Virus record (IMG/VR): IMGVR_UViG_3300046660_000458
Location: 1-62,788 of that record
DNA from: a virus
Reading direction: 5' to 3' (one strand)
DNA: 62,788 nt
The position numbers were made by a program, and so were the translations under genes. The notes under the pieces were generated by a model. It worked only from the letters and a program-made list of their open reading frames with translations, was not told the origin of the DNA and did not search any database. Shown here piece after piece: positions 1-62,788 of the stretch (positions are counted from its first letter, which is position 1; each line of letters starts with the position of its first letter).

Positions 1-429
1 CCCGCCCCCCCCCCCCCGCCGGCGCCCACCCCCGGGGGCCGGGGGAAAGGGAGAAACCTTTTGTAGTTGAAGGCGTAACGCTTTCCGTAACGGACGTAAC
101 GGACGCATCATCGCCATTAGCGTTACGAAGCGTTACTTCGTTACGGTTTGTTACGTTTAGTAACGCTCCGTGGTCGCTTTCGGCGGTGTTACTGAGTGAC
201 GGTCCGTTACGCTCGGCCATTTCATCATGTGTTACGGCCGTAACGCTTAGTAACGTTTCGTTACGCTTCTTCTCGCGGTCGCGAAAACGTTGCTGGCGGA
301 CGGCATTGGGTGATCGGTGATTCACGACAGCGGTCATCTCAACAGCCGCGCGCGCGACAAGGCCCGCAGCCTCGGCCGCGTCCATACCACCCGCTACGAG
401 AGCGGCTATAAGCTCCCCTGTCGCGCTCA
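1..429 (-). CDS. N-terminal half of a gene cut by the window edge (replication-type phage protein)
   Basis: Reading leftward from an ATG at 429-427 the frame is open to base 1. The protein starts MSATGELIAALVAGGMDAAE and has an RQQRFRDREKK basic stretch near residue 45, as in a family of small helix-rich proteins in alphaproteobacterial phages that sit just before replication genes. The middle is Thr/Val/Asn-rich because the DNA is full of GTTACG/CGTAAC words, and it ends in a Pro/Gly-rich run. The C-terminal half is almost certainly the frame at 62265-62788, which enters at the other window edge in a proline-rich linker. The ATG overlaps the end of the nuclease gene upstream (stop at 430-432) without a gap. 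The last 50 bases are homopolymer-rich, so the final residues are unreliable. Function unknown; a role in replication is inferred from position. Confidence 0.75.
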
Positions 430-996
430 TCAGTTGCCGTGCACCGCATCATAAATCTTCTGCGCACAACCCTCAGCATCGCGGAAGATGCGAGAACCGG
501 TAAATCGCAGCGTTAGAAATCCATAATCGAGGGCTGCCTGGTCCTTCTTGGCGTCGTGGGCCTTTTGTGCCTCGGAGGAGTGAAAATCCCTGCCGTCGCA
601 TTCGACCAGCAAAGCCCCGTGGCGACGCGCACTCAAGATGGCCCAGTCGGACCTGTAGATTGACCAAGCGAACTGGGGGACCAGCAACAGGCCGTCCGGG
701 GCATTCCTGACGTCGATGGCCTTGCATAGATGCAGTGGCACCCCTGCCCGCTCAAAGAACATGATGATGCAGGCGCCAAGCTGGGCCTCGATCGGGCTGT
801 CTGTTGCTGGGCTAAGGTTGAGAATGAGGCGGACGCGATCCAACGCAGACGTAGCCGCCTCGCCGATCGTTACGGGGCGGAAATCCCCGCAGTCGGCCTC
901 ACTGCCGTGGATGAAGCGCCCCACAGTAGGCCCGGTGATAGCGTAACCATCGGCGTCAAGTCCATCCTCATATCTGGCGTGCTGGTCGCGCCTCAT
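430..996 (-). CDS. PD-(D/E)XK nuclease-like protein (DUF559/Vsr-fold type)
   Basis: 188 residues. The C-terminal half has the pattern of DUF559/Vsr-like endonucleases: a hydrophobic strand followed by ECDGRDFHS (about residues 131-139), a helix rich in K/D, then a strand LTLRFTGSRIF, as in the YxxxRFTxxxI of that fold. The Asp/Glu in ECDG would be metal ligands. The N-terminal ~80 residues match nothing I know. The ATG overlaps the stop of the GapR-like gene (ATGA), so it is translationally coupled in the leftward early operon. It may process DNA in replication or recombination or attack host DNA; the substrate cannot be told from sequence. Confidence 0.7.
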   Translation of the reverse strand: MRRDQHARYEDGLDADGYAITGPTVGRFIHGSEADCGDFRPVTIGEAATSALDRVRLILNLSPATDSPIEAQLGACIIMFFERAGVPLHLCKAIDVRNAPDGLLLVPQFAWSIYRSDWAILSARRHGALLVECDGRDFHSSEAQKAHDAKKDQAALDYGFLTLRFTGSRIFRDAEGCAQKIYDAVHGN

Positions 997-1286
997 GCGT
1001 TCACCAACATTCCGAGGGCCAGTTTATAGGTATCAACGACAGCCTCAAAAGCCTCTCGTTTCTCGACATCCTCTTTGCGCTGCTTAATTATCGTTCGGAG
1101 GGCTTTTGGATCAAATCCATTCCCCTTTGCCTCCAGGTAAACGTCCCGCACGTCATCGCCGATGGTTTTGCGCTCCTCTTCCAGCCGTTCAATCCGCTCA
1201 ATAATCGCCTTCAATTGCTCTTTCGCGAACGACGTAGACGGAGAGTCTGGCGCTACGCCTGTGTTGTGGCCGGTAGCTGGGGTCAT
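993..1286 (-). CDS. GapR-like DNA-binding protein (DUF2312)
   Basis: 97 residues, the full usual length of the family. The signature is clear: a coiled helix with ERIERLEEERKTIGDDV, then EAKGNGFD, then LRTIIKQRK and a C-terminal TYKLALGM. In Caulobacter GapR is a nucleoid-associated protein that binds overtwisted DNA ahead of replication and transcription and is needed for normal cell-cycle timing. Here it sits in a string of ATGA-coupled early genes, so it probably acts on phage or host DNA topology during replication. The N-terminal ~17 residues are an extra, likely flexible tail. The family call is firm; the function in the phage is inference. Confidence 0.9.
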   Translation of the reverse strand: MTPATGHNTGVAPDSPSTSFAKEQLKAIIERIERLEEERKTIGDDVRDVYLEAKGNGFDPKALRTIIKQRKEDVEKREAFEAVVDTYKLALGMLVNA

Positions 1287-1537
1287 GCGCGTCCCTCGCT
1301 CTGCATAAGGTTTTCCAGAACCTGTTTATTGCCGTACTCAAGATTCCGCGCGACCACTTCCATCGCCATTTCCGGCGGCGCGGTGCGTTGGTCCTGGAGC
1401 GCGACAAGTTTCCCAAGCATGTTGGATGCTACGGCGAGAAGCTCCAGAGATGTGAGTTTGTCTGCATGCTTGTTTACTAAGGCGCAAAGGTCTTGATATG
1501 CGACCTCATGCGCCGGGCTGGCCAATTTCAGGCTCAT
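1283..1537 (-). CDS. Hypothetical early protein
   Basis: 84 residues, helical, starting MSLKLASPAHEVAYQ. The start at 1537 is chosen because its ATG overlaps the stop of the upstream gene (ATGA); the frame is open further upstream but that part is arginine-rich shadow. The end overlaps the GapR start. No recognised domain. Confidence 0.75.
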   Translation of the reverse strand: MSLKLASPAHEVAYQDLCALVNKHADKLTSLELLAVASNMLGKLVALQDQRTAPPEMAMEVVARNLEYGNKQVLENLMQSEGRA

Positions 1538-1911
1538 GTTCCTACCTTTGTTCCATCGTCCCAGACGAATTCGCCAGCAGCGCCGACGTGGAAATGCTTG
1601 CCGCAGCCAACACAAAAAGTTCCGCTGTAGAATTCGGGGTCACGGGCATATGTCTCGGCAATTACCACTCCCATTGTCGTGGCTGCCCCGCACTTCTCGT
1701 GCACGTAGGTGCGCCGCACGGGCCTGACGAAGCCGCGGGCGCGTTCGGCGTCGCTGAGGACGACATAACCCTTTTGTTGGCCGTTCGGCTTAATCTCACG
1801 ATGATCTGGCGTGATGGGCGAGCCGTCGGCTAACATTCGCTGGCTGCGGTCTACTGCTGGAGCCGCACCAGCCGCTCGCGCCATAGCGTCAACTATTCCC
1901 TTGATACTCAC
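1534..1911 (-). CDS. Hypothetical protein with a zinc-ribbon C-terminus
   Basis: 125 residues. A Cys at EKCGAA (about residue 73) and a CVGC pair near residue 100 followed by KHFH suggest a zinc-binding ribbon. The N-terminal part is Ala/Pro-rich. Coupled by ATGA overlaps to the genes on both sides. I do not recognise the family beyond its presence in early operons of alphaproteobacterial phages. Confidence 0.8.
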   Translation of the reverse strand: MSIKGIVDAMARAAGAAPAVDRSQRMLADGSPITPDHREIKPNGQQKGYVVLSDAERARGFVRPVRRTYVHEKCGAATTMGVVIAETYARDPEFYSGTFCVGCGKHFHVGAAGEFVWDDGTKVGT

Positions 1912-2132
1912 GTCGCATCTCCATCTTCATTGATATAGGATCCGAATAGACGGTTGGGTGCGCGGGGCGCTTCAGCGAATTTGACGGGTATTCCGTCTAT
2001 CCTGGTAATGCGTGACAGCAGCGCCAGTGGCACGAAGGGGCCTTCAAACATCTCGCCGATCACTGCCCTTTGCTGATCAAGGCTAGCGGAAAATTCAAAT
2101 CGCTTCATGTCTCTACGGGGAGTGATGGGCAT
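1908..2132 (-). CDS. Hypothetical early protein
   Basis: 74 residues. The first ATG shares a base with the stop of the upstream phosphatase; a second Met at residue 9 (MKRFEFS) is an alternative start. No domain recognised. It is one of the tightly coupled leftward early genes. Confidence 0.7.
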   Translation of the reverse strand: MPITPRRDMKRFEFSASLDQQRAVIGEMFEGPFVPLALLSRITRIDGIPVKFAEAPRAPNRLFGSYINEDGDAT

Positions 2133-2833
2133 TAGGATTCCCCGCGATAGTGTGGCGATGGTGGCCCCTTAACTTCGATTATGTCTATTGGTCCGCCAGC
2201 AATATCATCGTCGAACACGCCAACCACGATGCGCCCGGTTAGCCACGCGAACGTGTCGAGATCGGTTCGATTGGCGTAGCACTTCGGTCCATCCGCAAAC
2301 TGATGGTGTCCATGAACCACATGCTTGCCGCGATAGCCGACGTCAGCACCGTCTGGGTAAATATACCAGGCAAGTACTTGCTCAGGCTGCTCGGCAAGGG
2401 CGTAACTCTCGCTGACCCCGGCATGAACGTACACGCGATATGCGTCCTCGTAATAGCGAGGCAGCGACGCAATCCACTTCAGATGTTCTTGCGGGACTAC
2501 GCCAAGGTGCACCTGGCCACGGGGCGGGTGACCGTAGGAAAGCAGAGTCGCTCCGCCACCGTTTCCAATCCACCAATCCGGGTCGAGCGGTTTCATCACC
2601 GTCTCGAACATGATGTCTTCGTGGTTGCCCTTCAGGCAAATAAGTTTTGAATCGCCGGACGAGCCCATCATGAGGGCTTCGATAATCTTACGGCTATCGG
2701 GGCCGCGGTCTATGTAGTCACCCAAGGTGACGACAGTGAATGGGCCGGTGGCGTGGTCGATAATGGCATCGAGCGCCGCATCGAGAAGGTCAAACCGGCC
2801 GTGCAGATCCGCAATTGCATATGTGAGGCTCAC
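2132..2833 (-). CDS. Lambda-type serine/threonine protein phosphatase (metallophosphoesterase)
   Basis: 233 residues, about the length of lambda NinI/PP. All metal-binding motifs of the PPP family are visible in order: DLHG (residues 9-12), GDYIDRG (about 38-44), GNHE (about 69-72), a HAG near residue 138 and HGH near 176. It would dephosphorylate Ser/Thr/Tyr phosphoproteins, or act more generally as a phosphoesterase, with two Mn2+ or similar ions. It overlaps the next gene upstream by ATGA. In lambda the homologue is in the ninR region, consistent with an early, host-modulating role here. Confidence 0.92.
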   Translation of the reverse strand: MSLTYAIADLHGRFDLLDAALDAIIDHATGPFTVVTLGDYIDRGPDSRKIIEALMMGSSGDSKLICLKGNHEDIMFETVMKPLDPDWWIGNGGGATLLSYGHPPRGQVHLGVVPQEHLKWIASLPRYYEDAYRVYVHAGVSESYALAEQPEQVLAWYIYPDGADVGYRGKHVVHGHHQFADGPKCYANRTDLDTFAWLTGRIVVGVFDDDIAGGPIDIIEVKGPPSPHYRGES

Positions 2834-3228
2834 GCACCCCTCCCCTGCTCATACCGTGTGATGGTTGGCGTTTCATCGCTCGTAGCTTTGGCGAGGGCTT
2901 CAGCCAGAACTTCTTTCAGCCCATCGGACTCCTTGCGGAGTTTCAGTTCATTCTCGACGAGACGACAACGCGCCTCAGCGTTGCGGATCACATCTTCAAT
3001 GCCGGGCCGATCGAGATTGTCACCGGCCGCGCCTTGGACACCGGCTTGACGGCTAGATTCCTTCTCCAGTTGCTCAACTGTCAGGCTAGCGAGATGGCCG
3101 GCAGGATAGAGCGGCGGATCCTCGTACCGGTCGTCCGCGTAGAGCCAACTATCGTCCGCGCCGCACCCATCGCAGTCATCCACATCGATGCGGCGGCCCT
3201 GGCAATGGCAAAACGTGGTATTCGACAT
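2830..3228 (-). CDS. Hypothetical protein with N-terminal Cys cluster
   Basis: 132 residues. The start is Cys-rich (FCHCQ, then DDCDGCG within the first 23 residues), which could bind one zinc; the rest is acidic and then a long charged helix (about residues 85-125), probably a coiled coil. Coupled at both ends. Function unknown. Confidence 0.75.
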   Translation of the reverse strand: MSNTTFCHCQGRRIDVDDCDGCGADDSWLYADDRYEDPPLYPAGHLASLTVEQLEKESSRQAGVQGAAGDNLDRPGIEDVIRNAEARCRLVENELKLRKESDGLKEVLAEALAKATSDETPTITRYEQGRGA

Positions 3229-3473
3229 TACGCTAGCCTCCGCGTCTCATACCGCGTCAACGGATAGGACTTCCTCGCATCATCACGCCATGAAGTCGCA
3301 GCTACGACATGATCCCGTTCTGTGAATGGAGCTACTGGTTTACCTAAACCGCTCCATTCGATAATGCGTGAGCCGGGTTCACTAGCTGGGGTCTCAGCGA
3401 TTTTCCAACCGATGTCGAACCAGTCGACCGCGTCAGATTCTCGGATGAGATGGAGGATGGGGTCTTTTGTCAT
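3228..3473 (-). CDS. Hypothetical early protein
   Basis: 81 residues, starting MTKDPILHLIRESDAVD. No known domain. ATGA-type overlap with the preceding gene and shared base with the next. One copy of the dispersed TAGCTGGGGT motif (3377-3395) lies inside it. Confidence 0.75.
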   Translation of the reverse strand: MTKDPILHLIRESDAVDWFDIGWKIAETPASEPGSRIIEWSGLGKPVAPFTERDHVVAATSWRDDARKSYPLTRYETRRLA

Positions 3474-3649
3474 TCGGCCGCTCCAAGAGTTGCGAACAGC
3501 GAGTCTGCATCGGCAGCAGTCACCTCAGCTAGCGACGCCAGCCGATGCTCATTGCATCTATTAGCAACCAGCTCCTCATCATCGAATAGATGTGTTGAGC
3601 AAGTCCGACAGCGTGGCCAGTCTCTGGCTCCATGGATTGTGGGTGTCAT
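3470..3649 (-). CDS. Small putative zinc-finger protein
   Basis: 59 residues. CRTC near residue 13 and a later CNEH give a C-x2-C ... C-x2-H layout that could hold one zinc. The start at 3649 is chosen for its ATGA overlap with the membrane-protein gene upstream. A reverse-oriented copy of the dispersed motif lies at 3519-3536. Confidence 0.7.
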   Translation of the reverse strand: MTPTIHGARDWPRCRTCSTHLFDDEELVANRCNEHRLASLAEVTAADADSLFATLGAAE

Positions 3650-3849
3650 GCGGACACCGAGGGGCGTTGTATTCTTCTGCAACACCAAAGTGCCCAGCAG
3701 TAATTAACCGCAAGCATTATGAAATCAAACACAAAGAGAGACGGAACCGCGTTATGCCGATAATAGGTGCTCATGAAATTGAACATTGAGACCGCGCCGC
3801 AAACGAAAAATACCGCGCCGCTCCATGCAATTTCTTCACGACGGGTCAT
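3646..3849 (-). CDS. Small membrane protein
   Basis: 67 residues with two hydrophobic segments (about residues 8-24 and 40-56) separated by a short polar loop, so probably two membrane spans with short tails. The start at 3849 overlaps the upstream stop (ATGA). No family recognised. Confidence 0.7.
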   Translation of the reverse strand: MTRREEIAWSGAVFFVCGAVSMFNFMSTYYRHNAVPSLFVFDFIMLAVNYCWALWCCRRIQRPSVSA

Positions 3850-4214
3850 CACGTAGTCCTCCGCGCGTGAAAAAGGCCGGATGCATAGATGGGATATTGA
3901 TGGAGATGCTTCCCTGGGTCTGTAACGCACGGCCGCACGGTCCCGGTTCGCTCAATGACGCCGTCCCGGATAGCTCGCATCCAAACAGCGCCCCAACTAT
4001 TGGGGCTCGATGGCCTCACCCTGCAATGCTGTAAAATATCGTCGACATGGACGGTAGCCTGCCGCCGCGCGACATGACAGATCGCGGCATATGCTGTTTC
4101 CGCGAAGTCGGGATTAACCAACGTCTCTGCGAATTCGGCTTCTATCATGCCCGCGTCGCGGGCGGCTTGTGCCGTGCTGTAGTCATCAAAACTAAGCTGC
4201 GCTGCTTCCGTCAT
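3849..4214 (-). CDS. Hypothetical phage protein, possible winged-helix fold
   Basis: 121 residues. The middle (about residues 40-90: helix, then HVDDILQHC, then SSPNSWGAVWMRAIRDGVI) looks like a small winged-helix unit common to uncharacterised early proteins of rhizobial phages. It overlaps genes on both sides by four bases or less. DNA binding is a guess. Confidence 0.75.
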   Translation of the reverse strand: MTEAAQLSFDDYSTAQAARDAGMIEAEFAETLVNPDFAETAYAAICHVARRQATVHVDDILQHCRVRPSSPNSWGAVWMRAIRDGVIERTGTVRPCVTDPGKHLHQYPIYASGLFHARRTT

Positions 4215-4489
4215 CCCTGCACCTGCTTCATGGGGGACCGCATGGTGGCACGAAACGACGAAGTTGCATCACGAGCTTTTCGGGTCGGATAGACGTGATA
4301 CTCGATTGTAGACTCGTCCTTATCCAAGGTCATAGCGATGCGGTTGAGCGATAGCCCGCGGTTCCGCAAAGCCAGGATTGCCGCGCGGCGTGCAGTGACG
4401 ATGCGAGCGAACCGGCGCGGGCCCTTCATCTCGTCCACGGATACGCCGTGTTCGATTGAGACGGCGCGGAGGATTTCTTTGATCGTCAC
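4211..4489 (-). CDS. DnaA domain IV-like helix-turn-helix protein
   Basis: 92 residues. The pattern VSVDEMKGPRR ... TARRAAILALRNRGLSLNRIAMTLDKDESTIEYHV follows the C-terminal DNA-binding domain of DnaA: a helix leading into SVDE(L/M), a basic loop, then an HTH with (D)xSTI in place of DHTTV. It lacks the AAA+ domain, so it cannot initiate like DnaA but may bind DnaA-box-like sites or compete with host DnaA. It is the second such protein in this operon (see 5231-5689). Coupled to neighbours by ATGA overlaps. Confidence 0.75.
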   Translation of the reverse strand: MTIKEILRAVSIEHGVSVDEMKGPRRFARIVTARRAAILALRNRGLSLNRIAMTLDKDESTIEYHVYPTRKARDATSSFRATMRSPMKQVQG

Positions 4490-5241
4490 GTAACCTCCAT
4501 CGCCGCCGTGTTCTGCGCGGCCTGGGCGAGCATCGCCATAAGTTGGGTCTTTGTCAGATTGCGGCGGCCCGGCAATTGGTTTCGATAGACTGGGCTGGTC
4601 TTCGGAGTGCCGGCGGTAGCCCTTGGCTTGGTGGCGGCTAGTTGCCTCTTTAGCGCATGGCGCGCACTGTCATTTTCGCGCTTGCGGATGAGTGACACCG
4701 CTCGCTGCTCTGGCGTAAGTCGCCTGTAGGCCGCGCGGTTGCGGCTTCGGTTTGCCGAAGCTCTGGCCTCGATGATGTGAGGTGCCGGCGAATTACCGGG
4801 ACGCGGCATTCCGAGGCGCCAACTTTTGCCGATAATCTGGTTTGGGGTCATGCCGAGAATGTCTGCGGCCTCAGAGCATGTGGCGCCATCAAGAAGTAAC
4901 TGCCGAAGCTTCTCCTCTTTTGCGTCATTCCAACTCTGCGAAGCGCGAGATGGGAGCCCAAAGCGCTTGGCTGCCTCGGAGACTTGCTTAAGGGTCAATT
5001 CGCCAAGCACGGCGGCGATGACCCGGCAAGTCCGCCCCTCGATCCAGAGCCTCGTCAGTATCTCTATTCGCTCAGGCGTCCACTCCGCGGTCACCCGCGC
5101 ACGTAGACCGAACCGCCGCGCCGCCGCGTGTACAGAGCGGGGCGCGAGTCCGAATGTCTCGCCGATCTCTTCTCGCTTCGTTCCGGCATTCCAGAGGCTA
5201 GCGAATTCTTCCTTGCGGGCGTTGCTCCACTTAGAATTCAT
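4486..5241 (-). CDS. Protein with three tandem GcrA-like helix-turn-helix repeats
   Basis: 251 residues from the ATG at 5241, which overlaps the upstream stop by 11 bases and has GGAG eight bases ahead. Three repeats of ~45 residues follow one another: each begins with W (WSNARKE, WTPERIE, WNDAKEE), continues with LW-x-EG or LL-x-DG, then an HTH and ends RFGL/RFGL/RLGM. This is the layout of the GcrA N-terminal domain (W-x-ER ... LW-x-EG ... IA-x-LG ... RLGL). GcrA is a sigma-70 cofactor of alphaproteobacteria that acts at methylated promoters. The C-terminal ~100 residues are basic. Whether it binds methylated DNA or sigma factor is unknown. Confidence 0.8.
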   Translation of the reverse strand: MNSKWSNARKEEFASLWNAGTKREEIGETFGLAPRSVHAAARRFGLRARVTAEWTPERIEILTRLWIEGRTCRVIAAVLGELTLKQVSEAAKRFGLPSRASQSWNDAKEEKLRQLLLDGATCSEAADILGMTPNQIIGKSWRLGMPRPGNSPAPHIIEARASANRSRNRAAYRRLTPEQRAVSLIRKRENDSARHALKRQLAATKPRATAGTPKTSPVYRNQLPGRRNLTKTQLMAMLAQAAQNTAAMEVT

Positions 5242-5689
5242 CGGTCGACTCCAGTCCCGCACGAAGGCGAGCGATGTCTTCCGCTAGTTTGGGGTCATTC
5301 TCGGCGTAGACCGGGATCGCGCGCACGGCGTGCAAAATGGTTGTATGGTCGCGATCAAAGACGCGGCCAATTTCCGGCAGCGAAGCCAAGGTTAGTTCCT
5401 TCGCCAAATAGATAGCAACCTGCCGAGGGCGGATGACTCCCTTGGTCTTTCTTCGGGAGAGCATGTCCGTCAGGCTGAGTTTATAATGATCGCAGACGGC
5501 GCGGATAATGGTCCGGACCAACGCACGGCGATTTTTCTTGAACTGAATTCCAAAGGCCTGCCCCCACTCATAAGAGGGATCGGCCACGAGAAGTGGCATG
5601 ACAGGCAAATCGCATGGCGCCTGGACAATTTGAGGCTGTTCGGACTTTAACGCCCGAAATCTAAGCGTCGCCTGACGCAGCGTCTCCAT
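5231..5689 (-). CDS. DnaA domain IV-like protein
   Basis: 152 residues. After an ~60-residue unique N-terminus it has the DnaA domain IV signature: ALVRTIIRAVCDHYKLSLTDM, a basic loop RRKTKG, RPRQVAIYLAKELT, then IGRVFDRDHTTILHAVR, the DHTT motif that reads the DnaA box. No AAA+ domain is present. Such stand-alone domains occur in alphaproteobacterial phages. It may direct host replication proteins to a phage origin or block host DnaA sites. It starts the DnaA-like/GcrA-like/DnaA-like trio. Confidence 0.88.
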   Translation of the reverse strand: METLRQATLRFRALKSEQPQIVQAPCDLPVMPLLVADPSYEWGQAFGIQFKKNRRALVRTIIRAVCDHYKLSLTDMLSRRKTKGVIRPRQVAIYLAKELTLASLPEIGRVFDRDHTTILHAVRAIPVYAENDPKLAEDIARLRAGLESTDEF

Positions 5690-5751
5690 TTACCTGCCCT
5701 CTTTTACAAAGACCCGTTCCCGTACTAGACGGGGTGATGACTGGGGTGGTG

Positions 5752-6129
5752 TTAGGCGACGTCGAGACGATTTTCGTTCGGCAGGGATTCGCGGAGCGCG
5801 TCCCACGCCTTCTGCCGGCGGTACCAGCCGTGACGCAGTTTTGCGGCCTCGGTTGGCTGCTGGACGCGGTCGGGATAGCGTCGGGCCCAACGCCTAAGCT
5901 TCTTGAAGCTGGAGCCGCGATCGACGATGAGGCGCGCACGGTCGAAACCTTGGACCGTCTCGCCGTTCGGCGCCGGGCCCTTCTTGTTCTTGCCGCGCTG
6001 GCGTCGGTATTCGTTTGAGATTGTCGGCTCGTCGGGCCGGATGACGATATTGCGGGACGGCCAGGGAATCATAATGAGGCTGGCTGCCGCCATCGCGGCG
6101 AGCGATCTGCCGATCGACATGCGTCTCAT
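5752..6129 (-). CDS. Hypothetical basic protein
   Basis: 125 residues, very basic after residue 30. The ATG at 6129 has AAGGA seven bases ahead. Residues ~8-22 are hydrophobic, possibly a weak signal anchor; a start at Met-20 would remove it. No domain recognised; a nucleic-acid-binding role is possible from charge alone. A gap of about 165 bases without a gene lies upstream (6130-6295). Confidence 0.6.
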   Translation of the reverse strand: MRRMSIGRSLAAMAAASLIMIPWPSRNIVIRPDEPTISNEYRRQRGKNKKGPAPNGETVQGFDRARLIVDRGSSFKKLRRWARRYPDRVQQPTEAAKLRHGWYRRQKAWDALRESLPNENRLDVA

Positions 6130-6295
6130 CTGAATTCCTTTTGATGCGTAGAAGAATTGATGACGGCCGCTACAGCATCGGTCGGAGCGTTCCCGAGGCA
6201 GCAGCGACCGTCTATTTCGGAGGGCGTCTCAAAAGCCTGCAATGAACCGCCGCCCGAAATTGAATTAGATTTGATGCTCGTCATGACCATCGCGC

Positions 6296-6592
6296 TCACT
6301 TTGGGCAGCCGCCATAGTTGAACGCGTTGCTAAACTTATCCTTCGCGACGATCGCGAGTCCGGCTTTATCAAGCGCCTCATGAACGGCGCGCAAAGCAAA
6401 CTTGTCTGGATATAGTTCATAGAATGCGTCACGGAATTTTGCTTCCATGCTGGGCTCATCAAGTTTGAGCATTCCGAGGCCGACACAAATATCAATGAAG
6501 CGGTCCCCGTCCATTCGGAGGTGACGCGCGCCTTCTTCGCTTGCCGTCGTGTAGCAATTGCAGAAAACGCTGATTGCCTCGTCCCGAGTCAT
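6296..6592 (-). CDS. Hypothetical early protein
   Basis: 98 residues, mixed charged helices, starting MTRDEAISVFCNCY. Its ATG overlaps the stop of the small membrane-protein gene upstream (ATGA). No domain recognised. Confidence 0.75.
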   Translation of the reverse strand: MTRDEAISVFCNCYTTASEEGARHLRMDGDRFIDICVGLGMLKLDEPSMEAKFRDAFYELYPDKFALRAVHEALDKAGLAIVAKDKFSNAFNYGGCPK

Positions 6593-6741
6593 ATCCTGCT
6601 CCTCGCCGACGGAAGGGCGAACAGCAAAACAACAAGAGCATATGCCGCGATGGCGGCGACACCGAAAGCCGCGCCGGCCAGGAGCGCGAACAGCTTCAGC
6701 GAACCACTAACAACGGCGATGAGGAAAAGAGCGAGGTCCAT
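6589..6741 (-). CDS. Very small membrane protein
   Basis: 50 residues from an ATG at 6741. Nearly all of it is hydrophobic in two blocks (about residues 3-22 and 25-45), so one or two membrane spans. The end overlaps the next gene by ATGA, which supports translation. Function unknown. Confidence 0.6.
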   Translation of the reverse strand: MDLALFLIAVVSGSLKLFALLAGAAFGVAAIAAYALVVLLFALPSARSRI

Positions 6742-6745
6742 GGCT

Positions 6746-7213
6746 CTACCGTCCGGTCATGACGCGGCGCGCGGCGCGGCGGATGTGAATCACCTTCTCC
6801 TCAACGTCGGCGGCGGCTTCGTCGATCTTGCGAGCCTCTGCGATTGTTACGATGCCGTCCGCATCCGCTTCGATAGCAGCACAGACGAGTTGACCGGACT
6901 CAAGCGCGACACGTCCGGCAATGGTCGAGAGATCGTTCGACGAAGCCGCGGCAGCGCCGCGAGTCGTGACTTCAAGTCCGCAAAGATCGGCCCACGCGCG
7001 GAGAATGATGTGGTCGCCCGCGAGTTGGTCTAGCGACACACAAACATCGATCGGGGCGAAATATTGATGCTCTGGATTGCCGTAATGGCTGAGGCGCGAA
7101 GCATCGACGCGAATGGATTTCGCTACTGCGTTCGGGCCACCAGCAATCTTCACCGCGCGACGAACCGCGGCTTTCAGCGCGTATTCAGAGTCCGTCATCT
7201 GATGGTTAATCAT
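6746..7213 (-). CDS. CII/CP76-like phage regulatory protein
   Basis: 155 residues. The N-terminal ~75 residues match the pattern of the Phage_CP76 (CII-like) group: MTDSEYALKAAVRRAV, an HTH with RVDASRLSHYGNPEH, then PIDVCVSLDQLAGD and RAWADLCGLEV. The C-terminus is an Ala/Glu helix. It is the first leftward gene after the Cro-like gene, so a role in the lysis-lysogeny choice or early gene timing is likely. Met-6 is an alternative start. Confidence 0.75.
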   Translation of the reverse strand: MINHQMTDSEYALKAAVRRAVKIAGGPNAVAKSIRVDASRLSHYGNPEHQYFAPIDVCVSLDQLAGDHIILRAWADLCGLEVTTRGAAAASSNDLSTIAGRVALESGQLVCAAIEADADGIVTIAEARKIDEAAADVEEKVIHIRRAARRVMTGR

Positions 7214-7304
7214 GCCGCAGTTCCCACAATGTTCGGTTTTTGAATTGAAATGACGCGCCTCGCTCGTTCGGGCTTCATGAACCCGTTGAACGAGGATGCT
7301 GAAA

Positions 7305-7487
7305 ATGAGTGATGACCAGAATTCAAACGGCAGCGGCGAGAACGAACGTCAAGCCGAGTACGTGAAGCGAGCGCGCGAGGAGGAGCGACGCAAGGCCGAC
7401 GGCTCCTGGCACAAGATGACGATGCGTTTGCGTGCGTTGCTTGCGAGTCTCTGGCGCTCTCGTCGAACGTTGTTTGAAAAAGAATGA
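7305..7487 (+). CDS. Small charged protein on the opposite strand
   Basis: 60 residues, starting MSDDQNSNGSGENERQ, with a Glu/Arg helix and a basic, weakly hydrophobic C-terminal helix. GAGG stands nine bases before the ATG at 7305. Its codon pattern looks coding, while the long leftward frame across 7210-8004 is Arg/Ser-rich and looks like a shadow. It lies against the direction of the early operon. Confidence 0.5.
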   Translation: MSDDQNSNGSGENERQAEYVKRAREEERRKADGSWHKMTMRLRALLASLWRSRRTLFEKE

Positions 7488-7746
7488 CGCCAGCCGCGAC
7501 CGAGAGGGGGATTGCATATGCGGCTGGCGTCAGTTTGCCCGACTGAGGAAGGGAGGAATCGTCGTCGGGAGGGGAATTCTTGATGCTACGAAAGTCGAAT
7601 CTCAGTTCCGATGTCGGAACTTTTCGCGAAAATTGTACGGACGCAACGCGGGAACGAATGTTTGGACAGTTGCTAAGTATGTCTGTCGGGTTCCCAGCAG
7701 ATGTGATTTGATGACCCCTCCGCAAAGAGAGCGAGGGGCTCCGGAA

Positions 7747-8007
7747 ATGAGGGAAGCAAATATAAAAAAACGGCGAACGCTGGAATGTTTTTGTACCGGC
7801 GCGCGAAAAGTAGAACCGGTTGGAGGAGACTGTGTCCGGATCTACCTCAGCATTGAGCGTAATGGAGTTTGGGAGGACAAGGTTGAGATCGTAATGCCGA
7901 TCGCGTCCGTGCTGTCGAGCTCCAAGTTTGTGGTTGAGGCGACGACCGAGATTTTTAATGAGAGCCAACTCGGGTTCGAGTCGGTCGAGACCAAGATAAG
8001 GCATTAG
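7747..8007 (+). CDS. Hypothetical protein convergent with cro
   Basis: 86 residues. The part from about residue 25 reads as a real beta-rich protein (VRIYLSIERNGVWEDKVEIV). The start at 7747 is tentative; the frame is open upstream to 7432 but that part looks non-coding. It ends four bases inside the 3' end of the Cro-like gene. About 260 bases upstream (7488-7746) hold nothing I can name. Confidence 0.55.
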   Translation: MREANIKKRRTLECFCTGARKVEPVGGDCVRIYLSIERNGVWEDKVEIVMPIASVLSSSKFVVEATTEIFNESQLGFESVETKIRH

Positions 8008-8270
8008 ACCGCCCCCTGATCTTCAGGGACATCGAAGACCGACGGAGGCTTCATGAAGTCGGCCTCCGTCATTTCGATCCCGGATGCCCGGGCGTGGTCC
8101 AAAAGTTTCAAGGCCTCGGCGTGAGGAATTACGCCGCCAGTGCCGCCGCGGCTCGCCGGGTAGGTCCAGCGATAGACGCGAGAAATATGCTTGCCGGTGA
8201 CCCGCGCTGCGGCTTCTACGCCGATGCGGTCTAGGATCGATTTGGCCGGCTCCATGTGCATAGTCGGCAT
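8004..8270 (-). CDS. Cro-like helix-turn-helix repressor
   Basis: 88 residues. MEPAKSILDRIG, AARVTGKHISRVYRWTYP and GGVIPHAEALKLLDHA are the pattern of Cro/YdaS-type HTH proteins in alphaproteobacterial prophages. It is divergent from the CI-type gene, with three operator-like repeats between them. The first ATG (8268-8270) directly abuts the first operator and has no Shine-Dalgarno; Met-4 or Met-6 are alternatives but also lack one, so the message may be leaderless. Likely role: early switch to lytic growth and control of leftward transcription. Confidence 0.85.
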   Translation of the reverse strand: MPTMHMEPAKSILDRIGVEAAARVTGKHISRVYRWTYPASRGGTGGVIPHAEALKLLDHARASGIEMTEADFMKPPSVFDVPEDQGAV

Positions 8271-8346
8271 TTTTGCGATAATCGCGACTTGCCGTCAAGG
8301 TATTTTTGCGATTATCGCGGTATTATTCTTTGCGGTTTTCGCGAAT
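8271..8346. promoter_or_regulatory. Immunity operators between cro and cI (three sites)
   Basis: Three near-palindromic 18-mers lie at 8271-8288, 8303-8320 and 8328-8346. All share TTTGCGRTWWTCGCG. The leftward strand has TTGACG (8293-8298) as a candidate -35 with the first operator over the -10 and start region of the cro transcript. On the rightward strand TATTAT (8321-8326) is a candidate -10 for cI and the third operator covers the likely start point, which would give self-repression. Exact promoter assignments are inference; the repeats are plain in the sequence. Confidence 0.8.
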
Positions 8347-8355
8347 AGTAGAGTT

Positions 8356-9018
8356 ATGAGTAACTTACGGGACGAACAGAGACGCTGGCTCGCAAAGGAG
8401 TTGGCGCCGCTAGGGCGCGGCGGCAGTAAGGCGCTTGCTGAACACCTCGGGGTTCGGCAAGACGCCATTACGCGCATGGTTCATGCTCGCCCAGGGAAGG
8501 AAAGCAGATCCATCCGCGTCGCGGAACTTGTGGAGATGGCCCGCTTCTTTAAATCGGACCCGCCAGGGCTTCACATTCCGGCGGCAAGGGAAAGATCGCC
8601 CGCCGAAGCCCGCCGACAGCCGCCACGAATAACGCTGGTGCCCTTGCTGGACACCGTTACGGCGGGCAAGTTGTCCGAGCCGATGTCCCAGATACCGGTC
8701 GACCAAGTCCCCCTGCTGGCTTTCGCGGACTTGGGCCGGGGCGACTTCTTCGCCTTGAAGGTGGAGGGCGACTCCATGGACCGGATATCGCCCGACGGCT
8801 CGATAATTGTAGTGAACCGGGCAGATAGGGCGCCCGTAGACAGGGCCTACTACGTGTTCTCCTACCGCGGGGAAACGACCTTCAAGATGTGGAGGGCAGA
8901 CGAGCCGGCGCACCTGGCGCCCTACTCCACCAACCCGATTCACCAGCCGATGTTCTTCAAACGAAAGCGCGATTTGGAAGTGATTGGACGAGTAAAAAGG
9001 ACCGTCTTGGACCTTTAA
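8356..9018 (+). CDS. cI: CI/LexA-type repressor with S24 peptidase domain
   Basis: 220 residues from the ATG at 8356; a longer frame upstream runs through the operators and is rejected. Residues ~1-60 form an HTH domain. Residues ~95-220 are the S24 domain: the self-cleavage pair Ala103-Gly104 (TAGK), the nucleophile Ser140 in EGDSMD and the Lys177 in TTFKMW. It should bind the GCGAWNNTCGC operators, keep both early operons silent in the lysogen and be inactivated by RecA-stimulated cleavage after DNA damage. Its Shine-Dalgarno (agag) is weak, in keeping with low expression. Confidence 0.93.
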   Translation: MSNLRDEQRRWLAKELAPLGRGGSKALAEHLGVRQDAITRMVHARPGKESRSIRVAELVEMARFFKSDPPGLHIPAARERSPAEARRQPPRITLVPLLDTVTAGKLSEPMSQIPVDQVPLLAFADLGRGDFFALKVEGDSMDRISPDGSIIVVNRADRAPVDRAYYVFSYRGETTFKMWRADEPAHLAPYSTNPIHQPMFFKRKRDLEVIGRVKRTVLDL

Positions 9019-9037
9019 AACACGGCGGAGGCCGTCA

Positions 9038-9664
9038 ATGAGGATTTCATCATTTATTGCGATATCGATTTTTGCTTGTAACTCAGCCCTGGCTGAGGAT
9101 TTCCCGCCGAAAGACCAGATACTAAGCCAGATACGAGTCAGTCTTACCGGGCTGATCGTCCTGAGGTGGGAGGACCGGCCGCCGCCCATAATGTTGCCGA
9201 CGGTGTCGACGACCACGTCTACCTATTCACGGGGATTTTCCCAATCCAACACCGTGACGACGCCGATCGAGCCCGTCCAGCAACCGACTACTCAAGAGCT
9301 TAAGATCTACAATAACAGCATCTACGACATCAAAGACCTGACGGTCGAGTGTGCCTATTTGGCCGAAAGCGGAACCCCACTCATCAGCAAAGCCCAGATA
9401 ATCCCAAGCGTCTTCCGGGCCGGAGGTAAGCGGCTCGCGGTCCTGATGGACGTCCCGGTCGCGCCCGGCGCGCAGTCGGTAAAGTGCACGGCTCGAGATT
9501 TCGAGTATATGGCGATGGGCGTCTTTCCTCGCTTGGACAGTAGTGCGGTAGCGAGGCGCGGCGGCAACCGCAGCAGCGGGCCATGGATCTCCGACGTGAA
9601 GACGGAGCCGGGCGTCAAAATCACCGACGGCTTCGGTAATCCCCTCAGGAAATACGACTACTAA
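9038..9664 (+). CDS. Secreted protein next to the repressor (lysogenic conversion candidate)
   Basis: 208 residues. An N-terminal signal peptide (hydrophobic residues ~4-19, ending ALA|ED) is followed by a Thr/Ser/Pro-rich stretch and a beta-rich domain with two Cys (ECAY, KCTA) that could form a disulphide. It follows cI by 20 bases in the same direction and upstream of the early rightward promoter, so it is likely expressed with cI in the lysogen. A periplasmic role such as exclusion of other phages is inferred from position only. Confidence 0.7.
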   Translation: MRISSFIAISIFACNSALAEDFPPKDQILSQIRVSLTGLIVLRWEDRPPPIMLPTVSTTTSTYSRGFSQSNTVTTPIEPVQQPTTQELKIYNNSIYDIKDLTVECAYLAESGTPLISKAQIIPSVFRAGGKRLAVLMDVPVAPGAQSVKCTARDFEYMAMGVFPRLDSSAVARRGGNRSSGPWISDVKTEPGVKITDGFGNPLRKYDY

Positions 9665-9726
9665 CCCCCACTAACCGGCCTAACGGGCAGATGGGAAACA
9701 ATTCCCATCGCGCCGCCGCGCGATTA

Positions 9727-9781
9727 TTTTTGCGAATGTCGCGAGTTGATTATTGACTTCTTTGCGATTATCGCGAATATC
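9727..9781 (+). promoter_or_regulatory. Rightward early promoter with two CI-type operators
   Basis: Two further operator copies lie at 9727-9744 and 9761-9777. TTGACT at 9753-9758 and AATATC at 9776-9781 are 17 bases apart, and the second operator fills that spacer. A repressor bound there would block RNA polymerase directly. The downstream gene starts at 9836 (GTG) with a good AGGGAGG site. The -10 is imperfect, so the exact hexamer is uncertain. Confidence 0.7.
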
Positions 9782-9835
9782 TCCCCACACACCCAGTCAC
9801 TGACTGTCGGGTGGTTCTTGTAGGGAGGGCGGATA

Positions 9836-10429
9836 GTGCGCGCAGCAAACTTCGGCGAGGCATTGACGGCAGCCGGCTTCAATCCCTTTGAGCACCAGCT
9901 CACGACTGTGCTGGCGAACTATTTCAAATCAGGCGGGACAGAGGATCGACTGAAAGAGTTGATTGATCTCGCCAAGAAGATGTCGGGTGACGGCCACGCA
10001 GGAGCCGCCCTTATCAAGGGCCCTATGCTGACTGCTGTTGCCCGGCAGACTGTTGAAGGTGCGCGCGGCCAAAGTGAGCCTGCTGGAATGAGCCCTTTTG
10101 GGAATGCCTCGCCACCTTCTTCTAATCGCCACCACGTCTCCGCAAGAGAGCCCACCAAATCGCAGCGTGCCGCGACCCTAACAGCGGCGAAAGCGGCTGC
10201 GCAGACCATCATGGACACACTGAAGGTCGACGGCCGCGCCATTGGCGATTGGACCGTCGCCGAAGCGAGGCGCGCCAGCGCGAATAAGCGGCGGGAGAGT
10301 TTCATCCTGAGAGAGGCTGTGCGCGTCGTAGCCAATGCCGACCCGTCGGCCAAGCTGCGCGATGTCGTGAAAATCCGAGAGATGAAGCGCATCCACGAAC
10401 GGGCGATGGAGTTGCGAAATGCAGCCTGA
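9836..10429 (+). CDS. First gene of the rightward operon, hypothetical
   Basis: 197 residues from a GTG with AGGGAGG seven bases ahead. Mostly helical, with a Ser/Pro linker at ~80-100 and a basic helical C-terminal half. No recognised domain. It overlaps the next gene by 11 bases. First gene under the CI-controlled rightward promoter, so perhaps an early host-takeover or regulatory protein. Confidence 0.8.
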   Translation: MRAANFGEALTAAGFNPFEHQLTTVLANYFKSGGTEDRLKELIDLAKKMSGDGHAGAALIKGPMLTAVARQTVEGARGQSEPAGMSPFGNASPPSSNRHHVSAREPTKSQRAATLTAAKAAAQTIMDTLKVDGRAIGDWTVAEARRASANKRRESFILREAVRVVANADPSAKLRDVVKIREMKRIHERAMELRNAA

Positions 10430-11300
10430 GACCGTCGACCAGATTCGCGCGTGGCATCGCAAGCGTTGTTTCGCCATGGAGACCCGGAAACGCGCCGATC
10501 TTTCACTTGGCTCGTCGCTTCGATCGTGGCTGGGCTGGCGCAAGGATTTGCCAGACGTTGACCGCGCCCGCATTGCCGAACAGGCGAAACTTCTGATCGA
10601 CTGTGGCGAGAAGGTCGCCAAGGGCAAGCTGCACAATCTCAGCGACACCGAGAAATTCAAGGAATTCGAGGTAATCATCCTGGTTGCCATCAGGTCGCGG
10701 GCTCCGACCGACGAATTCGAGAAAATCGCCTCCAAGGAAATGGAGAGGCTGGCGAAGTCGCTGCCGGTCTGGGCTGAGTTCGGCGAACAGATTCGCGGTT
10801 TTGGGGCCGGCTCGCTCGCCGTCATTATTGGCGAAGCTGGCGACCTGTCGAACTACTCGACGCATTCCAAGCTTTGGAAGCGCATGGGCCTCGCGGTGAT
10901 GGATGGCGTGCGCCAAGGTGGACTCAAGAAAACGTCCGGCAAAGACCTCTGGATTGAACACGGCTATAGCCCCGTCCGCCGGTCGCGGATGTGGAACATC
11001 GGCGATACGCTGATGAGGGGCAACAAAGACGGTCGTTACCGCTCCGCGTATCTGGCTCGCAAGCAATACGAACGAGAGCGCGCCGATGCCGCCGGGCTAG
11101 TTGTTGCGCCGTCAGCAAAGATCCCGGCGAAACGCAAAGACGAATTCATGTCGGACGGACACGTCCATCTGCGTGCGCAACGGTACATGGAAAAGCGCCT
11201 TCTGCGAGATTTGTGGAAGGCGTGGCGGCGGGCCGGGGTAGCCTTGGCTGAAAAGCCCGATGCGACAGTGCCTGCCGACGAATTTAAGAAAGCGGCGTGA
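10419..11300 (+). CDS. Helix-hairpin-helix protein related to the IS110/Transposase_20 C-terminal domain
   Basis: 293 residues. The central part has IRGFGAGSLAVIIGEAGDL (about residues 127-145), then LWKRMGLAV and later RYRSAYLARK and QRYMEKRLLRDLW. This is the HhH-containing Transposase_20 pattern seen in IS110 transposases, but the catalytic DEDD N-terminal domain is not visible. Such stand-alone proteins are common in alphaproteobacterial phages and are unlikely to transpose. DNA-structure binding is the likely activity. Confidence 0.75.
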   Translation: MQPETVDQIRAWHRKRCFAMETRKRADLSLGSSLRSWLGWRKDLPDVDRARIAEQAKLLIDCGEKVAKGKLHNLSDTEKFKEFEVIILVAIRSRAPTDEFEKIASKEMERLAKSLPVWAEFGEQIRGFGAGSLAVIIGEAGDLSNYSTHSKLWKRMGLAVMDGVRQGGLKKTSGKDLWIEHGYSPVRRSRMWNIGDTLMRGNKDGRYRSAYLARKQYERERADAAGLVVAPSAKIPAKRKDEFMSDGHVHLRAQRYMEKRLLRDLWKAWRRAGVALAEKPDATVPADEFKKAA

Positions 11301-11379
11301 GCCGCGCGAGAGGCCATGGTCAGAATGGTCTCGTTTGACCCTGGCTCCGATTGCCTCTCGACCAATTAGGAGACGCGCA

Positions 11380-11577
11380 ATGCGAACATCAGAACTCGAC
11401 TCCGACCGCCAGCAGATAGCGCGCCTATCGCAGCCTGTCTGCCTCAAGACAGTTGAGAAATGCCTCTCTGTCGCGACGAAGATCTACAAGTCCACGCACG
11501 ACGAGGGACAGAAATACATCCTTCGCAAGGTCATTGCTGAGATTGCAGTTGTTCATACAGCGGCGCGGAGGGCGTGA
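11380..11577 (+). CDS. Hypothetical small protein
   Basis: 65 residues, helical, from an ATG with AGGAG a few bases ahead. No recognised domain. Its stop overlaps the next start (TGATG). Confidence 0.7.
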   Translation: MRTSELDSDRQQIARLSQPVCLKTVEKCLSVATKIYKSTHDEGQKYILRKVIAEIAVVHTAARRA

Positions 11578-11927
11578 TGGGACACCTTCGCAACGAATGC
11601 ATCATTGTCAGTAGCTGGGATGCCGCGCATGCGCTGACGGCGCACGAAGCCGCGACGGCGATCTTTAATCCCGCCGGCATGGGCGCGCTCGTCAGTGGCC
11701 TGACGCATCACGCGATAAATGGTGGTGCCGCGTTCTTTATCGCCCCAGACGGATCGAAAGAAGGATGGGCCGACTCCGACAAGGGAGAGTCCGCGCGGAA
11801 CGAATTCATCGAATTCCTGCGTGAGGAAAAGAGGCTGTATCTCGATTGGTCGCTAGTCCTGATCGGTGGCGATGATGGCGAGTACCGAGTCCTGCAGTCG
11901 CCGAACGACCGGCCGGAGGAGGTGTGA
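11577..11927 (+). CDS. Hypothetical protein
   Basis: 116 residues, alpha/beta. FIAPDGSKEGWADSDKGE followed by a helix with EFLREEKR and a strand WSLVLIGGDDGEY looks like a small compact fold. Overlaps its neighbours by one to four bases. Function unknown. Confidence 0.75.
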   Translation: MGHLRNECIIVSSWDAAHALTAHEAATAIFNPAGMGALVSGLTHHAINGGAAFFIAPDGSKEGWADSDKGESARNEFIEFLREEKRLYLDWSLVLIGGDDGEYRVLQSPNDRPEEV

Positions 11928-12382
11928 TGGCCTATCCCCACCTCCGCGACCGCCCGGTCTATCAAACCTGCATCGCAGTCGTGCTGCACGACGAGACGGA
12001 CTCTCGGCTGCGAGTCTCGACTGACGGGCTCGTGGCAAATTCGAAATGGCTCCCGAAGCACCGGAAGATAGACGCAGCGCCGATTGCCAAGGTTAACTTG
12101 ATTTCAAAACGCTCGGACTTCGTCACCATCACGTTGCCGACTTGGCTTGCTGCGAAAGAAGGACTCGTCGTCGCGAACGCAGTTGCGCGGCTTGATGCAT
12201 CGGTCTGGCCTCCCGTCACCGTGATTACGCAGCCGTTGACCGCAGCTAGGGAATGGACTCCCGAGGATCACGCAGCCTGGCGCGACTGCCGGCTGTTTGC
12301 GGAGGCGATCCGGGACGACTTGAACGGTAAGCCGAAAGCTAGATCGGCAAGCGACTGGGGAAATGCACGGGTGTTCGCATGA
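11927..12382 (+). CDS. Hypothetical protein
   Basis: 151 residues. The first ~85 residues are beta-rich with WLPKHRKID, FVTITLPTWLAAKEGL, reminiscent of short conserved proteins in phage accessory operons. The C-terminus is charged. One copy of the dispersed CTAGCTGNGGT motif lies near 12236-12254 on the opposite strand. Function unknown. Confidence 0.75.
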   Translation: MAYPHLRDRPVYQTCIAVVLHDETDSRLRVSTDGLVANSKWLPKHRKIDAAPIAKVNLISKRSDFVTITLPTWLAAKEGLVVANAVARLDASVWPPVTVITQPLTAAREWTPEDHAAWRDCRLFAEAIRDDLNGKPKARSASDWGNARVFA

Positions 12383-12648
12383 CCTTGCATCAACTTCTTC
12401 ATTATAGGCGCGATCTACATCCGACGCCGCTACTCCCGGATAATCCCGAAGATATCGTTCGGCGCATGGCCGATGCACTCTACGCATCTCGCATCGATCC
12501 ATCAGACGAGCCGGAAACAATCTTCCTGCTCCTCTACTCGCTCAACATCTACCACTGGACGGTTATCAGCGAGAACTTCGAATCGATTTTGTATGAAGTT
12601 GGTCAACGCTACATCGCCGACGAAATGTCACGGCAGGAGACGGCCTGA
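12379..12648 (+). CDS. Hypothetical small protein
   Basis: 89 residues, acidic and helical, starting MTLHQLLHYRRDL. ATGA overlap with the gene before and TGATG with the gene after. No domain recognised. Confidence 0.7.
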   Translation: MTLHQLLHYRRDLHPTPLLPDNPEDIVRRMADALYASRIDPSDEPETIFLLLYSLNIYHWTVISENFESILYEVGQRYIADEMSRQETA

Positions 12649-12755
12649 TGTGCATCTTCGCGGGAGTCGGGCTGCTGGCTATCGGATTTCTGGCGTGGGC
12701 TCTAATCGTCTATTGCCGCGAACTCGCTCACCTCAACATTATGACGGAGGAATAG
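12648..12755 (+). CDS. Very small membrane protein
   Basis: 35 residues with one hydrophobic span (about residues 3-22) and a short acidic tail. Start shares a base with the preceding stop. Function unknown. Confidence 0.55.
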   Translation: MCIFAGVGLLAIGFLAWALIVYCRELAHLNIMTEE

Positions 12756-12758
12756 GCC

Positions 12759-12914
12759 GTGGTTAGCGCCATCGTTTCAGTCTGCGGAATCACCGCGGTT
12801 GTGATTGCAATCGGCCTGTTCGCTTATTTCATCGAAATTGAAGGCGACAAGCCCGGCGATTTCGGCCCCGTTGAGAACGGCCCATTCGAAGAACCGGAGC
12901 GCGTGAAGCGATGA
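12759..12914 (+). CDS. Very small membrane protein
   Basis: 51 residues from a GTG, with one N-terminal membrane span (about 4-24) and an acidic soluble tail. GGAGGAATA lies just ahead of the start and the end overlaps the next ATG. Function unknown. Confidence 0.55.
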   Translation: MVSAIVSVCGITAVVIAIGLFAYFIEIEGDKPGDFGPVENGPFEEPERVKR

Positions 12915-13381
12915 GCCTCCGACAGCGCCAGCCCAGGATTCGAGACGAGGCACACCTCGCATACGTCAGGTCGCTTCCGTGCACGGCGTGCGGGCAACAT
13001 GCGCCCTCCGAGGCCGCGCATCTCCGCATCGGTAGTCTGGCGCATGGCAAGTCAGAGACGGGCATGCAGCAAAGGCCGGACGATCGATGGAGCAACCCAC
13101 TTTGCCCGGAGCATCACAGGACCGGAAAATTCGCCCAACACAAAGTCGGCGAACTCGACTTCTGGGTTTGGGTGGGAATCGACCCGTTCGGCAACGCAAC
13201 CAAGCTTTGGGTGGAGTCCGGCGGGATGGCCAGGGCTAGTGAAATCCAGCCGGTCAAGAAGCCCCGCAAGGTCAAGGCCCGCAAGCCTGCGGAGCGTCGA
13301 GCGAAGATCGCGGCCCCTCGCCGTTCCATTCCCGGTCGGCGCTTCGACGGAACGCCAACTCCAAGCCGATCGATCGCCTAA
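12911..13381 (+). CDS. HNH-type nuclease of the DUF968 group
   Basis: 156 residues. LPCTACG ... EAAHLRIG ... WSNPLCPEHHRTGKFAQH (about residues 22-77) is the DUF968/YbcN pattern: two Cys, a conserved His, then CPEHH, the zinc and metal ligands of an HNH-like fold. Relatives in lambdoid phages are linked to recombination. The C-terminal ~45 residues are a basic tail. ATGA-coupled to the gene before. Confidence 0.8.
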   Translation: MSLRQRQPRIRDEAHLAYVRSLPCTACGQHAPSEAAHLRIGSLAHGKSETGMQQRPDDRWSNPLCPEHHRTGKFAQHKVGELDFWVWVGIDPFGNATKLWVESGGMARASEIQPVKKPRKVKARKPAERRAKIAAPRRSIPGRRFDGTPTPSRSIA

Positions 13382-13446
13382 CCCCCACCCCTTCTCGCGG
13401 GGGATTTGCAGGGCTTACTGTTTTTGACCTTTTCGGAGTGAATGAG

Positions 13447-13878
13447 ATGTCCGGCAATCTTTCTGATCTGATTGAGCGAGTTGAGGCGGGCCAGGTCAAG
13501 GCGCTGTCGATCAAGCAGCCCTACCCGCATCACATTTTCCATGACGGCAAGGATGTGGAAAATCGTGATTGGCCAACGCGCTTTCGTGGCTGGGTGATCG
13601 TGCACGCGGGCGTGTCAAAGACCGAGCTTGATATGAGTGATCCGAACGAGGCCGCGATGCCGCGCGGTGGGGTTGTCGGGATGATGCGCATCACCGACTG
13701 CGTCGACAAAATGGAAAGCAGCTGGTTTTACGGCAAATACGGCTTTGTCATCGGCGAAGCGTTCCCCCTGCCGTTGGTCATATGTCGCGGCGCTCTCGGA
13801 TTCTTCTCGCTGCTGCCAGAAACCAACATGGCAGTCGCCGCCGAACTGAAAGCCAGGGCCCACACCCCCGCCCGCTGA
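13447..13878 (+). CDS. ASCH-domain protein
   Basis: 143 residues. ALSIKQPYPHHIF ... KDVENRDWPTRFRGWVIVHAG and later GGVVGMMRITDCV are hallmarks of the ASCH domain (PUA-like fold), which binds or cleaves RNA or modified nucleotides. The ATG at 13447 has GGAG eight bases ahead. In phages ASCH proteins are small stand-alone genes of unproven role, possibly ribonucleases. Confidence 0.85.
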   Translation: MSGNLSDLIERVEAGQVKALSIKQPYPHHIFHDGKDVENRDWPTRFRGWVIVHAGVSKTELDMSDPNEAAMPRGGVVGMMRITDCVDKMESSWFYGKYGFVIGEAFPLPLVICRGALGFFSLLPETNMAVAAELKARAHTPAR

Positions 13879-13912
13879 CCCACCAATTGTGCCAATGAGA
13901 GGAATGATTTTT

Positions 13913-14320
13913 ATGCTAGCCCAATCGTTCAAGACCGCTGATGAACTTGGACTTTCTGATGCGCAAAAGGGCGCACTGATGAAGGTGTTGGTGCTGTTGG
14001 AAACGGGGCGCTTGCAGCATCGCGAAATGATCGGGGATGCCGATAGCGCAGATGAGCCGACGTTCTGCGAGAATTTCAACATGCGTTGGTGGACCGCGGA
14101 TCATCCGTGCGGGACCGTGGCTTGCATTGGCGGAACAGCCGAACTCGTCGGCAACGTCAAGTTTGACGGATGGATCATGAACGCCGGACTTATGGGCCTT
14201 TTTTGGCCACGGCCGATGACCGAAACTCAGATATGCAAAATCACCCCAGCCCAAGCCGCCATCGCTCTCCGCTCCTACCTGACGACGGGCAATGCTCACT
14301 GGGAGCTGGCAGTCGCATGA
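13913..14320 (+). CDS. Hypothetical protein
   Basis: 135 residues from the ATG at 13913 (GAGAGGA nine bases ahead). A single compact domain with FCENFNMRWW and CGTVACIGGTAE; the Cys/Trp-rich centre is distinctive. Relatives occur as small hypotheticals in alphaproteobacterial phages. ATGA overlap with the next gene. Confidence 0.75.
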   Translation: MLAQSFKTADELGLSDAQKGALMKVLVLLETGRLQHREMIGDADSADEPTFCENFNMRWWTADHPCGTVACIGGTAELVGNVKFDGWIMNAGLMGLFWPRPMTETQICKITPAQAAIALRSYLTTGNAHWELAVA

Positions 14321-14514
14321 ACGACACATCCTCACAGAGGCAGGCGGGCGTTTCCGCATTTCTCACAGAAGATGAGGTTCTCGCCGCTTACGCCGAACAC
14401 GGTCACCTGAACTGGCACATGGTCAAGAAGGGCATGGGACCGAATTGGCCTGAGCATTGGGAAAAGCTCGGTCTTGGTGAAGGCATTTTCTCACCAGACG
14501 AGGCGCGGCCATGA
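14317..14514 (+). CDS. Hypothetical small protein
   Basis: 65 residues. The pattern AYAEHGHLNWHMVKKGMGPNW suggests a short helical domain. ATGA overlaps at both ends. Function unknown. Confidence 0.7.
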   Translation: MNDTSSQRQAGVSAFLTEDEVLAAYAEHGHLNWHMVKKGMGPNWPEHWEKLGLGEGIFSPDEARP

Positions 14515-14741
14515 GGCAAGCAATCGCTTCCTGCCTGCCGTGGCTCCTGTCCGCCGTCACCATTTGGATGACGTTGCTCGCCGGCAATAAGCACCCGCGT
14601 GTTTGGCTCGTAGGGCTCTGCAATCAATTCCTTTGGCTGATCTGGATCGTCATCAGCGGCGCATGGGGATTGCTGCCGATGAATATCGCCCTTTGGATTG
14701 TTTACAGCCGCAACCATCTAAAATGGAGCCGGACATCATGA
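14511..14741 (+). CDS. Small membrane protein
   Basis: 76 residues with two or three hydrophobic segments (about 5-24, 31-51, 53-67). Coupled to neighbours by ATGA. Function unknown. Confidence 0.65.
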   Translation: MRQAIASCLPWLLSAVTIWMTLLAGNKHPRVWLVGLCNQFLWLIWIVISGAWGLLPMNIALWIVYSRNHLKWSRTS

Positions 14742-15307
14742 CCCCAAACGTGGAATTGGCGGTTAAATTACAGCGCCTTGCTTGCGCTGAGAACGAAAAA
14801 GAGTTTTTCGATTGCGTGGCCGACAATATTACCGCGATTTGCATTGCGTTGAATGAGAGTTCGTCTGAAACCAGTCAGAAAATTATAGATGATAACGAGC
14901 GGCTGCGTTCGGCGCTAAAGTTGATCTGGGCAGAAGTTGTCGCAAGCGACAACGCCAAGTCTACCGACTTTGGCTGGCCTAAAGCGTGCGCCGCGGTGCG
15001 CGAAGCGCTGGCCCACCCGTTTAGACGACAAGCTCTCTCCAACGATGAGTATCTCCGCCGGTTTCGAAGCCAGCCCGACAATGGTGTGATGGGTGTAACA
15101 GAGGCGGCGCCGGAAGAAGCCGCCGCCACCCGGGATCGTGTGGAGGCGCTGGAGAAGGCGCTGTCAGCAGCGGCCGGGTATCTTCTCAACGCCAAAATCG
15201 ATTTGGAAACGGGCGCTCCGAAGCGAACGGCAATCCAAACAATCGAAGGCGGATTGAAGATTGTGACGGCCGTCCTTGGTGCGGCAGAACAGAGGGGTGG
15301 GAAGTGA
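14738..15307 (+). CDS. Hypothetical protein with C-terminal coiled coil
   Basis: 189 residues from ATG 14738. A helical N-terminal half (KLIWAEVVASDNAK) and a C-terminal Ala/Glu helix (TRDRVEALEKALSAAAGYL). Such 'ead/Ea22-like' accessory proteins are common in phage operons. Function unknown. Confidence 0.7.
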   Translation: MTPNVELAVKLQRLACAENEKEFFDCVADNITAICIALNESSSETSQKIIDDNERLRSALKLIWAEVVASDNAKSTDFGWPKACAAVREALAHPFRRQALSNDEYLRRFRSQPDNGVMGVTEAAPEEAAATRDRVEALEKALSAAAGYLLNAKIDLETGAPKRTAIQTIEGGLKIVTAVLGAAEQRGGK

Positions 15308-15558
15308 GCACGAAGCGAATTTACACCTGCAATCTTTGCGGAAACGAAACCCGCGAAGGTGAAGGCGTTGGCGTGAAATGGACGAGCGGCACGAAGTTCA
15401 CATTCACGGTGCCATCGAATGCCGAAAGCCATCTTTGCCAGCGATGCGTTGATGCCACCTGCGCTGCCGTAAAAGACTTGCAGAACATCGACAAAATCAG
15501 AGGCGCCATAGACGGATGCATCCCCCTTGGATCAGCACAATCGGGCGGAGGGGTGTAG
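15304..15558 (+). CDS. Zinc-ribbon protein
   Basis: 84 residues from a GTG that overlaps the previous stop. CNLCG at ~9-13 and CQRC at ~45-48 form a CxxC...CxxC zinc ribbon. Function unknown; one of several zinc-ribbon mini-proteins in this operon. Confidence 0.75.
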   Translation: MSTKRIYTCNLCGNETREGEGVGVKWTSGTKFTFTVPSNAESHLCQRCVDATCAAVKDLQNIDKIRGAIDGCIPLGSAQSGGGV

Positions 15559-15561
15559 GCC

Positions 15562-16569
15562 ATGGGCGAGAACAGCAAGATCGAATGGACCGACCACACC
15601 TTTAATCCGTGGATGGGTTGCACGAAGGTGAGCCCGGCCTGCGACGGCTGTTACGCCGAAGCAATGATGGATCTGCGCTATGGCAAGGTGAAGTGGGGGC
15701 CTCATGGCGAGCGTGTCCGTACCGCGCCGTCGAACTGGAAGCAGCCAATCCGCTGGAACAAGGAAGCTGCAGCCGCTGGCACCATGCCGCGCGTGTTCTG
15801 CGCCAGCCTCGCCGACGTGTTCGACAATCAAGTTCCGCCGGCATGGCGGGAGGACCTTTTCGAGCTGATCCGTGTCACGCCGAACCTGATGTGGCTGCTG
15901 CTGACGAAGCGGCCACAAAATATCGTCAAGATGGTCCATGCGTCTGGGGCGATCGCCGGCAACGGCACGCGCTACACGCCGAGCAATTGTGCGTTCGGAA
16001 CGACGATCGAAGATCAGCAGCGAGCAGACCTCAATGTGCGCGAACTGCTGGAGGCGAAGTACCATTGCGGCCCGGCTTTCGTTTTCGTGTCGTGCGAACC
16101 TTTGCTCGGCCCCATCGACCTCAGGCGCATCTGCCTTCAACCGCAGGTACCAGGATCGATCCGCGCCGGCATTCATCTGGATGCCCTCGGCGGGCGATAT
16201 TGTGAGAGTGGTATCCGCTACACCGGGCCGTGGGATGTTCGCGGCCCGGCGCCTTCAGCAGACGCCCCCGCTGTTCGCCTCGACTGGGTGATTGCCGGCG
16301 GCGAGACGGACCAGGGTCAGCATAAGGCCCGGCCCGCGCACCCGGATTGGATTCGGTCGTTGCGCGACCAGTGCGCCGAGACCGGAACGGCGTTTCATTT
16401 CAAGCAATGGGGCGAATGGGCCGACACAGAAGATTGGCCGAGCGAGATGCAAGAGCACCTCGAACTGATCAACTGCGCCGATGGCAATAACGTTCGTGTT
16501 GGCAAGAAACGGGCCGGCCGCCTTCTTGATGGCGTCGAGCACAACGGATTCCCCACGGTGCAGCCATGA
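15562..16569 (+). CDS. DUF5131 family protein (phage Gp37/Gp68)
   Basis: 335 residues, the usual length. The N-terminus KIEWTDHTFNPWMGCTKVSPACDGCYAE is the family hallmark (read here in two pieces: KIEWTDHTFNPWMG and CTKVSPACDGCYAE); the three Cys are spaced like a radical-SAM iron-sulphur cluster. Later CEPLLG, WVIAGGE and FHFKQWGEW are also conserved. Family members are widespread on phages and mobile elements; they are thought to be radical-SAM-like but their reaction is not established. It may modify a nucleotide or RNA. Confidence 0.93.
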   Translation: MGENSKIEWTDHTFNPWMGCTKVSPACDGCYAEAMMDLRYGKVKWGPHGERVRTAPSNWKQPIRWNKEAAAAGTMPRVFCASLADVFDNQVPPAWREDLFELIRVTPNLMWLLLTKRPQNIVKMVHASGAIAGNGTRYTPSNCAFGTTIEDQQRADLNVRELLEAKYHCGPAFVFVSCEPLLGPIDLRRICLQPQVPGSIRAGIHLDALGGRYCESGIRYTGPWDVRGPAPSADAPAVRLDWVIAGGETDQGQHKARPAHPDWIRSLRDQCAETGTAFHFKQWGEWADTEDWPSEMQEHLELINCADGNNVRVGKKRAGRLLDGVEHNGFPTVQP

Positions 16570-16895
16570 TGCCGCGCGACACCGACCCTCTAACCGACCA
16601 CTGGATCGCCCGGCAACTGCGCAGGGCTGAGAGTTCTGACGGCGCCGTTGAATGCAGAAACGGAGCGAGCGTCGCGGGTCGGACGGCAAGCCCCAGGGGG
16701 CCGTCGCGTTGCAAGGAAAACCGACACACGGGTGAGCCCGGAGGGTGGCGGAATGCTGACTGCGGAGCGCTCACGCCGAGCAGAGGCTGCAACGAATACC
16801 GATCCTCGCAGGAAGTAGCGCCCTGCCCGTCAGAAACCGAAGTCGATAACTTGTGCCTTTTGGCGGTCGTGTCCGCCGCAATGAAGGAGGGGTGA
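16566..16895 (+). CDS. Doubtful open frame in a poorly defined stretch
   Basis: 109 residues, Arg/Ser/Cys-rich with low-complexity composition; only the first ~22 residues (PRDTDPLTDHWIARQLRRAE) read like protein. It overlaps the preceding stop. The stretch could instead hold two very short genes, for example a 21-residue frame starting near 16753. It ends exactly at a strong Shine-Dalgarno for the next gene. Kept because no better reading of these 320 bases is visible. Confidence 0.35.
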   Translation: MMPRDTDPLTDHWIARQLRRAESSDGAVECRNGASVAGRTASPRGPSRCKENRHTGEPGGWRNADCGALTPSRGCNEYRSSQEVAPCPSETEVDNLCLLAVVSAAMKEG

Positions 16896-16897
16896 CA

Positions 16898-17095
16898 GTG
16901 ACGATCTACCAGAGGGTCACGGATATCGCTTACGTCGGTGCATGCCGATATACGGGCTATGTCGCCAAATCATTGAAGCTCCACCTTGCATGCGGCCACG
17001 AGCAATACCGAAAGGCCAGCCAGGGCGTCCCGTTGAAAGCAAAATGCCGGGACTGCGAACGCACCCCCTCCTCCGTCCGCTCCTACAGAAGGTGA
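16898..17095 (+). CDS. Small zinc-binding protein
   Basis: 65 residues from a GTG with AAGGAGG seven bases ahead. LACGHEQYRK and KCRDC give a C-x-H ... C-x2-C zinc site. Function unknown. Confidence 0.7.
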   Translation: MTIYQRVTDIAYVGACRYTGYVAKSLKLHLACGHEQYRKASQGVPLKAKCRDCERTPSSVRSYRR

Positions 17096-17101
17096 CAGGT
17101 G

Positions 17102-17623
17102 ATGGCCCTTCATGAGCAATGCGTTGGAGCAACTGACGAGTGGTATACGCCAGCCATTGTGTTCGACGCGCTCGGTTGCCAGTTCGATCTTGATGTCGCA
17201 GCACCTTGCGAAAGGATGCATGTCCCAACCAAGTGCTGGCTGACGGTACATGACGACGGTCTTAAATATGCACCCTTTTGGCACGGCTTCATTTGGATGA
17301 ACGCGCCATTTGGCGCCCGCAACGGTCTCGTGCCGTGGCTTGAAAAGTTTTTCGCGCATGGTGACGGGATCGCTTTGACGCCAGATCGCACATCGGCGCC
17401 GTGGTGGCAGAAATACGCACGTCGTGCCGACCTGCTTCTATTCGTTTCGCCAAAGCTGAAATTTGTCGGCGCTGATGGCCAGCCGGGAAATTCCCCCGCG
17501 CAAGGCACTTCGCTCATGGCGGCTGGCAGTCAGGCTGTTGAAGCCCTGCTGCGCGCAGAAGCTCGCGGCCTTGGAACAACGATGCTGCCCCGCAATTCGA
17601 AGGACCCCCACCATGACCGATAG
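17102..17623 (+). CDS. Phage DNA N-6-adenine methyltransferase (Dam family)
   Basis: 173 residues, the size of the phage Dam (DNA_N-6-adenine) group. Recognisable parts are DEWYTPAIVFDAL near the N-terminus, FDLDVAAP (SAM-binding strand), and WMNAPFG, the motif IV equivalent of (D/N)PP(Y/F), then LTPDRTSAPWWQ. It should methylate adenine in a short site, protecting phage DNA from restriction or altering reading by GcrA-like or DnaA-like regulators. The Pro in motif IV is replaced by Ala (NAPFG), a known variant in this group. Confidence 0.88.
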   Translation: MALHEQCVGATDEWYTPAIVFDALGCQFDLDVAAPCERMHVPTKCWLTVHDDGLKYAPFWHGFIWMNAPFGARNGLVPWLEKFFAHGDGIALTPDRTSAPWWQKYARRADLLLFVSPKLKFVGADGQPGNSPAQGTSLMAAGSQAVEALLRAEARGLGTTMLPRNSKDPHHDR

Positions 17624-17810
17624 CGCACGCGACTGGCAACCGATCTCTTTGGCGCCCGACAACGAGACTGTCTGGACGAAGATCGATGACGAGCACGGCG
17701 AGCGGAATGTTGCGAAGCTCACTCGCAAGGGACGGCTCTGGTACACGTCGCCCGATCCGGACAAGGGCATGTACGTCTATTACACTCCAACCCATTGGGC
17801 GCGACCATGA
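17613..17810 (+). CDS. DUF551-like small protein
   Basis: 65 residues. DWQPISLAP near the start and YVYYTPTHWARP at the end are the layout of DUF551-type phage proteins (W-x-P ... P-T-H-W). Overlaps both neighbours. Function unknown. Confidence 0.75.
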   Translation: MTDSARDWQPISLAPDNETVWTKIDDEHGERNVAKLTRKGRLWYTSPDPDKGMYVYYTPTHWARP

Positions 17811-18064
17811 CCGAATTCGCCAAGTATCGCCGAACGCAAATCGCCGAGATGACGCCGTGGCTACCCGGCCTCGATATGACGCGCGTCAGCGTTTCGTTGC
17901 CGGATGGCGAAGACGGCTCTCCGAAGGCCGGTGACATGATCGCGCGCAATCCCAAAAACCATGCCGACATGTGGTTGGTCGCCGCGAAATATTTCGCTGA
18001 CAATTTCGAGGCAATGCCTGCCACCCCCACCGCGTCTCGTGTGCAAGAGAGGGAGGGGCCGTGA
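17807..18064 (+). CDS. Hypothetical protein
   Basis: 85 residues. KYRRTQIAEMTPWLPG and VSVSLPDGEDGSPKAGDMIARNP identify a short family of phage accessory proteins that includes a conserved D-M-I-A-R-N-P core. ATGA overlap with the gene before. Function unknown. Confidence 0.75.
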   Translation: MTEFAKYRRTQIAEMTPWLPGLDMTRVSVSLPDGEDGSPKAGDMIARNPKNHADMWLVAAKYFADNFEAMPATPTASRVQEREGP

Positions 18065-18396
18065 TCCTTGCAGAACTGCCGCGCTTGCATAAAGCACTTG
18101 ACCTTCTTGGGCTCGATAACGGGGCCGACGTAATCCCAAAGGCGGTTATTCCGGAAACGTGGGTAGCTCGTGCGCTCCAGGCTGAGGATGAGTTGTTGCA
18201 TCTGACGCCCGAGGAAGTCGAGACGCTCGTCATGGGCGAGCATGATGACATGGCGGTCATTGCGAAACGCGCGCCGGCCGCAGACGACCTGATCGCCGAA
18301 GCATTCGATGGCGAACTGTCGGACAGGTTCATGAATCCTTGGCGTGGCATCCACGACGCGCGAGATGCCGAACTTCGACACGGAGCAAAACCATGA
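18061..18396 (+). CDS. Hypothetical protein
   Basis: 111 residues from a GTG overlapping the previous stop. Acidic, helical. No domain recognised. Confidence 0.7.
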   Translation: MILAELPRLHKALDLLGLDNGADVIPKAVIPETWVARALQAEDELLHLTPEEVETLVMGEHDDMAVIAKRAPAADDLIAEAFDGELSDRFMNPWRGIHDARDAELRHGAKP

Positions 18397-18983
18397 CCAC
18401 CCACCCCCAGAACGCCGCGCCGTCGACCTTCCCGATCGCTTTCTTCGATGGATCAATCGCGCCAGAAGTGAAGCGCGGTCACTACGACGATTTTGTCATC
18501 ACGATCGAGAACGACAAGGGGAGGCGGTCCACCTACGCGGCCTACTATCTCAACGCCTACCCGCTCGATTACGGCGACGACTGCAAGTGCACCACCGATA
18601 AAGACCATGACGATGGCTGCCCGACAACCGGCTGGTTCTACGATGAAAGCAATTTCGAGTACGAGCATTGCTACCATGCAGTGAACGGCAAGGTCATTAC
18701 CTGGGCGAAGATACCAACGAGCGATGAAGTGGCCACCGCCCTAACAGCGCCAGAGACGGCGCGCGGGCCGACCCCATGGTGTTTCGACATGGAGGCTGCA
18801 CCTAAGTGCCGCAACATTCTCGTCGTCGATTGTGAAGTCGTTTCGGAAGCCTACTATGACGATGACGACGGCAATTGGTGGCTTGCCCAAACTGGCCCGC
18901 ACGACTTCGACGCATGCCGGCCGATCTATCCGACAGCGTGGATGGAGAAGCCGGCACCACCACCCCGCCCGGTGGAGGGCTGA
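18393..18983 (+). CDS. Hypothetical acidic protein
   Basis: 196 residues. Rich in Asp/Tyr with Cys-containing CKCTTDKDHDDGCP (about residues 67-80), which may bind a metal, and a WWLAQTGPHDFDACRP segment near the end. Starts by ATGA overlap. Function unknown. Confidence 0.7.
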   Translation: MTTHPQNAAPSTFPIAFFDGSIAPEVKRGHYDDFVITIENDKGRRSTYAAYYLNAYPLDYGDDCKCTTDKDHDDGCPTTGWFYDESNFEYEHCYHAVNGKVITWAKIPTSDEVATALTAPETARGPTPWCFDMEAAPKCRNILVVDCEVVSEAYYDDDDGNWWLAQTGPHDFDACRPIYPTAWMEKPAPPPRPVEG

Positions 18984-18987
18984 GGGC

Positions 18988-19167
18988 ATGGCACCGAAGG
19001 TCATGATCAATTTGCGAGCGAAGCGGAAAGACGTCGAGTTCATCGATCAGGCCGCCGGTCTGCGCGGTCAATCGAGATCGGCGTTCATTCGAGAGGCTGC
19101 TGAGAAAGAGGCCATCAAGATTATGAGCCGTGCAGCCATCGACGCGGCACGAAAGGCCAAGCCATGA
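18988..19167 (+). CDS. DUF1778/ribbon-helix-helix antitoxin-like protein
   Basis: 59 residues. INLRAKRKDVEFIDQAAG, then RSAFIREAA is the ribbon-helix-helix pattern of DUF1778 (TacA-type) proteins. Classical partners are GNAT toxins, but neither neighbour looks like one, so this is probably a small DNA-binding regulator. It starts just after the previous stop and overlaps the next gene by ATGA. Confidence 0.8.
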   Translation: MAPKVMINLRAKRKDVEFIDQAAGLRGQSRSAFIREAAEKEAIKIMSRAAIDAARKAKP

Positions 19168-19487
19168 CCGCCCCAGACGCGAAGGAGATGGATCTGGTGG
19201 GGCGACTGCGTGAGAAGCGCGGCATTCTGGATAACAAGTGGCCCGGTCCATCTTCGCTTGAACTTGAGGCCGCCGCAGAGATCGAGCGGCTGACGTCCCG
19301 AGCGCGGGATGTGCGGGCGCAAACGGTGGAGGAGTGTGCGAAGTGGCATGAGCATGAAGCTGACATTATCATGAACTCGCTTCACTGCGGCGACAACTCG
19401 TCAACCATCGCATCGCATAGGCGCCGATCCGACTGGCATTCCGAATGCGCGGGAAGTCTCCGTAAACTCAATGGTGCCAGCAAGTGA
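19164..19487 (+). CDS. Hypothetical protein
   Basis: 107 residues. LVGRLREK near the start and AAAEIERLTSRARDVRAQTVEECAKW give an Ea22-like layout often seen in phage accessory genes. Function unknown. Confidence 0.75.
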   Translation: MTAPDAKEMDLVGRLREKRGILDNKWPGPSSLELEAAAEIERLTSRARDVRAQTVEECAKWHEHEADIIMNSLHCGDNSSTIASHRRRSDWHSECAGSLRKLNGASK

Positions 19488-19741
19488 GCATCACCTCAGA
19501 CAATCTATTCGCAGTCGTCCATGCAAAAGAGCGCAGGGCCCTGAAGGCACTTGTCAGGGTCTACGGCGACGACGTTTCGCTAATCTTGAACGGCCTGCAT
19601 GCAATGGCGGCAAGGCTAGCTATTGCCTCTGGCGTCAGTCCGGATGATTTCACGGCCGGAATCAAGCATCACTGGGACTTTATCGCGGATGCAATAAATG
19701 AGGATGAGTCCCGCGCTCTCACCAACAAGGAGCGGGGATGA
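19484..19741 (+). CDS. Hypothetical small helical protein
   Basis: 85 residues from a GTG in a four-base overlap. Helical; no domain recognised. Confidence 0.7.
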   Translation: MSITSDNLFAVVHAKERRALKALVRVYGDDVSLILNGLHAMAARLAIASGVSPDDFTAGIKHHWDFIADAINEDESRALTNKERG

Positions 19742-19998
19742 CTCTCACCGAGGCGCAACGGATTGAACGGTTGCAGGCCGAATTGTTCAAGACGACAGAA
19801 GGTCCTCAGGGAGAGGCCTGGATTTCGGACGAGAGCGGCGCGGCGTCATTACCGGAGTTTTTCTCGTTCGTTGAAAGCCATCTTTTCTATAACCGTGAAG
19901 CATCGCGAGTAATTGCCGCCTTCCTGCGCAAGCACCGCGCATTGAAGAAGAAGTGCGCCGCAATCGCTCCGGCCGACGAAGGAGGGGTGTCCAAATGA
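19738..19998 (+). CDS. Hypothetical small protein
   Basis: 86 residues, helical with a basic C-terminal stretch (RKHRALKKKC). ATGA overlaps both ends. No domain recognised. Confidence 0.7.
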   Translation: MTLTEAQRIERLQAELFKTTEGPQGEAWISDESGAASLPEFFSFVESHLFYNREASRVIAAFLRKHRALKKKCAAIAPADEGGVSK

Positions 19999-20162
19999 TT
20001 TGCCGCCTCTGCAACGGATCGGGCTCGCACTTCGTCTGCCAGTCCGGCGATTACGAGTGGTGGACGTGTCCGGCCTGCCACGGCACTGGCGTTAGGAGCA
20101 TATTCGGACCAGCGAAGGTGAAGGATCGAACCGCCACGAAAGCCGAGGGGGATGGAAGGTGA
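19995..20162 (+). CDS. DnaJ-like zinc-finger mini-protein
   Basis: 55 residues. CRLCNGSGSHFVC and CPACHGTGV contain two CxxCxGxG motifs like the DnaJ zinc-binding region. Overlaps the neighbours by four bases each. Could be a small adaptor; function unknown. Confidence 0.7.
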   Translation: MICRLCNGSGSHFVCQSGDYEWWTCPACHGTGVRSIFGPAKVKDRTATKAEGDGR

Positions 20163-20563
20163 CGGACCTCCCCGAGGCCGTGTCCGACGCCTTCAGGGAC
20201 AGTCCGACGCTGCCGTTGCCCAAACTCGCCGCGGTCATGAAAATGGACGTGCGGACCTTGCGCCGGCACCGAGAGGTCGGTGATCTACCGGTGCACATCA
20301 AGGGAACCGGGGTTGCCCGACGCCACTACGTCTGTACGTTGTCGGACGTTGCCGAATTTTACCGCCGAACAGGTGAGGCATGTCAGTCTTCCGGGTCAAG
20401 AAATCCCCATATTACCAATACGATTTCCAAATCTCGGGTCTTCGCTTTTCCGGGTCCACAAAGTGCAAAAATGAACGTGACGCTGAGGAAGCCGAGAGGG
20501 GCCACAGGGCGGAAGCCAAGCGGATCGTCGCCGAAAACCGAGCGACCGGCCGAAAACCGCTGA
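20159..20563 (+). CDS. Excisionase-like helix-turn-helix protein
   Basis: 134 residues from a GTG. Residues ~18-65 (LPLPKLAAVMKMDVRTLRRH, then DLPVHIKG and AEFYRR) form a MerR/Xis-type winged HTH. Its position directly before the integrase suggests it is the excisionase. The last ~60 residues are basic and overlap the integrase in another frame for 184 bases; the true function may reside only in the first ~70 residues. Confidence 0.7.
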   Translation: MTDLPEAVSDAFRDSPTLPLPKLAAVMKMDVRTLRRHREVGDLPVHIKGTGVARRHYVCTLSDVAEFYRRTGEACQSSGSRNPHITNTISKSRVFAFPGPQSAKMNVTLRKPRGATGRKPSGSSPKTERPAENR

Positions 20564-21552
20564 CCTTTAAGGTCGCTTGCGATCGCTGGTGGGAGCAGGT
20601 CGGCAAGCACGGGTCCGACCCAGATCTGGAGCGCGCCTTGGAATGGCTGTGCGGTCAGATCGGCCCTCAGGTCATGTTGCATGACATCACGGACGACACG
20701 GTCTCAACAGCCGTAGAGGCCCGTAGAGCGTGCGTCATGAAGGCCGGTCGAGATGAGAGGGGCAAGCAGCTTTACCGCCCCGTCGGCCCGCGCACGGTCA
20801 ACAAGACCGTCGCCTCCCTGTTGTCCCGCGTCTTCACCCGGGCCAAGAAGAATTGGAGCGCCATCATCCTGAATCCACCCGAGTGGTCGCAGCACTTCCT
20901 GCCCGTCCCCAAGCGGCCGATCCGGGAAATCACGCCGGCCGAGGACCTGCGCTTGGACGAGGTCGAGAGCGCCGAATATGCCCAGCTCCGGGAGTTCGTC
21001 GAGATCATGGGGCTGCGGCGGAAAGAAATGCTGCTGACATGGCCTCAGGTGGATTTTGACCTCGGGATTATCCGGATCATCGGCAAAGGCGGTGCCCCGG
21101 CCATTCTGCCCCTGACCAAGCGGGCCTATGCGATCATCTGGGCGCTGCGGGGCAACCACAAGCTGTCCGTCTTCACCTTCGTTGCCCAGCGCACCAGGCT
21201 TTGCCCAAAGACCAAGGTCAAGTTTGTGAAGGGCAAGCGCTACCCGATGACCTATTACGGGATCGGGACCAACAGGCGCCGTAGGTGGCCTAAGGCGGCC
21301 GTGGATGCCCGCCTGCACGACACTCGCCATACGACCGGGATGCGGACGCTGCGCACTACGGGCAACCTGAAACTCGCCCAGAAGCTGCTACGCCACACCG
21401 ACATCAAGACCACGTCCAAGTTCTACACGGACGCCGATTTGAACGACCTTCGGGCGGGCATGGAAGTGACCGCGGAACACGCCGAGTCCCAGAAAAAGTC
21501 CCAGAATAATTATTTGACCACCGAGAAACCTGCTAAAAACAAGCGTAAATAG
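20380..21552 (+). CDS. int: Tyrosine-type phage integrase
   Basis: 390 residues. Catalytic motifs are visible: the first Arg in GLRRKEMLL (about residue 210), HDTRHTTG containing the H-x-x-R box, LLRHTDIKTT (H) and the nucleophile Tyr in KFYTD near the end. An arm-type/SAM-like N-terminal part precedes them. It should recombine phage attP with a host tRNA gene; the tRNA-like attP lies 17 bases after its stop. It starts inside the excisionase-like gene. Confidence 0.95.
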   Translation: MSVFRVKKSPYYQYDFQISGLRFSGSTKCKNERDAEEAERGHRAEAKRIVAENRATGRKPLTFKVACDRWWEQVGKHGSDPDLERALEWLCGQIGPQVMLHDITDDTVSTAVEARRACVMKAGRDERGKQLYRPVGPRTVNKTVASLLSRVFTRAKKNWSAIILNPPEWSQHFLPVPKRPIREITPAEDLRLDEVESAEYAQLREFVEIMGLRRKEMLLTWPQVDFDLGIIRIIGKGGAPAILPLTKRAYAIIWALRGNHKLSVFTFVAQRTRLCPKTKVKFVKGKRYPMTYYGIGTNRRRRWPKAAVDARLHDTRHTTGMRTLRTTGNLKLAQKLLRHTDIKTTSKFYTDADLNDLRAGMEVTAEHAESQKKSQNNYLTTEKPAKNKRK

Positions 21553-21568
21553 CGTTGCGAACCACGTC

Positions 21569-21613
21569 TTTCGATTCCGAGGGTCGGGAGTTCGAATCTC
21601 TCCGAGTGCGCCA
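21569..21613 (+). other. Putative attP core: 3' part of a tRNA gene
   Basis: The sequence reads as the 3' portion of a tRNA from the anticodon loop to CCA: loop with TCG, T-arm GGGAG-TTCGAAT-CTCTC, acceptor strand CGAGTGC, discriminator G and CCA. The 5' half (acceptor, D-arm, matching anticodon stem) is absent. Located just after the integrase stop, it is the expected identity segment that rebuilds the host tRNA after integration, probably a tRNA-Arg (UCG). Confidence 0.75.
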
Positions 21614-21783
21614 GAGGAAATCACCTCTAAGGCCTATATTTAAGGGCTTTCTGCGCATTTGTCGCGATTTGAGAATCACCCTCCAGACGTGAACGCAAGA
21701 GGATCAAAGAGCACGTAAGGACATGGAATGGGACGCAGAGTCCCGTGAAAAGTCCCAGACCGGCGTTCGTTTGTTGTTCACCC

Positions 21784-21799
21784 GTGGACGTTGGTCCAC
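21784..21799 (+). repeat. Perfect hairpin before tnpB (possible IS200/IS605 left end)
   Basis: GTGGAC-GTTG-GTCCAC: a six-base perfect stem with a four-base loop, 12 bases before the tnpB start. Subterminal hairpins of this kind mark IS200/IS605 ends. A second, imperfect CGGGA/TCCCG pair surrounds the tnpB stop (about 22958-22983). Confidence 0.5.
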
Positions 21800-21811
21800 A
21801 CTGCCGAGGTG

Positions 21812-22972
21812 ATGAGCGTGCATCTAAGCTTTAAGTATCGTCTCTTGCCGACCCGGAAGCAGCATGCCGCCTTGGCGCACATTCTGGAGGGACAGCGGCT
21901 GCTTTATAATGCCGCTCTGGAGGAGCGTATCGGCGCCTACCGACGGGCTGGCAAAGCCGTATCCTTTGCTGCCCAGTCGCGCGCCCTCACGGAGTGCCGC
22001 CGTGAGATCCCCTACATGGGGACCGTTCAACGAACAATACAGGAGGATACGCTTAAGCGCCTTGACCTAGCATTCGCGGCTTTTTTCCGGCGGGTAAAGG
22101 CAGGTCAAAAGCCAGGGTTCCCGCGCTTTCGCAGCAAAGATAGATGGCGATCATTTACCGTCCGTCAACAATACGGGATGTCGCTGGTCGGCCGGCGGCT
22201 GAAATTTAAGGGGCTCCCTGGGTCGATCCGCTTCCACCAACATAGGCCGCTGCCAAGTGATAGCGAGCCAACCATGGCCGTGATCCGGAAAGACGCTAAG
22301 GGATGGTCGATCAGCTTCATCGTAATGGCCATTGCGAGTCCCGCGCACGATCGCGAACAAGCTATTGGGATTGATGTTGGGCTGAACAGCATGGCGACAT
22401 TATCGAACGGCGAAATAATCCCTAACCCGCGCATTGCAAGGCGGGCACAGAAGGAAATTCGACGCAGGCAGCGAGCCCTATCCCGATGTAAGAAAGGTTC
22501 TGGCCGCCGTTTAAAGGTTAAGGCCTCCCTGGAGCGGTCTCACCGGAAAATAGTCAATACCCGGGCAACTCATCTCCATCAGGTATCAGCCTCTCTCGCC
22601 CGCGATTACCAGACCATTGTAGTAGAGAGGCTGAATATTCGCGGCATGGTGCGCAGTACGATGGCGCGGGACATCCACGATGCAGCATGGTCAATATTCA
22701 AATTTATGCTTGCCTACAAGGCTGAAAGAGCCGGTGGACAACTAATCGAGGTAGATCCTAAATTCACCTCACAGGACTGCTCCGGCTGTGGCGAACGCGT
22801 TCCCAAGACGCTATCCGTCCGTGAGCACTCTTGCCCATCCTGCGGACTGACTCTCAACCGCGATCACAATGCGGCTCTGAACATTCTGCACAAGGCCAAA
22901 TTGGGTCTTGAGTCCGGTAACGTGGCTCAGTGGAGCGAGCGTCGGCCTAGAAATATCGGGAGCGTGGCATGA
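21812..22972 (+). CDS. tnpB: TnpB (IS200/IS605 OrfB), intact RNA-guided nuclease
   Basis: 386 residues from the ATG at 21812 (GAGGTG ahead). N-terminal FKYRLLPTRKQ ... LYNAALEER (HTH/REC part), then the split RuvC triad: Asp188 in IGIDVGLN, Glu272 in VVERLNIRGM, Asp351 in NRDHNAA, and a zinc ribbon CSGC ... CPSCG. All catalytic residues are present, so the nuclease is probably active. No tnpA is visible. The guide (omega) RNA would be expected from the 3' end of the gene and just after it. It lies between attP and tRNA genes, so it travels with the phage integration site. Confidence 0.93.
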   Translation: MSVHLSFKYRLLPTRKQHAALAHILEGQRLLYNAALEERIGAYRRAGKAVSFAAQSRALTECRREIPYMGTVQRTIQEDTLKRLDLAFAAFFRRVKAGQKPGFPRFRSKDRWRSFTVRQQYGMSLVGRRLKFKGLPGSIRFHQHRPLPSDSEPTMAVIRKDAKGWSISFIVMAIASPAHDREQAIGIDVGLNSMATLSNGEIIPNPRIARRAQKEIRRRQRALSRCKKGSGRRLKVKASLERSHRKIVNTRATHLHQVSASLARDYQTIVVERLNIRGMVRSTMARDIHDAAWSIFKFMLAYKAERAGGQLIEVDPKFTSQDCSGCGERVPKTLSVREHSCPSCGLTLNRDHNAALNILHKAKLGLESGNVAQWSERRPRNIGSVA

Positions 22973-23016
22973 AGACATCCCGAGACAATTTTACACTAGG
23001 AATGGAGACCTGAATC

Positions 23017-23322
23017 ATGACCCGCCCGCCTGTCGGCACCAACCGCGTCGTCCAAGCTACCGGTACGAAGAACGAGGTCGATCGATTGCGGCGCGATTGC
23101 GCGGATCTCTATCAAGTGATCGGCGTATTAGCAGAGTCGCACGGTGATCTATTCGACCATCCAGAGGTCATAAAGGCTTTGGACAATGCGTCCGCAGCAG
23201 CGAATGGCGATCCTCGCCCGCACGACGATCTTTTACCGTTCGCGCCACTAATGGCACCCGCTAGCGTGAAGGTGCCCCAGATAGTCTTGAGACCCAAGCC
23301 GAGCCCGGAGGGAGGGAAGTGA
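23017..23322 (+). CDS. Hypothetical protein
   Basis: 101 residues. A helical centre (TKNEVDRLRRDCADLYQVIGVLAESH given in pieces: TKNEVDRLRRDCADLYQV, IGVLAESH) and a Pro-rich tail. Good GGAGACC ahead of the ATG. Overlaps the next start. Function unknown; it is separated from the rightward operon by tnpB. Confidence 0.65.
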   Translation: MTRPPVGTNRVVQATGTKNEVDRLRRDCADLYQVIGVLAESHGDLFDHPEVIKALDNASAAANGDPRPHDDLLPFAPLMAPASVKVPQIVLRPKPSPEGGK

Positions 23323-23450
23323 CGGGGCGGCTTGCCAATTGGATCGTTGACCGCAAGAGCCCAGAGAAGACGCGCGCCCGCATCTTGGCGCTCGTGCTGG
23401 CGCTCGTCCCGTTGATTATGGCTGGCGTGCTGGCCTATTTAGCGCCCTGA
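23319..23450 (+). CDS. Very small membrane protein
   Basis: 43 residues from a GTG with GGAGGG ahead, overlapping the previous stop. One membrane span (about residues 22-41). Function unknown. Confidence 0.55.
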   Translation: MTGRLANWIVDRKSPEKTRARILALVLALVPLIMAGVLAYLAP

Positions 23451-23484
23451 CCCCACCTCGAACGCCGCGGAGCCCTGACGCTTG

Positions 23485-23561
23485 GAGCTCGTAGCTCAAC
23501 TGGATAGAGCACGAGATTTCTACTCTCGGGGCTGAAGGTTCGAATCCTTTCGAGCGCGCCA
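23485..23561 (+). tRNA. tRNA-Arg (anticodon TCT)
   Basis: Cloverleaf: acceptor GAGCTCG/CGAGCGC (one A-G mismatch at pair 2-71), D-arm GCTC...GAGC, anticodon stem CGAGA/TCTCG with loop TTTCTAC (anticodon TCT), T-arm around TTCGAAT, discriminator G and encoded CCA. It would read AGA, a rare codon in high-GC hosts. Confidence 0.88.
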
Positions 23562-23564
23562 AAC

Positions 23565-23641
23565 GTTCCCGTAGCTCAGCCGGATAGAGCAATGGTTTCC
23601 TAAACCATAGGTCGCATGTTTGAATCATGCCGGGAACGCCA
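23565..23641 (+). tRNA. tRNA-Arg (anticodon CCT)
   Basis: Perfect acceptor GTTCCCG/CGGGAAC, D-arm GCTC...GAGC, anticodon stem ATGGT/ACCAT with loop TTCCTAA (anticodon CCT), T-arm CATG-TTTGAAT-CATG, G and encoded CCA. Reads AGG. Three bases after the previous tRNA. Confidence 0.92.
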
Positions 23642-23681
23642 AAACAAAAAAGGCCGCCGCGCCAATCAAGGAGCGACGGCC
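23642..23681 (-). terminator. Rho-independent terminator for leftward transcription
   Basis: On the leftward strand GGCCGTCGC (from 23681) pairs with GCGGCGGCC (to 23652) with one mismatch, followed by TTTTTTGTTTT. It would stop any late transcript that reads past 24.4 kb before it runs antisense through the tRNA and tnpB genes. Confidence 0.75.
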
Positions 23682-23703
23682 CACGGTCATATAGGAGATT
23701 CAA

Positions 23704-24189
23704 ATGACGAACGAAATTAGCCGCCGCCTGTTGCTGAAGCTAGCCAGCGCTGCGGGTGCGGTTCTAGCCTTGCCGCCGATTATAAAACCGGCACTTGCCG
23801 CCGTCGAGAATGCGGCTCCCTTCGTTGAATATTTCGAGGGCGGGAAGTGGGTTACGCTAGGCAATCTGATTGACGTCAACCTGAACGTTTCAATCGATAC
23901 GATATACCAAGGGCCGGGTCGGTCGCCCATGAAGGGCCTGACCACATCAACTCTGAATATTGAGTATAAGCGGAGCGGTGCAGACCCGTTCGTTGATATG
24001 GCCGGGAATCAAAAGTTAGATATTCGAGTCATCTTCCCGAACCAGGACCATCGACTAACCTGCCACAAAATGCAGGCTAATGCAGGCTATGGAATACGTC
24101 TACTCATCCTCAGGAAAGTCTTCAGCGACGCTCATGTCGCCGGGTATGCCGACATTCGAGGCGCTCTAGGTGCAGGAGATTCAAAATGA
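23704..24189 (+). CDS. Exported protein with a Tat-type signal
   Basis: 161 residues, AGGAG ahead of the ATG. The N-terminus SRRLLLKLASAAGAVLALPP ending in ALA has the twin-arginine and long mild hydrophobic core of a Tat signal. The rest is beta-rich (LIDVNLNVSIDTIYQG, LNIEYKRSG, LDIRVIFPNQ). No family recognised. It stands alone between the tRNAs and the end of the late operon, so it may be a moron expressed from the prophage. Confidence 0.7.
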   Translation: MTNEISRRLLLKLASAAGAVLALPPIIKPALAAVENAAPFVEYFEGGKWVTLGNLIDVNLNVSIDTIYQGPGRSPMKGLTTSTLNIEYKRSGADPFVDMAGNQKLDIRVIFPNQDHRLTCHKMQANAGYGIRLLILRKVFSDAHVAGYADIRGALGAGDSK

Positions 24190-24337
24190 GCGCGCCGAAA
24201 CTATTGCCATGCCCCCTCTGCGGTCCGTGAAGGCAATCTATTGCTCATGCGGCGTAGAGTTCGCGCCGCAGAACTGGGAATCCGACGTCGTCAAGGCGTG
24301 GAACAGTAGGACTGACGGCTCGGTTATACTCAACTAG
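24186..24337 (+). pseudogene. Broken Lar-like zinc-ribbon gene
   Basis: The ATG at 24186 overlaps the previous stop and encodes MSAPKLLPCPLCGP then a stop. In the next frame the text resumes as VKAIYCSCGVEFAPQNWES and WNSR, ending at TAG 24335-24337. Together this looks like the Lar (restriction alleviation) zinc ribbon CPFCG...C-x-C...AWN-x-R with an internal deletion and frameshift. The following bases to 24444 hold nothing I can name. Confidence 0.5.
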
Positions 24338-24444
24338 CTAAAGTAATATAACTAGCACACCTGCGAACCCATATGTGCCACAGCACATAGATTCGGATTA
24401 TGCGTTAGTTTCGTATCTGTGAAAAACGCTCACTGGGCGTGAAT

Positions 24445-24588
24445 TTACTTCACCGCGAACCACAATCCAACATTAGCGAGAGCATACCCACCGAACATAA
24501 CGGCATGGCCAAAGTCTCGTTTCCAAAGCTGGTCTATCCCGCCAATGACGTAGCACACGCCAGTCAGGACGAGCATCCAGCCCGCCAC
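24445..24588 (-). CDS. Very small membrane protein, last gene of the late operon
   Basis: 47 residues from a GTG sharing its G with the upstream TAG. Two hydrophobic segments with WKRDFGHAVMFGGYALANVG in between and after, a pattern I have seen in small membrane proteins of alphaproteobacterial phages. Function unknown. Confidence 0.65.
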   Translation of the reverse strand: MAGWMLVLTGVCYVIGGIDQLWKRDFGHAVMFGGYALANVGLWFAVK

Positions 24589-24806
24589 TAGCGCAGCCCC
24601 TGCTTCATGGCGAGGTTGAAGGATTCGATCGATAGTTTGCGCAGCAGAGACGGTGTCAGCTTCCAGCGCTGGCAGCGGTGGTCCCCGGATCCAAGGATCA
24701 GATAGAACTCGCCCTTCCCTTCCTCAACGATCGAGGCTACTACGGCGACGTTCTCAAATTCATTGTTTTCGGATCGAGGTAGAATATTGGCCTGTCCGCG
24801 AACCAT
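24588..24806 (-). CDS. Hypothetical protein
   Basis: 72 residues; the core EFENVAVVASIVEEG and FYLILGSGDHR..WKLTPSLLRKL reads as a compact beta-alpha domain. The given start overlaps the upstream gene by 67 bases, so the true start may be internal (around residue 9). Function unknown. Confidence 0.65.
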   Translation of the reverse strand: MVRGQANILPRSENNEFENVAVVASIVEEGKGEFYLILGSGDHRCQRWKLTPSLLRKLSIESFNLAMKQGLR

Positions 24807-25114
24807 TCGATTTCCTTCGCGACACCGTCGCTCTTATCCCAGCCGTCCAATTCAACAACCACGAGGGCCTGACAGGCCGGGGCTATGACCTCATCGAGCC
24901 CGAGCCATAGGACATGGTCTACGGGATCTATCCCGCTCGACATCGCGATTGCGTGTGCGTGAGCTATTGGACAGAACACCCTGACGCCTCGCGCGATGAG
25001 GCGACCGGCAACTTCGCAGACATCCTCGCTGGCCTGATCGAGCCCGGGCTTATAGCGCGTGTAAGGGCTGGCGAGATAGACGAGGCGGAAGGCGGCGAGT
25101 TCGTGGAGATTCAT
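24740..25114 (-). CDS. DUF1937 protein (nucleoside 2-deoxyribosyltransferase-like)
   Basis: 124 residues. VYLASPYT near residue 12, AGRLIARGVRVFCPIAHAHAI, DPVDHVLWLGLDE and ALVVVELDGWDKSDGVAKEIEW are the DUF1937 pattern, in the fold of nucleoside 2-deoxyribosyltransferases. Relatives on phages may act on nucleotides or nucleotide signals. ATGA overlap with the gene upstream. Confidence 0.88.
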   Translation of the reverse strand: MNLHELAAFRLVYLASPYTRYKPGLDQASEDVCEVAGRLIARGVRVFCPIAHAHAIAMSSGIDPVDHVLWLGLDEVIAPACQALVVVELDGWDKSDGVAKEIEWFADRPIFYLDPKTMNLRTSP

Positions 25115-25608
25115 TTGCGGGCCGCTATGGCGAGGCTGGCCATGTGAACCGGGGCGCGAGAGTTGGGGTCGTACTTGCAGGCGATGCGCACAGCATCACG
25201 AGCGGACTTCCCGCAATCCATCGCTACTAGCGCCATATCGCCGCCAGAGCCAACGGCAGCGAACGGTCCCGAGATTTCCCACAGGCCGTAATCCTCCATC
25301 TCGCTATCCCAATTCTCCGGCGAGGTCATGGTCGTGGCGATCTTGTAGACGCGACCCTTGGGCAGGACGAGAAGGCCGAGGATGTCCGCACGGAGAGCCA
25401 TTAGGGATTCATAACTCGGCAGTTGAGCCGGCGTCTTGACCTTATCCAGCATCGCAACTAGAGACCGGCCGTCGTTCTGGCCTGCCGTGCCGAATAGCGC
25501 ACCGCTCGATAGCCGCGAGATTTTTGTGGTGAGCGTGTCGACCGTGCCGCCATATGTCCAGCAACTGTCGCAAGCCATGACCCCGTCACGATAAGCAATC
25601 GTTGTCAT
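25111..25608 (-). CDS. Proteasome-fold Ntn hydrolase-like protein
   Basis: 165 residues. MTTIAYRDGVMACDS at the N-terminus, then KISRL and ALFGTAGQND and AAVGSGGDMALVAMDCG follow the beta-subunit/HslV fold, with Thr-2 as the likely nucleophile after Met removal. Such proteins occur in phage late regions near tail genes. They may be virion-associated or maturation proteases; the substrate is unknown. Confidence 0.8.
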   Translation of the reverse strand: MTTIAYRDGVMACDSCWTYGGTVDTLTTKISRLSSGALFGTAGQNDGRSLVAMLDKVKTPAQLPSYESLMALRADILGLLVLPKGRVYKIATTMTSPENWDSEMEDYGLWEISGPFAAVGSGGDMALVAMDCGKSARDAVRIACKYDPNSRAPVHMASLAIAARK

Positions 25609-25805
25609 GCATCCACCGACCGCGAATACCGCAGCCCTCTCGGATCACCCAGGACCGCGCGAGTCTGTCCCGGCGTTATCCCAGCAGCTTCACGAAGTTC
25701 AATCCAAAGCTTTGCTTCATCGCAATCTCGATCAGCAGTCCAATAGGCTGCGAAATAGACCGCAACGATTGCTGCGCGCATTCTTTCAAGGTCGCGGTCG
25801 CTCAT
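25605..25805 (-). CDS. Hypothetical small protein
   Basis: 66 residues, helical, starting MSDRDLERMRAAIVAVYF. Four-base overlaps on both sides link it to the metallophosphoesterase and the Ntn hydrolase. Function unknown. Confidence 0.7.
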   Translation of the reverse strand: MSDRDLERMRAAIVAVYFAAYWTADRDCDEAKLWIELREAAGITPGQTRAVLGDPRGLRYSRSVDA

Positions 25806-27475
25806 GCCCGGTATCTATCTCCGTGCTTGGTGATGATTGTGCGCTTGCTGTTTGGGTATACGATGATGTCAGACGCGCTATGTGACGACGGCCCTTTCTT
25901 TAAGGCCGGATCATCACCGTTAGCGCCCGCGCTATAGACGCCATCATGAATCGTTGCGGTGTGGTCATGGCCCTTGTTTATCTTGATGGCCACTCTGGCG
26001 AGGTTCGATGTCGTGCCCCTGGTGCCGTTACTGCCAAGGTGGCCATGCAGGCCACACTCGATCCCGCCGCGGTCTCTGCAAATCTCGAATGAACTGCCGA
26101 TCGGGATGAAGTTGATACCCTCAAGGTTTCGGGAATCGGCCTCCTTGAGGACGTGGCGGAAGATTGAGAACGTCTCGTCTCCAAGGCGCCCGGCTTCCAT
26201 GGCCGCGAGGTTCCAGCGATAGAACGCCTCTGCGTTGGTCAGGTCTTTGCGAGGGTCTGCCCGCTGAAGCCAGCGCAAGATCCAGTAGTCGTGATTACTC
26301 TCGACGACGTGCGACCGGCACCACTGGCGCTCAGTGGCCCGGAGGAATTGCGAGCACCCGACGACTTCCGCCGCAACGTTCAGTTTGCCGGCGACATGCA
26401 ATGGATACCGCTCGAGGTGCTTGTCTTCCTGCCAATGGTTGATGGCCGCGCCGTGGAACAGGTCATGAAAAAACTGATCGAAGGGCCGGAGATCATCCAG
26501 CATTGAGGTTTCGGAGACCGGGGCTAGCGTAGCCGCATCAAGTCCCCACGCAGCCCGCGCCGCGCCCTGCTCCAATACGCTCCTATGTACGTCGCCCCAG
26601 GTAATCGCAGCGACCCGGTGCCCTGCCGTGACTTTGCCGGCTGAGACGGCATGGTCCAAGTCTTGAAACGAACCGTCTTCGACTGCGTTAATCTGTCGGC
26701 AAAAGTGACGACCCTGCGGATCGATCTCGATTAACGTTGCGCCGATGACGTGATGAAACGCGGCCTTGAGGCCGGCCTTTTTCGGGATGTAGTTTTCGAC
26801 CGTGCAACAGCCCGTCGTCATGATGACGGGGGGCATTTTGCCGGGCATCGCCGGGACGGTCTCAAGGGCTACCTTGGCGTGAGGAAAGACGCCCCATTGC
26901 CCACGAGTATAAGTGTGTAGTCCGGACAGCGGTCGCTCTGCCGTCGGCAGCGTATTCATCTCAGCGCAGAACAGGACATCGCCGCATTCAACCCGCTCAA
27001 AGCGGAGATGCGACCTCACGGCCTCGGCAAAGACATTGTTGCGCGTCGTGTGGTCCGTGAACGTTCCTAACTGGTAGGTGAACGGGCCGACTAGAATTTC
27101 AGCGCCGACGAAGGCGGCATAAGCCTTCAGGTTCTGCCAGAACCGATCGTGGACGGGAGTATCGTTCTGCGCCGCAGTGACGAGCCAGCGTCTGGCGGGC
27201 GGCATGATGTGACCGCGACTTATGGACGTTGCGGACCTATTCCAAAGGGTCCAGTCCGGCGAGAATGATTTTTTGCCGTTCTCGGTGTTGAGTTTCTGAC
27301 GCCTCACCCAAGACGAAAGCCGGCGCTGGTCTACCGGGATATCTTTGGCGGCCCACTGGACAGACGAGCCCTTACCGCCAGCAACGCCTTGGGGGGAATA
27401 TCCGGCCCTTAATCTCTTCTCGATCGCCGCTTTGAACTTGACAGAAATCTCTTCAGCAATTGGAGGGGCAGGCAT
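25802..27475 (-). CDS. Large metallophosphoesterase resembling T5 A1
   Basis: 557 residues, close to the length I recall for phage T5 A1. An N-terminal HTH-like stretch (YSPQGVAGGKGSSVQWAAKD, residues ~26-45) precedes a long middle part. The C-terminal half carries metallophosphatase motifs in order: DVH (residues ~295-297), Asp/His in PFDQFFHDLFHG, ESNHDYW (~392-398) and GLHGHLG (~475-481). These would hold two metals. T5 A1 takes part in host DNA breakdown and DNA transfer at infection. Here the gene lies after the lysis genes at the end of the late operon, so the protein may be injected or act late. The T5 link is from memory of motif layout, not an alignment. Confidence 0.7.
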   Translation of the reverse strand: MPAPPIAEEISVKFKAAIEKRLRAGYSPQGVAGGKGSSVQWAAKDIPVDQRRLSSWVRRQKLNTENGKKSFSPDWTLWNRSATSISRGHIMPPARRWLVTAAQNDTPVHDRFWQNLKAYAAFVGAEILVGPFTYQLGTFTDHTTRNNVFAEAVRSHLRFERVECGDVLFCAEMNTLPTAERPLSGLHTYTRGQWGVFPHAKVALETVPAMPGKMPPVIMTTGCCTVENYIPKKAGLKAAFHHVIGATLIEIDPQGRHFCRQINAVEDGSFQDLDHAVSAGKVTAGHRVAAITWGDVHRSVLEQGAARAAWGLDAATLAPVSETSMLDDLRPFDQFFHDLFHGAAINHWQEDKHLERYPLHVAGKLNVAAEVVGCSQFLRATERQWCRSHVVESNHDYWILRWLQRADPRKDLTNAEAFYRWNLAAMEAGRLGDETFSIFRHVLKEADSRNLEGINFIPIGSSFEICRDRGGIECGLHGHLGSNGTRGTTSNLARVAIKINKGHDHTATIHDGVYSAGANGDDPALKKGPSSHSASDIIVYPNSKRTIITKHGDRYRA

Positions 27476-27476
27476 T

Positions 27477-27878
27477 TTAAGCGCCAGATCCCTGCACGAA
27501 GCAGTAGACCGCGCCGCCAGCGCTAATGAAAATCACGGCATGTCCGGTCGGGTTTCCAGCGTCGTACTTCAGCTTGCGATCGGGAATTTCGAACTCTGTC
27601 CCGATGTCGACATGAGGCCGACCTAGCGGAGCATCCGGCCTGTCGTCCGTAATGCGAGCGTAAGTCTTGCCGTTCCTCACCACGATTTCATCTGCCCAGT
27701 ACGCGTCTGCTGTGCCACAGCATGGTACTGATGGATTGTCGGGCTGCTTGAGACTTCGATACCACTCGCGGACTGTCGGATCTGATGTTTCCCATTGCCC
27801 GACATCTCGCGCCCTTGCATTTCCAATAAATAACGCAGCAAGGATTCCAAACACCACACCAAGAGTAGCGACTTTCAT
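27477..27878 (-). CDS. Secreted protein with signal peptide
   Basis: 133 residues. Signal peptide (hydrophobic residues ~5-20, cleavage near ARA|RD), then DVGQWETSDP, VREWYRSLKQPD, PCCGTADAYWAD, YARITDDRPD and NPTGHAVIF. This is a recurrent periplasmic protein of alphaproteobacterial phages and chromosomes of unknown role. It sits between lysis genes and the A1-like gene. Confidence 0.8.
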   Translation of the reverse strand: MKVATLGVVFGILAALFIGNARARDVGQWETSDPTVREWYRSLKQPDNPSVPCCGTADAYWADEIVVRNGKTYARITDDRPDAPLGRPHVDIGTEFEIPDRKLKYDAGNPTGHAVIFISAGGAVYCFVQGSGA

Positions 27879-27891
27879 GACGCCTCCGGTT

Positions 27892-28068
27892 TCAAATCAG
27901 ATGTAGCCGAGACAACAGAAGCACGAAACACACCGCAATAATCAGGAGCCAGCCCGCTATCCACAGCAGTAGCTTGCTTGAGCCGAATTCCTGCACGACG
28001 TAGAGCACGAGAAGAATCGCGATGACGACGAAGCCGGCAGACATGGCGTTGAATACCTCGCCGCTCAT
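27892..28068 (-). CDS. Small membrane protein (holin candidate)
   Basis: 58 residues from the ATG at 28068. Two hydrophobic spans (about 11-25 and 32-53) with a short polar turn QEFGSSK, as in class II holins. It lies in the lysis cluster, so a holin role is plausible but unproven. Confidence 0.55.
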   Translation of the reverse strand: MSGEVFNAMSAGFVVIAILLVLYVVQEFGSSKLLLWIAGWLLIIAVCFVLLLSRLHLI

Positions 28069-28099
28069 CGGTCATGCCCTCGGAATTGTCGTGATGAAT

Positions 28100-28444
28100 T
28101 TATGAGGACGAACCTTGCGCCTCGAGCACGCGGTCAAGACGATCCGTCACGCCGCGGATGTCTCGCTTAATCTCTTCCACGAGGGCGCTGAAGCGCTGCT
28201 CGGCCTGGAAAAGTTCTTTGTCAGAAACAAACATGGTCGCGGCGGCGACGCGATAATCGGACAACTCTTTCTGGATGACGTCTACTTTCAACTGAAGTGC
28301 CGCAGAAAGCACAGTCGCGGCATGGGCGGTTGTTTCAGTATTGGTGATGCGATCTGAAAACCGCATCCAGAACCCACCGATCGCCAGCACGGCCATTGTA
28401 ATAGCGCAGATGGCGGCGACGGCGGCCCAGGATATTTCAATCAT
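28100..28444 (-). CDS. Membrane-anchored coiled-coil protein
   Basis: 114 residues from the ATG at 28444, which overlaps the upstream stop. One N-terminal membrane span (about 7-28) followed by a long helix (KVDVIQKELSDYRV ... RFSALVEEIKRDI ... DRLDRVLEAQ), probably coiled coil. Common in the lysis region of rhizobial phages; possibly part of the envelope-disruption machinery. Confidence 0.7.
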   Translation of the reverse strand: MIEISWAAVAAICAITMAVLAIGGFWMRFSDRITNTETTAHAATVLSAALQLKVDVIQKELSDYRVAAATMFVSDKELFQAEQRFSALVEEIKRDIRGVTDRLDRVLEAQGSSS

Positions 28445-28863
28445 AGCTTCGCTTCCGGCTGCAGCAATTCGTCGACCGGATCGCGAGGCGCGACAGGCGC
28501 GGCCGTCGGCCACTCAGGCGCAACGGGAGTCGGAAGAACTGGCGACCCTTTAGCGGGCCAGACCCGCGACTTGATGCGCTTGACAATGCCCGGACGCTTG
28601 CTAGGTGCCTTGACCAGCTTCGCAGACGATCGCGCATCAAGCGATGCTGGCCTCGCCGCCGGGCGCTTCCAGCCGAACGCCGCAACGCCGCCCTCAACTT
28701 GGCTGTCGATCCAGTTTTGATCGTATTGGGCCTTGCCCTTGACGGCGTATTTCGGAGCCTCGAAAACCTTGCTCTCCCCACCGGGAATCGATCCTCGGGT
28801 CGCCTCGAAACACCCGGCCAGCGGCACGGCGAGTAGCGCGACCGCTGCGACGCGCGCAATCAT
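28441..28863 (-). CDS. Lipoprotein (o-spanin candidate)
   Basis: 140 residues from the ATG at 28863 (ATGA overlap). MIARVAAVALLAVPLAGC is a lipoprotein signal with lipobox LAGC; the mature part is Pro/Lys/Ala-rich and little structured. Position directly after a membrane-anchored coil and the endolysin suggests an outer-membrane spanin subunit, although it is longer than most. Confidence 0.65.
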   Translation of the reverse strand: MIARVAAVALLAVPLAGCFEATRGSIPGGESKVFEAPKYAVKGKAQYDQNWIDSQVEGGVAAFGWKRPAARPASLDARSSAKLVKAPSKRPGIVKRIKSRVWPAKGSPVLPTPVAPEWPTAAPVAPRDPVDELLQPEAKL

Positions 28864-29129
28864 CGGCACGCCCCTGTCGTCTGATCCCAAGCCTTATCCT
28901 GGCTCTGGCAATCCTTCAGTTTGCGGCGGGCCTCGATCGCACGGTTCACCAGTTTGGCATCGGCGCGCGCAATCTTTGCAACAGCATCGTCGACGCCGCT
29001 CTGATAAACCTTGTGATGCCAGACGCCGTAAGTTGCGAGTGCTGCCGCCACCAGACCGGCGGCGACCAGGATCTTCGTGAGAAGACCCGCCGCGCTGAGC
29101 ATTGACAGTATTGCCCTGATGTAGCTCAT
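28860..29129 (-). CDS. Inner-membrane coil protein (i-spanin/Rz-like candidate)
   Basis: 89 residues from the ATG at 29129 (overlap with the endolysin stop). One membrane span (about 15-37), then a helical, charged periplasmic part with GVDDAVAKIARADAKL and RRKLKDC. This is the layout of Rz-type i-spanins and pairs with the lipoprotein next to it. Confidence 0.7.
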   Translation of the reverse strand: MSYIRAILSMLSAAGLLTKILVAAGLVAAALATYGVWHHKVYQSGVDDAVAKIARADAKLVNRAIEARRKLKDCQSQDKAWDQTTGACR

Positions 29130-30340
29130 TGCCGCGCTCCTGATGTGACGGAATCGTTGACGATCTTGATGCCCCGACGCGCGTTCAGCGCTAGAAGTCC
29201 GAATCCGACCACTGCCGTCATTATCCAGACAGAGGCCGGAACCTTGCCGACGTATTCCCATGCCGGGCTGAGATAGCTAGGGTCCGTCGGAAGATCGTCC
29301 TTATGGTCCGTGAAGAAGTCCCAAGCCTGCGAAACATAGCCGCTGGCCAGATTGTAAAGCCACGTCACGAACGCGACGGCCGACGCCCAAGCAGTCACCA
29401 AGAAATTCTGTTTCTGCGGAACCACGTCTGGCGCCACAGTCGCAACCGTCTTGGCGTCGCCGCTTGCCCGCTCAGCCGTCACGGGGCGAAACCAGCCTTG
29501 GCTTTCTGCCCGGCCGAGTTCTGCCTTGATGGCATCGCGCTCCGCGTTAAAGGCGTCGAGCGACGCGGGGACGGCGATATTGCCGCCGCGATCGTTGATG
29601 AAGCCCGCAATCGCCCCGGACGTGCCACTGCCCCAAAGTCCATCGATGGCGCCCGGACTGTAGTGGCGCGCCTTCAGCCGCTTCTGAACGGCATAGATTT
29701 CCGGGTCGCCGGTTGCGGTGGGATCGTGCGGCAAAGGCTCGGGTGCGGCGGGAGGAGCATCGTCGGACGTCTCGCCCTCGATCTCGTCGGCCGGGGCTTG
29801 CGGAACTACGTTGGCGATGACCCGCGCGACCGGTGGCCACACGGGTTTCGCCGACTTCGGCTTGCGCCCGCCGTTGTCGACGAACTCGTAATGCATCCAG
29901 TCGGGACGGTCGTGATACCAGCCGCCCCACATCGCGCCCTGTCGACAGAACGCATCGGTGATGAACTGCGGCATGCTGCCCTTGACGCCCATCGCGTTCT
30001 GCAGGGCGTTGAGATCGATCGCAGCGGCATAGGCGTGGTTTGACCATTTGGTGGTTGAGCCCCGCACATAGCGATGATTGTAGGCCCCGAAATACTTGGA
30101 TGCTCCTGACGCGTCGATCTTCGCCTGACTGTGCTGGCAATAATCCCAGATCTCGTTCAAAGCAGCCAGCAGAGCCGGGGCGGCCTTGCGGTGGAACGAG
30201 ATGGATTTGACCCGCTTCCCCTCGTAATACATCGCGAACGGCGGGACCACAGGCACCATTTGAGCCGCGATTTCCCCTTTGCCAGGATCGCCGTAGAAGG
30301 CATTCCGGGCTGTCTGGTTATCTTTCGGCCAAACGGTCAT
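29126..30340 (-). CDS. Endolysin: M15 peptidase + peptidoglycan-binding domain + membrane anchor
   Basis: 404 residues. Residues ~1-155: VanY/M15-type D,D-peptidase with WSNHAYAAAIDLNA (first His and Asp zinc ligands) and DWMHYEF (last His). Residues ~215-260: PG_binding_1 pattern (IYAVQKRLKARHYSPGAIDG, then GSGTSGAIAGFI). Residues ~315-395: hydrophobic segments, probably one or two membrane spans, unusual for an endolysin and suggestive of a signal-anchor-release or membrane-tethered form. It cuts cross-links in host peptidoglycan. Confidence 0.85.
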   Translation of the reverse strand: MTVWPKDNQTARNAFYGDPGKGEIAAQMVPVVPPFAMYYEGKRVKSISFHRKAAPALLAALNEIWDYCQHSQAKIDASGASKYFGAYNHRYVRGSTTKWSNHAYAAAIDLNALQNAMGVKGSMPQFITDAFCRQGAMWGGWYHDRPDWMHYEFVDNGGRKPKSAKPVWPPVARVIANVVPQAPADEIEGETSDDAPPAAPEPLPHDPTATGDPEIYAVQKRLKARHYSPGAIDGLWGSGTSGAIAGFINDRGGNIAVPASLDAFNAERDAIKAELGRAESQGWFRPVTAERASGDAKTVATVAPDVVPQKQNFLVTAWASAVAFVTWLYNLASGYVSQAWDFFTDHKDDLPTDPSYLSPAWEYVGKVPASVWIMTAVVGFGLLALNARRGIKIVNDSVTSGARQ

Positions 30341-30341
30341 G

Positions 30342-30455
30342 TCAGAACATCCACTTCACGACGAACCCGACAGCGAACGCAGCAACAGCCCCCTTCTTCG
30401 GATTGACGTCCATCCATGCGGAAGTGGCCGCGAGAGCGGCTTTGAGTTTGATCAT
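30342..30455 (-). CDS. Very small hydrophobic protein upstream of the endolysin
   Basis: 37 residues: MIKLKAALAATSAWMDVNPKK then a hydrophobic end GAVAAFAVGFVVKWMF. Its stop is one base from the endolysin start. Possibly a holin-type or regulatory mini-protein; weak evidence. Confidence 0.5.
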   Translation of the reverse strand: MIKLKAALAATSAWMDVNPKKGAVAAFAVGFVVKWMF

Positions 30456-30471
30456 GATGTTTTGCTTTCGG

Positions 30472-31359
30472 TTATGGGCCGGGGGTGAAGTCGCCAATGA
30501 TGCCGGTCGACGTGAATGAACCGCCGGAGCCGCGGTTATTCACGAAATCCGCCGGGTGGCCGCGGAAGTCGTAGACCGGAGTCCCCAGAGCGTCGATTGC
30601 GACAGATGGGTTTACTTCGTTGCCACTAGCATCAATGAACAGCCGACGATTTCCGGATACCGACGTATCCAGCGACACGCCCGTCCACATCAGAAAATCT
30701 GCGATTTGGAATCTGCCATTATAACTCGGGTCTGCATTGGCAGCCAAACACGGCATTGAGAATTCAAGGCCGTTTAGATTTATCGTGAAGCCGGGAAAGT
30801 TAGCGTCACCTTCATCAAAACTGGTGTGCAGTCCGCCTAGCGAAGGAAAGAATATCCCCGCCGGGCCGCTAATCGAACCAGTTGGAGGGGTCGCCTCAGC
30901 TGGAGGGTCAAAGGATGTGGCCGAATAATCCACATCATCGACCGATAGCCAAAAACGAAAATCATTATTAACAAAGGTGAAGAATGCAGGATGTCCGATG
31001 CCGGCCGGAGGAGTGTATGTCCAACTCGCGCTGCCGGACACATCGATGGACATGATGATTCTATGCCATGTGTCTGTGTCTGATGGAATCTCTCCGGTCG
31101 GAGGGCTGTTGCAGCTAATTTCGAACTCGCCCGATTCGGTTCCGTTCAGGGTGAATTTATAATCGGCCGGACCCTCAAACCCGTCAACAATGGATCCATC
31201 AGGCAGCATCGTCGCGGCGGACAATCTTGACGGATCGCCGAATTCGAAAAACCCACCCGACCCCGCAGCCGCCGTCGCCGCCGGTACGCGCGCCAGGAAC
31301 GTGATCACGCACTTGCTGAAATCGGCAATCGGACTACTGGCCTGAGATAGATATGCCAC
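30472..31359 (-). CDS. Tail-associated beta-rich protein, lectin-like
   Basis: 295 residues, beta-rich with TWHRIIMSIDVSGSASWTY and FWLSVDDVDYS, in the style of concanavalin-A-like folds in which a WHxxxSxD strand is typical. Lies after the tail tip genes, so it may be a receptor-binding or decorating protein of the tail. No family assigned. Confidence 0.65.
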   Translation of the reverse strand: MAYLSQASSPIADFSKCVITFLARVPAATAAAGSGGFFEFGDPSRLSAATMLPDGSIVDGFEGPADYKFTLNGTESGEFEISCNSPPTGEIPSDTDTWHRIIMSIDVSGSASWTYTPPAGIGHPAFFTFVNNDFRFWLSVDDVDYSATSFDPPAEATPPTGSISGPAGIFFPSLGGLHTSFDEGDANFPGFTINLNGLEFSMPCLAANADPSYNGRFQIADFLMWTGVSLDTSVSGNRRLFIDASGNEVNPSVAIDALGTPVYDFRGHPADFVNNRGSGGSFTSTGIIGDFTPGP

Positions 31360-31371
31360 GCTACTTTTCTC

Positions 31372-32151
31372 CTAGGATCGCGGGAACGCCGCCGTTGGCA
31401 CAGTGTACCCGCCGTCGTTTGCATAGGGCGCGTAGCCCTTAAGGACTCTCACTTCGTCAATGTAACCGTTGAATGACCGCTCCCCTACGCCTCCTATACC
31501 GACACCAAGTGGCGCACTCGTATTCGCTATCGAGCTTGTTGTCGGAGTTGACGACCCGACCATTGTTCCGTCGCGATAGACCCTGACCTTCCCGGACGCA
31601 TCGTGGTCTGCGGCGACGTGATACCATTGCCCCGCAGTCCATGTCAGGCCTGCAGAAGTTGGGTTTGCCGACCAATCGAAACTGGTGCCTGCGGCGCTGC
31701 CCCAGAAAGTGATCTGGTTAGATCCATCAAGCCAGAAATAAAACGCAGCGGCACCGAGGCCGGCGGATTGCGATACGATTACCGTATTGCCCGGAGTCGT
31801 CGTTGCGGGCCTGATCCACGCTTCTACGCCCCATAGCGACGAATTGCTTGAGCCAAGCGCCCAGTCCGCGCTATCGGCGAAGAATATCCCATCTCCAGTC
31901 CCATCAAACAAATATGACGATGAGCCGAACTTGAACTGAGCGGTTGATATCTGCCCATTGCCCTGTGCCGTACCGGCACCACGCGCCACGAAACTTTCAT
32001 CAGTAAAGCCAGCACCGCTCGTTGCTCCGTTTGTTCCTTCTCCAGCGAGAAGAAGCACGGAATACGGAAATGCGGGACTGCCGCCACCCCCGCTGGCGGC
32101 GTCAAGCGCCCCGCGCCCGCAGACAATCCCCCACCGCGCCTGCCAAAGCAT
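31372..32151 (-). CDS. LamG/concanavalin A-like tail protein
   Basis: 259 residues from the ATG at 32151 (overlap with the previous stop). VEAWIRPATTTPGNTVIVSQ, then FYFWLDGSNQITFW, AGQWYHVAADHDASGKVRVYRDG and FNGYIDEVRVLKGYAPY are the classic Laminin_G_3 strands. It probably binds host surface carbohydrate as a tail fibre or tip decoration. Confidence 0.85.
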   Translation of the reverse strand: MLWQARWGIVCGRGALDAASGGGGSPAFPYSVLLLAGEGTNGATSGAGFTDESFVARGAGTAQGNGQISTAQFKFGSSSYLFDGTGDGIFFADSADWALGSSNSSLWGVEAWIRPATTTPGNTVIVSQSAGLGAAAFYFWLDGSNQITFWGSAAGTSFDWSANPTSAGLTWTAGQWYHVAADHDASGKVRVYRDGTMVGSSTPTTSSIANTSAPLGVGIGGVGERSFNGYIDEVRVLKGYAPYANDGGYTVPTAAFPRS

Positions 32152-32972
32152 CAGGTGAAATCGCCAACTGCGACGCAGGACACGCCAGCGCCCGTGGTTA
32201 TTTTCCACGCCCCGGACGAACTGACGATGCCAACCGGAATTACGAACGGCACCAAATTTGACAGACTGTTTGTCCCGCCAGGGAACGCCACGATTGTCGT
32301 AGCGTTGTCGAATATCGTCACAACACCCGGCGAAACAGTTGTCGGGCTGACCACAACGTGAGACAGATAATCACCGCTCGCGCCCGTAGCTCCGATTGTC
32401 TGGGTGGATTGAGACGCCGCGACTATTTCATATTCCCCGGCACCAAACTTGGTAAGGGCTGAGTTTGAAATTGGCTGCGTCGTGGCGGAGCCGTCAACCT
32501 TTAGCGCATTCGTAAGCTGCGGCTGATCGGTTGCTATGACAACGCGTTGCGTCCCGCCACTCTTGCTGCCTGAATTTGTATCGATCGCCGTGCCGCCGAC
32601 CTTGTCGATATTGGAGGTCACCCGATCGGTGGTGCCGGGAGTCGTCTGATCAATGCCGACTTTGCCGATCACGGCAGAGCCCGCGACAAGCGCAGGGGCA
32701 GTAGCAATGGAAACGGGCTGGGCCGTTCCGCTTGCGATACCCTGCACGGTAATAACTGCGGCGGATGCGGTTCCTGCGGACCCCGTCAAATCTACCCCGG
32801 TGGGGCTCCGCAATTGCACCGGAAGAGCCTTGCCGCTCGCCGTATCGACGTCATTGCCCGTTCCGTCGGGCCCAAAGACAACCTTGACGCGCTGAGCAAG
32901 AACGCCGCCTCCGATATCATCCGCAGCAACCGTCTTGCCCGTTCCCGGGGTCACATCAATATTGTCGGCCAT
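32151..32972 (-). CDS. Virion/tail protein, beta-rich
   Basis: 273 residues rich in Ser, Thr, Val and Gly with no Cys pattern except near the end. Repetitive KVGIDQTTPGTTDRV, IDKVGGTAIDTNSG and ATDQPQLTNALKVDG stretches suggest a beta-structured tail protein of the kind often found behind the tail hub. Function unknown. Confidence 0.7.
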   Translation of the reverse strand: MADNIDVTPGTGKTVAADDIGGGVLAQRVKVVFGPDGTGNDVDTASGKALPVQLRSPTGVDLTGSAGTASAAVITVQGIASGTAQPVSIATAPALVAGSAVIGKVGIDQTTPGTTDRVTSNIDKVGGTAIDTNSGSKSGGTQRVVIATDQPQLTNALKVDGSATTQPISNSALTKFGAGEYEIVAASQSTQTIGATGASGDYLSHVVVSPTTVSPGVVTIFDNATTIVAFPGGTNSLSNLVPFVIPVGIVSSSGAWKITTGAGVSCVAVGDFT

Positions 32973-32975
32973 GTC

Positions 32976-34505
32976 TTACAATTCCCTCGTGATGGCGAGA
33001 AGCAGACCGACCGGAGTAGCGTCGCCACCTTCGGCCACGTTCGCGACGGTCACTGTGATGGTTTGTGTATCGGTCAGAGCGCCGTCGGAGACCTGAACGA
33101 TGACGATGTACTGGTTGTTCGTATCTGCGTCGGTCGGAGATTCGTAATTCGGCGCATCGATAAATGCCAAAACGCCAGTTCCGGAATCGATAGTGAATAG
33201 TGCGCCATCAGCCCCGCCGATGATCGAGAATGCCAGCAAGTCGTGGTTGGCGTCCGTTGCCGTGACGGTTGTCACAGCCGTGGTGTTTTCATTGATAGTG
33301 ATCGACGCTGTCGGGCCGCCGCCATTGGACGTAATGACCGGCGCGACGTTCGTCAGATACGAGAAGTCTATCTGCTCTGCGGTGCCGCTGACGCTGTGGT
33401 CTGCCGCATTTCTTGCGACCGAAGTCAGTCGGCCCAGAAATGTGATGCTCGGATCGTCTGCGAAATATTCGATGTCGCCAGGTTCGGCGCCGTAGAGATC
33501 GTTCATCCCCGTGAATGACATCTTCTTTCGGGCGATATTATCGATCAGCAGGGATTTATTGACAAGAAGGTTTGCCGCACTCTCCGTCATGCCTATCGGC
33601 AGTTCGATAGTCTGCGAATCTTGTGACGCCGTCACCGGGACCGGAAAGCGCTCCAACTTCCCCGGCACAGAATTCATATCGTTGTCACGGTCAGTATCGA
33701 TAAATGAGAGTAGTCGCAGGCGCGGAATGCTCAGGGGGTCCGCTCTTACAAACTTTATCGAACCTGCCGTCGTGTTACTCCGGGTAATGGTTGATGTGAT
33801 GCCAGAGCCCGCGTCATTCTCGAATATGCGTATTTTGTCTGAGGCGGTGATATTCCAGTTTCGCAGGATGCCCCTGCACTGCTGGGCGAATTCGATAAAC
33901 CCGCCATTATATTGCTGCGGGATAATCCAGAACGGATCTTCCCCCTCAACATCAAAACTAAATTCTGAATCATCGAAACGAGCATCGCGAGCCAAAACCG
34001 CGAGCGCGTCGTTCCTCGTAATAGAATCGGCCTCATGAACGAAAATCGAGGCGAACGGGACGACGTTATTGAACGCGTCAAGCGGGCAAGCAATCACCTC
34101 AACGCAGATTTGCGAACGGTAGGCTACGGCACGAGCACCATAACGAGTAACGCTGCTGGCGAACGGAGTTTGATCTTCCGTTCCCGTCTTCACATTGACG
34201 GTCATTCCAGCGAATGGAGTCCCGATCGGTCCGCCGGCAGACGTCCACGATTCCGTTCCGTTAAGCCTAAGGCTGGTTATGGTTCGCGTTGCGGATGGAT
34301 TTGCAGAGCACCCGGGAGAGGCAATGAAGTCCACCAGTTGGACGGCGCCGACCTCATAGATAAAAGGGCCCTCAATGATCCGACAGCCCATCAGGGCCTG
34401 GCCGCCGACGAACTTGGCTTGATCCTTTCCGAACAGCGCCGCCTCAAGCGCTGTGGAATCGATACCGGTTACCGTAGATACGGCGCTCGTCGATAGATCA
34501 GCCAT
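32976..34505 (-). CDS. Tail tip/hub protein with C-terminal cadherin-like domain
   Basis: 509 residues. Residues ~1-415 look like a tail hub component (DPFWIIPQQYNGG, FAQQCRGILRNW, ELPIGMTESAANLL). Residues ~420-495 are a cadherin-like unit: SITINENTTAVTTVTATDANHD, then GADGALFTIDSGTGVLAF, NYESPTDADTNNQYIVIVQVSDG and TQTITVTVANV, with the D-x-N-x-D type calcium ligands. The cadherin part is probably exposed and may bind host surface or neighbouring tail proteins. Confidence 0.75.
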   Translation of the reverse strand: MADLSTSAVSTVTGIDSTALEAALFGKDQAKFVGGQALMGCRIIEGPFIYEVGAVQLVDFIASPGCSANPSATRTITSLRLNGTESWTSAGGPIGTPFAGMTVNVKTGTEDQTPFASSVTRYGARAVAYRSQICVEVIACPLDAFNNVVPFASIFVHEADSITRNDALAVLARDARFDDSEFSFDVEGEDPFWIIPQQYNGGFIEFAQQCRGILRNWNITASDKIRIFENDAGSGITSTITRSNTTAGSIKFVRADPLSIPRLRLLSFIDTDRDNDMNSVPGKLERFPVPVTASQDSQTIELPIGMTESAANLLVNKSLLIDNIARKKMSFTGMNDLYGAEPGDIEYFADDPSITFLGRLTSVARNAADHSVSGTAEQIDFSYLTNVAPVITSNGGGPTASITINENTTAVTTVTATDANHDLLAFSIIGGADGALFTIDSGTGVLAFIDAPNYESPTDADTNNQYIVIVQVSDGALTDTQTITVTVANVAEGGDATPVGLLLAITREL

Positions 34506-35686
34506 CAGGACGACCCGGCCGCAAACTCTACGGCAATTGCCGAATAGCCACCCACTCCACCACCTCCGGGGTCATCCGTCGGGCCCGGGAATGTCGTGAC
34601 CCCAGGAACGATGGTGGAAGTTACGACCTTCGACCCGGTCAGATGCGGGAAACCTCGGTAATTATAGGCGTTGCCATACTTTGTGGTGCACATATCGAGC
34701 GTGTCATCACAGTCCGGCGCGATCTCAATCCAATCACCGGGCGCCATCAGAAGCGCAAATGGCTGCACCATCTCAACCTGAATCGCAGCAGCGCTCCACG
34801 TCCTGATTTTCGCGACCATGTTCTTGCAGTAGCCGGAACGGGCAGCGAAGCGGCCGGGCGTCAGCCAAGCATCGTCAGTGGCGCGCGGCTCAACATAGTT
34901 TGTCAACGTCACGTTGCGAGAATCAAGAATAGCATCGATCTGCGCATACCGGAGCCACGCATTGCGCGTCGTCCACGTCACCCCGCCGTCGACATATGTC
35001 GAACTAACCGTACTTGACGGAGTCGGGGTGGACGCCCCCGTGATGCCCGTGCTTATAGCCGTGCACTCCAGATAGACGTTCGCGTAGTCCTCTGGCGTAT
35101 CGTCCGAGCCAAATCGAAAGCGTCTACGGTCCCCCACTGCGACAGTTTCAAGCCGCGCAACGTCATGCAGGTCGCTACTGCCAACCTCAAGATCCGGGAA
35201 CGTCGGAATTTTGCAGCGCCTCGGGTCTCCAAAATCGGCGTCGCAGGGAATTCCATACTGACGAATGAAAATATCTCGCGGAATAGCAAAGAGACTCAGA
35301 ACCTCAAACGAGATATTTCCCGGCAGATCATAATCGGCATTGCCAAGCATCCGCCCGGTAAACTGGAAATCCTTCGACGTCGGATTGGCCGCGTTCGTAA
35401 TCTCAAGCAGAACTGCAGCATCTTCGAACAGCCCGTTATCGATATCGACGGGGTCGAACAATCCGCTACGCTTAGCGCTAACCTTGTATGAGTAAGTCGG
35501 AATTGTCCCGTCGTTCGTATTGGTCGTGTCACCAAGCTCTATTGCCGCAACCGCAGTCCACGTCACGGAACTAATGGTGATAGATCTCGACGCATTGGTG
35601 ATGCGGATAACCGTCCCATCATTGCGCGTGATGGTGAGCAGATGCGCCAGCCTCGCGTTTGTCAGGCTGAATGAAAATGTCTGCAT
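34505..35686 (-). CDS. DUF2163/phage BR0599-family tail assembly protein
   Basis: 393 residues. An N-terminal beta half (FTLTNARLAHLLTITR style) is followed by the BR0599 C-terminus: FAARSGYCKNMVAKIRT, PFALLMAPGDWIEIAPDCDD, TLDMCTTKYGNAYNYRGFPHL, with conserved Cys residues. In gene transfer agents the homologue is a tail hub-cone component following the DUF2460 protein, exactly as here. Confidence 0.88.
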   Translation of the reverse strand: MQTFSFSLTNARLAHLLTITRNDGTVIRITNASRSITISSVTWTAVAAIELGDTTNTNDGTIPTYSYKVSAKRSGLFDPVDIDNGLFEDAAVLLEITNAANPTSKDFQFTGRMLGNADYDLPGNISFEVLSLFAIPRDIFIRQYGIPCDADFGDPRRCKIPTFPDLEVGSSDLHDVARLETVAVGDRRRFRFGSDDTPEDYANVYLECTAISTGITGASTPTPSSTVSSTYVDGGVTWTTRNAWLRYAQIDAILDSRNVTLTNYVEPRATDDAWLTPGRFAARSGYCKNMVAKIRTWSAAAIQVEMVQPFALLMAPGDWIEIAPDCDDTLDMCTTKYGNAYNYRGFPHLTGSKVVTSTIVPGVTTFPGPTDDPGGGGVGGYSAIAVEFAAGSS

Positions 35687-35692
35687 CTGACG

Positions 35693-36352
35693 TTAGAAGA
35701 TTTCTTCGATCTGGATTGACCGCGCCTCAGCCTGGTCGACCTGCAAAAGCGTCGTGCTGATCGTGTTTGAGGTAAAACGAGCAGCCCACGCCCTGCTATA
35801 ATCTGCGGTGATAGCCGCAGCGTTAGCGGGAGCCGCTGAGAACGTTACAATCCCTGTAGTTGAACTAACGGTGAAATGGACACCAAGAGTCTTGGCCACA
35901 CCGGCGACATAGACGACAATCGCAGCGTCGTTGCCGAGATTGGGTGAAACGAGGGGGTAGTTGACGTCATGCGTGACAGAATGTGCAGTGGTGGAATCGG
36001 TCCACTGCAATTGAAACGTGGTCGTCGAACCGTCGCCGGTACCGGTACCGGTTACGGTATTCCGGCAGGCCTGCCCCGTCGTTTTGCGGTCATCATCCCG
36101 CGGAGAGATAAAGAGAAACCCTCTCGACTGCCGGCAGACCTTGAACAGGTTTTCGATAAAGCTAGTTCCGGTACTCCAGCTAAGGCCCCAGCCGCGCTTA
36201 ACGCGATCCCAACGCTCGTTTGCTTCGACGAGCCCGTTATCGGAAATCTTGACGACCGTGTCGTCCTCAAGAGTCCAGACGGAATTCTGCAGCACGGACT
36301 TAATGCGCCCATCCAGATAGACCGCATCGATTGTGATTGATGATGCGACCAC
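35693..36352 (-). CDS. DUF2460-family distal tail protein
   Basis: 219 residues. The motif RWDRVKRGWGLSWSTG, then FIENLFKVCRQSRGFLFISPRDD, TTTFQLQW and GIVTFSAAPANAAAITADYSRA match DUF2460 (GTA orf12 type), the distal tail protein linking the tail tube to the hub. Placed between tape measure and DUF2163, as in gene transfer agents. Confidence 0.9.
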   Translation of the reverse strand: MVASSITIDAVYLDGRIKSVLQNSVWTLEDDTVVKISDNGLVEANERWDRVKRGWGLSWSTGTSFIENLFKVCRQSRGFLFISPRDDDRKTTGQACRNTVTGTGTGDGSTTTFQLQWTDSTTAHSVTHDVNYPLVSPNLGNDAAIVVYVAGVAKTLGVHFTVSSTTGIVTFSAAPANAAAITADYSRAWAARFTSNTISTTLLQVDQAEARSIQIEEIF

Positions 36353-36355
36353 GAA

Positions 36356-39151
36356 CTACCTCCCCGCCGCTGCGGTCTGGCCTAGCCCCTGAGCAATCTG
36401 CCGACGACTACGGCGCGCGGTATTCGTATTCATGCCGCGGAGGTCCATATAAATATTCTGGACAGGAGCGGCTGAAGGTTTCGAATTATCGTTGCTGCTC
36501 TGCCCTGCCGGCGTGATCTGGATGCGCTCGCCGCCATTGACCATCGCATGGAACGGAATTGTGTCGCCCGACGATGGGCCCTGAGCCATCACATCCAAGC
36601 CAGTCGCGGCGTGATAATAGCCGATCGCAAGTGCACCATGGCCCTGCGAATATAGCGGATTCAGTGTCGCCGCCGTCGCCGCCGTGTTTGCATTCGTCGC
36701 TTGCTTCAGCGAGTCGATCGACGACATCAGATTCGCGATAGCCTGATCGCGGGCGATGGTTTCAGGGCGACTATTCAGCCACGCCAATTCTTCGTTCAGA
36801 TTGGCGACCTTGGTGTTGTTATCGTTGGTCTGCGCATTCTTCAGGTCATAAAGAGCCTGTACGGTGCTCAAGGTGTCGCTTTCTGTAATCTTGCTTTTGA
36901 CATACGGGTTTGGAATCATCTGGCTGGAGTTGTTCTGCGCTCCCCGAATTGCGGCGTCTATTCCTCGGCCGCTTGAGATGATGGAGTTTGCAAGTTGGGA
37001 CGTGGTCTGTTCCCAGTTCGACGCATTAAGAAGTGCCGCGCCGGCATTGGACGTCGACACAGCTCCCGAACTTCCGCCCTGATTTTGCCCCCGGAGTCCC
37101 GGTGTATCGCCGCCGAAGACGCCGCCCTGAGCCTGGGTTGCGGCGCGCTGCTGGCTCTCGAATGCCTCTGCCGAAGCTATCGAGGCCTTATCCAAGCTCT
37201 GCGCCATCTGGTCCGCAGCTACCCGCGCCTGCCTCAGATTTGCTGCGGTCCGCTCCGCCGCATCTGCAATCTGGATATTGTATTTTACACTGACGGCCTC
37301 TTCCGCCTGACGGGCCGTCACTTCGCTCTTTGTATCTTCAAGCACCTTTTTATAGGTCTGTGCCTGGTCGATCTGCTTTTTCTGCTCAAGCGTCTGGGCT
37401 TTGGCGAGTTCGTTTTGGTCCTCTAGCGACTTCGTGGCCTGCTGTGCGGTCGCAATAGCCGCAGCCTGAGAATTGGCCATCTTATCGGCCGCAAGCTGAA
37501 GTGCGTCCGCGGGCTCCTTGCCGGCCCTCAGGAACGAATTGTAATCCGCAATATTTTGCGCGGCTATCTTCGCCGCACCACCGACGGCCTGGATGACCGC
37601 AAGCTGATCGTGGAGCGCTGCAGACTGATTGCCGGTGTCGCCATGCAAGGCGCGCTGATACTTATCCAAGGCCTCCGCACTGTCGGAGGCCCCGAATTTG
37701 TTCTCAAGGAACGCCGCGGTAAGCTTGTGGAAGCGCGCCTCTGCGATCTCGGCGCCGGTCGCTGCTCCGCCCAACATCGTGACGGTATTTATCGACTGAG
37801 ACGCGGCGAGTTCTTCAGCCTTCGCCGCGTCCAGGCGCGCGGCTGTCAGATCCTGGGTGGCTTTGGTTTCGGCCTCGATCGCGGCGGCCTTGGCGTCATT
37901 GTCATTGGCTGCGGCTGGAGCGCCGCCGCCACTAGTACTAGTGGCTGCGGCGGCCTTATTCTGGTTGAGAAGCGTAAAATCGAACGGAGCGCCGAACTCG
38001 TCAGTGGTCGGGCCAGACCCTCCCTTGCTTACATACTCCTTGGCGGCATTGGCTACGTCGCGAACATATTTCGCAATCTCGACCTGATTTTTCAGGAAGC
38101 GATTCTGTCGCTCCAAAATCTCTTCAGAATAAACGGACGACTTGATAGCCGCCAAACTCTCTTCAAGACTCTTGTTTTCGTTCGATAACGCCGCAACCCG
38201 CTTCGTCCATTCGTCAGTAATGCCGAGAGCCTTCTGGATCGACGCGGAATAGGCATCCACGCCCCCCGCGTCGCCGATTACCCCGAGAACCGGTCCCGCT
38301 GCTGCACCGCCCTTTCCGAACGCTGCCTTGGCGATAGCCGCCCGCGTAGTCGCATCCGTCGTGGAGTTATATGCTTTCGTCAGGAGGTCGATCGCCTCGG
38401 CGCCAGACCGGGTAGACGCAAGGTCGATTGCCAACTGAGCGTCTATTGCCTGAATTTGATCAAACAGCGCCCCGCCGCCCTTGCGGGCCTCGTCAAGCTG
38501 CAGCGTGAATTTTTCCAGAGACCCAGTGACGACATCAGAGGCAACCCCGAGCTCTCCACCCGCCTCCGTGACGCCGCGGACCTGGCCAATTGTCAGGCCG
38601 GTCACATCCGCGAACTGCTTCAGCCTCGACGAGGATTCACCAGCCTTCGCGGCCTGTTCATTCATGTAAGCAAGGGCGTTGACCACAAGGCCAATCCCAG
38701 CCGCAGCGACGAGGCCCAGAGGCCCGAACGAACCAAGCACCGCACCCACAGGCCCAAGCCCGGCAGACAGCCCCAGCGCCGCGCCACGGGCCGTATCTAC
38801 GGCCGTTCCCCAAGCCCCGACAGAGCCCTTACCCTTGTCAAAATACTCTTGAGCCTTGGCCAGAACATCGTTCGCCCGTTCCTGCAAAGCCGGATTCTGG
38901 GCTACCGCAGCATTAACCCGAGCCTGGACCTTCTCGTAATCCTGTTGGGCCCGGATCGTCGAATTAAATCGACGCTCCAGCGCGTCAAACGACTTCTCAA
39001 GCGAGAGCGACGCCTTTTCCGTGGTCGACGCGGACACGGCAATCTTGGTCTGCGAATCCGCGACCTTGTTATTATCAGCCGCAACCTTATCCGCCCCCGT
39101 AGAGGTGAATATCCAGGTCAGTCGCTTGATGGCTTCAGAAATTGTTGCCAA
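36356..39151 (-). CDS. Tail tape measure protein
   Basis: 931 residues, the longest gene. Mostly helical and Ala/Gln/Lys-rich, with two hydrophobic segments near residues 125-165 (GLSAGLGPVGAVLGSFGPLG, LVAAAGIGLVVNALAYM) and long coiled coils. The C-terminal end is a short globular part with IPFHAMVNGGERIQITPAG. At about 930 residues it suggests a tail of roughly 140 nm by the usual 0.15 nm per residue rule. It follows the chaperone and an uncharacterised gene. Confidence 0.93.
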   Translation of the reverse strand: MATISEAIKRLTWIFTSTGADKVAADNNKVADSQTKIAVSASTTEKASLSLEKSFDALERRFNSTIRAQQDYEKVQARVNAAVAQNPALQERANDVLAKAQEYFDKGKGSVGAWGTAVDTARGAALGLSAGLGPVGAVLGSFGPLGLVAAAGIGLVVNALAYMNEQAAKAGESSSRLKQFADVTGLTIGQVRGVTEAGGELGVASDVVTGSLEKFTLQLDEARKGGGALFDQIQAIDAQLAIDLASTRSGAEAIDLLTKAYNSTTDATTRAAIAKAAFGKGGAAAGPVLGVIGDAGGVDAYSASIQKALGITDEWTKRVAALSNENKSLEESLAAIKSSVYSEEILERQNRFLKNQVEIAKYVRDVANAAKEYVSKGGSGPTTDEFGAPFDFTLLNQNKAAAATSTSGGGAPAAANDNDAKAAAIEAETKATQDLTAARLDAAKAEELAASQSINTVTMLGGAATGAEIAEARFHKLTAAFLENKFGASDSAEALDKYQRALHGDTGNQSAALHDQLAVIQAVGGAAKIAAQNIADYNSFLRAGKEPADALQLAADKMANSQAAAIATAQQATKSLEDQNELAKAQTLEQKKQIDQAQTYKKVLEDTKSEVTARQAEEAVSVKYNIQIADAAERTAANLRQARVAADQMAQSLDKASIASAEAFESQQRAATQAQGGVFGGDTPGLRGQNQGGSSGAVSTSNAGAALLNASNWEQTTSQLANSIISSGRGIDAAIRGAQNNSSQMIPNPYVKSKITESDTLSTVQALYDLKNAQTNDNNTKVANLNEELAWLNSRPETIARDQAIANLMSSIDSLKQATNANTAATAATLNPLYSQGHGALAIGYYHAATGLDVMAQGPSSGDTIPFHAMVNGGERIQITPAGQSSNDNSKPSAAPVQNIYMDLRGMNTNTARRSRRQIAQGLGQTAAAGR

Positions 39152-39850
39152 CTACTTGCCCGCCAATTGAACGATGATCGCCGGCTGGTTTGTCAGCCAT
39201 TCATGGATCTTGGTGCGCCGTCCATTACGCCTCGCGTGCGCGATGGCGCCGGGAGTGCTAGCCCACGCGCCTACGGCCCCACCATTCAGCGCCTGATATG
39301 TGAACTTGATGCTGGCGATGTTGCCGTACTTCGCCTTGGCATCGGCTGCGGTGCGTTCGTAGATGCGATTCGGGACTTGGATGACGAAGGGTTGACCCTT
39401 CTCCGTCTCTCCGATTTCGATCTTGCGCGCATACGGGACACTGTTCGTGAATAGATAAACGTCGGCGGGCGGGATGACTCCGAGGGGGTCCACCTCAACA
39501 CCATCCGCAAAAAGCGTGTGGCCCTTGCGATAATCACCGGACACGACCGGCGATCGATCCAGCAGGGTCTGTGCGATCCAAGACAGGACGTCGCCGACAA
39601 GCTCGAATTCGACAACAACCGAACCGCCGTCAGGATTAACGCTCTCCAACGGAGCGCCCTCACGGCCATCAACCGTGACAGTGAACGGCGGAACGCGACC
39701 GAGGATTGAGCGGTTCTGTGCCTTCGCCTCGTCAATCCCGGCCTGGACAAACGACGCGACTTCCTTCCGTTGCTCCGGAAGTGAAATGTCATTGGCGACA
39801 TCCACCTCCGTAATCTTTTCAACGGGATCGATTTTAATTGAGAGCGCCAT
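39152..39850 (-). CDS. Conserved tail-region protein
   Basis: 232 residues. IKIDPVEKITEVDVANDISL at the start, SWIAQTLLDRSPVVSGDYRKGH and YARKIEIGETEKGQPFVIQVPNRIYE in the middle; the latter resembles proteins that handle tail completion. It lies between the chaperone and tape measure genes and overlaps the end of the frameshift product. Function unknown. Confidence 0.75.
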   Translation of the reverse strand: MALSIKIDPVEKITEVDVANDISLPEQRKEVASFVQAGIDEAKAQNRSILGRVPPFTVTVDGREGAPLESVNPDGGSVVVEFELVGDVLSWIAQTLLDRSPVVSGDYRKGHTLFADGVEVDPLGVIPPADVYLFTNSVPYARKIEIGETEKGQPFVIQVPNRIYERTAADAKAKYGNIASIKFTYQALNGGAVGAWASTPGAIAHARRNGRRTKIHEWLTNQPAIIVQLAGK

Positions 39851-40658
39851 CAGGCCTTGGTCGCCTTATTGATCCGCTCCGCCTGGGCGTTCGCGTCCTC
39901 CCGCCCCAGCCTCACCAAAACCAGAACTTCGGGCGGGTCTAGTTCGATATCCATCTCTCGCCGCCATGCTGAAACGGCTTCCCACGTCACGATTGCGGGA
40001 GACATTCCATTCGCAGCTAGGCCGATGGCCAACTGGCAATAGTAGCGCCAGAGATAATCGAGTTCGTATGGATAAGGTGGAGAGATGAGGCGGGATTCGG
40101 CTGATGCCGATTTCAGTCCGAGCGCTTGAAACTGCCGGGCGGCAGATTCCAGATGATCGCCCTCTGAAGCGCCATCACCTAATTTGCGATTTAGTCGGAA
40201 GTCGTGTCTGGCGTATTCGATGAGTCTTTCGACTGACTCTGCAAAAAATTTGCGGTCGCCGAAGCCTCAGTCCACGGCTGGATGAAGATCCAGCCAGCAC
40301 CGGGCGACGCATAGAGATCGACGGCGTTCTCTGGCGTGCACGGAACGTCGATCGCCTCAAGCGTAACCGGATCGACGAGATACCAGCTATCGGTCAGGGC
40401 CGCGCATTTCGCGATGTTCTGGTCAAGCGGATCGTCGGGCAGTATGGCGCCAGTCCGCGACGCCTTCGCGCGCATGAACAGGTCTTTGCGCTTCGACTTA
40501 TCGTAGTCGCGGGACCGCGCACTGTCGGTCGACCACACTGCGATATAAGCGGCCTTACCGTTCTTGTCGCGGATGACCTGGTCCGTCGCCGGATAGATCA
40601 ACTCAACCTTGAACGGAGCGGTAACATTCGCCAGAAGCGAACCGAATTTGTTTGACAT
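39850..40658 (-). CDS. Tail assembly chaperone, -1 frameshift fusion (G-T type)
   Basis: Predicted product of 269 residues: the upstream frame from 40658 to 40245, then a -1 shift and the downstream frame to 39850. The downstream frame has no good start of its own before MAIGLAANG, yet is clearly coding far upstream of it (FFAESVERLIEYARHDF ... RQFQALGLKSA ... YELDYLWRYYCQLAIG). It joins the first frame smoothly at ANF|FAES. This is the classic lambda G/GT arrangement in which a small share of ribosomes shift and the fusion recruits the tape measure protein. Confidence 0.82.
40191..40658 (-). CDS. Tail assembly chaperone, unshifted product (G type)
   Basis: 155 residues, starting MSNKFGSLLANVTAPF, with VELIYPATDQVI and YIAVWSTDSARSRDYD. 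It lies between the major tail protein and the tape measure, the standard position of the G-type chaperone. Terminates at 40191 shortly after the slippery site. Confidence 0.85.
   Translation of the reverse strand: MSNKFGSLLANVTAPFKVELIYPATDQVIRDKNGKAAYIAVWSTDSARSRDYDKSKRKDLFMRAKASRTGAILPDDPLDQNIAKCAALTDSWYLVDPVTLEAIDVPCTPENAVDLYASPGAGWIFIQPWTEASATANFLQSQSKDSSNTPDTTSD
40245..40251 (-). other. Slippery heptamer for -1 frameshifting (A AAT TTT)
   Basis: Leftward strand, zero frame GCA AAT TTT TTG: AAATTTT is an X-XXY-YYZ heptamer and is followed by two more T. It lies 18 codons before the G-frame stop and inside the stretch where both frames read as protein. Confidence 0.8.
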
Positions 40659-40682
40659 AAAATCCTCTGCGGAAGGATGAAT

Positions 40683-40772
40683 GAGGGACCGCCGCTACGG
40701 CCCCTCATCCGGGTTGCAACCCACATGCACGGGGCGCATCACTGCGTTCCGTACTTGCGCAAGTCCCCGTGC
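40683..40772 (-). other. Cluster of strong inverted repeats between tail tube and chaperone genes
   Basis: Contains GAGGG...CCCTC (40683-40706), the perfect palindrome GGGTTGCAACCC (40711-40722), and GCACGGGG (40727-40734) pairing with CCCCGTGC (40765-40772) around the perfect palindrome ACTTGCGCAAGT (40753-40764). No T-run follows, so it is more likely an mRNA-stabilising or attenuating structure after the abundant tail tube message than a full terminator. Confidence 0.7.
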
Positions 40773-40786
40773 GGCGGGGATTGGTG

Positions 40787-42034
40787 TTAGATTTCAGTGT
40801 CGACGAACTGGAGCGTCGTGCTCGCGATGCCCGGCGCCGTGCCGATGTAGCGAAGCGCCTGATACGGCATCGTAATGATCTGCGCCGCCTCACCCGTGAG
40901 TGGGTTAGCCACGCCCGTGAGTTTGATCCGCGGCAGATAGATCGTGTTTGCCGGCGTATTGTCGGCCGACGTGGTGGTGAGATAGGTCAGCACGTCGATT
41001 TCAGTCTCGTTCTTGAACTGACTGAAATAGGTTCCGTCCGTGAGCTGTGCGGTGATCTGGCCGCTGACAGACGCCTTCTTGACATGAATTTCCGGATGGA
41101 ACTTCTGGCCAACAACCGCAGTGCTTTCGAGATTGCGCTGCAAGTTGATGGTCAGGCCAGTGACGACGCCCACAACCGAACCAGAGACGCGCAGCAGACC
41201 ATTGACGGCATTGAAAATGCCCGTCGTGGTTTCCGCCGTCGGGGACGTAAAGAACGGCGCTGAGCCGCCGGACAACTCTTCCTGCCATCGCCCGCGAACC
41301 ATGTGCTCGATGGTGGCATTGCCCGTTGCCGGAAGATTGATATTGAACCCGCCGAACCGGCATTCCGTGAACAGCTTCGTGAAGTCGAGATCGGAATGAT
41401 GATGCTCGATGCCGAATTTACGATTGACGTTCGTAGCTTGTGTGGACGGCAGAATCAGGCTCTTGCCGGCGCTCGTCACGGTGAACGCAGTATCTGCAGT
41501 TTCCGTCACCGGGGCCGGGTAGATCGACACAATACGATTGGACGACCCGCTGAAGCCGAGAATGGTGAAATTCTTGGCGTTATTCGCGGCTGTCGCAAGG
41601 GTTGCGAACCGCAAGATCATGCCAACTCGGTAGCCCTTCGCCACAGGATCGCCCGACGCGAAAGTCGCGGTACCCGCAGCATCGAATGCAACGCTCGTGA
41701 AGTCGCTCTCGCTCGCAGTTACAGCGGCGGCCCAGGTGCTGCGAAACGACGCTTCAAGCGGCGCGGTGTAGGTCGCCGGGCTATACTCTCCCTTGAGCGA
41801 GCCCTCCACATGCATCGACCCCTGCCGGTTATCGACGTCCTGTTGATCCTCGCGGATTTCGGCCGGGACATAGTTGTCCGCCTTCAATTCAAGATTTGAT
41901 TCCGTCCGGCGCATAACCTGACCGCCGGTCGCCACCAGATCGGTATCAGATACCGCGAGTGCATTCGACGTGATCGCGCCGCTGGCATAGGCCTTCACCG
42001 TAACGCGCGCTTGTACGCCTTCCGCAATAGACAT
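40787..42034 (-). CDS. Major tail (tube) protein
   Basis: 415 residues. SIAEGVQARVTVKAYASGAI, EIREDQQDVDNRQGSMHVEGSL given in parts, a long Thr/Ala-rich beta region, HHHSDLDFTKLF and RFGGFNINLPATGN are typical of a phage tail tube family in alphaproteobacteria. Position before the chaperone and after the tail terminator supports it. Confidence 0.88.
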   Translation of the reverse strand: MSIAEGVQARVTVKAYASGAITSNALAVSDTDLVATGGQVMRRTESNLELKADNYVPAEIREDQQDVDNRQGSMHVEGSLKGEYSPATYTAPLEASFRSTWAAAVTASESDFTSVAFDAAGTATFASGDPVAKGYRVGMILRFATLATAANNAKNFTILGFSGSSNRIVSIYPAPVTETADTAFTVTSAGKSLILPSTQATNVNRKFGIEHHHSDLDFTKLFTECRFGGFNINLPATGNATIEHMVRGRWQEELSGGSAPFFTSPTAETTTGIFNAVNGLLRVSGSVVGVVTGLTINLQRNLESTAVVGQKFHPEIHVKKASVSGQITAQLTDGTYFSQFKNETEIDVLTYLTTTSADNTPANTIYLPRIKLTGVANPLTGEAAQIITMPYQALRYIGTAPGIASTTLQFVDTEI

Positions 42035-42091
42035 TTAGATTCTCCATCAAAGGGAAAGCGCCGTCATCGCGACGGTGCGGGTTAGCGGCGG

Positions 42092-42574
42092 TTAGCCGAT
42101 TTGGTCGAAGTAGAGAGAAATCTCAGCGACGGTGTAAAAGTAATTCCCGACTGGGGAATTCAGACCTGACGGCTTGATCGAAGATCCGTCACCACCTGGG
42201 AAAACCGTCGCGTCAAAGCACGAAATGTTGCTATCCCGATACGACCGAAACAGCGCTGCGATTTGTTCGGCAATCGCTTCAGCCTCGTCCAGTCCCTCGT
42301 CAGTCGGAACAAAAACGTAGGCATCGAGGCGCGCGGGATTGCGATAAAGATTTGCACCGCGGCCACCGCCGAACCCAACTAGCGACGCCCTGTCCGTGAT
42401 GAATTCCCAATATACGAACGGCGACGGAGTGTCGGGCAACGCGGCATTACCGAGCGAATCTGCAGCTTCGTTCTGGCAGCGAAACGGCACCGGTGCGGAA
42501 TGGCGATCGACAACGCCACCGCCCTCAAGCCTCGCCCTCATCGCCTGTCTGGCTTGAGTTGCTGTCGTGCTCAC
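42092..42574 (-). CDS. Tail terminator-like protein (DUF4128 type)
   Basis: 160 residues. FVYWEFITDRASLVGFGGGRGANLYRNPARLDAYVFVP (read in parts: FVYWEFITDRASLVGFG, LYRNPARLDAYVFVP) and GLDEAEAIAEQIAALFRSY match the tail terminator fold. It should cap the tail tube at its head end. ATGA-coupled to the gene upstream. Confidence 0.8.
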   Translation of the reverse strand: MSTTATQARQAMRARLEGGGVVDRHSAPVPFRCQNEAADSLGNAALPDTPSPFVYWEFITDRASLVGFGGGRGANLYRNPARLDAYVFVPTDEGLDEAEAIAEQIAALFRSYRDSNISCFDATVFPGGDGSSIKPSGLNSPVGNYFYTVAEISLYFDQIG

Positions 42575-42948
42575 CCGAGGGCCCTGACTTCAATGCGGCA
42601 GAGCGAGCCGCCGGGATAGAAACCCTGGCCCCACTCGACCTTGCGCCATCCGCCGCGGATGAACATCTCGTCGCCAAGGTTCTTGCTGGGGATGCGAAGG
42701 TCAGATGTTACAGACGTTGAGTGTCCGCCCGGCCATTGTGCGGCATCAATTTCCGTCGGCGAGAAGATGCAAAAGAAATCGCTCTGGGCAAATCCCGCAG
42801 CCAATTGCTTGTCTGTCGGAGACCGAACCGCAGCGCGAATATCAACGCTAGTGTAAGCCTTATTCGTCACGCCAACCGAACGGCGAAGCTTGATGTCTTC
42901 ACCGGCAATCGCGTTGCCTCTATCGAGAGCCGCAACGAGGTCGTTCAT
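42571..42948 (-). CDS. Head-tail joining/neck protein
   Basis: 125 residues, starting MNDLVAALDRGNAIAGEDI, with VDIRAAVRSPTDKQLAAG and GDEMFIRGGWRKVEWG. By order (connector, small proteins, this gene, tail terminator) it is a stopper or neck protein. No family assigned with certainty. Confidence 0.7.
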   Translation of the reverse strand: MNDLVAALDRGNAIAGEDIKLRRSVGVTNKAYTSVDIRAAVRSPTDKQLAAGFAQSDFFCIFSPTEIDAAQWPGGHSTSVTSDLRIPSKNLGDEMFIRGGWRKVEWGQGFYPGGSLCRIEVRALG

Positions 42949-43229
42949 TTATTCTGCGACCAACTGGCGTGAGGCTGAGAGACTTCGGACGACCCATCGG
43001 AGCCGTCCGAAATAGGGCCGCCATTGGTGTTCTCAAGATCGGAAATCAGCTTATTGACCTCGTCTAGATCCTGAGCGGCGCCATCAAGCCGCTTGTGTGC
43101 TTGCGCGAACACCGCATTCCCGCGGTCCTGCGTTGACGTGATCCGGTCTGTCAGCTTCTCGGCCTGCAGATCAAGATCGTGATGCAGCCGCGCCAATGCA
43201 GCCGTGACGCCGCGGAGTTTCAGGCTCAT
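42945..43229 (-). CDS. Hypothetical helical neck-region protein
   Basis: 94 residues from the ATG at 43229, preceded by GAGAGAGC. A long helix (ALARLHHDLDLQAEKLTDRI, then AAQDLDEVNKLISDLE) and a Ser/Gly tail. Possibly a small structural or assembly protein. Confidence 0.65.
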   Translation of the reverse strand: MSLKLRGVTAALARLHHDLDLQAEKLTDRITSTQDRGNAVFAQAHKRLDGAAQDLDEVNKLISDLENTNGGPISDGSDGSSEVSQPHASWSQNK

Positions 43230-43287
43230 GCGCTCTCTCTGGACTTGCGCGTGATGGACAAGGATGATGGCTCGCAGCCGGTCCACA

Positions 43288-43686
43288 TCAGCGCACAGAA
43301 GCTTTTACGGAAAGAACCGTATTGGAATACGTCCCGGTCGACGTGATGACGGCGCGAAGCGACGACCCCAGCACGCCGTCATAAACACCCTCAGCAGCGA
43401 GAGCGACGTATGCCGTGACCGCCTTCGAAAGCAGCCCCTCGAGATTACAATGCTTCGTCGCAGACGCCGTCGTGAAATCAAACCGCGCGATATCTCGCCA
43501 GGTCGTGTCGTCGAAGTTCGTTTGCACCACGACAAAACAAGTCGTTCCGCCCGCACCGTAGGCAAACGCAGCCTCAAGCGTTACGGCCGTTATCCCGTCG
43601 AGATTGTCGATCGACGATAGCGCGACTGCTGTACGCGCAACGGTGATGGTTTCCGTTGCGAGGCTCTTGAGGCCGGGATTGTCCAT
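43288..43686 (-). CDS. Head-region structural protein candidate
   Basis: 132 residues from ATG 43686; beta-rich (ITVARTAVALSSID, ITAVTLEAAFAYG, TCFVVVQTNFDDTTWRDIARF). By position a head-tail joining protein or a virion decoration. Overlaps none of its neighbours. Confidence 0.65.
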   Translation of the reverse strand: MDNPGLKSLATETITVARTAVALSSIDNLDGITAVTLEAAFAYGAGGTTCFVVVQTNFDDTTWRDIARFDFTTASATKHCNLEGLLSKAVTAYVALAAEGVYDGVLGSSLRAVITSTGTYSNTVLSVKASVR

Positions 43687-43697
43687 GTCAAAAACCT

Positions 43698-44330
43698 CTA
43701 GGCGGCCACAGGAACGCGGTAATTGTCGAGAATGTCGACCACATCCGGCGTCATATTTCCGGCCTCGGCGCCCGTCGCAATCCAATACTGAACATCGCGG
43801 ACACCCGGAATGTTCTCTTGCTTCAGCGTCGCGTCACGACCCTTCGCGCTATAGCGCTTCGTCACCATCCGGATAACCGCGTCTTCAAGATCCGCGGGGA
43901 TTGTCGCGTAGCCGGCCGAATAGACTGCGGTGATTGGCGTGTTCTTCCAATTCCGCGGAAAGCCACTGTCGGTCACTCGCGTAAACTGCCCGTTCACGGG
44001 GTCGACGAGATAATCATCGGTGACAGCAAGCGTTTCGTCGTTCTCAACCACCGACGAAACCGCCGTTAGCGGCCACCTGGACAATTGAAGCGGCGCAACT
44101 CCGCCGCAGAAAAGTCGATTGAACGGCACCGGAAGAAACTGCTCCGAAACCGCCTCAACTACGAAAACACGGTTGCAATACTGTGCCGCAGCCTGCGAAG
44201 CACCACTGATATAGCGCCTCAGAACCGCATCGCTCGCCCCGGTCGTAATTCCCAACTCCGCCTTGACGTTCACAAGCGTCGTCAGGTCGTAGCTGGTAGC
44301 CGCTCCCGTGACGGTCAGGATCGATTGCAT
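43698..44330 (-). CDS. Head-tail connector/adaptor (gp6-like)
   Basis: 210 residues. VNVKAELGITTGASDAVLRRYI at the start, then AAAQYCNRVF, the pattern DDYLVDPVNGQFTRV and a helical end IPADLEDAVIRMVTKRYSAKGRD are typical of phage gp6-like connector proteins that attach to the portal. Confidence 0.85.
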   Translation of the reverse strand: MQSILTVTGAATSYDLTTLVNVKAELGITTGASDAVLRRYISGASQAAAQYCNRVFVVEAVSEQFLPVPFNRLFCGGVAPLQLSRWPLTAVSSVVENDETLAVTDDYLVDPVNGQFTRVTDSGFPRNWKNTPITAVYSAGYATIPADLEDAVIRMVTKRYSAKGRDATLKQENIPGVRDVQYWIATGAEAGNMTPDVVDILDNYRVPVAA

Positions 44331-44339
44331 GGACCGGCC

Positions 44340-44561
44340 CTACTTCAGCTTGAGAGTCGGCTTGCTTTGGTTTGCCACAGCCCGCTCGGCCGGAGCCTGT
44401 ATGGCGCGATTGTTCGGCGCCTGCATTGCCTTGGCCGTCGGTGCCTTAATCTCTTCCACGAGGCCGCGCGCAATGAGGGTGCGGGCCTGGCCGCCCGGCA
44501 TATCCGGGACAATCGCACCAACCGAGAACCCGGCAAATGCTTTCACTACTTTGATCCTCAT
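44340..44561 (-). CDS. Small protein of the head module
   Basis: 73 residues from the ATG overlapping the upstream stop. MRIKVVKAFAGFSVGAIVPD followed by GQARTLIARGLVEEI is a small beta-alpha unit often seen next to connectors; the tail is Ala/Lys-rich. Function unknown. Confidence 0.7.
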   Translation of the reverse strand: MRIKVVKAFAGFSVGAIVPDMPGGQARTLIARGLVEEIKAPTAKAMQAPNNRAIQAPAERAVANQSKPTLKLK

Positions 44562-45742
44562 TCGGGAATTCCAGTCCAAACGGTTGAGGGCGCGCTATTG
44601 GCCGCGCTCCAGTCCTTCGCCGATTGCCAGACCGGGTCCATGTTTTCGTCGGGCCAGCGAACCATCAACTCGAGATGGCCAATGACCACTCGCGGCGCGA
44701 GAAAAAGGCTCTTGCCTTCCTTCTCCCACGCTCGCCAGAAGTGGATGTCGGGGTCTAGCTTCCCGTCTTTCCAGTCGCCGTCGGCGTTTGGTGTGCCGAG
44801 AAACCACGGCCGCGACAGGACCTGCAAAGCAGAAACCTTGATCAGCGTAAGCCCAAAATGGGCCTGCCTGACCTTGACGAGATCAACTTCGAAATCAGCG
44901 CGATCGACTTCGACATTCTTGCCGTTCTCGGAAACCGTCCGCGTGTCGGCCGAAAGGCCAAAGAGCGGCTTGTCACCATGGCGGCTTGATTGCACGGGCG
45001 CGATGGCGTCCGCTTCCGGATGCACCATCGCAAGTTGGATCAATTTCGAGACGTGACCGGCATTGAAGACGCTGTCGTAATCCAGGGCCAACAGATAGTC
45101 GGCCGAACCGTCCTCAAGAACCCTATCCATCGCCAGCGTTAGGGATTGATCCCAAAAGGCGCCAGTGACGTTCGTAAAATCAATTCCGAGCCGTGGCAGC
45201 GACGTAATCGCGCTGTTCCACATATCGTTGAAGCCGAGCCGTGGCGTCGTCATGACGGCCCGGATCTTCGGCTGCGGCTGCGCGGGCTTTGTCCCTGCAA
45301 TATTCAGAGAGACCGGCAGAGCCGCGCAATCGTTCGGAAGTTCGGACTTCCACGGCCGAAGCAGAACGAGACCGGCTGCGGCCATTGCCGCCTTCAAATG
45401 CTCCGTATCGAAAAGCGCCTTGTGAAAGTCGGCGCCATCAACCTGGCCGCCCATCACATAACCCTCGGTCGGGATATGTGCGCCGGCCAGATAGTTCTCT
45501 GCGATCAACCGAAAATCAGGGACCGCGATTCGCAACTCGCCGCCGGGCTTGAGCACCCGGACCCACTCCTTCAGAACATCCGCAATTTCTGCGTGCGGGA
45601 AATGTTCGAGGACGTGAGATGCCCTTATGATTTCGGCCGCGCCGTCGTCATATGGCAGCGGATATACCGTCGTGCCGTTCACGTTCCCGCGCGGCACAAA
45701 TCCTTCCGGCGAAACGGTGCCGGCACCAAGATCGATTTTCAT
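44558..45742 (-). CDS. Methyltransferase-like / glycosyltransferase-like fusion protein
   Basis: 394 residues. Residues ~1-150: class I SAM-methyltransferase pattern, MKIDLGAGTVSPEGF, ASHVLEHFPHAEIADVLKEW, LKPGGELRIAVPDF, as in short Methyltransf_11 proteins. Residues ~160-390: a GT-A-like part with VMTTPRLGFNDMWNSAI, LLALDYDSVFNAG (a D-x-D type motif) and DPDIHFWRAWEKEGKSLFLAP. It lies between the capsid-decoration gene and the connector, so it may modify the virion or phage DNA, or help evade restriction. The acceptor is unknown. Confidence 0.75.
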   Translation of the reverse strand: MKIDLGAGTVSPEGFVPRGNVNGTTVYPLPYDDGAAEIIRASHVLEHFPHAEIADVLKEWVRVLKPGGELRIAVPDFRLIAENYLAGAHIPTEGYVMGGQVDGADFHKALFDTEHLKAAMAAAGLVLLRPWKSELPNDCAALPVSLNIAGTKPAQPQPKIRAVMTTPRLGFNDMWNSAITSLPRLGIDFTNVTGAFWDQSLTLAMDRVLEDGSADYLLALDYDSVFNAGHVSKLIQLAMVHPEADAIAPVQSSRHGDKPLFGLSADTRTVSENGKNVEVDRADFEVDLVKVRQAHFGLTLIKVSALQVLSRPWFLGTPNADGDWKDGKLDPDIHFWRAWEKEGKSLFLAPRVVIGHLELMVRWPDENMDPVWQSAKDWSAANSAPSTVWTGIPE

Positions 45743-45843
45743 TGATTTTCGCCTTTGTCGGAAGGCAACGGGGATGGACCGACATCCACCCCCGTCTATT
45801 CAGCGCTGAGGTTTGGATTCCGCTGTCGGGCGGAATTCGGAAG

Positions 45844-46293
45844 TTACGCCTCGATCAGAGCCAGAACGCCGGCCTTGGCGGCGGTCGTCGGCGCCTGATC
45901 CAGCCAGTGCAGATTGGCAACGGCGAACACGGTCTGCGTGGTACGCGGACTGTCCGCGATCTTGATGTACCGCTTCTTACCCTGCAGGTTCAGATTGAAC
46001 TTGTAGAGGTTCGGATTGGTCGTATCGGCGTTCGGAATGGTCCAGTCGGTGCCGCCGACGGTGCCGGAAATGTCGGAATAGCCGGTGGCGTCGGTGATGT
46101 CGCTGTGCTGCAACTTCAGGACCGATGGCTTGTTCGAAACGACATCTGCGGTCGTATGAACAATGTCGATCGTAAGATGCTTGGCACGGCCACCCGAGGG
46201 GGAAACGGTATCGATCGCGGTTGCCGTCGCGGTCGCGCCGTTGGTTACAGAAGCCGAGGCAATCGCCAGGGCAAGACGGGGCTGCGGACGCAT
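45844..46293 (-). CDS. Minor capsid/decoration protein candidate
   Basis: 149 residues from ATG 46293. MRPQPRLALAIASASVTNGAT, then PSVLKLQHSDITDATGYSDI and KRYIKIADSPRTTQ: a beta-rich single domain found directly after the HK97 major capsid protein in several phages. Decoration or head-completion role likely from position. Confidence 0.75.
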   Translation of the reverse strand: MRPQPRLALAIASASVTNGATATATAIDTVSPSGGRAKHLTIDIVHTTADVVSNKPSVLKLQHSDITDATGYSDISGTVGGTDWTIPNADTTNPNLYKFNLNLQGKKRYIKIADSPRTTQTVFAVANLHWLDQAPTTAAKAGVLALIEA

Positions 46294-46387
46294 GGTCCTT
46301 CTCCAATGCTGATGATGATGTGATGAAAGCTGGTTTGGCCGAAGGCCCCGCCGCATCTAGCGGCGAGGCGGTGTCATGCGATCAGAG

Positions 46388-47680
46388 TTACTCGCCCATC
46401 AGAGCGACGACGGGACCGGCAACCGCGGTGGTGCCGATGTCGTGCACGTTGATGTCGAAGCGCTCCGTCGCCTTGATCGCGATCTGATCTTCGGCGAACT
46501 TGTATTCGGTGGAGCGGGCCACTGCCATGCCGCGGCGATTGCCGAAGCTTGCGGACAGGCCGATGTCGCCGAACAGGATCATTGCCTGATCGGACAAATC
46601 GCCGGTCGAAGTCGGCAGGCTCGGCGAGATCTCGACGTCGAAGCCGAGATAGCTGTGAACCACGGCACCGGTCGCATCGTTCTTGCTGATGCCGCCCGAA
46701 GCCTGGATCAGGCGCTGGAACACCATCGCCCACGCCATCTGCGAGCAATAGAAGACGGGCTTGCCGCGGACATATACGTACTGCGGAAGCTTGCCCATCA
46801 ACAGCGACAGGTCGGTCGCGTCGATTTCGGCGAAGGTGTCGTGGCCCGAGGCGGCATCGACCGAGCCGGCGAGCGAGGCAACACCATCGTTGAAGTATTT
46901 GGTGAAGCCCTTGATGCCGTGATAGGTCGACGTACCGTCGCCAGTGAAGCCGGCGGTGTCTTCCGTCACAGCGAAGGCGTAGGCCATTTCACCGACGAGA
47001 ATATCGCCGATGTTCACGGCCGCGTCTTCGTCGAGCTCAGACGACATCAATGTGAGAACGCCCCACTTGTTGGCGGTCAGCTTGACGTTGTCCCAGCCGG
47101 CCTGCGACGCGGTGATCGCGGTACCCTCGCCGACGGCATAGGCGGTGAGACCACCCACGCGGCGCGGAACGTTCATGGTGTCACGGCCCATCGGCATGAC
47201 GGTGCAGAGCCGGCGGAACATGCCGTATGCATCGCGCAGATCGATGATGTCGAAGGAGAACTCTTCCGGCACCAGGAAGCCACCAGCGCTGTTGACGCCT
47301 TCGGACTGGGCGCGCTGCAGGATGATGCCATTCTCACGGCACCAGGTCGCGGCCTTCTCGTTGCCCCAGAGAGACGCCATGGCGAACTGGCCGAAACGAT
47401 GAGCGCGCTCCAGCGCATCCGGGCCCTTGAAATTCTTCAGGGCCGAATGGCGTGGGCGGCGGATCAGAGTTTCCGCGACGCTGCGGGCACCATCGCCGGA
47501 CGGGCGCGCGAGTGCGGCCGACTGCTTCTGGGCATCCTCCATGCGGTCGATCTTGCCCTTGATATCGGCAATCTCAACCTGCTTGGCCTCGTACTTCTTG
47601 GCATCCGCGATCACGTCGTCGGTGTTCAGTTCATCCACCGCCTTGCCGAGCGCCTGGCGGAGTTCATTCAACTTGCTCAT
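46388..47680 (-). CDS. HK97-type major capsid protein
   Basis: 430 residues. The first ~110 residues are a charged coiled coil (delta domain, MSKLNELRQALGKAVDEL) to be removed by the protease. The core has ENGIILQRAQSEGVNSAGGFLVPEEF (in parts), FRRLCTVMPMGRDTMNVPRR, AYAVGEGTAITASQ, and the fold of phage_capsid family proteins to the end. It should form the icosahedral shell. Confidence 0.95.
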   Translation of the reverse strand: MSKLNELRQALGKAVDELNTDDVIADAKKYEAKQVEIADIKGKIDRMEDAQKQSAALARPSGDGARSVAETLIRRPRHSALKNFKGPDALERAHRFGQFAMASLWGNEKAATWCRENGIILQRAQSEGVNSAGGFLVPEEFSFDIIDLRDAYGMFRRLCTVMPMGRDTMNVPRRVGGLTAYAVGEGTAITASQAGWDNVKLTANKWGVLTLMSSELDEDAAVNIGDILVGEMAYAFAVTEDTAGFTGDGTSTYHGIKGFTKYFNDGVASLAGSVDAASGHDTFAEIDATDLSLLMGKLPQYVYVRGKPVFYCSQMAWAMVFQRLIQASGGISKNDATGAVVHSYLGFDVEISPSLPTSTGDLSDQAMILFGDIGLSASFGNRRGMAVARSTEYKFAEDQIAIKATERFDINVHDIGTTAVAGPVVALMGE

Positions 47681-47773
47681 TGTTTTCTCCTGATGAGCGT
47701 GATGACCGCTCGCGCGGCCGGGTATCCCCGCCAGAAAGGAAGGGGAGTTCGTGTGTTCAGATTTGTCGGGGTG

Positions 47774-48997
47774 TTACGCGGCGGCGGAGTTGTCGATCTC
47801 GTGCCGAAGTTTCATTGCCTGCGCGCGTCGGACGCGGAGTTCTTTGTCCGGGTCGCTGGTAGCGACAGCGTCCGGAACGATTTCTTTTTCTTCAGCCTCT
47901 GCAGGCGCATCAACCAAGCCCAGGAGGATGTCACACGCCTGCGTCATATGGCCGTGAGCGTCGCGAACCTTCTTTTCGGTATCGGCCGAAATCACCTTGC
48001 CGGCCTTCACGACACCAAGATCGCGCATTTTGACGCGGCCCGCACGGAAGCAGCGCGCGGCAATGCTCTTGCCTTCCTTGACGTAATCGACATCGGCAGC
48101 AGCCATGCCGATCAGGTCCGGTTCTTCGGTGTAGGTCGACAGGAATTCCGAAACCTCTTCCTGTGCCATCGCCATGAAGGCATCGGCGAGATCAAAAAGA
48201 ATATCGACGAGCATGTTGGGGACGTTGCTGCCGTCGCCCTCCATCTCCGCTTCCCACTCCGACCAGTTTGTGAGCATACCGAGTTCGGAAAGCAGGCTGG
48301 CCATGCAGCCGAGATCGTAAAGGCCCTTGGTTTTGCGGCCAAGGATACGGCGCACCAGCAGCGCAGAGCGGCGCCTGCCCTTGTCAGATGGCAAAATTTC
48401 CGTTTCTTCGACGGACGATTCAGCCATGCCAAGCCGCGCGATATCGATGCCGGCCGCGCGGGCCAGCGCCAGCGCGTTTTGATTCGCCGGCAGCGGCACG
48501 ATCGAGATTTCCATCAGGCTTTGGCGCTTGAAGTCGATACCGCCCGGACGGCTCTTGTCTTTTGTCGCCGCCCATTCCAGCGGCGTGAAGCCGACCGACA
48601 CAGCATTGAGGAAGCCGCCCTTGACCATCTGGTAGACGGTCTCTGCCGTTGGATTGACCGAGGCTTCCATGAATTCGATATCGCCAACCAGGCGCGCGCC
48701 CTGGACGCGGAGGTTCTTGGCCTTGCCGACGACGTATTCCGGCTTGGACGAGTCGTGACCGAATAGCGCGACGGGGTTGTTTTCGAACGCAGACCAATCC
48801 CAACCGCGGGCGGCGATCGTGTCGCCGTAAAGGTCGACCGACTCATCGGAGAACACAAAGGTAACGGTACGCGTCTCTGCAAGAACCGTCGGCTCGCCAG
48901 TCAGCGCAAGTCGGACAACCGAAGTCGGGGCAATTGTGGCGCCCGCCCCGGCGGCGACCAACTTGCGAAATTCGGCGATGTCGACGATTTTGGTCAT
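47774..48997 (-). CDS. Prohead protease (S78) with long C-terminal extension
   Basis: 407 residues, about twice the usual ~200. Residues ~30-175: HK97 prohead protease domain, with RTVTFVFSDESVDLYGDTI, His in VALFGHD, Ser in NAVSVGFTPLEW and FKRQSLMEISIVP. Residues ~200-400: helical part with LYDLGCMASLLSELGML and HGHMTQACDILLGLVD, not recognised. The extension could act as scaffold joined to the protease. It precedes the capsid gene. Confidence 0.88.
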   Translation of the reverse strand: MTKIVDIAEFRKLVAAGAGATIAPTSVVRLALTGEPTVLAETRTVTFVFSDESVDLYGDTIAARGWDWSAFENNPVALFGHDSSKPEYVVGKAKNLRVQGARLVGDIEFMEASVNPTAETVYQMVKGGFLNAVSVGFTPLEWAATKDKSRPGGIDFKRQSLMEISIVPLPANQNALALARAAGIDIARLGMAESSVEETEILPSDKGRRRSALLVRRILGRKTKGLYDLGCMASLLSELGMLTNWSEWEAEMEGDGSNVPNMLVDILFDLADAFMAMAQEEVSEFLSTYTEEPDLIGMAAADVDYVKEGKSIAARCFRAGRVKMRDLGVVKAGKVISADTEKKVRDAHGHMTQACDILLGLVDAPAEAEEKEIVPDAVATSDPDKELRVRRAQAMKLRHEIDNSAAA

Positions 48998-49000
48998 CTC

Positions 49001-50308
49001 TTAATCCTTCGTATCGTTCGCGGCGCCGGGGTCCGGCAAAGTCCCGTCATTCGGTCGGCCCGCGCCGTCCGCCGCAGTGCCGCTCATGTCAGAGCCGCTT
49101 GAGGCGAGATTGACCGGTGTCAGCAGAACGTCGCCGCCTTCAAGTGGCGGGTCGCCATTTTCAGCGCGGCATTCGTTTTGCGTAGAAATGCCGGACATGA
49201 TCTTGAGGCGCTGGTTGTTGATGCGCGTGGCCTCTGCGGCCCGCAGCAACCGGCGCTCATCGAAGTCGGCGACAAGTCCTTCTTTATCGAGTTCGAATTT
49301 CTGAACGAACTTTTGTTCCCACGCATCCAGGTCGGGCATGATCGTGGTGTTGACGTAAGCCTGATCGGCGTCGTCGAACTTGATGCGCGCAATTTCGCCG
49401 GGGACACCGAGCTTATAGAGTGGCATATCAAACCAGCGCGCCACATCACTGACCGAAAATTGACGTTGAGCGATGAACTCAAGATCCACCGAACTCAACT
49501 GCATCGCCGACCACTTGAGGCCCTCCTCAAGAATGGCGGTGCGGCCAGCGTTCTGAATGCCGGACCTTAGCTGCTCCCATTGCGTGCGGAGCCTGTCAGC
49601 CGCATCTTTCGAAAGTTGCTTGTCGGTCTGCAGCACACCGCTAGGCCGAGCGCCGTTCGCCATGAACCGCGCGGCTTGCTGCTCTAACCCAAGTGCAACG
49701 CCGAAAGAATCCCGCGCTATCGAAATGAGCGACAGGCCAACCAGCATATTGAAGCCGAGATTCCGAAGATGGAAAACGTCATCCTCGGGGATCATTAGCG
49801 GAGTATCGCGCAATATGGCGTTGAGGAACGTGCTGCCCCTCGAAACGCAATAAAAGATATAGCCGTCCGGAGTCTCAAAGTGGCTGACGCTGTCCGGATT
49901 GACCGGGATCAACGAAATTGGATTGCCGCGGCCATCTCGCAGAATTACCGCGTAGGCATTGCCCCGCAGCAAGTATGCCGCGTGCATCTGCCGGCACCAC
50001 TCCGTCCATGTCTGCCACGCGTTAGGGCGAACGAACAGCTTGGCGACAGGATGCTTCTTGATCGGGGTCTCAGACCGCGCGCTGTCTTCCTTCATCAGTC
50101 GCGGCTGGCATCGGGCCACGTCTTTTGATCGGATTGACGTGCATGCATAGACAGTCGAAACGCTTATCGCTGTCGACTGATTTACCGAAATGCCGGAAGC
50201 GGACACTCCATTTCCGAGATACGGCACCCACGACGCATCATCGGTGCTGAAAGTTGATTTGCTAACCAAGCCCAAGGAGACGCGGGACATCGACGTAAGT
50301 CCGCCCAT
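49001..50308 (-). CDS. Portal protein (HK97 family)
   Basis: 435 residues. VYACTSIRSKDVARCQPRLM, HPVAKLFVRPNAWQTWTEW, GNAYAVILRDGRGNPISLIP, DVFHLRNLGFNMLVGLSLI and FSVSDVARWFDMPLYKLG are the phage_portal family marks. It forms the dodecameric DNA gate. Gly/Asp-rich C-terminal tail of ~45 residues. Confidence 0.95.
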   Translation of the reverse strand: MGGLTSMSRVSLGLVSKSTFSTDDASWVPYLGNGVSASGISVNQSTAISVSTVYACTSIRSKDVARCQPRLMKEDSARSETPIKKHPVAKLFVRPNAWQTWTEWCRQMHAAYLLRGNAYAVILRDGRGNPISLIPVNPDSVSHFETPDGYIFYCVSRGSTFLNAILRDTPLMIPEDDVFHLRNLGFNMLVGLSLISIARDSFGVALGLEQQAARFMANGARPSGVLQTDKQLSKDAADRLRTQWEQLRSGIQNAGRTAILEEGLKWSAMQLSSVDLEFIAQRQFSVSDVARWFDMPLYKLGVPGEIARIKFDDADQAYVNTTIMPDLDAWEQKFVQKFELDKEGLVADFDERRLLRAAEATRINNQRLKIMSGISTQNECRAENGDPPLEGGDVLLTPVNLASSGSDMSGTAADGAGRPNDGTLPDPGAANDTKD

Positions 50309-50526
50309 TATCGGACACCGAAGATAGCAACAGCCGCGATGATGACTCCAGGCACAACAATTGCTGCAGGCGGGTAGACGGACGACAGGCCAAGCCAGAT
50401 CAGACCACAGCCGCCGAACAAAAGGATCTCGCGGAAGCTAATGGGCGCTAGCAAGAACCTCGTGGCCCCAGCTACGCCGGTCGAGATAGCCCGAGAAACA
50501 TTCCGGACTCGGGCTGATAGCTTCAT
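50308..50526 (-). CDS. Small membrane protein in the packaging module
   Basis: 72 residues with two hydrophobic spans (about 32-48 and 53-70). It shares its boundary with the portal gene. Small membrane proteins between terminase and portal are known in other siphophages, but the role is unknown. Confidence 0.7.
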   Translation of the reverse strand: MKLSARVRNVSRAISTGVAGATRFLLAPISFREILLFGGCGLIWLGLSSVYPPAAIVVPGVIIAAVAIFGVR

Positions 50527-50536
50527 CGGAATTTCC

Positions 50537-52219
50537 TTAGACCATCAGAATCGACCGGGTCTCATATACGGATGGACCGCCAATCGGCTTTGGATTTAGT
50601 GACATCTCGGCGACGGCGTCGAACCCAGCCATCAGCGGGTCAACCTTGCCGTAGCCCGAAGCATCTCGAGCAATTCGCATTCCGGTCCCGGTCGCTTCAA
50701 CGATCGCATTGCCGGCGCACCACGCCATCATGCGGCGCCCGCCGTGCTTGAACGAACCATCGGCCAGCTTCCGCTCTACCGTCTTGATCGCGCCCATCAG
50801 GGCGACGCCCTGGCGCACGCCGGTTAGCAATTCACTTTCTTGCGTGACGCCGATTTTGGCGAGTTCGTCGACGATGGAGCCGAGGCCCGCCGGGTCGACG
50901 CCGACCTTTGCCAACTTCCCCGAGTCCAAACACTGCTTCACGATGTCGACCACCGCGGTGACATCGTCCGGAAGGCGCTCCACAAGCGTCAGGTCGCCGT
51001 CTTTGATAAAGTCCTCATAGAGGGCGCGGTTGGCCTTGCGACGCTCCCAGCCTTCCGGGGAGATGAAGGCGTGCGCCCAGCCGAGCCACGTCCCAGTACC
51101 CTTTTCGCGCCCCAGCACGAACACGCCAAGAAGATCGTCGAGCCCGCCCCCGTCACCACCTATCGTCAGAACTTCCGACCGGCGGATAACCTCAGCGAGA
51201 GTGAGGCCCTTTTCATTTCCTCGAGGCCAGAGTGTGGCTCCAGCCCACCCATCGGAGCGAAGTGCCTGGTCAACCTCAACGTTGAAATGCTGCGAGGCCA
51301 GCAGCGCCATTGCGTGCGGTCCATCCTCCTCGGCCTTCAAGAGCTCAGACGCGAGAAACTTTTCATTTGTCGATCGGCCTAGGTTCGGATTAACGCACGG
51401 CCAGTATTTGCGCTCTTTCCAGCCGCCGTCTTTCGAGATGCTGACCGGCAACTCATACAGCACCGGCAGCAGAGGCAACTTCATCTTGCCGTCGCGCACC
51501 GCGCGGGCCATGGCCAGTTCTGACTTGAACACGCCGGACGGCGGGGTTTTCGATTGCGTCGTAGTCTGGAACAAGAACCCATCGGGGCGCTTAGTCAGCG
51601 CGCCGCGGAGCTCCACGAAGATTTCTTTGGCGTTCGACCGCTTCGCAAAGACGTGCGTCTCGTCGATCATCGTTCCGGACGCCTTAGACCCGGTGATGAC
51701 GTCGGTATCTGCGGCTTTGATCTGCAGTGTAGCGCCGGAGCGCCGATGCGTGACCTTTCGGACGTGGTCCTGAATCTGGAATAGTTTGTCGAGATCCGGG
51801 TCTAGCCGGATGGTGCCCTTCGCCTGCTTGAACGCGATCGTAGCAATTTCAATGGTGGGGGCGATAAACAGAAACTCGGCTTCCGGCCGGCGGTTAACGA
51901 TGGTGGCAGCCACCATGACAGCGCCGCCGTTCGAGCTCTTGCTGTTCCCCTTCGGGATGAGCTCGAAAATCTCTTGGATCATCCGGACGTTGTTGTCGGG
52001 GTCATACGACCCGAACAGCGCCGCTACGATCGGGAAGAACCAATCCCCGCATGCCTCGGCCATCGTCGGCGTACCGATAACGTCCGGCAGTTTGAGCCGC
52101 TTGAACACCCTCAGGGCGCGAGCGGCCTCCGATTGGAACAGCGGAAGATCCGGGACCAGCGGGCGGCCCGCCAGTATTCGATCTTCCCAGTCTGGGCACG
52201 AGAGATCCCAGTCATCCAT
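50537..52219 (-). CDS. terL: Large terminase subunit
   Basis: 560 residues. ATPase: PKGNSKSSNGGAVM (Walker A-like, ~88-101) and GTMIDETHVF (Walker B, DE ~192). Nuclease: IGGDGGGLDDLLGVFV (~357-372) and VGVDPAGLGS with acidic metal ligands. It matches the Terminase_1 family of HK97-type phages. It cuts and packages concatemeric DNA. Four bases or less from the small subunit gene. Confidence 0.95.
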   Translation of the reverse strand: MDDWDLSCPDWEDRILAGRPLVPDLPLFQSEAARALRVFKRLKLPDVIGTPTMAEACGDWFFPIVAALFGSYDPDNNVRMIQEIFELIPKGNSKSSNGGAVMVAATIVNRRPEAEFLFIAPTIEIATIAFKQAKGTIRLDPDLDKLFQIQDHVRKVTHRRSGATLQIKAADTDVITGSKASGTMIDETHVFAKRSNAKEIFVELRGALTKRPDGFLFQTTTQSKTPPSGVFKSELAMARAVRDGKMKLPLLPVLYELPVSISKDGGWKERKYWPCVNPNLGRSTNEKFLASELLKAEEDGPHAMALLASQHFNVEVDQALRSDGWAGATLWPRGNEKGLTLAEVIRRSEVLTIGGDGGGLDDLLGVFVLGREKGTGTWLGWAHAFISPEGWERRKANRALYEDFIKDGDLTLVERLPDDVTAVVDIVKQCLDSGKLAKVGVDPAGLGSIVDELAKIGVTQESELLTGVRQGVALMGAIKTVERKLADGSFKHGGRRMMAWCAGNAIVEATGTGMRIARDASGYGKVDPLMAGFDAVAEMSLNPKPIGGPSVYETRSILMV

Positions 52220-52815
52220 CAGTTAGGCCGGCCGACGACGCCCGTATCGAGATCGTCACCCCAGCCCGAACCCTGGCCGGCGGTCTTGGCGTCCTCTTCG
52301 GCCTGCTCCTTTTTGCCCGGCGCGGCGTCGTTCAACTTCGCCAGCGCGGTCGCGAGATAGTTTGCCGTCTTCGACCTGGTCTCATGGTCTAGCGACTTCA
52401 TCAATTTAGCCCGAGCCGACGAGTCCTTCTCGCCGTTGACGTAGTCCTCAATCATCCCGGCGATCGTTTCGTGGTTCCGGTTTAGGAATTCCATCTCGTC
52501 CATCAGCGCCAGGATGATATTCCGGCCGCGGGCGGTGAGATCCTTAACGGTCGCCGATGCAATGGCGCGGGCCTTTGATTCTGACCGGCTTTGTTCTGGT
52601 TCGCGTTCTGGTTTGCATTCAGGTTCGCGGGGCGGCAGGTTCGCATCGGGCCGCGCCCATCCGCGCTTCTTGGCTTCCTTCCGGATGGCCGTATCAGAAA
52701 GGCCAAAACGCTTGCCTAACGCCCTAATTGAAAGGGCTTCGCTGCAATATGCCTCGCCGATCTGGATCCAGTCCGTAGAATTTCCTTCTCTAGTTCGCAT
52801 TATGGTTCGCACCAA
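52219..52815 (-). CDS. terS: Small terminase subunit candidate
   Basis: 198 residues. An N-terminal HTH (ALSIRALGKRFGLSDTAIRKEAKKRGW, shown as SIRALGKRFGLSDTAIRKEA) and a helical oligomerisation region, with a Glu/Arg/Pro linker between. Its stop overlaps the terL start, the standard order. It should recognise the packaging site. Confidence 0.85.
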   Translation of the reverse strand: MVRTIMRTREGNSTDWIQIGEAYCSEALSIRALGKRFGLSDTAIRKEAKKRGWARPDANLPPREPECKPEREPEQSRSESKARAIASATVKDLTARGRNIILALMDEMEFLNRNHETIAGMIEDYVNGEKDSSARAKLMKSLDHETRSKTANYLATALAKLNDAAPGKKEQAEEDAKTAGQGSGWGDDLDTGVVGRPN

Positions 52816-52902
52816 CCCAAATTCCCATTAACCCAAAAATTCTCTGGGTGGCTCCCCATGCGATTGCCGCTCCCCGGTGCGGTTCTGCAAAGATACCCCC
52901 TA

Positions 52903-53811
52903 TCATGCCACCGCTTGAAGGAATGGCATGACGGTCTGTCCAGCCGCTGTGGCGCCGCCCTTAGCTAGGTTGCACGACCGGCAAGCGCACTGAAGATTGT
53001 CCCATGTATGCGACCCGCCCATAGCCAACGGGATTCTATGATCCAACTCAGGAGCGCGCGGAGATTGGGTACCGCGCAGCCGCTTCGGCGTCTTAGCGCC
53101 ACATATCATGCAACGATAGCGATCGCGGGCCAGCACAGCATGCGGAGACACCGGCTGGTAGGTCACACCGTAACGACGGGCACGCTGCCTATGATTGTCG
53201 CCACGGTGGAACGCCCGGCAACAGTCCTTGGTGCAGAAGATATTCTTCTTCCCCTGCTTTAGTTGGGGCGGGAACATCTCACCACATCGCTTACAAGGAA
53301 TGGGAAGCGGAGACGGTCGCGATGCCCGACGCTGCGTGGCCGCAGTTGTGTATAATTCCTTAGCCTTTTGTCTTTTGCATTCTGCACAAGTCTTTGCCGC
53401 CCGAGAGATCACGCAGCCACACGGGCATGTCTTAACTTCTAATCTCTTAGCCTTTGCTTGGACACCGTGGCGCAGTGCGACCCGCTCGCTTCTCGCTTCA
53501 CCAGCGCATTTCCGCGAGCAGAACTGCCCTTCATTGGTTAGGCCCCTACGAGCGGCACCGCTTAGGCTTCTGATCCAGAAAGTCTTGCTGCATTTTTTAC
53601 ACGTCCGCTCATTGCGCTTGCGAGCGTTAGCTGCCCGAGTCTGGTGAGCCTTGGCTACGCGGATATGCTTACAGTCGGCGCAATAGGACCTAACGGATTG
53701 CTTGCTAAGAACTATCTTGCCGCAGTTCTTGCAGGAGTGTTCCCGAACTGCCCTGACATACCCATGCTTAGGCGCGGCCTGGACGGCCTCGCAAATGAAC
53801 TGCGATGTCAT
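52903..53811 (-). CDS. HNH endonuclease with a string of zinc ribbons
   Basis: 302 residues. Several Cys pairs (CKNCG, CADC, CKKC, CSRKC, CPCGC, CAECK, CKRCG, CTKDCC) suggest at least four zinc modules, followed by the HNH: YRCMICGAKTPKRL, APELDHRIPLAMGG, NLQCACRSCNLAKGG. HNH nucleases next to terminase are needed for packaging in several HK97-type phages. The zinc-ribbon array is unusually long and may bind nucleic acid or terminase. Confidence 0.88.
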   Translation of the reverse strand: MTSQFICEAVQAAPKHGYVRAVREHSCKNCGKIVLSKQSVRSYCADCKHIRVAKAHQTRAANARKRNERTCKKCSKTFWIRSLSGAARRGLTNEGQFCSRKCAGEARSERVALRHGVQAKAKRLEVKTCPCGCVISRAAKTCAECKRQKAKELYTTAATQRRASRPSPLPIPCKRCGEMFPPQLKQGKKNIFCTKDCCRAFHRGDNHRQRARRYGVTYQPVSPHAVLARDRYRCMICGAKTPKRLRGTQSPRAPELDHRIPLAMGGSHTWDNLQCACRSCNLAKGGATAAGQTVMPFLQAVA

Positions 53812-53844
53812 TGAAATCCAATCCGCTGTCGGGCGGTCGGGGAA

Positions 53845-54180
53845 TCAGTTAGAGGCGCGTGCGCGCCTAACGATATTTGTCTTCAGTGTATGATGACTGC
53901 CGCAGAGTGCTTGGCCGTTATCTGGGTCCAAGGTCGCGCCGCCGTCGAACCGTTCATGAATGTGGTCTGCAAATATCCGATCGCCACGCACCGATGATGC
54001 TGCGCAGCGAACTCCATTTTCAATCCACTCACACCGCCAACCAGCGCGCCTGCATACATCGAGACGCCAAGCCCTGTGCTCTGGCGTCAGTAGCTCGGCA
54101 TCTGCCTGCTTAGGCCTGGGTTTGGCAGTGCGGGTATCGTGTGTGGCCAAGCGCGGCTTGGTGACGCGCAGCGTGGCCAT
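53845..54180 (-). CDS. HNH endonuclease, compact
   Basis: 111 residues. RRAGWRCEWIENGVRC, ADHIHERFDGGATLDPDNGQALCGSHHTLK (in parts: ADHIHERFDGGATLDPDNGQ, ALCGSHHTLK) show Cys pairs, DHI and the final HH of an HNH nuclease. This is a typical packaging-associated HNH upstream of terS. A 23-residue frame between it and the next gene upstream (54188-54259) is too short to call. Confidence 0.85.
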   Translation of the reverse strand: MATLRVTKPRLATHDTRTAKPRPKQADAELLTPEHRAWRLDVCRRAGWRCEWIENGVRCAASSVRGDRIFADHIHERFDGGATLDPDNGQALCGSHHTLKTNIVRRARASN

Positions 54181-54276
54181 CTAGTGGTCAGCGCGCGCCA
54201 GCCGAACGCAGCAGCGCATGACCGGTACGGATGACCAAAGACCAGAACATCTGCTTCATTTTCGGAATCTCCAGGC

Positions 54277-54798
54277 TCAGGCCGGACAATCACATGGCAA
54301 CTCAGGATCGGCCCGACCCATCGTCAGGTCATCGCCGGCAACAGGTACGCCAGCCATCGCAGCGATTGTTCGAGCGCGGCGTTCGGCTTCTACCTCCCAG
54401 TCGTGAGCGCCGCGGAAGACTACTGCATCATCCATAGACTTGGCGTAGGGGTTGAAGTGCCAGTCGCGAGCGGCTGCGGCTGCGTTATTCAGATTTTGAA
54501 TGGAATGCCAGAGCGTTTCGCTAGCCGTGGTCAGGGCACCGATAGTGCGATCTCGGATTGCAGACGGGCGACGATCGTTGAGGTGGATTACTTCGCCCAT
54601 AAACGCGCCTCCAAAGCACCCGCCCATCACATACGGCACAGTCATCCAGTCCGTGGATTCATAGGGCACGCCAGCGTAGACGACGCTGCCGATAACCTGA
54701 ACGGCCGGGGCTTCACTAGCTTTGGTCTCCGGAGATTCCTTCTCCAGACCCCTGGCTGCTTTGGCGATAGCGTCGAAATCAAAGACGATCGAACTCAT
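54277..54798 (-). CDS. Hypothetical protein
   Basis: 173 residues from ATG 54798. SSIVFDFDAIAKAARG at the start, AIRDRTIGALTTASETLWHS and NNAAAAARDWHF in the middle. No domain recognised. It contains one copy of the dispersed motif (54711-54729). Confidence 0.7.
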   Translation of the reverse strand: MSSIVFDFDAIAKAARGLEKESPETKASEAPAVQVIGSVVYAGVPYESTDWMTVPYVMGGCFGGAFMGEVIHLNDRRPSAIRDRTIGALTTASETLWHSIQNLNNAAAAARDWHFNPYAKSMDDAVVFRGAHDWEVEAERRARTIAAMAGVPVAGDDLTMGRADPELPCDCPA

Positions 54799-54799
54799 G

Positions 54800-55009
54800 C
54801 TAGCCGCCCGTTTCCTCAACGTAGCTGAGACTAGCCAACCGCTCACCCGTAGACCGAAACTGCAACAGCGACGGTCGCGGCTCGAATAGCTTGCACATAT
54901 CAAGGCCTACGCCGTCCGCTAGCCGTGATGGAACGGCAGGTTCGCTAGCCCGTAGACCGACAGAACCGACAATATCCCCAGCAACAGGGCTGAGAGTATC
55001 GCTGTCCAT
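54800..55009 (-). CDS. Hypothetical small protein
   Basis: 69 residues from ATG 55009. No recognised domain; Pro/Ser/Arg-containing with little predicted structure. Ends two bases before the next start. Confidence 0.5.
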   Translation of the reverse strand: MDSDTLSPVAGDIVGSVGLRASEPAVPSRLADGVGLDMCKLFEPRPSLLQFRSTGERLASLSYVEETGG

Positions 55010-55026
55010 TTGATGGCGGTTGGCAT

Positions 55027-55194
55027 TCACGCTGCGTTCCAGAGGGGTTGAAATGGCTGGGGCTCGCCAGCCGGCGTCGAGTAGCTTTCGGACTTGCCGC
55101 AATCGAGGCAATACCAACTCATGGATGACGAGCCGTCGCTACAGGCCGAGCCGCTACCTTGTCGGCGCTTGTGCTGACAGCGGGGCGGCTCCAC
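55027..55194 (-). CDS. Small zinc-ribbon protein
   Basis: 55 residues from the GTG at 55194, with GGGGA seven bases ahead; an ATG at 55257 is an alternative. EPPRCQHKRR, then ACSDGSSSMSWYCLDCGKSE give a C-x-H ... C-x2-C site. A recurrent mini-protein of rhizobial phages. Function unknown. Confidence 0.7.
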   Translation of the reverse strand: MEPPRCQHKRRQGSGSACSDGSSSMSWYCLDCGKSESYSTPAGEPQPFQPLWNAA

Positions 55195-55220
55195 GAACAT
55201 TCCCCAGTGAGAACAGATAA

Positions 55221-55415
55221 TCACGAAACCTTCTCTTTCGATGACATGATCTGGCACGACGCGAAGAACTGGTGATCACCCTTGACCTGGGCTGCTTTCT
55301 TCAGAGCTTCGTCAACCTTCTTTGCGCAGTCCGCGATAGACGGCACCTGCTTTTGGATCATTGGCTGCGCCTGACCGGGCAACAGGAGGATGACTGCGAA
55401 GAAGATCATTTGCAT
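55221..55415 (-). CDS. Small secreted protein
   Basis: 64 residues from ATG 55415 with GAGG eight bases ahead. Signal peptide (MQMIFFAVILLLPGQAQP), then two Cys (DCAKK, SCQIM) that could form a disulphide. The start upstream at 55751 is rejected as non-coding. Overlaps the next gene slightly only if the longer start of that gene is used. Confidence 0.6.
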   Translation of the reverse strand: MQMIFFAVILLLPGQAQPMIQKQVPSIADCAKKVDEALKKAAQVKGDHQFFASCQIMSSKEKVS

Positions 55416-55917
55416 TGCAAGATCCTCGGTTTTGGCTTCCGACTGGCCGGGCCACCATCTCCGGTTTATGGCAGAGCGGGTTAGTGGCTGTTGATGCCGA
55501 TCCCATCGGGTAGCTAGTTTGCCCGACCGGCTGCAGTCAGAATTGAAGCCCGGCCGAAGCGCGGGCGGTGACGGCCAAAACCTTTGAGTTGGGCGTCTAG
55601 CCCGATGAGGTGCGTTTTGCCGCCTGTCTGAATTTGGGGCCGCTAGCTTTGGCCATATCCTCTTTTCACCGACAAGCGGTGCGAGTCCCGCAATGCGGGG
55701 ATGAATGATCCTGTCGTGTGGCTCCTTAGCCCGGCATGCGCCCGTGATCATTCAAATCAGCCGCGACATCCAACCGGATATCCGACCGAACCAGATTCCA
55801 CGCATAGACGATTTTTCGGAACGCGCAACTACTTCTTGGGGTGAATCGTATCTATCGCTGTGGGTAACTATTCACGGGGTCGTGACATTAATGTTGGGCT
55901 TTGGCCGTAGAGGGGAA
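55416..55917. other. Non-coding stretch of about 500 bases before tRNA-Pro
   Basis: No convincing long gene. A 19-residue leftward frame at 55597-55656 (MAKASGPKFRQAAKRTSSG) has a fine AAGAGGAT start signal and may be a mini-protein. CTAG-containing words similar to the dispersed motif occur at about 55507 and 55640. The region separates early genes plus tRNA-Pro from the late block and could hold the late promoter, but I see no clear -35/-10 pair. Confidence 0.5.
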
Positions 55918-55994
55918 TGGTCAGGGTGGCAGGATTTGAACCTGCGACTTCCGGCTCCCAATGCCGGCGCTCTACCAAGCTGAGCTACACCCTT
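55918..55994 (-). tRNA. tRNA-Pro (anticodon TGG)
   Basis: Leftward cloverleaf: acceptor AAGGGTG/CACCCTG (first pair A-G mismatched), D-arm GCTC...GAGC, anticodon stem CCGGC/GCCGG with loop ATTGGGA (anticodon TGG), T-arm GCAGG-TTCAAAT-CCTGC, discriminator A and encoded CCA. Reads CCA. Confidence 0.88.
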
Positions 55995-56002
55995 GTTAAC
56001 AA

Positions 56003-57616
56003 TCAGTCCCACCGATCGATGCGATAGGAACTCCAAGCGCCGTTGGCGAAGGCCCGCAACGTGCAGTCCGCTGCTGATTTGCGGATATCATAGCCGCAAG
56101 CCGACGCTTCGTCACGACCGCTTATGCTAGCCGATCTCGAATATGCCTCGATGGTCGCTCGCGCGCCATGCACTTCCGCACGCAGGCACTCGGGAAAGAG
56201 CGCGTTGCCGGACTCCTTGGTGTCAGCGCAGCCATTGAGCACGAGGACCACGCCCTCACCGATGAACGGCATGGGCTGGCTTCCCCACATATTGGGGAAC
56301 GGCGCGATCGTGATCACCTTCGCCCATGTGCCAGGCAGCAAGCCCCACTGAGAGGCCGGCGAGCCATTCGGGTAAACATACCACGCAACCGGATTCCGCT
56401 CTTCCTCACGGTCCCATTTAAGGATTGGCGGCGCATCAGCGTTGACGGCGGTCGTCAGCGCAATGAACCGTCCAGCGTGAGGGACAAGGATCTCCAGCCG
56501 CTCCGCGGTCGGCAGGACCGTCCGGGTGAACTTGTCCCACGTCATGGTCACGGCAGGAAGATCGACGGGCCGAACGTTGGCGTCGCCTTTCGCCTTCAGA
56601 TGGCCGAACACGCCGCCGGCCGGCGCGGCTTCCTTCGCTACGGCGGGCACCCAATCCGTTTGCAACTCGCCCCGCCGAGCGAAGCGTCGCTCCAGCGAGG
56701 GGGCGATGCCCAGCTTGGCGACCAACTCTTCGGCCGCCTTAATGTTGCCGGCGGTCGGCGCAACCTGAGGACGCTGATAAATCAGCGATCCTAGTTTGGC
56801 GTCGAAGCGCGCCTTGATCGTATCGAACGGCAGGCCAGCGGCGATATCCTCCAAGAGAGACCCGACAACCGACGCGCGGGGGTGACAGTAACCTTCTGGC
56901 GCAGCGGCGATCTCGCGCCATATGACATTCTCACCCAACCTTCCCTTGGGGCGATCGTGCAGCGCTCGGAGCCATTTGACCGGCGCGATAAATTTTTCGC
57001 TGCGGGCAACAGCTCCGGCCTGCAATATCCGGATGGCCTCGTCCAGTATGGGGACCTTCATCTCTCCCAGCGCCGTTGCGACCGTCCGAAAGTTTTCCTT
57101 TGCCGCAGCCATGGCCTGCCCGGCCGTTAGCGCACCCTCGCGGTAGACCAGCGCGGCAGTTGGCACGACAGATAGATGAGACCATTCTCCGGTCTCGGGC
57201 ATCCCCCAAGTCGGCTGATTCGTCAGGAAAACGGACGTGACGCGGGCTTTCTTCACCCGCTCGAATAGGGCCGCAAAGGCGGGCTGGTAAAAGTCAGGGA
57301 CGCCCTCCGGATTCCACATAGCTGGCGCCGTCGCGCCATTCTCGGCGATGGCAACTAGGCCGCCGTAAGTCTCAATGAAGCGCCGGCAGCAACTGCAATT
57401 GTGTACCTGCCGCTCGGCCGGCAGTGCGTCGAGATAGAGATCATTCAAGCCTGCGACATCGGTCTGAAACAACTTGCCGCCGCCAGCAATGGTTGCATGG
57501 AAAGACGCGCGGGCGCTCGTCAGGAGAGCGCTATAGTCGTGATCGTGGTTCGGGTTTGCACTGACACTGGTTACTACCTTCTTCGCTTTAGCCTTCCGGT
57601 TCGGGTGGTTGATCAT
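56003..57616 (-). CDS. Large conserved phage protein of unknown function
   Basis: 537 residues from ATG 57616 (MINHPNRKAKAKK); the frame is open further upstream but that part looks non-coding. Marks: QVHNCSCCRRFIETYGGLVAI, VTSVFLTNQPTWG, GYCHPRASVVG, HLKAKGDANVRPVDLPAVTMTW, PILKWDREEERNPVAWYVYPNG and a final SSYRIDRWD. I have seen this CSCCRRFI-type protein as a large hypothetical in many tailed phages, often in early/middle regions. The Cys cluster may bind metal. No function can be assigned. Confidence 0.75.
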   Translation of the reverse strand: MINHPNRKAKAKKVVTSVSANPNHDHDYSALLTSARASFHATIAGGGKLFQTDVAGLNDLYLDALPAERQVHNCSCCRRFIETYGGLVAIAENGATAPAMWNPEGVPDFYQPAFAALFERVKKARVTSVFLTNQPTWGMPETGEWSHLSVVPTAALVYREGALTAGQAMAAAKENFRTVATALGEMKVPILDEAIRILQAGAVARSEKFIAPVKWLRALHDRPKGRLGENVIWREIAAAPEGYCHPRASVVGSLLEDIAAGLPFDTIKARFDAKLGSLIYQRPQVAPTAGNIKAAEELVAKLGIAPSLERRFARRGELQTDWVPAVAKEAAPAGGVFGHLKAKGDANVRPVDLPAVTMTWDKFTRTVLPTAERLEILVPHAGRFIALTTAVNADAPPILKWDREEERNPVAWYVYPNGSPASQWGLLPGTWAKVITIAPFPNMWGSQPMPFIGEGVVLVLNGCADTKESGNALFPECLRAEVHGARATIEAYSRSASISGRDEASACGYDIRKSAADCTLRAFANGAWSSYRIDRWD

Positions 57617-57675
57617 TGGTCGTCTCCGCCCCTGAAAATCCCCGAGGCGCGGGAATACTATTGACGCGTGACCCC

Positions 57676-57909
57676 TCACAAAACTTCTCGTCGGAACCAA
57701 GTGCCGTCTACATATCGGCCCAAGGTCCAGCACTGATCTTCCTCGCCGCTTTGATCGTAGACGGTCATTAGATAGCCCACCTCATGGAAGATCGCTACGG
57801 TATCAGGATCGACGGGGATGCGGACTCTGCCTTCCGTGCGGAAACCAAAGCCGCCACCGACCGGCAGCGCCATAAACTCGCCGTGTGTTTTAGGACGCTC
57901 TTTGTTCAT
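57676..57909 (-). CDS. Hypothetical small protein
   Basis: 77 residues. GGFGFRTEGRVRIPVDPDTVAIFHEVG and TLGRYVDGTWFRREVL suggest a small beta domain. No family recognised. Confidence 0.65.
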   Translation of the reverse strand: MNKERPKTHGEFMALPVGGGFGFRTEGRVRIPVDPDTVAIFHEVGYLMTVYDQSGEEDQCWTLGRYVDGTWFRREVL

Positions 57910-57934
57910 GCCGCCACCACCTGAGATGCGTCAA

Positions 57935-58291
57935 TCATTGCTTACTTCCTTGGTGACTTTCTAGGATCTCCGCCACGCGGCGATCTGTAGCCTCCATATC
58001 ACGCCGAAATGCGGCGAGCTCCATCTGGCGTTCTTTGGTCTTTAGTTCGTGCGCCGCCTTACCGATCGCACGTTCCGCAAAGTCACACCACGACAGACAT
58101 TCTTTTCTCATCCGCGAGTCCGCAAGCCCAGAGCACCAAAGCCGTGCCTGCCCCAACATTTGCGTGGCCCGATCAACCTGCTCTTGTCGCGGCCATGTCG
58201 CATTAACGAATATGAGTTTACTACTCACCAGCCTGAGTGACGCCATTCTCCACGCGCGCGCGTCTTCGTCCGATTCGAACCATCCCATCAT
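57935..58291 (-). CDS. Hypothetical helical protein
   Basis: 118 residues, charged helices (DRATQMLGQARLWCSGL, ERQMELAAFRRDMEATDRRV). Overlaps the NusG-like stop by four bases, so it is coupled to it and may be a partner or simply co-expressed. Confidence 0.7.
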   Translation of the reverse strand: MMGWFESDEDARAWRMASLRLVSSKLIFVNATWPRQEQVDRATQMLGQARLWCSGLADSRMRKECLSWCDFAERAIGKAAHELKTKERQMELAAFRRDMEATDRRVAEILESHQGSKQ

Positions 58292-58881
58292 GCCGCCCTC
58301 ACCTGTGACCCATCAACTTCTACTTCAATTTCGCCGCCTAGCCCAGACAGTAGCATGCGGATACGCCCGTTCTTGTTGAGCTTCTTCATCTTCCCAATCC
58401 AGTCGTCGTAAGGGCCGCTATCGATCTTGGCGAGGCCTCCTTCCACGAACGGAATCTTCAGCTTGTCCGAACCTGTCCGTTGGGCTTGTTCGTAGGCCGA
58501 GAGTTTATCTTCTTCCTGCCTGCGTATTGCGTCCATGAGTGCGCCAGGAATCGAGGCTGGTGACAACTCGCCTCGTCCGTCCGGTGTTTTAACGTAGCCC
58601 GAAACTCCAGGCACAGCCTTAGCTGCCATGAACGCCTCGTTGCCTGTCGTGAATCTAATGAACGCGTAGCCGCGGAACATCGGCTCTGAAATCTTCTTCC
58701 AGACCTTCTTGCCGTTCTCGTCTTTCAACTGGCGCTGATTACGGTCCTTCACGGCTTGAGCTCGATACACCATAGGACAGAATGCAACGAACTTCCTTGC
58801 TATGAGTCCAGCAGTAGCTGTGACTTCACGTTGGGGTTCGGTAACGAGGATGTACCAGCGTTCTTGGATTTCAGTTGCCAC
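58288..58881 (-). CDS. NusG-like transcription antitermination protein
   Basis: 197 residues. N-terminal NGN pattern: ERWYILVTEPQREVTATAGL, FVAFCPMVYRA, SEPMFRGYAFIRFT, AVPGVSGYVKTPDG, then SIPGALMDAIRRQEE. C-terminal KOW-type beta barrel: FVEGGLAKIDSGPYDDWIGK, MLLSGLGGEIEVEVDG. It resembles RfaH/NusG paralogues used as operon-specific antiterminators. Its place just before the late block suggests it loads on RNA polymerase to read through into late genes. Confidence 0.9.
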   Translation of the reverse strand: MATEIQERWYILVTEPQREVTATAGLIARKFVAFCPMVYRAQAVKDRNQRQLKDENGKKVWKKISEPMFRGYAFIRFTTGNEAFMAAKAVPGVSGYVKTPDGRGELSPASIPGALMDAIRRQEEDKLSAYEQAQRTGSDKLKIPFVEGGLAKIDSGPYDDWIGKMKKLNKNGRIRMLLSGLGGEIEVEVDGSQVRAA

Positions 58882-58886
58882 GTATC

Positions 58887-58939
58887 GGCCTCTAGTTTTG
58901 GTGATGCAGGAACGCGATGGTTACGCTAGCTGAGATTTC
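58887..58939 (+). repeat. Two copies of the dispersed CTAGCTGRGGT motif in an intergenic gap
   Basis: 58887-58905 reads GGCCTCTAGTTTTGGTGAT and 58921-58939 reads TTACGCTAGCTGAGATTTC. They lie between the NusG-like gene and the next gene upstream. A third intergenic copy, TTACCCTAGCTGGGGTTTC, is at 59168-59186. Other copies are described under the motif finding. Confidence 0.55.
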
Positions 58940-59129
58940 ACTTTTCGATGATGCGTCGCCATTTGGTGCGGCGCTGCTCTTTCCATGACCGCTGCACATG
59001 ACGGCACAAATCATCCCAAAGCGACGGAAGCGCAAGCGGCCCACGCGAACGGCGAAGTTTGACCTCGCCAACGTCAGCGAACCAGCGGCGGCGCTCCTGT
59101 GTCGTCCTCATGTGACGTAGCCAACTCAT
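58938..59129 (-). CDS. Small basic protein
   Basis: 63 residues, basic: SWLRHMRTTQERR, LWDDLCRHVQRSWKEQRRTKWR. The RTTQERR and SWK-x-R-R-x-T-x-(W/Y)R pattern recurs in early genes of alphaproteobacterial phages. Nucleic-acid binding possible. Confidence 0.75.
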   Translation of the reverse strand: MSWLRHMRTTQERRRWFADVGEVKLRRSRGPLALPSLWDDLCRHVQRSWKEQRRTKWRRIIEK

Positions 59130-59248
59130 GTCGATTCCAATTTTGTGATGTGGGGGGACGCGGTGGCTTACCCTAGCTGGGGTTTCTGGTTTTTTGAGCG
59201 CGACGATTCATACGCAGTATAGCGATGGCAAGCGATCCGCCGTCTCCA

Positions 59249-60139
59249 TTACGACGCCACCTGATACCCTGCAGCGTTGCGATGACCGCCGCCGCCGAAT
59301 TTCTTGGCTATCTCCGAGACGTCCAGACGAGAGTCTTCCGACCTAAGCGAGTACTGGATCATGCCGTCACCGCGACGGAACCAGCATGCGGTAAACGGAG
59401 AGCCCGGAAACCGCGTTAGCATCGCGTGTGCCATGTCGCTGGCGTAATGGTAGGGGACGTTGACAACCGGAACGAGGTGGCCGTCAATCGTGTCCATGTA
59501 GGCGTCACCCATGAACTTCTTAATGTTGGCGTTGTGCGAACGAAGGATGCCAGCGCCCTGGCTGATCAGGTCAGCCGTCGATTCGGCAAGCCTGTCCCAG
59601 AGATTGAATTCCTGTTCGTATGTGCGCAGCGAGGCCGAGAATTGTTTCGTCGCATCGCCAACGCCATAGCTGAAGCGCCAGAGGTCGCGATCCTCGATAT
59701 AGCGCAAAAACTCTGGAACTGGCTTATCTTGCCGCGCAAACTTCCAAGCCATGACGGCGCCGGATTGCTCCATATCGAACCACGCGAGGATCGGCGGCCG
59801 GCTAAGGTCATCCATGTGTCCCAGTGCCACATTAATGTCTTCGGGGCCGAACCATTCAGCGCCGCGCGTTACCTTGAACGGCTCTAGATCCGCCTCGGCG
59901 GTCTTATGGTGGTCGATGATGACGATCGACTTAGCGACCTGCGCCATCGCATCGATCTCGGGGCGTTTGGCCGAGAAGTCGACGAACAGCACATGCTTGC
60001 CACCAACGTCGGGCAACGGCTTGCCGTAGACACCCGGAACATATTCAACTTCGTTACCCCAGCGCTTCCAGATTGCCCAAGCAGCACCGAAACCGTCATC
60101 GCAGTTCCCATGATAAATACAAATGTCAGGCTTCCACAT
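59249..60139 (-). CDS. DHH/DHHA1 phosphoesterase (RecJ/NrnA-like)
   Basis: 296 residues. ICIYHGNCDDGFGAAWAI at the start (Asp ligands), LFVDFSA (~52-58), IIDHHKTA (DHH ~76-78), EDRDLWRF (~148-155) and a DHHA1 end KKFGGGGHRNAAGYQV. These are phosphodiesterases on nanoRNA, ssDNA or cyclic dinucleotides. In a phage early operon it may act in replication or recombination, or destroy signalling nucleotides used in anti-phage defence; the substrate is not readable from sequence. Confidence 0.92.
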   Translation of the reverse strand: MWKPDICIYHGNCDDGFGAAWAIWKRWGNEVEYVPGVYGKPLPDVGGKHVLFVDFSAKRPEIDAMAQVAKSIVIIDHHKTAEADLEPFKVTRGAEWFGPEDINVALGHMDDLSRPPILAWFDMEQSGAVMAWKFARQDKPVPEFLRYIEDRDLWRFSYGVGDATKQFSASLRTYEQEFNLWDRLAESTADLISQGAGILRSHNANIKKFMGDAYMDTIDGHLVPVVNVPYHYASDMAHAMLTRFPGSPFTACWFRRGDGMIQYSLRSEDSRLDVSEIAKKFGGGGHRNAAGYQVAS

Positions 60140-60311
60140 CGCTCGAACCTTTCCGTTCGTTATACTTCCTCAACCAGTCCCGATCTCGAACTAGCCGCCT
60201 ATCCTCGTCTTTCGTTCCTGCAATGATACGGCCCTCTTCCTCGATAACTGGTAGCTGAGGTTTCTGGATTTCATCTGTTGAGCCGTCGGAGGGGTTGCGG
60301 ATTGGGGTCAT
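60126..60311 (-). CDS. Hypothetical small protein
   Basis: 61 residues from ATG 60311 (overlap with the upstream stop). QKPQLPVIEEEGRIIAG and RDRDWLRKYNER are its only notable stretches. It contains a copy of the dispersed motif at 60246-60264. It overlaps the DHH start by 14 bases. Confidence 0.65.
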   Translation of the reverse strand: MTPIRNPSDGSTDEIQKPQLPVIEEEGRIIAGTKDEDRRLVRDRDWLRKYNERKGSSDVEA

Positions 60312-60490
60312 CGTGGACGTGCGCAGTCTGGGTTTCCCCACTTAATTGACCAACTGCCGCCAGCCTCAACGCACGATTTCAGCATGAACGCGCGCTGCTT
60401 CGCTTCCTCGACATAGTACCGAGATGACCTGTCGGCGAGGGCGGCGACACATAGCACCAACGCAGTTGCCCAAATAACATAATTCTTCAT
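60308..60490 (-). CDS. Small exported or membrane-anchored protein
   Basis: 60 residues from ATG 60490 (GAGGGA seven bases ahead). Hydrophobic N-terminal span (about 4-20), then KSCVEAGGSWSIKWGNPDC with two Cys. This C...GG-x-W...C layout is typical of small phage periplasmic proteins. Function unknown. Confidence 0.65.
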   Translation of the reverse strand: MKNYVIWATALVLCVAALADRSSRYYVEEAKQRAFMLKSCVEAGGSWSIKWGNPDCARPR

Positions 60491-60501
60491 TGCAATATCC
60501 C

Positions 60502-60870
60502 TCATCTAAACTGCCTCTCCACCAACTCCCGTAACCTCTGCTTATTGCCTTCCGTCATAGACCAGCCGACACTCCACAGTGTTTCAATCTGGATATCGTG
60601 AGGCTTGAGAGCCTTACGGATGTGGCACATGTAGACGTCGATGACCCGGTCATCCGGCCTATCGTTGCACCCATCGTACAGCGCGACCATTGCCTGATCT
60701 CGGCTCACGCGCTTGCGGTGGAGTATCAGACCGAGAAGCTTCGTCGGCGTGAACGACAGTCCAAGGACATAAAGCTGATCGTTCTTCATGCCTAGAATTT
60801 GTTCTAGTTCCTCCACACGGTCGCGGAGCATTTGGGTTTCACTAGATGGGGTGACGGCGAGTGTGTTCAT
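60502..60870 (-). CDS. OmpR/PhoB-type winged-helix DNA-binding protein (CtrA-like DBD)
   Basis: 122 residues. A short N-terminal coil (LRDRVEELEQILG) replaces the receiver domain. Then LSFTPTKLLGLILHRKRVSRDQAMVALYDG, DDRVIDVYMCHIRKALKPH and IQIETLWSVGWSMT follow the OmpR/PhoB trans_reg_C fold; IDVYMCHIRKAL ... IETLWSVGW parallels the end of CtrA. Without a receiver it should bind DNA constitutively. It may silence or hijack CtrA-type promoters or control phage genes. Confidence 0.85.
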   Translation of the reverse strand: MNTLAVTPSSETQMLRDRVEELEQILGMKNDQLYVLGLSFTPTKLLGLILHRKRVSRDQAMVALYDGCNDRPDDRVIDVYMCHIRKALKPHDIQIETLWSVGWSMTEGNKQRLRELVERQFR

Positions 60871-61157
60871 GCCGGCACGCTGTCGGTCTTGAGCATGGCA
60901 GTGAAAATGGAGATGTCGGTTTTTCGTTCGACGATGGGGCGGAAGCGGCGAGCCCTGAACCCATACTCGTCACCACACGGATGCAGTTGGTTGATGATCT
61001 CTTCTAGGAGGATGCCCTCAGGTTCGTCTTCCTGGCGATAAACCGACCTGACCGTATAAACCGCGCCAAGAACCGGCCTACGCTTACCGCCCCAATTCAG
61101 AGCGCCGCCTGAAGCGTCGATGCAAACCACTTTCTGTCCGACTCGAAATGTCATCAC
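60867..61157 (-). CDS. Hypothetical small beta-barrel-like protein
   Basis: 96 residues (GTG at 61157 or ATG at 61154). FRVGQKVVCIDASG, PVLGAVYTVRSVYRQ, GILLEEIINQLHPCGDEYGFRARRFRPI then ERKTDIS is a frequent pattern in alphaproteobacterial phages, in an SH3-like fold. Function unknown. Confidence 0.8.
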   Translation of the reverse strand: MMTFRVGQKVVCIDASGGALNWGGKRRPVLGAVYTVRSVYRQEDEPEGILLEEIINQLHPCGDEYGFRARRFRPIVERKTDISIFTAMLKTDSVPA

Positions 61158-61324
61158 CCGCCCCTCGCCTTATCCTGCTCAAGCCTTACGTCCCAACCGA
61201 TATACGCCGCTACGATTGGATGTTGCTTCACTAGCCGTTCGATCTCGGATCGTTCCATGCTTTCGTATGTGGCGAAGAAGGGCCATTCGCGGTTGTCAGG
61301 TGGGCGGACTGGGGTGCGGCTCAT
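61154..61324 (-). CDS. Hypothetical small protein
   Basis: 56 residues, MSRTPVRPPDNREWPFF at the start and SEIERLVKQHPIVAAYIGWD in the middle. Overlaps on both sides (ATGA and GTGA/TGATGA) argue for translation. Function unknown. Confidence 0.6.
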   Translation of the reverse strand: MSRTPVRPPDNREWPFFATYESMERSEIERLVKQHPIVAAYIGWDVRLEQDKARGG

Positions 61325-61485
61325 TTCTCAAGCGCCGGCCGAACTACGAATCCGCAAATCCACGACGTGACAATTAAAAATACAACCTCGCCGCCGTCTA
61401 GCGGCTTACACAAGGCAAGAACAATCGCGGCGATTGGGGCCGCCAGATTTAGCCAGACGAGCCAATAGACCGAGAAATCCTTCAT
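61321..61485 (-). CDS. Small membrane protein
   Basis: 54 residues with two membrane spans (about 5-23 and 30-47). Starts in an ATGA overlap with the upstream gene and ends in another. Function unknown. Confidence 0.6.
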   Translation of the reverse strand: MKDFSVYWLVWLNLAAPIAAIVLALCKPLDGGEVVFLIVTSWICGFVVRPALEK

Positions 61486-61781
61486 GCCGCGTTCTCCGCC
61501 TTGGCATCGGCTGCGGTAATTTTAAGTTTGGCTAGGCGATCAAGTTCCAGCATCTCGCGATGAAACCCATCGTCGACCTGCTCGGTCCAGTAGCCATCAT
61601 ATTTTGCCGCGAGAGCGATAGCCTTGAGTCGGCCGACAGCGACCATCGCAGCCTTGTACGATCCTGTCGTGGCGACCAATTCGGACATGATAGCGGCGGC
61701 TCGCTTTGACAGCCCCTCGCGCTCCAAAACAGATCCAGCTTTCCGGAGACGCTTCGCCCATTCCAAATGCAAAATTGTCAC
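61482..61781 (-). CDS. Hypothetical helical protein
   Basis: 99 residues from a GTG at 61781 that overlaps the previous stop and has GGGGAGG seven bases ahead. Helical: WAKRLRKAGSVLEREGLSKRA, SYKAAMVAVGRLKAIAL. No domain recognised. Confidence 0.7.
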   Translation of the reverse strand: MTILHLEWAKRLRKAGSVLEREGLSKRAAAIMSELVATTGSYKAAMVAVGRLKAIALAAKYDGYWTEQVDDGFHREMLELDRLAKLKITAADAKAENAA

Positions 61782-62470
61782 GCCGCATCCTCCCCTGATG
61801 TCTGAAGCTTCTCTCCGGTGGCTACATCTCGAGTTGATTTGAGACAACCAGATAAATGCGCCGCTATTTTTGCCCGCATCGACGCCTCTTGCTCAGGTGT
61901 GAATTCGATAAGCGGCTCGGCGTTCACCAGATCGGCCAGACGCCGCCGCATCGCCTTGACGGCATACACCTCTGATAGAGCTAGTTCGCGTAGTGTCGAT
62001 GGCACCGGCTGCCATTTGTAATCGTGCTTCGGGCCACACTCAGAGCGATTCCACTTCCGCAGCGCTTCCTTCACGGCCCAGAACGGAACATCATCCAGCG
62101 CGTCCATGTAGGCTTCGCCCTTGGCCTCAGCCGCGAATTCGCCGCTCTCGCGTCCAGCTAGGACCATCGTCATCTTGGACACGGCAATCATCGTCGCCTC
62201 AGCGTTCTTAGGGTTAACCTCCGGCGTCATGGCCAGGATATCGCCAAGCGCCGCCATGTGCCGCTCAATGAGCATTTTCTGCTCCTCCCCCAAGATCAAA
62301 GATCTCGGCAGCACCGGGGCTTCCCGGTGAACTCCCTTCGCGTCCGGCTGATGTTCCCTCTTTAAGACGGTTAGCCGCTCCGCGACCCATGGCGGCAAGT
62401 TGCATAGCTTCGCGACTCGTCGCGCGTCCGGCGCCGGGATCGCTTCGATAGTCGCCAACTGATTGCCCAT
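61778..62470 (-). CDS. Hypothetical phage protein following the replication-type gene
   Basis: 230 residues. LPPWVAERLTVLKREH, APVLPRSLILGEEQKMLIERHMAALGDIL, DALDDVPFWAVKEALRKWNRSE and YKWQPVPSTLRELAL. This protein regularly follows the KVGK...NPATFL-type gene in alphaproteobacterial phages. It overlaps that gene by 206 bases in another frame. A start at 62275 with a very strong GGAGGAG would remove the overlap but also a well-conserved-looking N-terminus; both products may be made. Confidence 0.75.
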   Translation of the reverse strand: MGNQLATIEAIPAPDARRVAKLCNLPPWVAERLTVLKREHQPDAKGVHREAPVLPRSLILGEEQKMLIERHMAALGDILAMTPEVNPKNAEATMIAVSKMTMVLAGRESGEFAAEAKGEAYMDALDDVPFWAVKEALRKWNRSECGPKHDYKWQPVPSTLRELALSEVYAVKAMRRRLADLVNAEPLIEFTPEQEASMRAKIAAHLSGCLKSTRDVATGEKLQTSGEDAA

Positions 62471-62788
62471 TCATCTCGCTCGCAGGTTGATCTTCCCAGC
62501 GGTCCCCGTTCAAAAACGTGGCCGGATTCATCCATGACCGATCGGCTGGCTTGCCGCGGATGTACCGGCCCAGGCCAGCCATCACGACGTCGAACGAAAT
62601 CCCACGTCGCCGGACCCGATCGAGCGACTTCATCGCCACGGGTTTGCCGACCTTGTGGGGCCACGCCGTCCAGAAAACCGCTTCAAAATCTTCGGGCCAG
62701 TCGCCGAAATCCCGCGCCCCGAAAGAATTTTTGGAAGAGGGTTTGGGGGTAAGGGGGTTATTAGGGGGGGTGGGGGAAAGAAGGGGGA
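62265..62788 (-). CDS. C-terminal half of the gene cut by the window edge (replication-type phage protein)
   Basis: Open in frame from 62788 (no start inside the window). A proline-rich linker (SPTPPNNPLTPKPSSKNSFG) leads to a folded end: FEAVFWTAWPHKVGKPVAMK, FDVVMAGLGRYIRGK, DRSWMNPATFLNGDRW, then a low-complexity tail overlapped by the next gene. The FWxAWPxKVGK ... NPxTFLNxxRW pattern identifies a C-terminal domain common in phage replication-region proteins. It is the partner of the frame at 1-429; together about 315 residues. Confidence 0.8.
   Translation of the reverse strand, partial: PLLSPTPPNNPLTPKPSSKNSFGARDFGDWPEDFEAVFWTAWPHKVGKPVAMKSLDRVRRRGISFDVVMAGLGRYIRGKPADRSWMNPATFLNGDRWEDQPASEMNGQSVGDYRSDPGAGRATSREAMQLAAMGRGAANRLKEGTSAGREGSSPGSPGAAEIFDLGGGAENAH

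What the first reader, a model, noticed from the sequence alone, without database searches (positions are those of the whole stretch)
25802..27475. T5-A1-like metallophosphoesterase at the end of a siphophage late operon
A 557-residue protein with an N-terminal HTH-like stretch and metallophosphatase motifs in its C-terminal half (DVH ... SNHD ... GHLG) is rare outside T5-like phages, where A1 drives host DNA breakdown and the second step of DNA entry. Here the gene is temperate-phage borne and late, coupled by four-base overlaps to a small helical protein, an Ntn hydrolase and a DUF1937 protein. Such a late nuclease could be packaged and injected, or act on the host chromosome before lysis.
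Basis: partly seen in the sequence, partly recalled or inferred. Interest (0 to 1): 0.62.

Follow-up and report, generated by a model that had tools for sequence, protein, structure and literature searches.

The report
Late-operon A1 nuclease-like phage protein
A phage that can lie dormant in bacteria carries a relative of the T5 phage protein needed to destroy host DNA, but places it with its lysis genes rather than among genes used at the start of infection; many relatives keep genes for handling DNA building blocks right behind it, which suggests that they break down and reuse the host's DNA.

Summary
The gene is real. It lies on the minus strand (27475 to 25802), encodes 557 aa, and is a genuine T5 A1 homologue: PHROG 1745 "DNA transfer protein" at E 2e-147, phmmer to T5 A1 at 4e-73. 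It has a variable N-terminal HTH, a conserved middle domain, and an autonomous C-terminal metallophosphoesterase (MPE) domain whose metal-site residues are all conserved in canonical order. The C-terminal model has pLDDT 95, and its 50 listed PDB matches are PPP-type phosphatases (best E 9e-3).

Late placement is right and not unique. The window sits in a 21-member clade with 18 late, 0 early and 3 unassigned loci, many of them alphaproteobacterial prophages. Other lineages carry A1 inside head-tail operons.

New here: genes for dNMP kinase and nucleoside-deoxyribosyltransferase-like proteins sit directly downstream of A1 far more often than random placement gives (13 vs 1.7; 5 vs 0.4). The window's DUF1937 gene is one of the latter.

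Best reading: a host-DNA-degrading MPE nuclease expressed late and feeding deoxynucleotide recycling. Nuclease activity is inferred, not shown. Packaging and injection has no positive evidence.

The parts
25802..27475 (-). A1-family gene, 557 aa (PHROG 1745)
   Evidence: PHROG E 2.3e-147; T5 A1 phmmer E 4e-73; AF2 pLDDT 93
27215..27475 (-). N-terminal region, residues 1-87, HTH-like and variable
   Evidence: Pfam HTH hits in relatives; helices in the AF2 model
25805..26632 (-). C-terminal metallophosphoesterase domain, residues 282-557
   Evidence: AF2 pLDDT 95.3, pTM 0.92; PDB Foldseek matches are PPP phosphatases; BFVD MPE matches
26585..26593 (-). MPE motif I, D295-x-H297
   Evidence: invariant in 61 sequences
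26462..26464 (-). MPE motif II, D338
   Evidence: invariant in 61 sequences
26291..26296 (-). MPE motif III, N394-H395 (SNHD)
   Evidence: invariant in 61 sequences
26045..26047 (-). MPE motif IV, H477
   Evidence: invariant in 61 sequences
25961..25969 (-). MPE motif V, H503-x-H505
   Evidence: H505 invariant, H503 at least 90%
25605..25805 (-). 66-aa helical protein, 4-base overlap with A1, function unknown
   Evidence: no confident family
25111..25608 (-). HslV-like Ntn hydrolase
   Evidence: PHROG 1040 E 1.8e-32; recurs downstream of A1 in L131
24740..25114 (-). DUF1937, nucleoside 2-deoxyribosyltransferase-like
   Evidence: Pfam 5.6e-21, PHROG 355 1.7e-7; related genes lie downstream of A1 in four other loci
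27477..27878 (-). 133-aa gene directly upstream, same operon
   Evidence: homologue directly upstream of A1 in L002, E 9e-57
28100..29261 (-). spanin-like and lipoprotein genes of the lysis cassette
   Evidence: weak PHROG 739 Rz-like match and the reading of the sequences
29126..30340 (-). M15 endolysin
   Evidence: Pfam Peptidase_M15_4 1.6e-9, PHROG 181

Best explanation
The gene encodes an A1-family protein: an optional HTH, a conserved middle domain, and a two-metal calcineurin-like phosphoesterase (MPE) domain. In this temperate phage it lies at the end of the tail/lysis operon, so it should be silent in the lysogen and made only after commitment to lytic growth. Most likely it is a metal-dependent nuclease, or the essential part of one, that attacks the host chromosome in the producing cell. 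The released deoxynucleotides would be processed by products of adjacent genes: dNMP kinase in many relatives, the nucleoside-deoxyribosyltransferase-like DUF1937 protein in the window. Shown by computation: family membership, MPE fold and metal-ligand set, late position, recurrent linkage to deoxynucleotide genes. Inferred: nuclease activity, host chromosome as target, timing of expression, recycling.
For: PHROG 1745 E 2e-147 and T5 A1 4e-73. MPE metal ligands conserved in 61 sequences; MPE matches in BFVD at probability 1.00 and PPP phosphatases across the PDB list. T5 A1 is reported essential for host DNA degradation (PMC13250531). Late placement conserved in the clade: 18 late, 0 early, 3 unassigned. 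dNMP kinase within 1 kb downstream in 13 of 104 loci vs 1.65 random, 0 of 2000, not a seeding effect. Five of five deoxyribosyltransferase-like genes within 1 kb downstream. Pfam near/far comparison.
Against: No nuclease activity had been reported for any A1 (PMC8541194). PDB Foldseek E-values are only about 0.01, and the nearest solved folds are protein phosphatases. The window itself has no dNMP kinase gene. Degrading host DNA this late leaves little time for recycling. How phage DNA would be spared is unknown. Late expression is inferred from gene order alone.
Confidence: 0.5

Rival explanations
1. Late-made A1 is packaged in the virion and ejected with the DNA. It then does in the next cell what T5 A1 does after being newly made: host DNA breakdown and completion of DNA entry.
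For: T5 A1 acts at the start of infection (PMC13250531, PMC11879866). In R5C, Pan1 and relatives the gene lies between coat and head-tail adaptor genes.
Against: The virion protein lists in the main texts for phiCbK (8 proteins) and KASIA (13 proteins) do not include A1, although those phages carry it among replication genes. dNMP kinase neighbours fit action in the producing cell better. No packaging signal was identified or looked for.
Confidence: 0.14
2. A1 is mainly a transcription or takeover regulator: it binds DNA through the HTH and host RNA polymerase, and the MPE domain acts on something other than DNA.
For: T5 A1 co-purifies with RNA polymerase and alters its transcription; Gill et al. 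argue for a transcription role in phiCbK (PMC3556154). HTH in many relatives. Nearest solved folds are protein phosphatases.
Against: The HTH is the most variable part and is reduced or missing in some members (RcSimone, RHph_I38), while the metal site is conserved. Nucleotide-gene linkage is not expected for a regulator.
Confidence: 0.2
3. A1 lies late in the map but is expressed early from a promoter not seen here, so its role is the same as in T5.
For: Alphaproteobacterial or phage-specific promoters may escape a sigma-70 consensus scan.
Against: One-base gap to the preceding gene and no candidate site upstream; the lysis-gene neighbourhood is conserved across the clade.
Confidence: 0.08
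4. A1 in this setting acts against incoming DNA or other mobile elements late in infection (superinfection or competitor control) rather than on the host chromosome.
For: The end of the late operon beside integrase and tRNA genes is where accessory genes often sit (own knowledge); rare A1 homologues lie outside recognisable phage context (L132, L133).
Against: No direct evidence; position and family history fit host-DNA degradation better.
Confidence: 0.08

Closest known systems
Bacteriophage T5 A1 (AAS77051, PHROG 1745)
   Same: Same protein family over the core and C-terminal domain, 31% identity, same invariant MPE residues, nearly the same length (556 vs 557 aa)
   Different: T5: pre-early, in the terminal repeat, with A2 and dmp nearby, virulent phage with two-step injection. 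Here: end of the lysis operon of a temperate phage, no A2, dmp or T5.005 homologue
Rhodobacter phage RcCronus gene 22 ('T5 A1-like', AKU43311)
   Same: Temperate siphophage (PMC8601537); A1 at the end of the tail genes
   Different: 35% identity; RepA/ParA phage-plasmid-like replicon; followed by SSB and a dNMP kinase gene
phiCbK gp126 and related A1 (PMC3556154)
   Same: Same family; N-terminal HTH noted by the authors
   Different: Replication module of a large virulent phage; the authors favour a transcription role
Dinoroseobacter phage R5C gp55 and Pseudanabaena phage Pan1 gp25
   Same: Same family, in a late gene block
   Different: Inside the head-tail operon between coat and adaptor genes; R5C has no integrase or repressor (PMC5454422)
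Calcineurin-like metallophosphoesterases (PPP phosphatases, SbcD/Mre11)
   Same: Predicted fold and the D-x-H / D / N-H / H / H-x-H order
   Different: No Pfam metallophosphoesterase match at sequence level; extra N-terminal and middle domains

Membership tests
T5 A1 protein family (PHROG 1745) | Sequence homology over the core and C-terminal domain | tested here: met
   E 2.3e-147 over profile positions 80-540 of 542
T5 A1 protein family (PHROG 1745) | Invariant family residues, including the MPE set | tested here: met
T5 A1 protein family (PHROG 1745) | Required for host DNA degradation | not testable with these tools
   needs phage genetics
T5 pre-early first/second-step-transfer system | Gene in a pre-early terminal repeat | tested here: not met
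   gene is at the end of the tail/lysis operon; record classed 'linear', no end repeats found
T5 pre-early first/second-step-transfer system | A2 partner gene present | tested here: not met
   no A2 homologue in the window or any other locus (single-sequence phmmer, so distant homologues could be missed)
T5 pre-early first/second-step-transfer system | Binds RNA polymerase and membrane | not testable with these tools
   biochemistry
Calcineurin-like metallophosphoesterase superfamily | Five motifs with metal ligands in order | tested here: met
   D295xH297, D338, N394H395, H477, H503xH505
Calcineurin-like metallophosphoesterase superfamily | MPE fold | tested here: met
   BFVD matches at probability 1.00; PDB list of PPP phosphatases, best E 9e-3, probability 0.92
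Calcineurin-like metallophosphoesterase superfamily | Match to the Pfam metallophosphoesterase profiles | tested here: not met
   not among the listed families for 61 members at E <= 1; too divergent in sequence
Mre11/SbcD nucleases | Nuclease activity and Rad50/SbcC ATPase partner | not tested
   activity needs an assay; no ATPase partner was noticed next to A1, but it was not searched for; not filed as Mre11

The most novel reading that the evidence does not exclude
A1 is a widespread host-chromosome-degrading module in two timing versions: pre-early or early in many virulent phages, and in the lysis operon in temperate phages. The late version works with its own deoxynucleotide-recycling enzymes (dNMP kinase, deoxyribosyltransferase-like DUF1937) to turn host DNA into progeny DNA before lysis.
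Probability: 0.4. Interest if true: 0.6.

Novelty: new variant of a known kind. Interest (0 to 1): 0.47.

Why it matters
How T5 A1 works has been open for about fifty years. The family alignment, fold and invariant metal site give a specific mutational target. The late, temperate version uncouples A1 from two-step DNA injection, so host-DNA degradation can be tested apart from DNA entry, for example in the cultured temperate phage RcCronus. The recurrent dNMP-kinase and deoxyribosyltransferase-like neighbours make a testable prediction about the fate of host DNA.

Tried and rejected
(1) Rarity outside T5: rejected. (2) The trio 66-aa / Ntn / DUF1937 as a conserved block: rejected; an Ntn hydrolase gene recurs close downstream of A1 only in L131, and 4.6 kb away in L115. 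(3) Linkage of A1 to DNA methyltransferases looked strong (21 vs 7.5), but half of the seeds lay close to A1; an unselected Pfam comparison of near and far neighbours did not show a strong effect, so it is dropped. (4) Full-length model against PDB: no significant match; the isolated C-terminal domain was more informative. (5) Profile comparison with the window's own NinI-like phosphatase (2132-2833): no match. (6) First genome-contig scan with the single protein found nothing. (7) Search for T5 A2, dmp and T5.005 homologues: none outside T5. (8) An att repeat near the tRNA-Arg pair: no clear repeat. (9) Davison 2015, a key review, is not held.

Full report
Observation. The ORF is present as described but on the minus strand (27475 to 25802, 557 aa). 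Three downstream genes each overlap by four bases: a 66-aa protein, an HslV-like Ntn hydrolase (PHROG 1040, E 2e-32) and DUF1937 (Pfam 6e-21; PHROG 355 nucleoside 2-deoxyribosyltransferase, 2e-7). Upstream, with a one-base gap, is a 133-aa gene, then spanin-like genes and an M15 endolysin. No promoter-like site on the minus strand lies between 30718 and the A1 start. The window is an IMG/VR virus record with an integrase and a CI/LexA-type repressor.

Identity. The protein is a true A1 homologue: PHROG 1745 "DNA transfer protein", E 2.3e-147 over residues 88-555; direct match to T5 A1 (AY543070) at 4e-73, 31% identity. In sampled bacterial species it is present in about 0.25-0.8%. Excluding the seed genomes: 3 of 384, 1 of 368, 1 of 394, 2 of 347, 2 of 341.

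Structure. AlphaFold2 on 61 homologues gives pLDDT 93. A variable N-terminal HTH (single Pfam HTH families in up to 23 of 61 members) is followed by a conserved middle domain and a C-terminal domain that is predicted to fold on its own (residues 282-557, pLDDT 95.3, pTM 0.92). Foldseek against BFVD lists, after three longer relatives (the best is pf16 A1), a series of metallophosphoesterases at probability 1.00, and an SbcD-annotated protein at 0.98. The C-terminal model against PDB returns PP1/PP2A/PP5-type phosphatases in essentially every one of the 50 listed rows, best E 9e-3, none below 1e-3. The full-length model alone had no significant PDB match. The ligands D295, H297, D338, N394, H395, H477 and H505 are invariant and H503 is at least 90% in 61 sequences, in the order known for calcineurin-like enzymes (own knowledge). 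Which substrate class it belongs to is not resolved.

Position. Using homology profiles for late and early phage genes, 46 loci are late, 44 early and 27 unassigned. T5 and phiCbK carry A1 among pre-early or replication genes. In a 95-row tree the window lies in a 21-row supported clade with 18 late, none early and 3 unassigned; placement needs about 7 changes in the family (at least 4), against 24 for shuffled labels. A second late setting, between coat and adaptor genes, occurs in R5C, Pan1 and relatives. Loci in bacterial genomes, nearly all alphaproteobacterial and mostly prophage-like (Pseudosulfitobacter, Rhodovulum, Microvirga, Sphingopyxis, Sphingomonas, Acidisoma, Leisingera, Pleomorphomonas, Bradyrhizobium), are 12 late, 0 early and 4 unassigned, but that scan was seeded with the late clade. 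A PHROG-profile survey independent of it gave 4 late, 1 early (a 36.5-kb contig) and 4 unassigned. A cultured temperate case exists: RcCronus gene 22, from a phage listed as temperate in PMC8601537. Whether late placement follows from temperate life or only from shared descent is not separated here.

Neighbours. A dNMP kinase gene follows A1 within 1 kb on the same strand in 13 of 104 non-redundant loci; random placement gives 1.65, and 0 of 2000 placements reach 13. Re-seeding the profile from distant kinase genes recovers 39 of the 41 genes, and adjacency needs 8 changes on the tree. All 5 nucleoside-deoxyribosyltransferase-like genes found at E < 1e-20 (window DUF1937, L011, L138, L076, L054) lie within 1 kb downstream; two were seeds, so this count is somewhat biased, but Pfam independently links the other members to Nuc_deoxyrib_tr. 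L131 has dATP/dGTP diphosphohydrolase, DUF7768 and Ntn hydrolase genes behind A1. In a random sample of genes, neighbours within 1 kb include dGTP diphosphohydrolase (3), DNMK (2), Nuc_deoxyrib_tr (2) and YfbR (2), none of which is among the 25 commonest families 4-6.5 kb away. T5's own dmp 5'-nucleotidase lies 0.85 kb downstream of A1.

Mechanism. T5 A1 is described as essential for host DNA degradation (PMC13250531) and is among the most important T5 genes in a knock-down screen (PMC11879866), yet no nuclease activity had been reported for it (PMC8541194). The metal site, the HTH and the deoxynucleotide neighbours together favour a metal-dependent DNA-degrading role. In a temperate phage, coupling to the late operon would keep such an enzyme off in the lysogen. 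Nuclease activity, target and timing remain inferred. Packaging is possible, above all for the R5C/Pan1 setting, but has no positive evidence; virion lists in the main texts for phiCbK and KASIA lack A1, and the Pan1 list is in a supplement I could not open.

Verdict. A genuine A1-family member in a late, temperate variant that is widespread among alphaproteobacterial phages. I found no description of that class or of its nucleotide-gene linkage in the papers I could search, though individual A1 homologues outside T5 are known.

Noticed in passing
58288-58881 (-): NusG-domain protein (Pfam NusG 4e-11; PHROG transcription antiterminator) upstream of the late operon; a candidate late antiterminator.
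   Followed up: partly
21791-22972 (+): TnpB/OrfB IS605-family gene (Cas12f1-like zinc domain) between the integrase and two tandem tRNA-Arg genes.
   Followed up: partly
L132:9041-10906 and L133:8853-10781: A1 homologues in bacterial contigs beside EAL and TraC/TraG-like genes (L132), or chemotaxis-receptor and guanylate-cyclase genes (L133), with no evident phage genes.
   Followed up: partly
L134:9331-12141: A1 ORF of 936 aa in a 36.5-kb contig, with methylase before it and DNA polymerase genes after it; possibly an N-terminal fusion.
   Followed up: no
25111-25608 (-): HslV-like Ntn hydrolase (starts M-T-T); homologues lie close downstream of A1 in L131 and nearby in L115 and L091. Its role in phages is unexplained.
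   Followed up: partly
L101, L102, L109, L113: In these prophages A1 and its dNMP kinase gene lie just before tRNA genes (Ser, Ser, Thr, Pro/Arg), the likely attachment sites.
   Followed up: partly
2132-2833 (-): A second, unrelated metallophosphoesterase: NinI-like Ser/Thr phosphatase (PHROG 246, 3e-37).
   Followed up: no
32976-34505 (-): Tail protein with a C-terminal cadherin-like domain (Pfam 9e-8).
   Followed up: no
L022, L005, L012: dNMP kinase domains in long ORFs (376-400 aa) that also match the MazG-annotated protein; possible fusions.
   Followed up: no
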